In this document: piece after piece, positions 1 through 7,593 of the stretch | Layout: the number at the start of each line of letters is the position of its first letter | How positions within the stretch are numbered: position 1 is the first letter of the stretch | DNA from: a bacterium | Lineage (GTDB): Bacteria > Armatimonadota > Zipacnadia > Zipacnadales > Zipacnadaceae | DNA: 7,593 nt | Direction: 5' to 3' | Assembly (NCBI GenBank): GCA_030603495.1 | Contig: JAUVXR010000052.1 | Span: 1 to 7,593, forward strand | Notes under the pieces: generated by a model | The model's database searches: none | Told to the model about the DNA's origin: nothing | The model's input: only the letters and a program-made list of their open reading frames with translations | Program-made: the position numbers and the translations under genes

Positions 1-26
1 CGGCAGACGACGTTTACATGCGGCAC
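1..26 (-). CDS. Probable 5' end of the next head gene (partial)
   Basis: After the capsid stop, GAGAGGG at 41-35 on the minus strand is followed 8 bases later by GTG at 26-24. The frame is open to the edge and reads MPHVNVVC if GTG initiates. The same GAGAGGG plus GTG combination starts the gene at 5478. In HK97-type phages the gene after the capsid is often a head-tail connector, but eight codons cannot identify it. Confidence 0.35.
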
Positions 27-43
27 CTGCTATTCCCTCTCGC

Positions 44-1360
44 TCAGCTGCCTGCCGTCAGATCCACCAGGATGAATCCCGACGGACGGATCACACCGAA
101 CGCGGCTCTCATCTCGGCCAGGATGGCCACCATGTTGCGGATAAAGAAGTCCGCGTGGCTATCCGAGACCTGGATGTTCGCTCGCTCGCGGTCCCACACC
201 ACCGCCTTCCGCCAGTCGCCCAGAAGAGCGCTCCCCTCTGCCATCTGCACGTTCTGCACCACCGGGTAGCCCCAGTGCGTTCGCACCCCCTGCCGGATCG
301 GCCCGCCATAGTAATAGCGCCCGTCCTCATCCTGCAGCAGATCGATCGTCTCCCAGTCCGCCGGGTGCATCACCCATGCCGTCGGTATAGTTCGTCCGGT
401 CACCAGCAGAGAGGTGATCGCCTTCCTAGTCGTGGTCAACATGTCCGTATCCCACGCCTGGGCCAGTACTCCAGCGGTGTTGAGCAGCCCAGTAAAGTTC
501 TCACCCACGCCGTTGCCGTTGAGGATCTGGCTCTCAAACTCCTCGGCCAGGTCGTCGCGCAGCTCCGAGTCGATGATGCCCCGAATCTGAGCGACGTCCG
601 ACAGCGCGCGCTTCGTCGCCGGGATCCAGACCGCGATCGTCTTGACCGGCTCGGTCACCTGCAGCCACTCGCTCACACCTTCTGGCTTCTCGCCCGAGAC
701 CTCGCCCGTGGCTCCCGAGTACTCGGTCACGTTGGCCTCTGGGACCGGCTCTGCCTGGGTCACCTGGGTCACCTGGCGCACAAAGTGTACCAGGTCGCTC
801 GTGGTCTGCCGGATGGTCACCAGGGTGCGCAGGTTCAGCGGAGCCCGACCGATCGCTTCATAGATCCGCGTGTAGTCGATCTCCACGAATGCGCCCGCCG
901 AGGCATCATCGCTTCCGACTATCAGCTCCTTCCGGGTCGGGCCCAGACCCAGAAGCGACTTGAACTCGATGGGGGGAGAGTTTAGTCCCCTGGCCCCGTC
1001 CGGTACGCGCCCGCCCGGAGCGATCTGCTTCATCCACGCCTTGAACGTTGGCGCATTCACGAACTGCGCGCCGACCGTTGCCCCCTTGAGTGCACCGGGC
1101 GCCCCGACTGCCGGCTGGTCACCGCCGTTCCCAGCTATGTCCAGACCCGCGCCCAAGTCCAAGACCGCCTTGCGCAGTGCGTCATCGCCCTCGGCCGTCT
1201 TGATCTTCTCTTTCCACTGCTTGGCTTCCGTCAGATAGCCAGCCACCTTCTGCCGCTCATCGTCGGTGAAGTCACGCTTGGCTTCCTCCGCCGCGTCGCA
1301 GATGGCCTTTGCAGCCAGCAAAGCCGCCTGCATCTTCTCTTTCAGTTCTTTCAGGCTCAT
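44..1360 (-). CDS. HK97-family major capsid protein
   Basis: The shell-forming subunit, 438 residues with an ATG start and strong ribosome binding site. Residues 1-60 are charged and probably coiled-coil (delta domain, acting as internal scaffold). The HK97 fold follows, with ILNGNGVGENFTGLL (279-293), MHPADWETIDLLQDEDGRYYYGGP (331-354, family motif), GYPVVQN, LLGDWRKAVVWDR and the C-terminal AFGVIRPSGF. From my memory of HK97 gp5, GSDDASAG (149-156) aligns with the start of mature gp5, placing cleavage near 143-147 and giving a mature chain of about 292-295 residues. In the same alignment Lys225 matches cross-linking Lys169 (SGEKPE against GALKPE), Asn409 matches Asn356, and Glu416 matches Glu363. 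No separate scaffold gene is seen, which fits a delta-domain system. It follows the protease gene directly, the usual order. Confidence 0.96.
   Translation of the reverse strand: MSLKELKEKMQAALLAAKAICDAAEEAKRDFTDDERQKVAGYLTEAKQWKEKIKTAEGDDALRKAVLDLGAGLDIAGNGGDQPAVGAPGALKGATVGAQFVNAPTFKAWMKQIAPGGRVPDGARGLNSPPIEFKSLLGLGPTRKELIVGSDDASAGAFVEIDYTRIYEAIGRAPLNLRTLVTIRQTTSDLVHFVRQVTQVTQAEPVPEANVTEYSGATGEVSGEKPEGVSEWLQVTEPVKTIAVWIPATKRALSDVAQIRGIIDSELRDDLAEEFESQILNGNGVGENFTGLLNTAGVLAQAWDTDMLTTTRKAITSLLVTGRTIPTAWVMHPADWETIDLLQDEDGRYYYGGPIRQGVRTHWGYPVVQNVQMAEGSALLGDWRKAVVWDRERANIQVSDSHADFFIRNMVAILAEMRAAFGVIRPSGFILVDLTAGS
754..776 (-). repeat. Nine-base tandem repeat in the capsid gene
   Basis: The plus strand reads CCTGGGTCA twice in tandem followed by CCTGG (about 2.5 copies). 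It encodes the QVTQVTQ stretch (residues 196-202) just before the predicted E-loop, keeps the frame, and looks like a small slippage duplication. Confidence 0.7.
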
Positions 1361-1368
1361 CGTTATGC

Positions 1369-1382
1369 CCCCTCCTTAGGGG
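1369..1382 (-). promoter_or_regulatory. Small hairpin holding the capsid gene's ribosome binding site
   Basis: On the minus strand CCCCT (1382-1378) can pair with AGGGG (1373-1369) around a four-base AAGG loop. G1383 and C1367 can extend the stem past a one-base bulge. The strong site AAGGAGG (1377-1371) lies in the loop and 3' arm, with its core 10 bases before the ATG at 1360. The site is clear; the regulatory effect of the hairpin is inference. Confidence 0.5.
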
Positions 1383-1383
1383 C

Positions 1384-2544
1384 TTATAGACCGTATTCCA
1401 CCATGTCCAAAGCGATTCGAGTGGCCATGACTCCTGGCTTCTCTCTCGACTTACCGTCGCCGGCCTCGTCTTCGATCTCGCCGCTGCCACCACCCAACTC
1501 GCCAAATGCTTCCAGATACGCGCGCAGCATGTCCAGGCCCTTCGCCGTCGCCGCCTTGATTCTGTGGAGAGGGTGCGCGGCTTTAGCACCAGCCACAAAG
1601 ATGTAGGCACCCCTGATCCACTCTGGCCGTGACGTGAACACATAGTTGCCGCCATCATCCAGGCGATAATTCACTTGGTAAGCCTCGTGCTTCCAGTTGA
1701 CCAACAGATGGTCGTCGTAGACTTCCCTGACCCAGGCCCATTCCCCATAGTCCATGTCTGGCCCTTTGGGATTGAATTCTGTCTCGAAAGCGGTAATGAT
1801 GGTTTCTATCAATTTGCTCAAATTCAGCGATTTCTCTGCCTCTGTGGCCGCCTCAAAAGTCCCATCATGAGATCGGCAATGCGTGCGCGCTTCCGCTGCC
1901 GTCCAGTCATCTTTCGGATACCGATAGGCTTGCTCCGTCATCGTCGTCTCGTCCGTCAGCCTTCCCATGATAACACCATAGGTCTTGCCATCATGCTCTC
2001 GGCTAACGCGCCGAAAACTCTCCGACTGAAAGTCCCCAGGATCGCGCAGTCGGCAAGCGTGCTCGTTCGGATACGGCTTCCTGCCCTTGATGTCCACCGT
2101 CCGCGTGTCGATGCCTGCCCCGCGCTGCACCGGTGCCACTCCCCATACGTCGAGTTTCCGCAGAAACTGCACCTCCTGATCCTCGAACTGGCCTCGGGCG
2201 CTGTCCTCGATGTTGAAGGTATACGACCATTCCTGGAGCGGCCCGAGCGCCTTGACCACCTTGTAGTGCTCCAGGCCGCCTTGCGTCTCCATGAAGAACG
2301 CACCTTCTATGATGGCTTTGTCGTCGTTCTCGCGGATGATGCCCTTGCCCACGGGCAACACACCATAGTTGTGGTTCCAGGCCTCGATGAGCGTCTCCTG
2401 CCCATCCTGGAACGCCCCCGGCTCGGTCACGTCCCTGTCATGATCGATGACATTTAGGGTGGCAAACTCGGCCCGGAACTCGCCCGTCTTGTCCGCATCC
2501 GCCTTGAACTCTACTCGTGCCCGATAGGTCTTCCGCTCGCTCAT
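1384..2544 (-). CDS. HK97-type prohead protease with extra C-terminal domains
   Basis: The prohead protease sits inside the immature capsid and removes the capsid protein's N-terminal delta domain. Residues about 8-150 carry the family pattern: FATLNVIDHDRDVTEPGAF (27-45), WNHNYGVLPVG with candidate catalytic His58, LQEWSYTF with candidate nucleophile Ser107, and LDVWGVAPV (131-139), where Asp132 replaces the Glu usual in the EVSxVxxPAN motif. The protein is 386 residues, whereas HK97 gp4-type proteases are about 200-225. The extra length holds a Cys/His-containing segment (about 157-234: KPYPNEHACRLRDP to HCRSHDGTFEAA), a beta-type segment (about 264-325: WAWVREVYDDHLLVNW, YQVNYRLDDGGNYVF), and an acidic, Gly-rich C-terminus. 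The first segment resembles parts of other phage head proteins but has no function I can name. The strong ribosome binding site fixes the start, and the capsid gene follows after 23 bases. Confidence 0.9.
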   Translation of the reverse strand: MSERKTYRARVEFKADADKTGEFRAEFATLNVIDHDRDVTEPGAFQDGQETLIEAWNHNYGVLPVGKGIIRENDDKAIIEGAFFMETQGGLEHYKVVKALGPLQEWSYTFNIEDSARGQFEDQEVQFLRKLDVWGVAPVQRGAGIDTRTVDIKGRKPYPNEHACRLRDPGDFQSESFRRVSREHDGKTYGVIMGRLTDETTMTEQAYRYPKDDWTAAEARTHCRSHDGTFEAATEAEKSLNLSKLIETIITAFETEFNPKGPDMDYGEWAWVREVYDDHLLVNWKHEAYQVNYRLDDGGNYVFTSRPEWIRGAYIFVAGAKAAHPLHRIKAATAKGLDMLRAYLEAFGELGGGSGEIEDEAGDGKSREKPGVMATRIALDMVEYGL

Positions 2545-2548
2545 CTTC

Positions 2549-2557
2549 CACCTCCCC
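2549..2557 (-). promoter_or_regulatory. Strong ribosome binding site of the prohead protease gene
   Basis: GGGGAGGTG on the minus strand ends 4 bases before the ATG at 2544-2542, with its GGAGG core 6 bases away. Its first G is the last base of the preceding gene's TAG stop. Confidence 0.8.
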
Positions 2558-4140
2558 TAGCCGGATGTCGCCCTTGTGACATCCACAGCGATATTGCATC
2601 TGCTCTCCGTTCGGGTAGAGATAACACCACCTATCAACACCTGTACATCGTAGTGCAGGTTCGCCCGCCGCAATTTCGCTGTCTCCACGGCCTTTAGCAC
2701 GAGGGTGATGTTCCCAGCATCCTCATCATCGACCGTGAGCGACCCATTGCCAGCAGTGCCCTCAGCACCATTCAGACGTGTCAGACCTTCTCCTTCAGTG
2801 ATCTGTATGATCGCCGCTGTGTCAACATCGCTCTTGTCGCGCTTGACCGTGAACCAGAGATGCGTCCTGCTGGCAAGACTCCCCAAACCAGTGAGACTTA
2901 CAGACAGATCGTCACCGCGATGGATCGCGATGCGGCTGCCCTCTAGCACCGCCTGAATCTCAGCCGCTGTCTGCGTCAGCGTCCTGGTAACATTGCTCCA
3001 CATACTGGCGATGAGGTTGCCAATGATGCTACCCGCCGTTCCCGCCCCATAAGCCCCCGGCAGAGCGGAAGCCCACGGATCTCCAGCCGCCTGTGCATCT
3101 GTCAGCGCTTTCCCGGTGGACCCGGCAGCTTGATGGTCAGCCGTTGCCTCATTCCAGACCTGATCCGCGATGGCAGACACATCGATCGTAACCACCGCCT
3201 CCGAGATAGCTTCTGTGCTATCGGCAGCAGGCGTGAAGGTGCCCCCGATATCTGACGGCGTACTGGCCGCCTTGTTGAGTAGAGCCTTGAAGAAACCAAG
3301 GATCGTGTTGACGCCAGCTCCCGTAATCGCTCCGATCCGGTTCAGAATCGTCGCCTGATTCGCTGCTGTCGCTAGGGCACTCACATCTGCCTTATACTGA
3401 TCGGGGGCATCGAGGTCTGCTTGTGCCGCAGCAAGTGCCGCCGCCGTCGCCAAACCACTTACATCGGCTCTATACTGAGCTGGATTATCGAGGTCCGCTT
3501 GTGCCGCGTCCAATTTGCTATCGTGAGTTGCAAGCGCCGCCGCTGTAGCTACCGCGTCAAGTAGGAGATCAAGCCTACCATCGTTGATCCAGTCCGTCAG
3601 GATCGCGGCGCGCGCTACCGTGAGTCTCAGTGCCGCCGTGTTCAGGGCGTCCATATCAAGCTCGCCAGCATCACTGATTGGCAACCCGCCCGCTGCATCG
3701 GCCACCGCATCGGGCAGCGCCGTTCCACCAAGCCCGCGTGTTGCAGAATACGCCGAATCAATCAACGCGTTGTTGAGGCCAGCAGCTCGAAAGCCAATGA
3801 TCGGCCCACGCCAAGGGAGAACCCCCGTGCAGAAGCCGGTGAACCAACCAAACCCCTCAGTGTCGTTGTCGATGGTCCCGCCAGAGCCTGATATCTCTAT
3901 CGTGTACATACCATCGCCTTGGTGTGCCCAGTCGTGGACCCCGCCCGTCGTTGGCGTAACGGCTGTCTGAGTAAAGGCCCCCCCTGTGGTGACAAAGTTC
4001 CACACCAGGTCCATGCCCGCCTGGTCATAAACGATACCAGTCTCCCTGCTCTTGAAATCGGTGTCATCAATCAAGGGGAGTATGTTGACCGGCACCTCAG
4101 CCAGCGCTACGTCCACATCCATCCAAATGCTAGGCATCAT
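2557..4140 (-). CDS. Fibre-like phage structural protein with Ala-rich repeats and BppU-like C-terminal domain
   Basis: This 527-residue protein (526 from the second ATG at 4137) is modular. Residues 1-118 form a beta-rich domain of the kind found at the N-terminus of environmental phage fibre proteins. A linker follows with GGTALPDAVADAAGGLP and ISDAGELDMDAL. Residues 196-290 are Ala-rich and probably helical, including two 26-residue repeats. Residues 322-400 carry ADQVWNEATADHQAAGSTGKAL, DPWASALPGAYGAGTAGSII and MWSNVTRTLTQ, spacer motifs I know from tail fibres. Residues 405-523 resemble the Ig-like N-terminal domain of BppU-type baseplate proteins (IHRGDDLSVSLTGLG, LWFTVKRDKSDVD, LHYDVQVLIGG, IAVDVTRA). 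The low-complexity Ala/Asp/Gly composition suits an elongated, possibly trimeric fibre. It starts 6 bases after the preceding stop, and its own stop overlaps the next gene's ribosome binding site. Fibre character is well supported; placement in the head and any receptor role are inferred. Confidence 0.75.
   Translation of the reverse strand: MMPSIWMDVDVALAEVPVNILPLIDDTDFKSRETGIVYDQAGMDLVWNFVTTGGAFTQTAVTPTTGGVHDWAHQGDGMYTIEISGSGGTIDNDTEGFGWFTGFCTGVLPWRGPIIGFRAAGLNNALIDSAYSATRGLGGTALPDAVADAAGGLPISDAGELDMDALNTAALRLTVARAAILTDWINDGRLDLLLDAVATAAALATHDSKLDAAQADLDNPAQYRADVSGLATAAALAAAQADLDAPDQYKADVSALATAANQATILNRIGAITGAGVNTILGFFKALLNKAASTPSDIGGTFTPAADSTEAISEAVVTIDVSAIADQVWNEATADHQAAGSTGKALTDAQAAGDPWASALPGAYGAGTAGSIIGNLIASMWSNVTRTLTQTAAEIQAVLEGSRIAIHRGDDLSVSLTGLGSLASRTHLWFTVKRDKSDVDTAAIIQITEGEGLTRLNGAEGTAGNGSLTVDDEDAGNITLVLKAVETAKLRRANLHYDVQVLIGGVISTRTESRCNIAVDVTRATSG
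3352..3507 (-). repeat. Two tandem 78-base (26-residue) repeats in the fibre-like gene
   Basis: Two direct repeats with a 78-base period encode residues 212-237 and 238-263 of the fibre-like protein. They share 20 of 26 residues around the core AAQADLD.P.QY.ADVS.LATAA. The DNA also matches closely, for example the stretches near 3383 and 3461. A weaker relative (AAALATHDSKLD) precedes them. The pattern suggests duplication of a helical spacer that could lengthen the fibre shaft. Confidence 0.8.
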
Positions 4141-4147
4141 TCACCTT
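4141..4147 (-). promoter_or_regulatory. Ribosome binding site before tandem ATG ATG
   Basis: AAGGTGA on the minus strand begins within the stop codon of the preceding gene and abuts ATG ATG at 4140-4135. The GG is 3 bases from the first ATG and 6 from the second, so spacing favours the second ATG (4137). The difference is one residue. Confidence 0.5.
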
Positions 4148-5478
4148 CACTGTTGCTGCGCGTAGCAGTACCAGGGATTACCCTCCGCCTCCTCTTCGTA
4201 AAGTATCGTCAAGAAGGGCTGATATTCTGGGGTCCCTGCCTCCTTGCTATAGATGAGTAGGTATTGCAATCCCTCTGCCGGTTCAGAAGCGCTCTTGTCA
4301 AGACTACTCCGCAATGAATAGTAGGTGTTTCCCTCTGGGTCTGGCCAGGTGATATCCAAATTCGGGCTGGGATAGTTCGTATTGATAGAGATCCCTGAGG
4401 TATTACGCCAAATGGCGTCGTCCTGTGCCCCCGCCAGACATGCATCGTAGGCGGCCTCTCGGTTACCGTCGGAGAGTGGGTCTTGCGCCGACCAGTCCTG
4501 CTTCACGATCTGCACGTCGAAATCGGCTGTATCGGAATCGTCCTCCTGACATGTCAGGACTAGGTTCACTTGGAGGATTGGGTTGGCACCAATCGCACTT
4601 GTATCAAATTTCAGGAATCCACGATAGACGTAGAAATACGGCTCAGTATGTCGCTGACCAACAGCGATGTAGGTCTCCCCAGTCGCAAAGGACTGGGAGG
4701 TTGCCCTCGCCTCCAAATAGTTATCCTCGACCCTCCCTCTTACCTGCCCGTCTACTGTGTCGCCTGTGAAGTCTGGGTCAATGACTATGGGATAAGCAGC
4801 CTGAGCCAGCTCGGTCACCGGTATGCCTGTGTAGAGAACCCCGTCTTGCCAATACCTACGGCACGTTAGCGGCTCATCCTTGGCATCCCAGGCTGTCGGC
4901 GGAGGCGACCAGTGCTCGGAGATGTTGTATTCGCCCTCAACCCAGCCCTTAGGTAGAGAGACGCCGCTCACCGTGGTCTCAAGCATCAAGTAATCGCCAG
5001 CCTTGGCTTGGGGAATCCTTGGCCGCCTCTTCAGGGTTAGCCGTTCCCTGTAGCCAGTCTTAGTGATGCGCCGCTCCATGCGCCAGTCGTCGTTCTCTGC
5101 AACCAACGCGTCCCCGACCTTGTTGCCCAGCGGCACAGCGACCTGGCCACCGATCAGCCGGCCCGATGAGGGCCTGAACACCCCGATCTGTCGGGTATGC
5201 TGGCTGTAGCTTCCGAGTCGTACAACCCCCTCGTCGGTGATCTCGACATTCAGTCCGGGGCAACGCCATAAACCACGCGCCACATCATGCGCGGGCGTGG
5301 TGTCGATGGGTTGCCATTCACTGTGCTCGTCCTGATAGTGGCATGGGCCGCCGGAGAAGAGAGCCAGAATCTTCCCGTCGGGACGACGCAGATGCACGGA
5401 GCCACGCGCCCGTTTTATGACGGCCCACGCCGTGAGTTCGGAGTGCATCTCAAGAACGCGCTGAACCCAGTTAGCCAC
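4147..5478 (-). CDS. Beta-rich phage protein with DNRLRE/CBM96-like domain, putative virion surface protein
   Basis: This 443-residue protein has a GTG start with a good ribosome binding site. The N-terminal half (about 20-225) is beta-rich, with segments such as KILALFSGGPCHYQDE and EWQPID of a kind I associate with proteins that carry DNRLRE domains. The junction AAYPIVIDPDFTGD (228-240) is typical of sequence just before a DNRLRE/CBM96 beta-sandwich. The domain follows at about 240-428, with the hallmark YRGFLKFDTSAI (285-296) and a closing strand EYQPFLTILYEEE. Such domains occur in secreted, cell-wall and structural proteins and some bind carbohydrate. No signal peptide or membrane helix is seen, as expected for a virion protein. 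It lies between portal and the fibre-like gene, with short gaps on both sides, so it is probably made with the head genes. The role (capsid decoration, neck fibre or glycan adhesin) is inferred. GC in sampled lines is about 53% against about 67% in portal, suggesting separate acquisition. Confidence 0.75.
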   Translation of the reverse strand: MANWVQRVLEMHSELTAWAVIKRARGSVHLRRPDGKILALFSGGPCHYQDEHSEWQPIDTTPAHDVARGLWRCPGLNVEITDEGVVRLGSYSQHTRQIGVFRPSSGRLIGGQVAVPLGNKVGDALVAENDDWRMERRITKTGYRERLTLKRRPRIPQAKAGDYLMLETTVSGVSLPKGWVEGEYNISEHWSPPPTAWDAKDEPLTCRRYWQDGVLYTGIPVTELAQAAYPIVIDPDFTGDTVDGQVRGRVEDNYLEARATSQSFATGETYIAVGQRHTEPYFYVYRGFLKFDTSAIGANPILQVNLVLTCQEDDSDTADFDVQIVKQDWSAQDPLSDGNREAAYDACLAGAQDDAIWRNTSGISINTNYPSPNLDITWPDPEGNTYYSLRSSLDKSASEPAEGLQYLLIYSKEAGTPEYQPFLTILYEEEAEGNPWYCYAQQQ

Positions 5479-5485
5479 CCGTTGA

Positions 5486-5492
5486 CCCTCTC
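5486..5492 (-). promoter_or_regulatory. Ribosome binding site selecting a GTG start
   Basis: GAGAGGG on the minus strand lies 7 bases before GTG at 5478-5476, in the short gap after the portal stop. It supports the GTG start over the in-frame ATG ten codons downstream (5448-5446). Confidence 0.7.
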
Positions 5493-5496
5493 TATC

Positions 5497-7422
5497 TCAC
5501 CGCCCAAAGCTCACCGAACATTGACAATTCGCCACCTGTTCCGCTCCGCCACTCGGATCCCCGGGCCAACGCATTCCATTGGGAAACAGCTCCCCGATGC
5601 CCACGGTCGTTCCGTCCAGGGCAGCGTGATCCTCTCGTGGATTCGCGCTGTTCACCTGCCACCTCTTGCTCTTTAGCCCGCCCTGCTTCGCCGCTTCCTG
5701 CGAGCCAAAGTTGGCTGCCGTGGTCACCTTGCTCCGCGCGATCTCCACCGCCCGCACGCCCAGGGCCAGCTCGAATAGATGCTGTATCGCGCTGCGCGGC
5801 TCGTCCTCGGTCAGCGCATTGGCCACTCCATCGCGCGTCGTTGCATTGATCTCCTCCGCTGCGATTCGAGCATTCTCAGCCAGCCAGGGCAGCATCAGGT
5901 CCTCGTCCATCTCGGTCTCGAGGTCCGCCGCCAGCCTCTGCGCCCAGGCTCCCGCTGTCAACACATTCAATCGTAGAAGATCGGCCCCTAGCTCGCCGTT
6001 CCACCGGTCCGCATCGTGCCACACCTCCCCGATGAATTGCTTGGCTTTTATCCTGCTGACAATCGCCGCCCCCTGCCGGCGAAAGTGCCCCGATAGCACC
6101 TCGAGCCATTTCGCCTCGTGCCGTTCCCGCAGCGGCAGATAGGCGGTATCCACGTGGCCCGGCGCCGCCTTGGCCACATGCGCGTGGCCTATCGCCTTCG
6201 GCGCCGTATCCCGTGGCGAACCCTGCCCTCCAACCAGCACGTTGAGCGGCGTCCCCAACTCGGCTGCATCGCCCCCCATGCTGGGCAGATTCATCCGCGC
6301 GCGTCCCTCGTCCGGCGTCATCCAGGACCGCCCCACTGCGCTCTGCAGCGCCTTGGTCTGGTCGTCGAACGATCCTTGAAGCTTCGCCTGGATGTTGAAC
6401 TCCACGTAGACACCCTTCGTGTCCGCAAAGTCGGGCAGCACTTGCAGCTCGATATCCTGCTCGATCATCGCCAGCCACGGGCCCAAGCTGTCCTGATACA
6501 GATTCTTGTGCTGTTCCCGGATGTTGGAGAACGTCGCGTTCTCGAGTATTCCCACCATTGGCAGAGGAATGTGGTAGGCCCGCGCGCACTCCTCCCTGGT
6601 CAGCCTCCGCCCTTGAAGGTATTGGCTCTCCTGTGCGTTGAAGGTGGTCTGCGTCCAGGTCATCCCCTCCTCGAGGATGGCCGTCTTCCCACTGTTATCT
6701 GCCCCACTGTACAGAGCCTCGAACTCTGCCTTGAACCGCTCCCGCGCTGTCTGAGACCACGCTGGCGAGTCCGCCGGCCGCTCGATGATGCCCCCCATCC
6801 TGGCCGCATTGGCCCAGAACGACTCCCGATAGTCCCCGGCCGCGTGCTCTTCGGCCAGCACCCGCCTCAGGGTCTCCAATGGCGAGAGTCCCGAGATGGC
6901 GTTCTCCGCGTTGTAGCCCCGAAAGTGCACTATCCCCTCGGGCGCCACCTTGAGCAACCTGCCCCCGATGGTCACTTCATACTGCCTGGGCATGAGTCCG
7001 CCCTTGGTGATCACGTATGGCGCCGGCACCCGCAGTAGCCCCATGGGACCGTTCGCTGGCTTCACCTTGAGCCAGAAGGCATTGAAATAGACTCCCAGAT
7101 CCCCCATCAGCGCCTGGATCAGATGATACCGCGTCACCTTGAACTCAGGCGGCAGCGGCCGACCTAGCAATTGCGCCAGGGGGTGATCGCGCAGCCGCTT
7201 GCGGTCCGTCTCGGTCACCCGCCGGAAGACGTGCAATCCCAACTGGGCAATGTTCCGGGCCAGGAAATCCACGCAGGTCCTGACGTTTGGCTGGGTCCGG
7301 TAGAGCGTCGCATAGTCATAGTAGTGCGTGTCATAGAGGCGGAGTCGCCCATACCGCACAGACGGCATCCACCCCGTCTCGAGATCTGCCAGCCTCCCCA
7401 GGCTCTGCACCACTGCCGGCAT
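5497..7422 (-). CDS. Phage portal protein with C-terminal MuF-type head-morphogenesis domain
   Basis: Portal proteins form the dodecameric ring at one capsid vertex through which DNA is packaged and ejected. The product from the chosen start is 641 residues, against roughly 400-450 for a plain HK97-type portal. Residues about 15-395 look like the portal family: an N-terminal helix region (NVRTCVDFLARNIAQLGL), YRESFWANAARMGGII, a region near LTREECARAYHIPLPMVGIL, and the MTPDEGRARMNLP segment near 368-380. After a Gly/Pro/Ala linker (about 395-430) come a helical stretch and then a MuF-type domain at about 556-639: RAVEIARSKVTTAANFG, HAALDGTTV, FPNGMRWPGDP and the terminal NCQCSVSF, matching the family's NCRC-type ending. 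The start at 7422 has a ribosome binding site and overlaps the upstream stop. The next start lies 18 bases after the stop. Portal identity is high confidence; the domain edges are approximate. Confidence 0.93.
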   Translation of the reverse strand: MPAVVQSLGRLADLETGWMPSVRYGRLRLYDTHYYDYATLYRTQPNVRTCVDFLARNIAQLGLHVFRRVTETDRKRLRDHPLAQLLGRPLPPEFKVTRYHLIQALMGDLGVYFNAFWLKVKPANGPMGLLRVPAPYVITKGGLMPRQYEVTIGGRLLKVAPEGIVHFRGYNAENAISGLSPLETLRRVLAEEHAAGDYRESFWANAARMGGIIERPADSPAWSQTARERFKAEFEALYSGADNSGKTAILEEGMTWTQTTFNAQESQYLQGRRLTREECARAYHIPLPMVGILENATFSNIREQHKNLYQDSLGPWLAMIEQDIELQVLPDFADTKGVYVEFNIQAKLQGSFDDQTKALQSAVGRSWMTPDEGRARMNLPSMGGDAAELGTPLNVLVGGQGSPRDTAPKAIGHAHVAKAAPGHVDTAYLPLRERHEAKWLEVLSGHFRRQGAAIVSRIKAKQFIGEVWHDADRWNGELGADLLRLNVLTAGAWAQRLAADLETEMDEDLMLPWLAENARIAAEEINATTRDGVANALTEDEPRSAIQHLFELALGVRAVEIARSKVTTAANFGSQEAAKQGGLKSKRWQVNSANPREDHAALDGTTVGIGELFPNGMRWPGDPSGGAEQVANCQCSVSFGR

Positions 7423-7593
7423 CAGGAAAGCACCTGCACAAAGTCGATGTTCGCCACGTCGATCAGTACCTCGCCATCCATCGGGACCACCTCGCCACGC
7501 GCTTTGAGCAACTGTGCATTCCGCAGCACCAGATACCCTCTGCGACCGAAGGCTGGCCTTCTGCGCTGCCACAGCATCCCACGGAAGGACTTG
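7422..7593 (-). CDS. 3' end of a small phage gene upstream of portal, function unknown (partial)
   Basis: An open frame enters from the right edge and runs 56 codons to a TGA at 7424-7422. That stop overlaps the portal ATG by one base (TGATG), the usual sign of translational coupling. The visible peptide begins KSFRGMLWQRR and ends ANIDFVQVLS; its middle is rich in hydrophobic beta-like stretches (GYLVLRNAQLL, DGEVLIDVANID). No membrane segment or catalytic motif is visible and I do not recognise the family. An internal ATG at 7577-7575 would give a complete 51-residue protein, but the bases before it are a poor ribosome binding site, so the gene probably starts outside the window. Small genes between the large terminase and portal are common in HK97-type phages, so a packaging or head-assembly accessory role is possible but not shown. 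Confidence 0.6.
   Translation of the reverse strand, partial: KSFRGMLWQRRRPAFGRRGYLVLRNAQLLKARGEVVPMDGEVLIDVANIDFVQVLS
7431..7435 (-). promoter_or_regulatory. Ribosome binding site of the portal gene
   Basis: AGGTG on the minus strand lies 8 bases before the ATG at 7422-7420. It lies inside the last codons of the upstream gene. It favours 7422 over the in-frame ATG at 7572, which would add 50 residues encoded by sequence that belongs to the upstream gene in another frame. Confidence 0.55.

Follow-up and report, generated by a model that had tools for sequence, protein, structure and literature searches.

How do two genes for surface- or fibre-type proteins come to lie between the portal and the prohead protease of a phage, and what might their products do there? 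The locus bears on a wider open question, namely how phages swap receptor-binding proteins between unrelated virions with the fit intact. The window, by which we mean the whole stretch of DNA analysed, is an entire 7,593-bp contig from a 2.67-Mb, 62-contig genome bin. It carries five co-directional genes, all on the minus strand, listed here from portal to capsid:

5497-7422, minus strand: portal with a Mu-F-like C-terminal domain, 641 aa from the start common to the sibling phage L116
4147-5478, minus strand: DNR, putative adhesin, 443 aa, beta-rich body plus C-terminal tag (NCBIfam DNRLRE_dom; AlphaFold)
2557-4140, minus strand: FIB, fibre-like protein, 527 aa, with 45 viral relatives
1384-2544, minus strand: S78-type prohead protease with an extra C-terminal region (clear PHROGs match, phrog_80, 9.8e-12; weak Pfam match, PF04586, 5.6e-4)
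44-1360, minus strand: HK97-type major capsid protein (PF05065, 1.3e-45)

In HK97-type head modules the portal is usually, if not strictly, followed by the protease with no intervening gene. Homologues of portal, protease and capsid are present here in that order, and 2.9 kb with two genes interrupts the step from portal to protease. The inserted pair is set off by gaps of 18, 6 and 12 nt, and we found no internal terminators or promoters above chance in the operon. The portal matched PF04860 at 4e-81 and, at its C terminus, Phage_Mu_F at 1.5e-5, which is under the Pfam cut-off. The most similar portal in GenBank (46% identity) belongs to Arthrobacter phage LittleTokyo, in which portal, protease and capsid are contiguous. 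Given the tight minus-strand operon and the uninterrupted order in LittleTokyo, the observation that prompted this analysis, made in a sequence-only reading, stands: two extra genes lie inside the head operon, from portal to protease. Portal/Mu-F-like fusions also occur in Arthrobacter phages, one record being named 'portal and MuF-like fusion protein', and a small ORF (7422-7577, minus strand) directly upstream of the portal is kept in the sibling phage (L116:2675-2905).

The first inserted gene, DNR, and its junction with the second comprise the following features:

4204-4728, minus strand: DNRLRE/CBM96 domain of DNR, residues 251-425 (NCBIfam and CBM structure matches)
4150-4182, minus strand: tag T1, GNPWYCYAQQQ, DNR residues 433-443 (pLDDT 32-39, a free tail in the model)
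4141-4149, minus strand: TGA stop plus 6-nt junction to the FIB start, in the same frame

DNR residues 251-425 matched DNRLRE_dom at 1.5e-8 (34.8 bits against a cut-off of 34). The AlphaFold model of DNR (mean pLDDT 83.6) was confident save for the tag (residues 432-443, the last 12), and it matched a chondroitin-sulfate-binding CBM (8wab; Z 15.3, rmsd 3.5, 173 aligned) and an alginate-binding CBM (7vbo; Z 13.0, rmsd 3.4, 167 aligned). The domain and structure matches bear out the DNRLRE/CBM96-like identity first proposed for this protein, and the two CBM structures make it likely that DNR binds a glycan. By model comparison, the N-terminal part weakly resembled sandwich domains of sugar enzymes. 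Sequence searches of the PDB with DNR, FIB and an N1 profile (N1 being the N-terminal domain of FIB) gave no useful match. We found 14 viral relatives of DNR and none in GenBank phages. Three relatives, 65% identical, are without the tag (L004, L005 and L006); the first two run into long Thr/Ser repeat linkers, (STTTTT)n, and then the contig end, and the third has a differing C-terminal part. Additionally, a 2,106-residue open frame begins with a DNR-type body (L009:6001-12321).

FIB, the second inserted gene, is divided as follows:

3766-4140, minus strand: N1, candidate receiver domain, about residues 1-125, Ig-like beta-sandwich (alignments, model, fold search)
3361-3507, minus strand: two 26-residue repeats in the linker (69-nt repeats, 77% identical, spacing 78)
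2560-2928, minus strand: C-terminal domain, common to L116 and in part to L017

From N1, the protein continues through the repeat linker and a probably helical stretch to a C-terminal domain that looks beta-rich by sequence. FIB matched no Pfam or NCBIfam family, and its C terminus gave a weak match only (phrog_1084, E 0.1). N1 was modelled as an Ig-like sandwich (pLDDT 73-92), and its viral look-alikes in a fold search included baseplate components, BppU-domain proteins and a tail fibre; several BFVD matches named BppU or baseplate component had E values of about 1e-3 to 1e-2. A BppU-like domain had been proposed for FIB, its place unstated. The fold look-alikes would place it in the N-terminal domain; FIB had no significant sequence match to the BppU profile in Pfam, and the gene lies between portal and protease, not next to Dit/Tal in a tail-tip module as BppU does. 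Given its BppU-like look, N1 itself could anchor to the virion, a point against the docking model set out below. Across 45 FIB loci in IMG/VR, N1 is 48-82% identical and the remainder divergent, with lengths of roughly 180-1,500 aa, repeats and coiled-coil-like linkers. One type of C-terminal module is common to 51 of the 89 fibres bearing N1 or either of two other N-terminal domains, N2 and N3, and the fibre C terminus is a separate module. In GenBank phages the FIB match was limited to a 68-residue linker in MW202621, and none of 60 other genomes related to the host bin contained FIB.

The gene directly upstream of FIB is wholly different between phages, yet it often ends in GNPWYxYAQQ; in the window this peptide, T1, is GNPWYCYAQQQ. 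A DNA scan for T1 across 2.9 million viral contigs (IMG/VR) returned 35 stretches, some from near-identical phages, and N1 lay downstream of all 35, immediately in 33 and with one extra gene between in two. We also collected 37 distinct N1 loci without reference to the tag: T1 lay upstream within 900 nt in 28 of the 37 and within 250 nt in 24, compared with 0 of 2,257 control windows of 250 nt, and a clear tag was absent at 9. DNR relatives without a downstream N1 were also without the tag. We found no description of such tags in the open-access literature. At two loci (L072 and L094, on the same contigs as L053 and L054), the tag-bearing ORF continues 27 residues beyond the tag and an extra small gene separates it from N1; a similar extra gene is present in L055.

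The tag sits at a gene junction, and the body swaps described below end beside it, as might be expected of a DNA-level feature, either a recombination hot spot or a translation signal for FIB, rather than a functional peptide. We regard this explanation as highly improbable. At the G, P and A positions of T1 in 28 junctions, the fourfold-degenerate third bases had an entropy of 1.85-1.99 bits against 0-0.22 for the amino acid, and the regular expression used to collect the junctions constrains amino acids, not third bases. Fixed amino acids combined with random third codon positions argue that selection acts on the peptide and not on the DNA, and on this codon-position analysis we rejected a DNA-level junction signal as largely refuted. 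The reading frame and the gap from tag to FIB also differ between loci. Conservation begins abruptly at the first G of T1, and the preceding eight residues are highly variable.

Exchange of the body in front of the tag was seen directly in L116, a sibling of the window phage with the same gene order, from a contig whose bin bears the label Dehalococcoidia. The two phages share 93.6% identity in the portal, 93.2% in FIB, 94.5% in the protease and 95.4% in the capsid. In L116 the DNR slot holds a protein of 386 residues that combines DUF2341 and LamG lectin domains, and in the window the exchanged piece is:

4186-5498, minus strand: segment replaced by an unrelated adhesin body in L116 (DNA homology breaks)

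DNA similarity between the phages ends at the portal stop codon and restarts at window position 4185, beside the tag. The 11-residue tag is the sole match between DNR and the L116 adhesin (91%). Among all tagged proteins, 51 bodies fell into 26 BLAST families, some of which may be distant LamG relatives, and the bodies were unrelated in 37 of the 40 most similar N1 pairs. Together, the CBM folds, the LamG lectin bodies in relatives and the recurrence of the pair support the earlier suggestion of a putative glycan-binding adhesin cassette. The L116 phage, a siphophage, possesses a complete tail module that includes a separate tail-tip protein with a tail-fibre-like C-terminal domain; the adhesin module is therefore additional there. 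Directly after the capsid, the sibling phage (L116:10109-12510; G111:C45 25873-28909) has three consecutive glycosyltransferase-like genes (family match for the first), which possibly serve glycosylation of the virion or the host surface. The start of the sibling phage contig (G111:C45 38780-41435) has two adjacent similar ParB/DNA-methylase-like genes, recognized by eye.

We rejected host assignment from the genome bins. The rpoB genes of the two bins (G000 and G111) are 47% identical, yet DNA identity between the phage contigs, leaving the swapped segment aside, is about 92-94%; with bins so far apart holding sibling phages, at least one phage contig is probably mis-binned (G000 versus G111; L127, L128).

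T1 and N1 are not the only such combination. At L007, what comes after a DNR relative with the ending IPIFMAQYRQRWN is another N-terminal domain, N2. A search with N2 showed that the upstream genes mostly end in (I/L)PVxMxQYRQRW (T2), on unrelated bodies, and a blind scan for IPVxMxQYRQRW found N2 downstream in 6 of 6 cases. The N2 loci had no T1-like tag upstream, and sequences ahead of N1 matched T2 at no more than 5/10. Three body families, the DNR/DNRLRE family among them, have both T1 and T2 members, each followed by the matching domain. Upstream of a third domain, N3, the proteins have Gly/Leu-rich ends (T3; for example, GPLIGGRLV) in a looser pairing, and T3/N3 likely represents a third tag/receiver pair. 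Profile comparison related N1 to N2 (probability 78%, E 1.9e-5) and detected no similarity of N3 to either. At one N1 locus (L036:5294-5989) the upstream gene ends in IPIAMSSYKQQ, intermediate between T1 and T2.

We consider it probable that the pair forms a two-gene modular adhesion fibre, in which a tagged, exchangeable adhesin docks through T1 on the N1 domain of a FIB stalk. The upstream protein would be the adhesin, CBM96-like and putatively glycan-binding in the window phage; GNPWYxYAQQ would be its free C-terminal tail and serve as the docking peptide; and FIB would be the fibre stalk, with the Ig-like N1 as receiver. Any body bearing the tag could then be mounted on N1, and recombination would exchange an entire body at a time, everything between the preceding stop codon and the tag, keeping tag and receiver together as a connector. 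An AlphaFold model of tag and N1 in one chain (a monomer, from a shallow alignment of 32 sequences) left the tag disordered, with a pLDDT of about 40; a model of this kind would not reveal docking on a trimer. For the broader generalization the balance tips only slightly in favour: uncultivated tailed phages would share orthogonal connector pairs by which dozens of unrelated lectins and CBMs are mounted and passed between phages with unrelated virions, whatever the position of the module. There would be at least two such pairs, and probably three, each matching a short C-terminal peptide to one fibre N-terminal domain.

Because tag and N-terminal domain are adjacent in the DNA, part of their linkage would arise without any contact, and it is conceivable that adjacency accounts for all of it, with the tag docking instead on another virion protein, such as the portal, the capsid or a tail protein. 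The N1 loci at which the tag is absent would fit this explanation, which we judge unlikely. The portals of phages that share a tag are unrelated (PF04860 type, phrog_104 and phrog_1216), whereas their N1 domains remain 48-82% identical, so N1 is the constant partner of the tag. Furthermore, different tags pair with different N-terminal domains, and body families switch tag accordingly.

Alternatively, FIB need not be a permanent stalk; it might be a Tfa-like assembly chaperone or transient cap that recognizes the C terminus of an upstream fibre. Gene order and polarity are as in fibre-chaperone pairs, a tag at the fibre C terminus would suit a recognition site, and host-recognition modules with cognate chaperones are common to distant phages (PMC10579305). 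Nevertheless, the size range of FIB relatives, their repeats and coiled-coil-like linkers and the shared C-terminal module give them the look of structural fibres, and the upstream bodies have the appearance of folded lectins instead of trimeric fibres. Searches of Pfam, PHROGs and NCBIfam, with matches taken up to E 1, assigned FIB to no Tfa-type chaperone family. The chaperone explanation appears quite improbable to us, although it is, with linkage by adjacency, a chief competitor of docking, and we retain the adhesin-on-stalk reading.

A related question is where on the virion such a fibre would be displayed. The sequence-only reading had taken gene position to suggest synthesis during head assembly and display on the capsid, portal or neck. 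This alternative is compatible with docking of the tag on N1, and three phages (the window phage, L116 and L017) do have the module between portal and protease or capsid, while in L029, L032 and L043 it separates protease from capsid (L032 being the only record of these in which the capsid was itself located). In addition, the sibling phage L116 already has a tail-tip protein of its own, and two-gene, probably glycan-binding turrets are known on the head of HFTV1 (PMC12494034). However, a search for the gene pair across phages showed that it is not confined to the head locus: it recurs after the tape measure, next to tail genes (L023 and L026), and also between terminase and portal (L039), after a head-closure protein (L046) and 3-9 kb past the capsid (L022, L026, L028, L044 and, if its record is circular, L052). 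The resemblance of N1 to baseplate and BppU proteins likewise points away from the head. As the same module occurs at many late-gene sites, its position says little on head display, and the argument for display from position fails by the criterion which the sequence-only reading itself had set, namely finding the pair in tail modules; gene position would not in itself decide between head and tail. Display on the head is a possibility that we hold to be doubtful.

If the docking model is true, the pairing of a short tag with its own receiver domain would explain how receptor-binding proteins move between unrelated virions across a large set of uncultivated phages. T1, T2 and T3 also provide sequence handles for adhesins that domain libraries do not recognize. 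The varied positions of the module are a warning that virion location is not readable from gene position.

Several known systems resemble parts of this arrangement. In the T-even/S16 gp37-gp38 long tail fibre, as proposed here, a separate and exchangeable adhesin protein is mounted on a fibre; that system is tail-specific, and we know of no shared short C-terminal tag in it. Its tip is named as gp38 (PMC12892980). Fibre and Tfa-type chaperone modules are likewise two-gene host-recognition modules that move between unrelated phages, but the partner is a chaperone and there are no matched sets of tags and receivers (PMC10579305). The turret base and turret head proteins of HFTV1 form a two-protein, probably glycan-binding appendage, in that case on the head; the available part of the account reports no tag system, and our comparison is by description (PMC12494034). 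DNRLRE/CBM96 modules (8wab and 7vbo) share the fold and domain family of the C-terminal half of DNR, whereas in DNR the domain has an N-terminal beta domain and a phage tag attached to it. A parallel to FIB, whose N-terminal domain looks BppU-like, is offered by the baseplate of the lactococcal phage TP901-1, in which the neighbouring ORF48 and ORF49 encode the BppU/BppL (RBP) tripod and the upstream protein uses its C-terminal domain to anchor the receptor-binding trimer encoded downstream (PMC3893620). In TP901-1, a loop of the folded BppU domain holds the RBP trimer, so that the downstream protein forms the tip; here, by contrast, a 10-residue tail is carried by many unrelated bodies, and the upstream protein would be the exchangeable adhesin.
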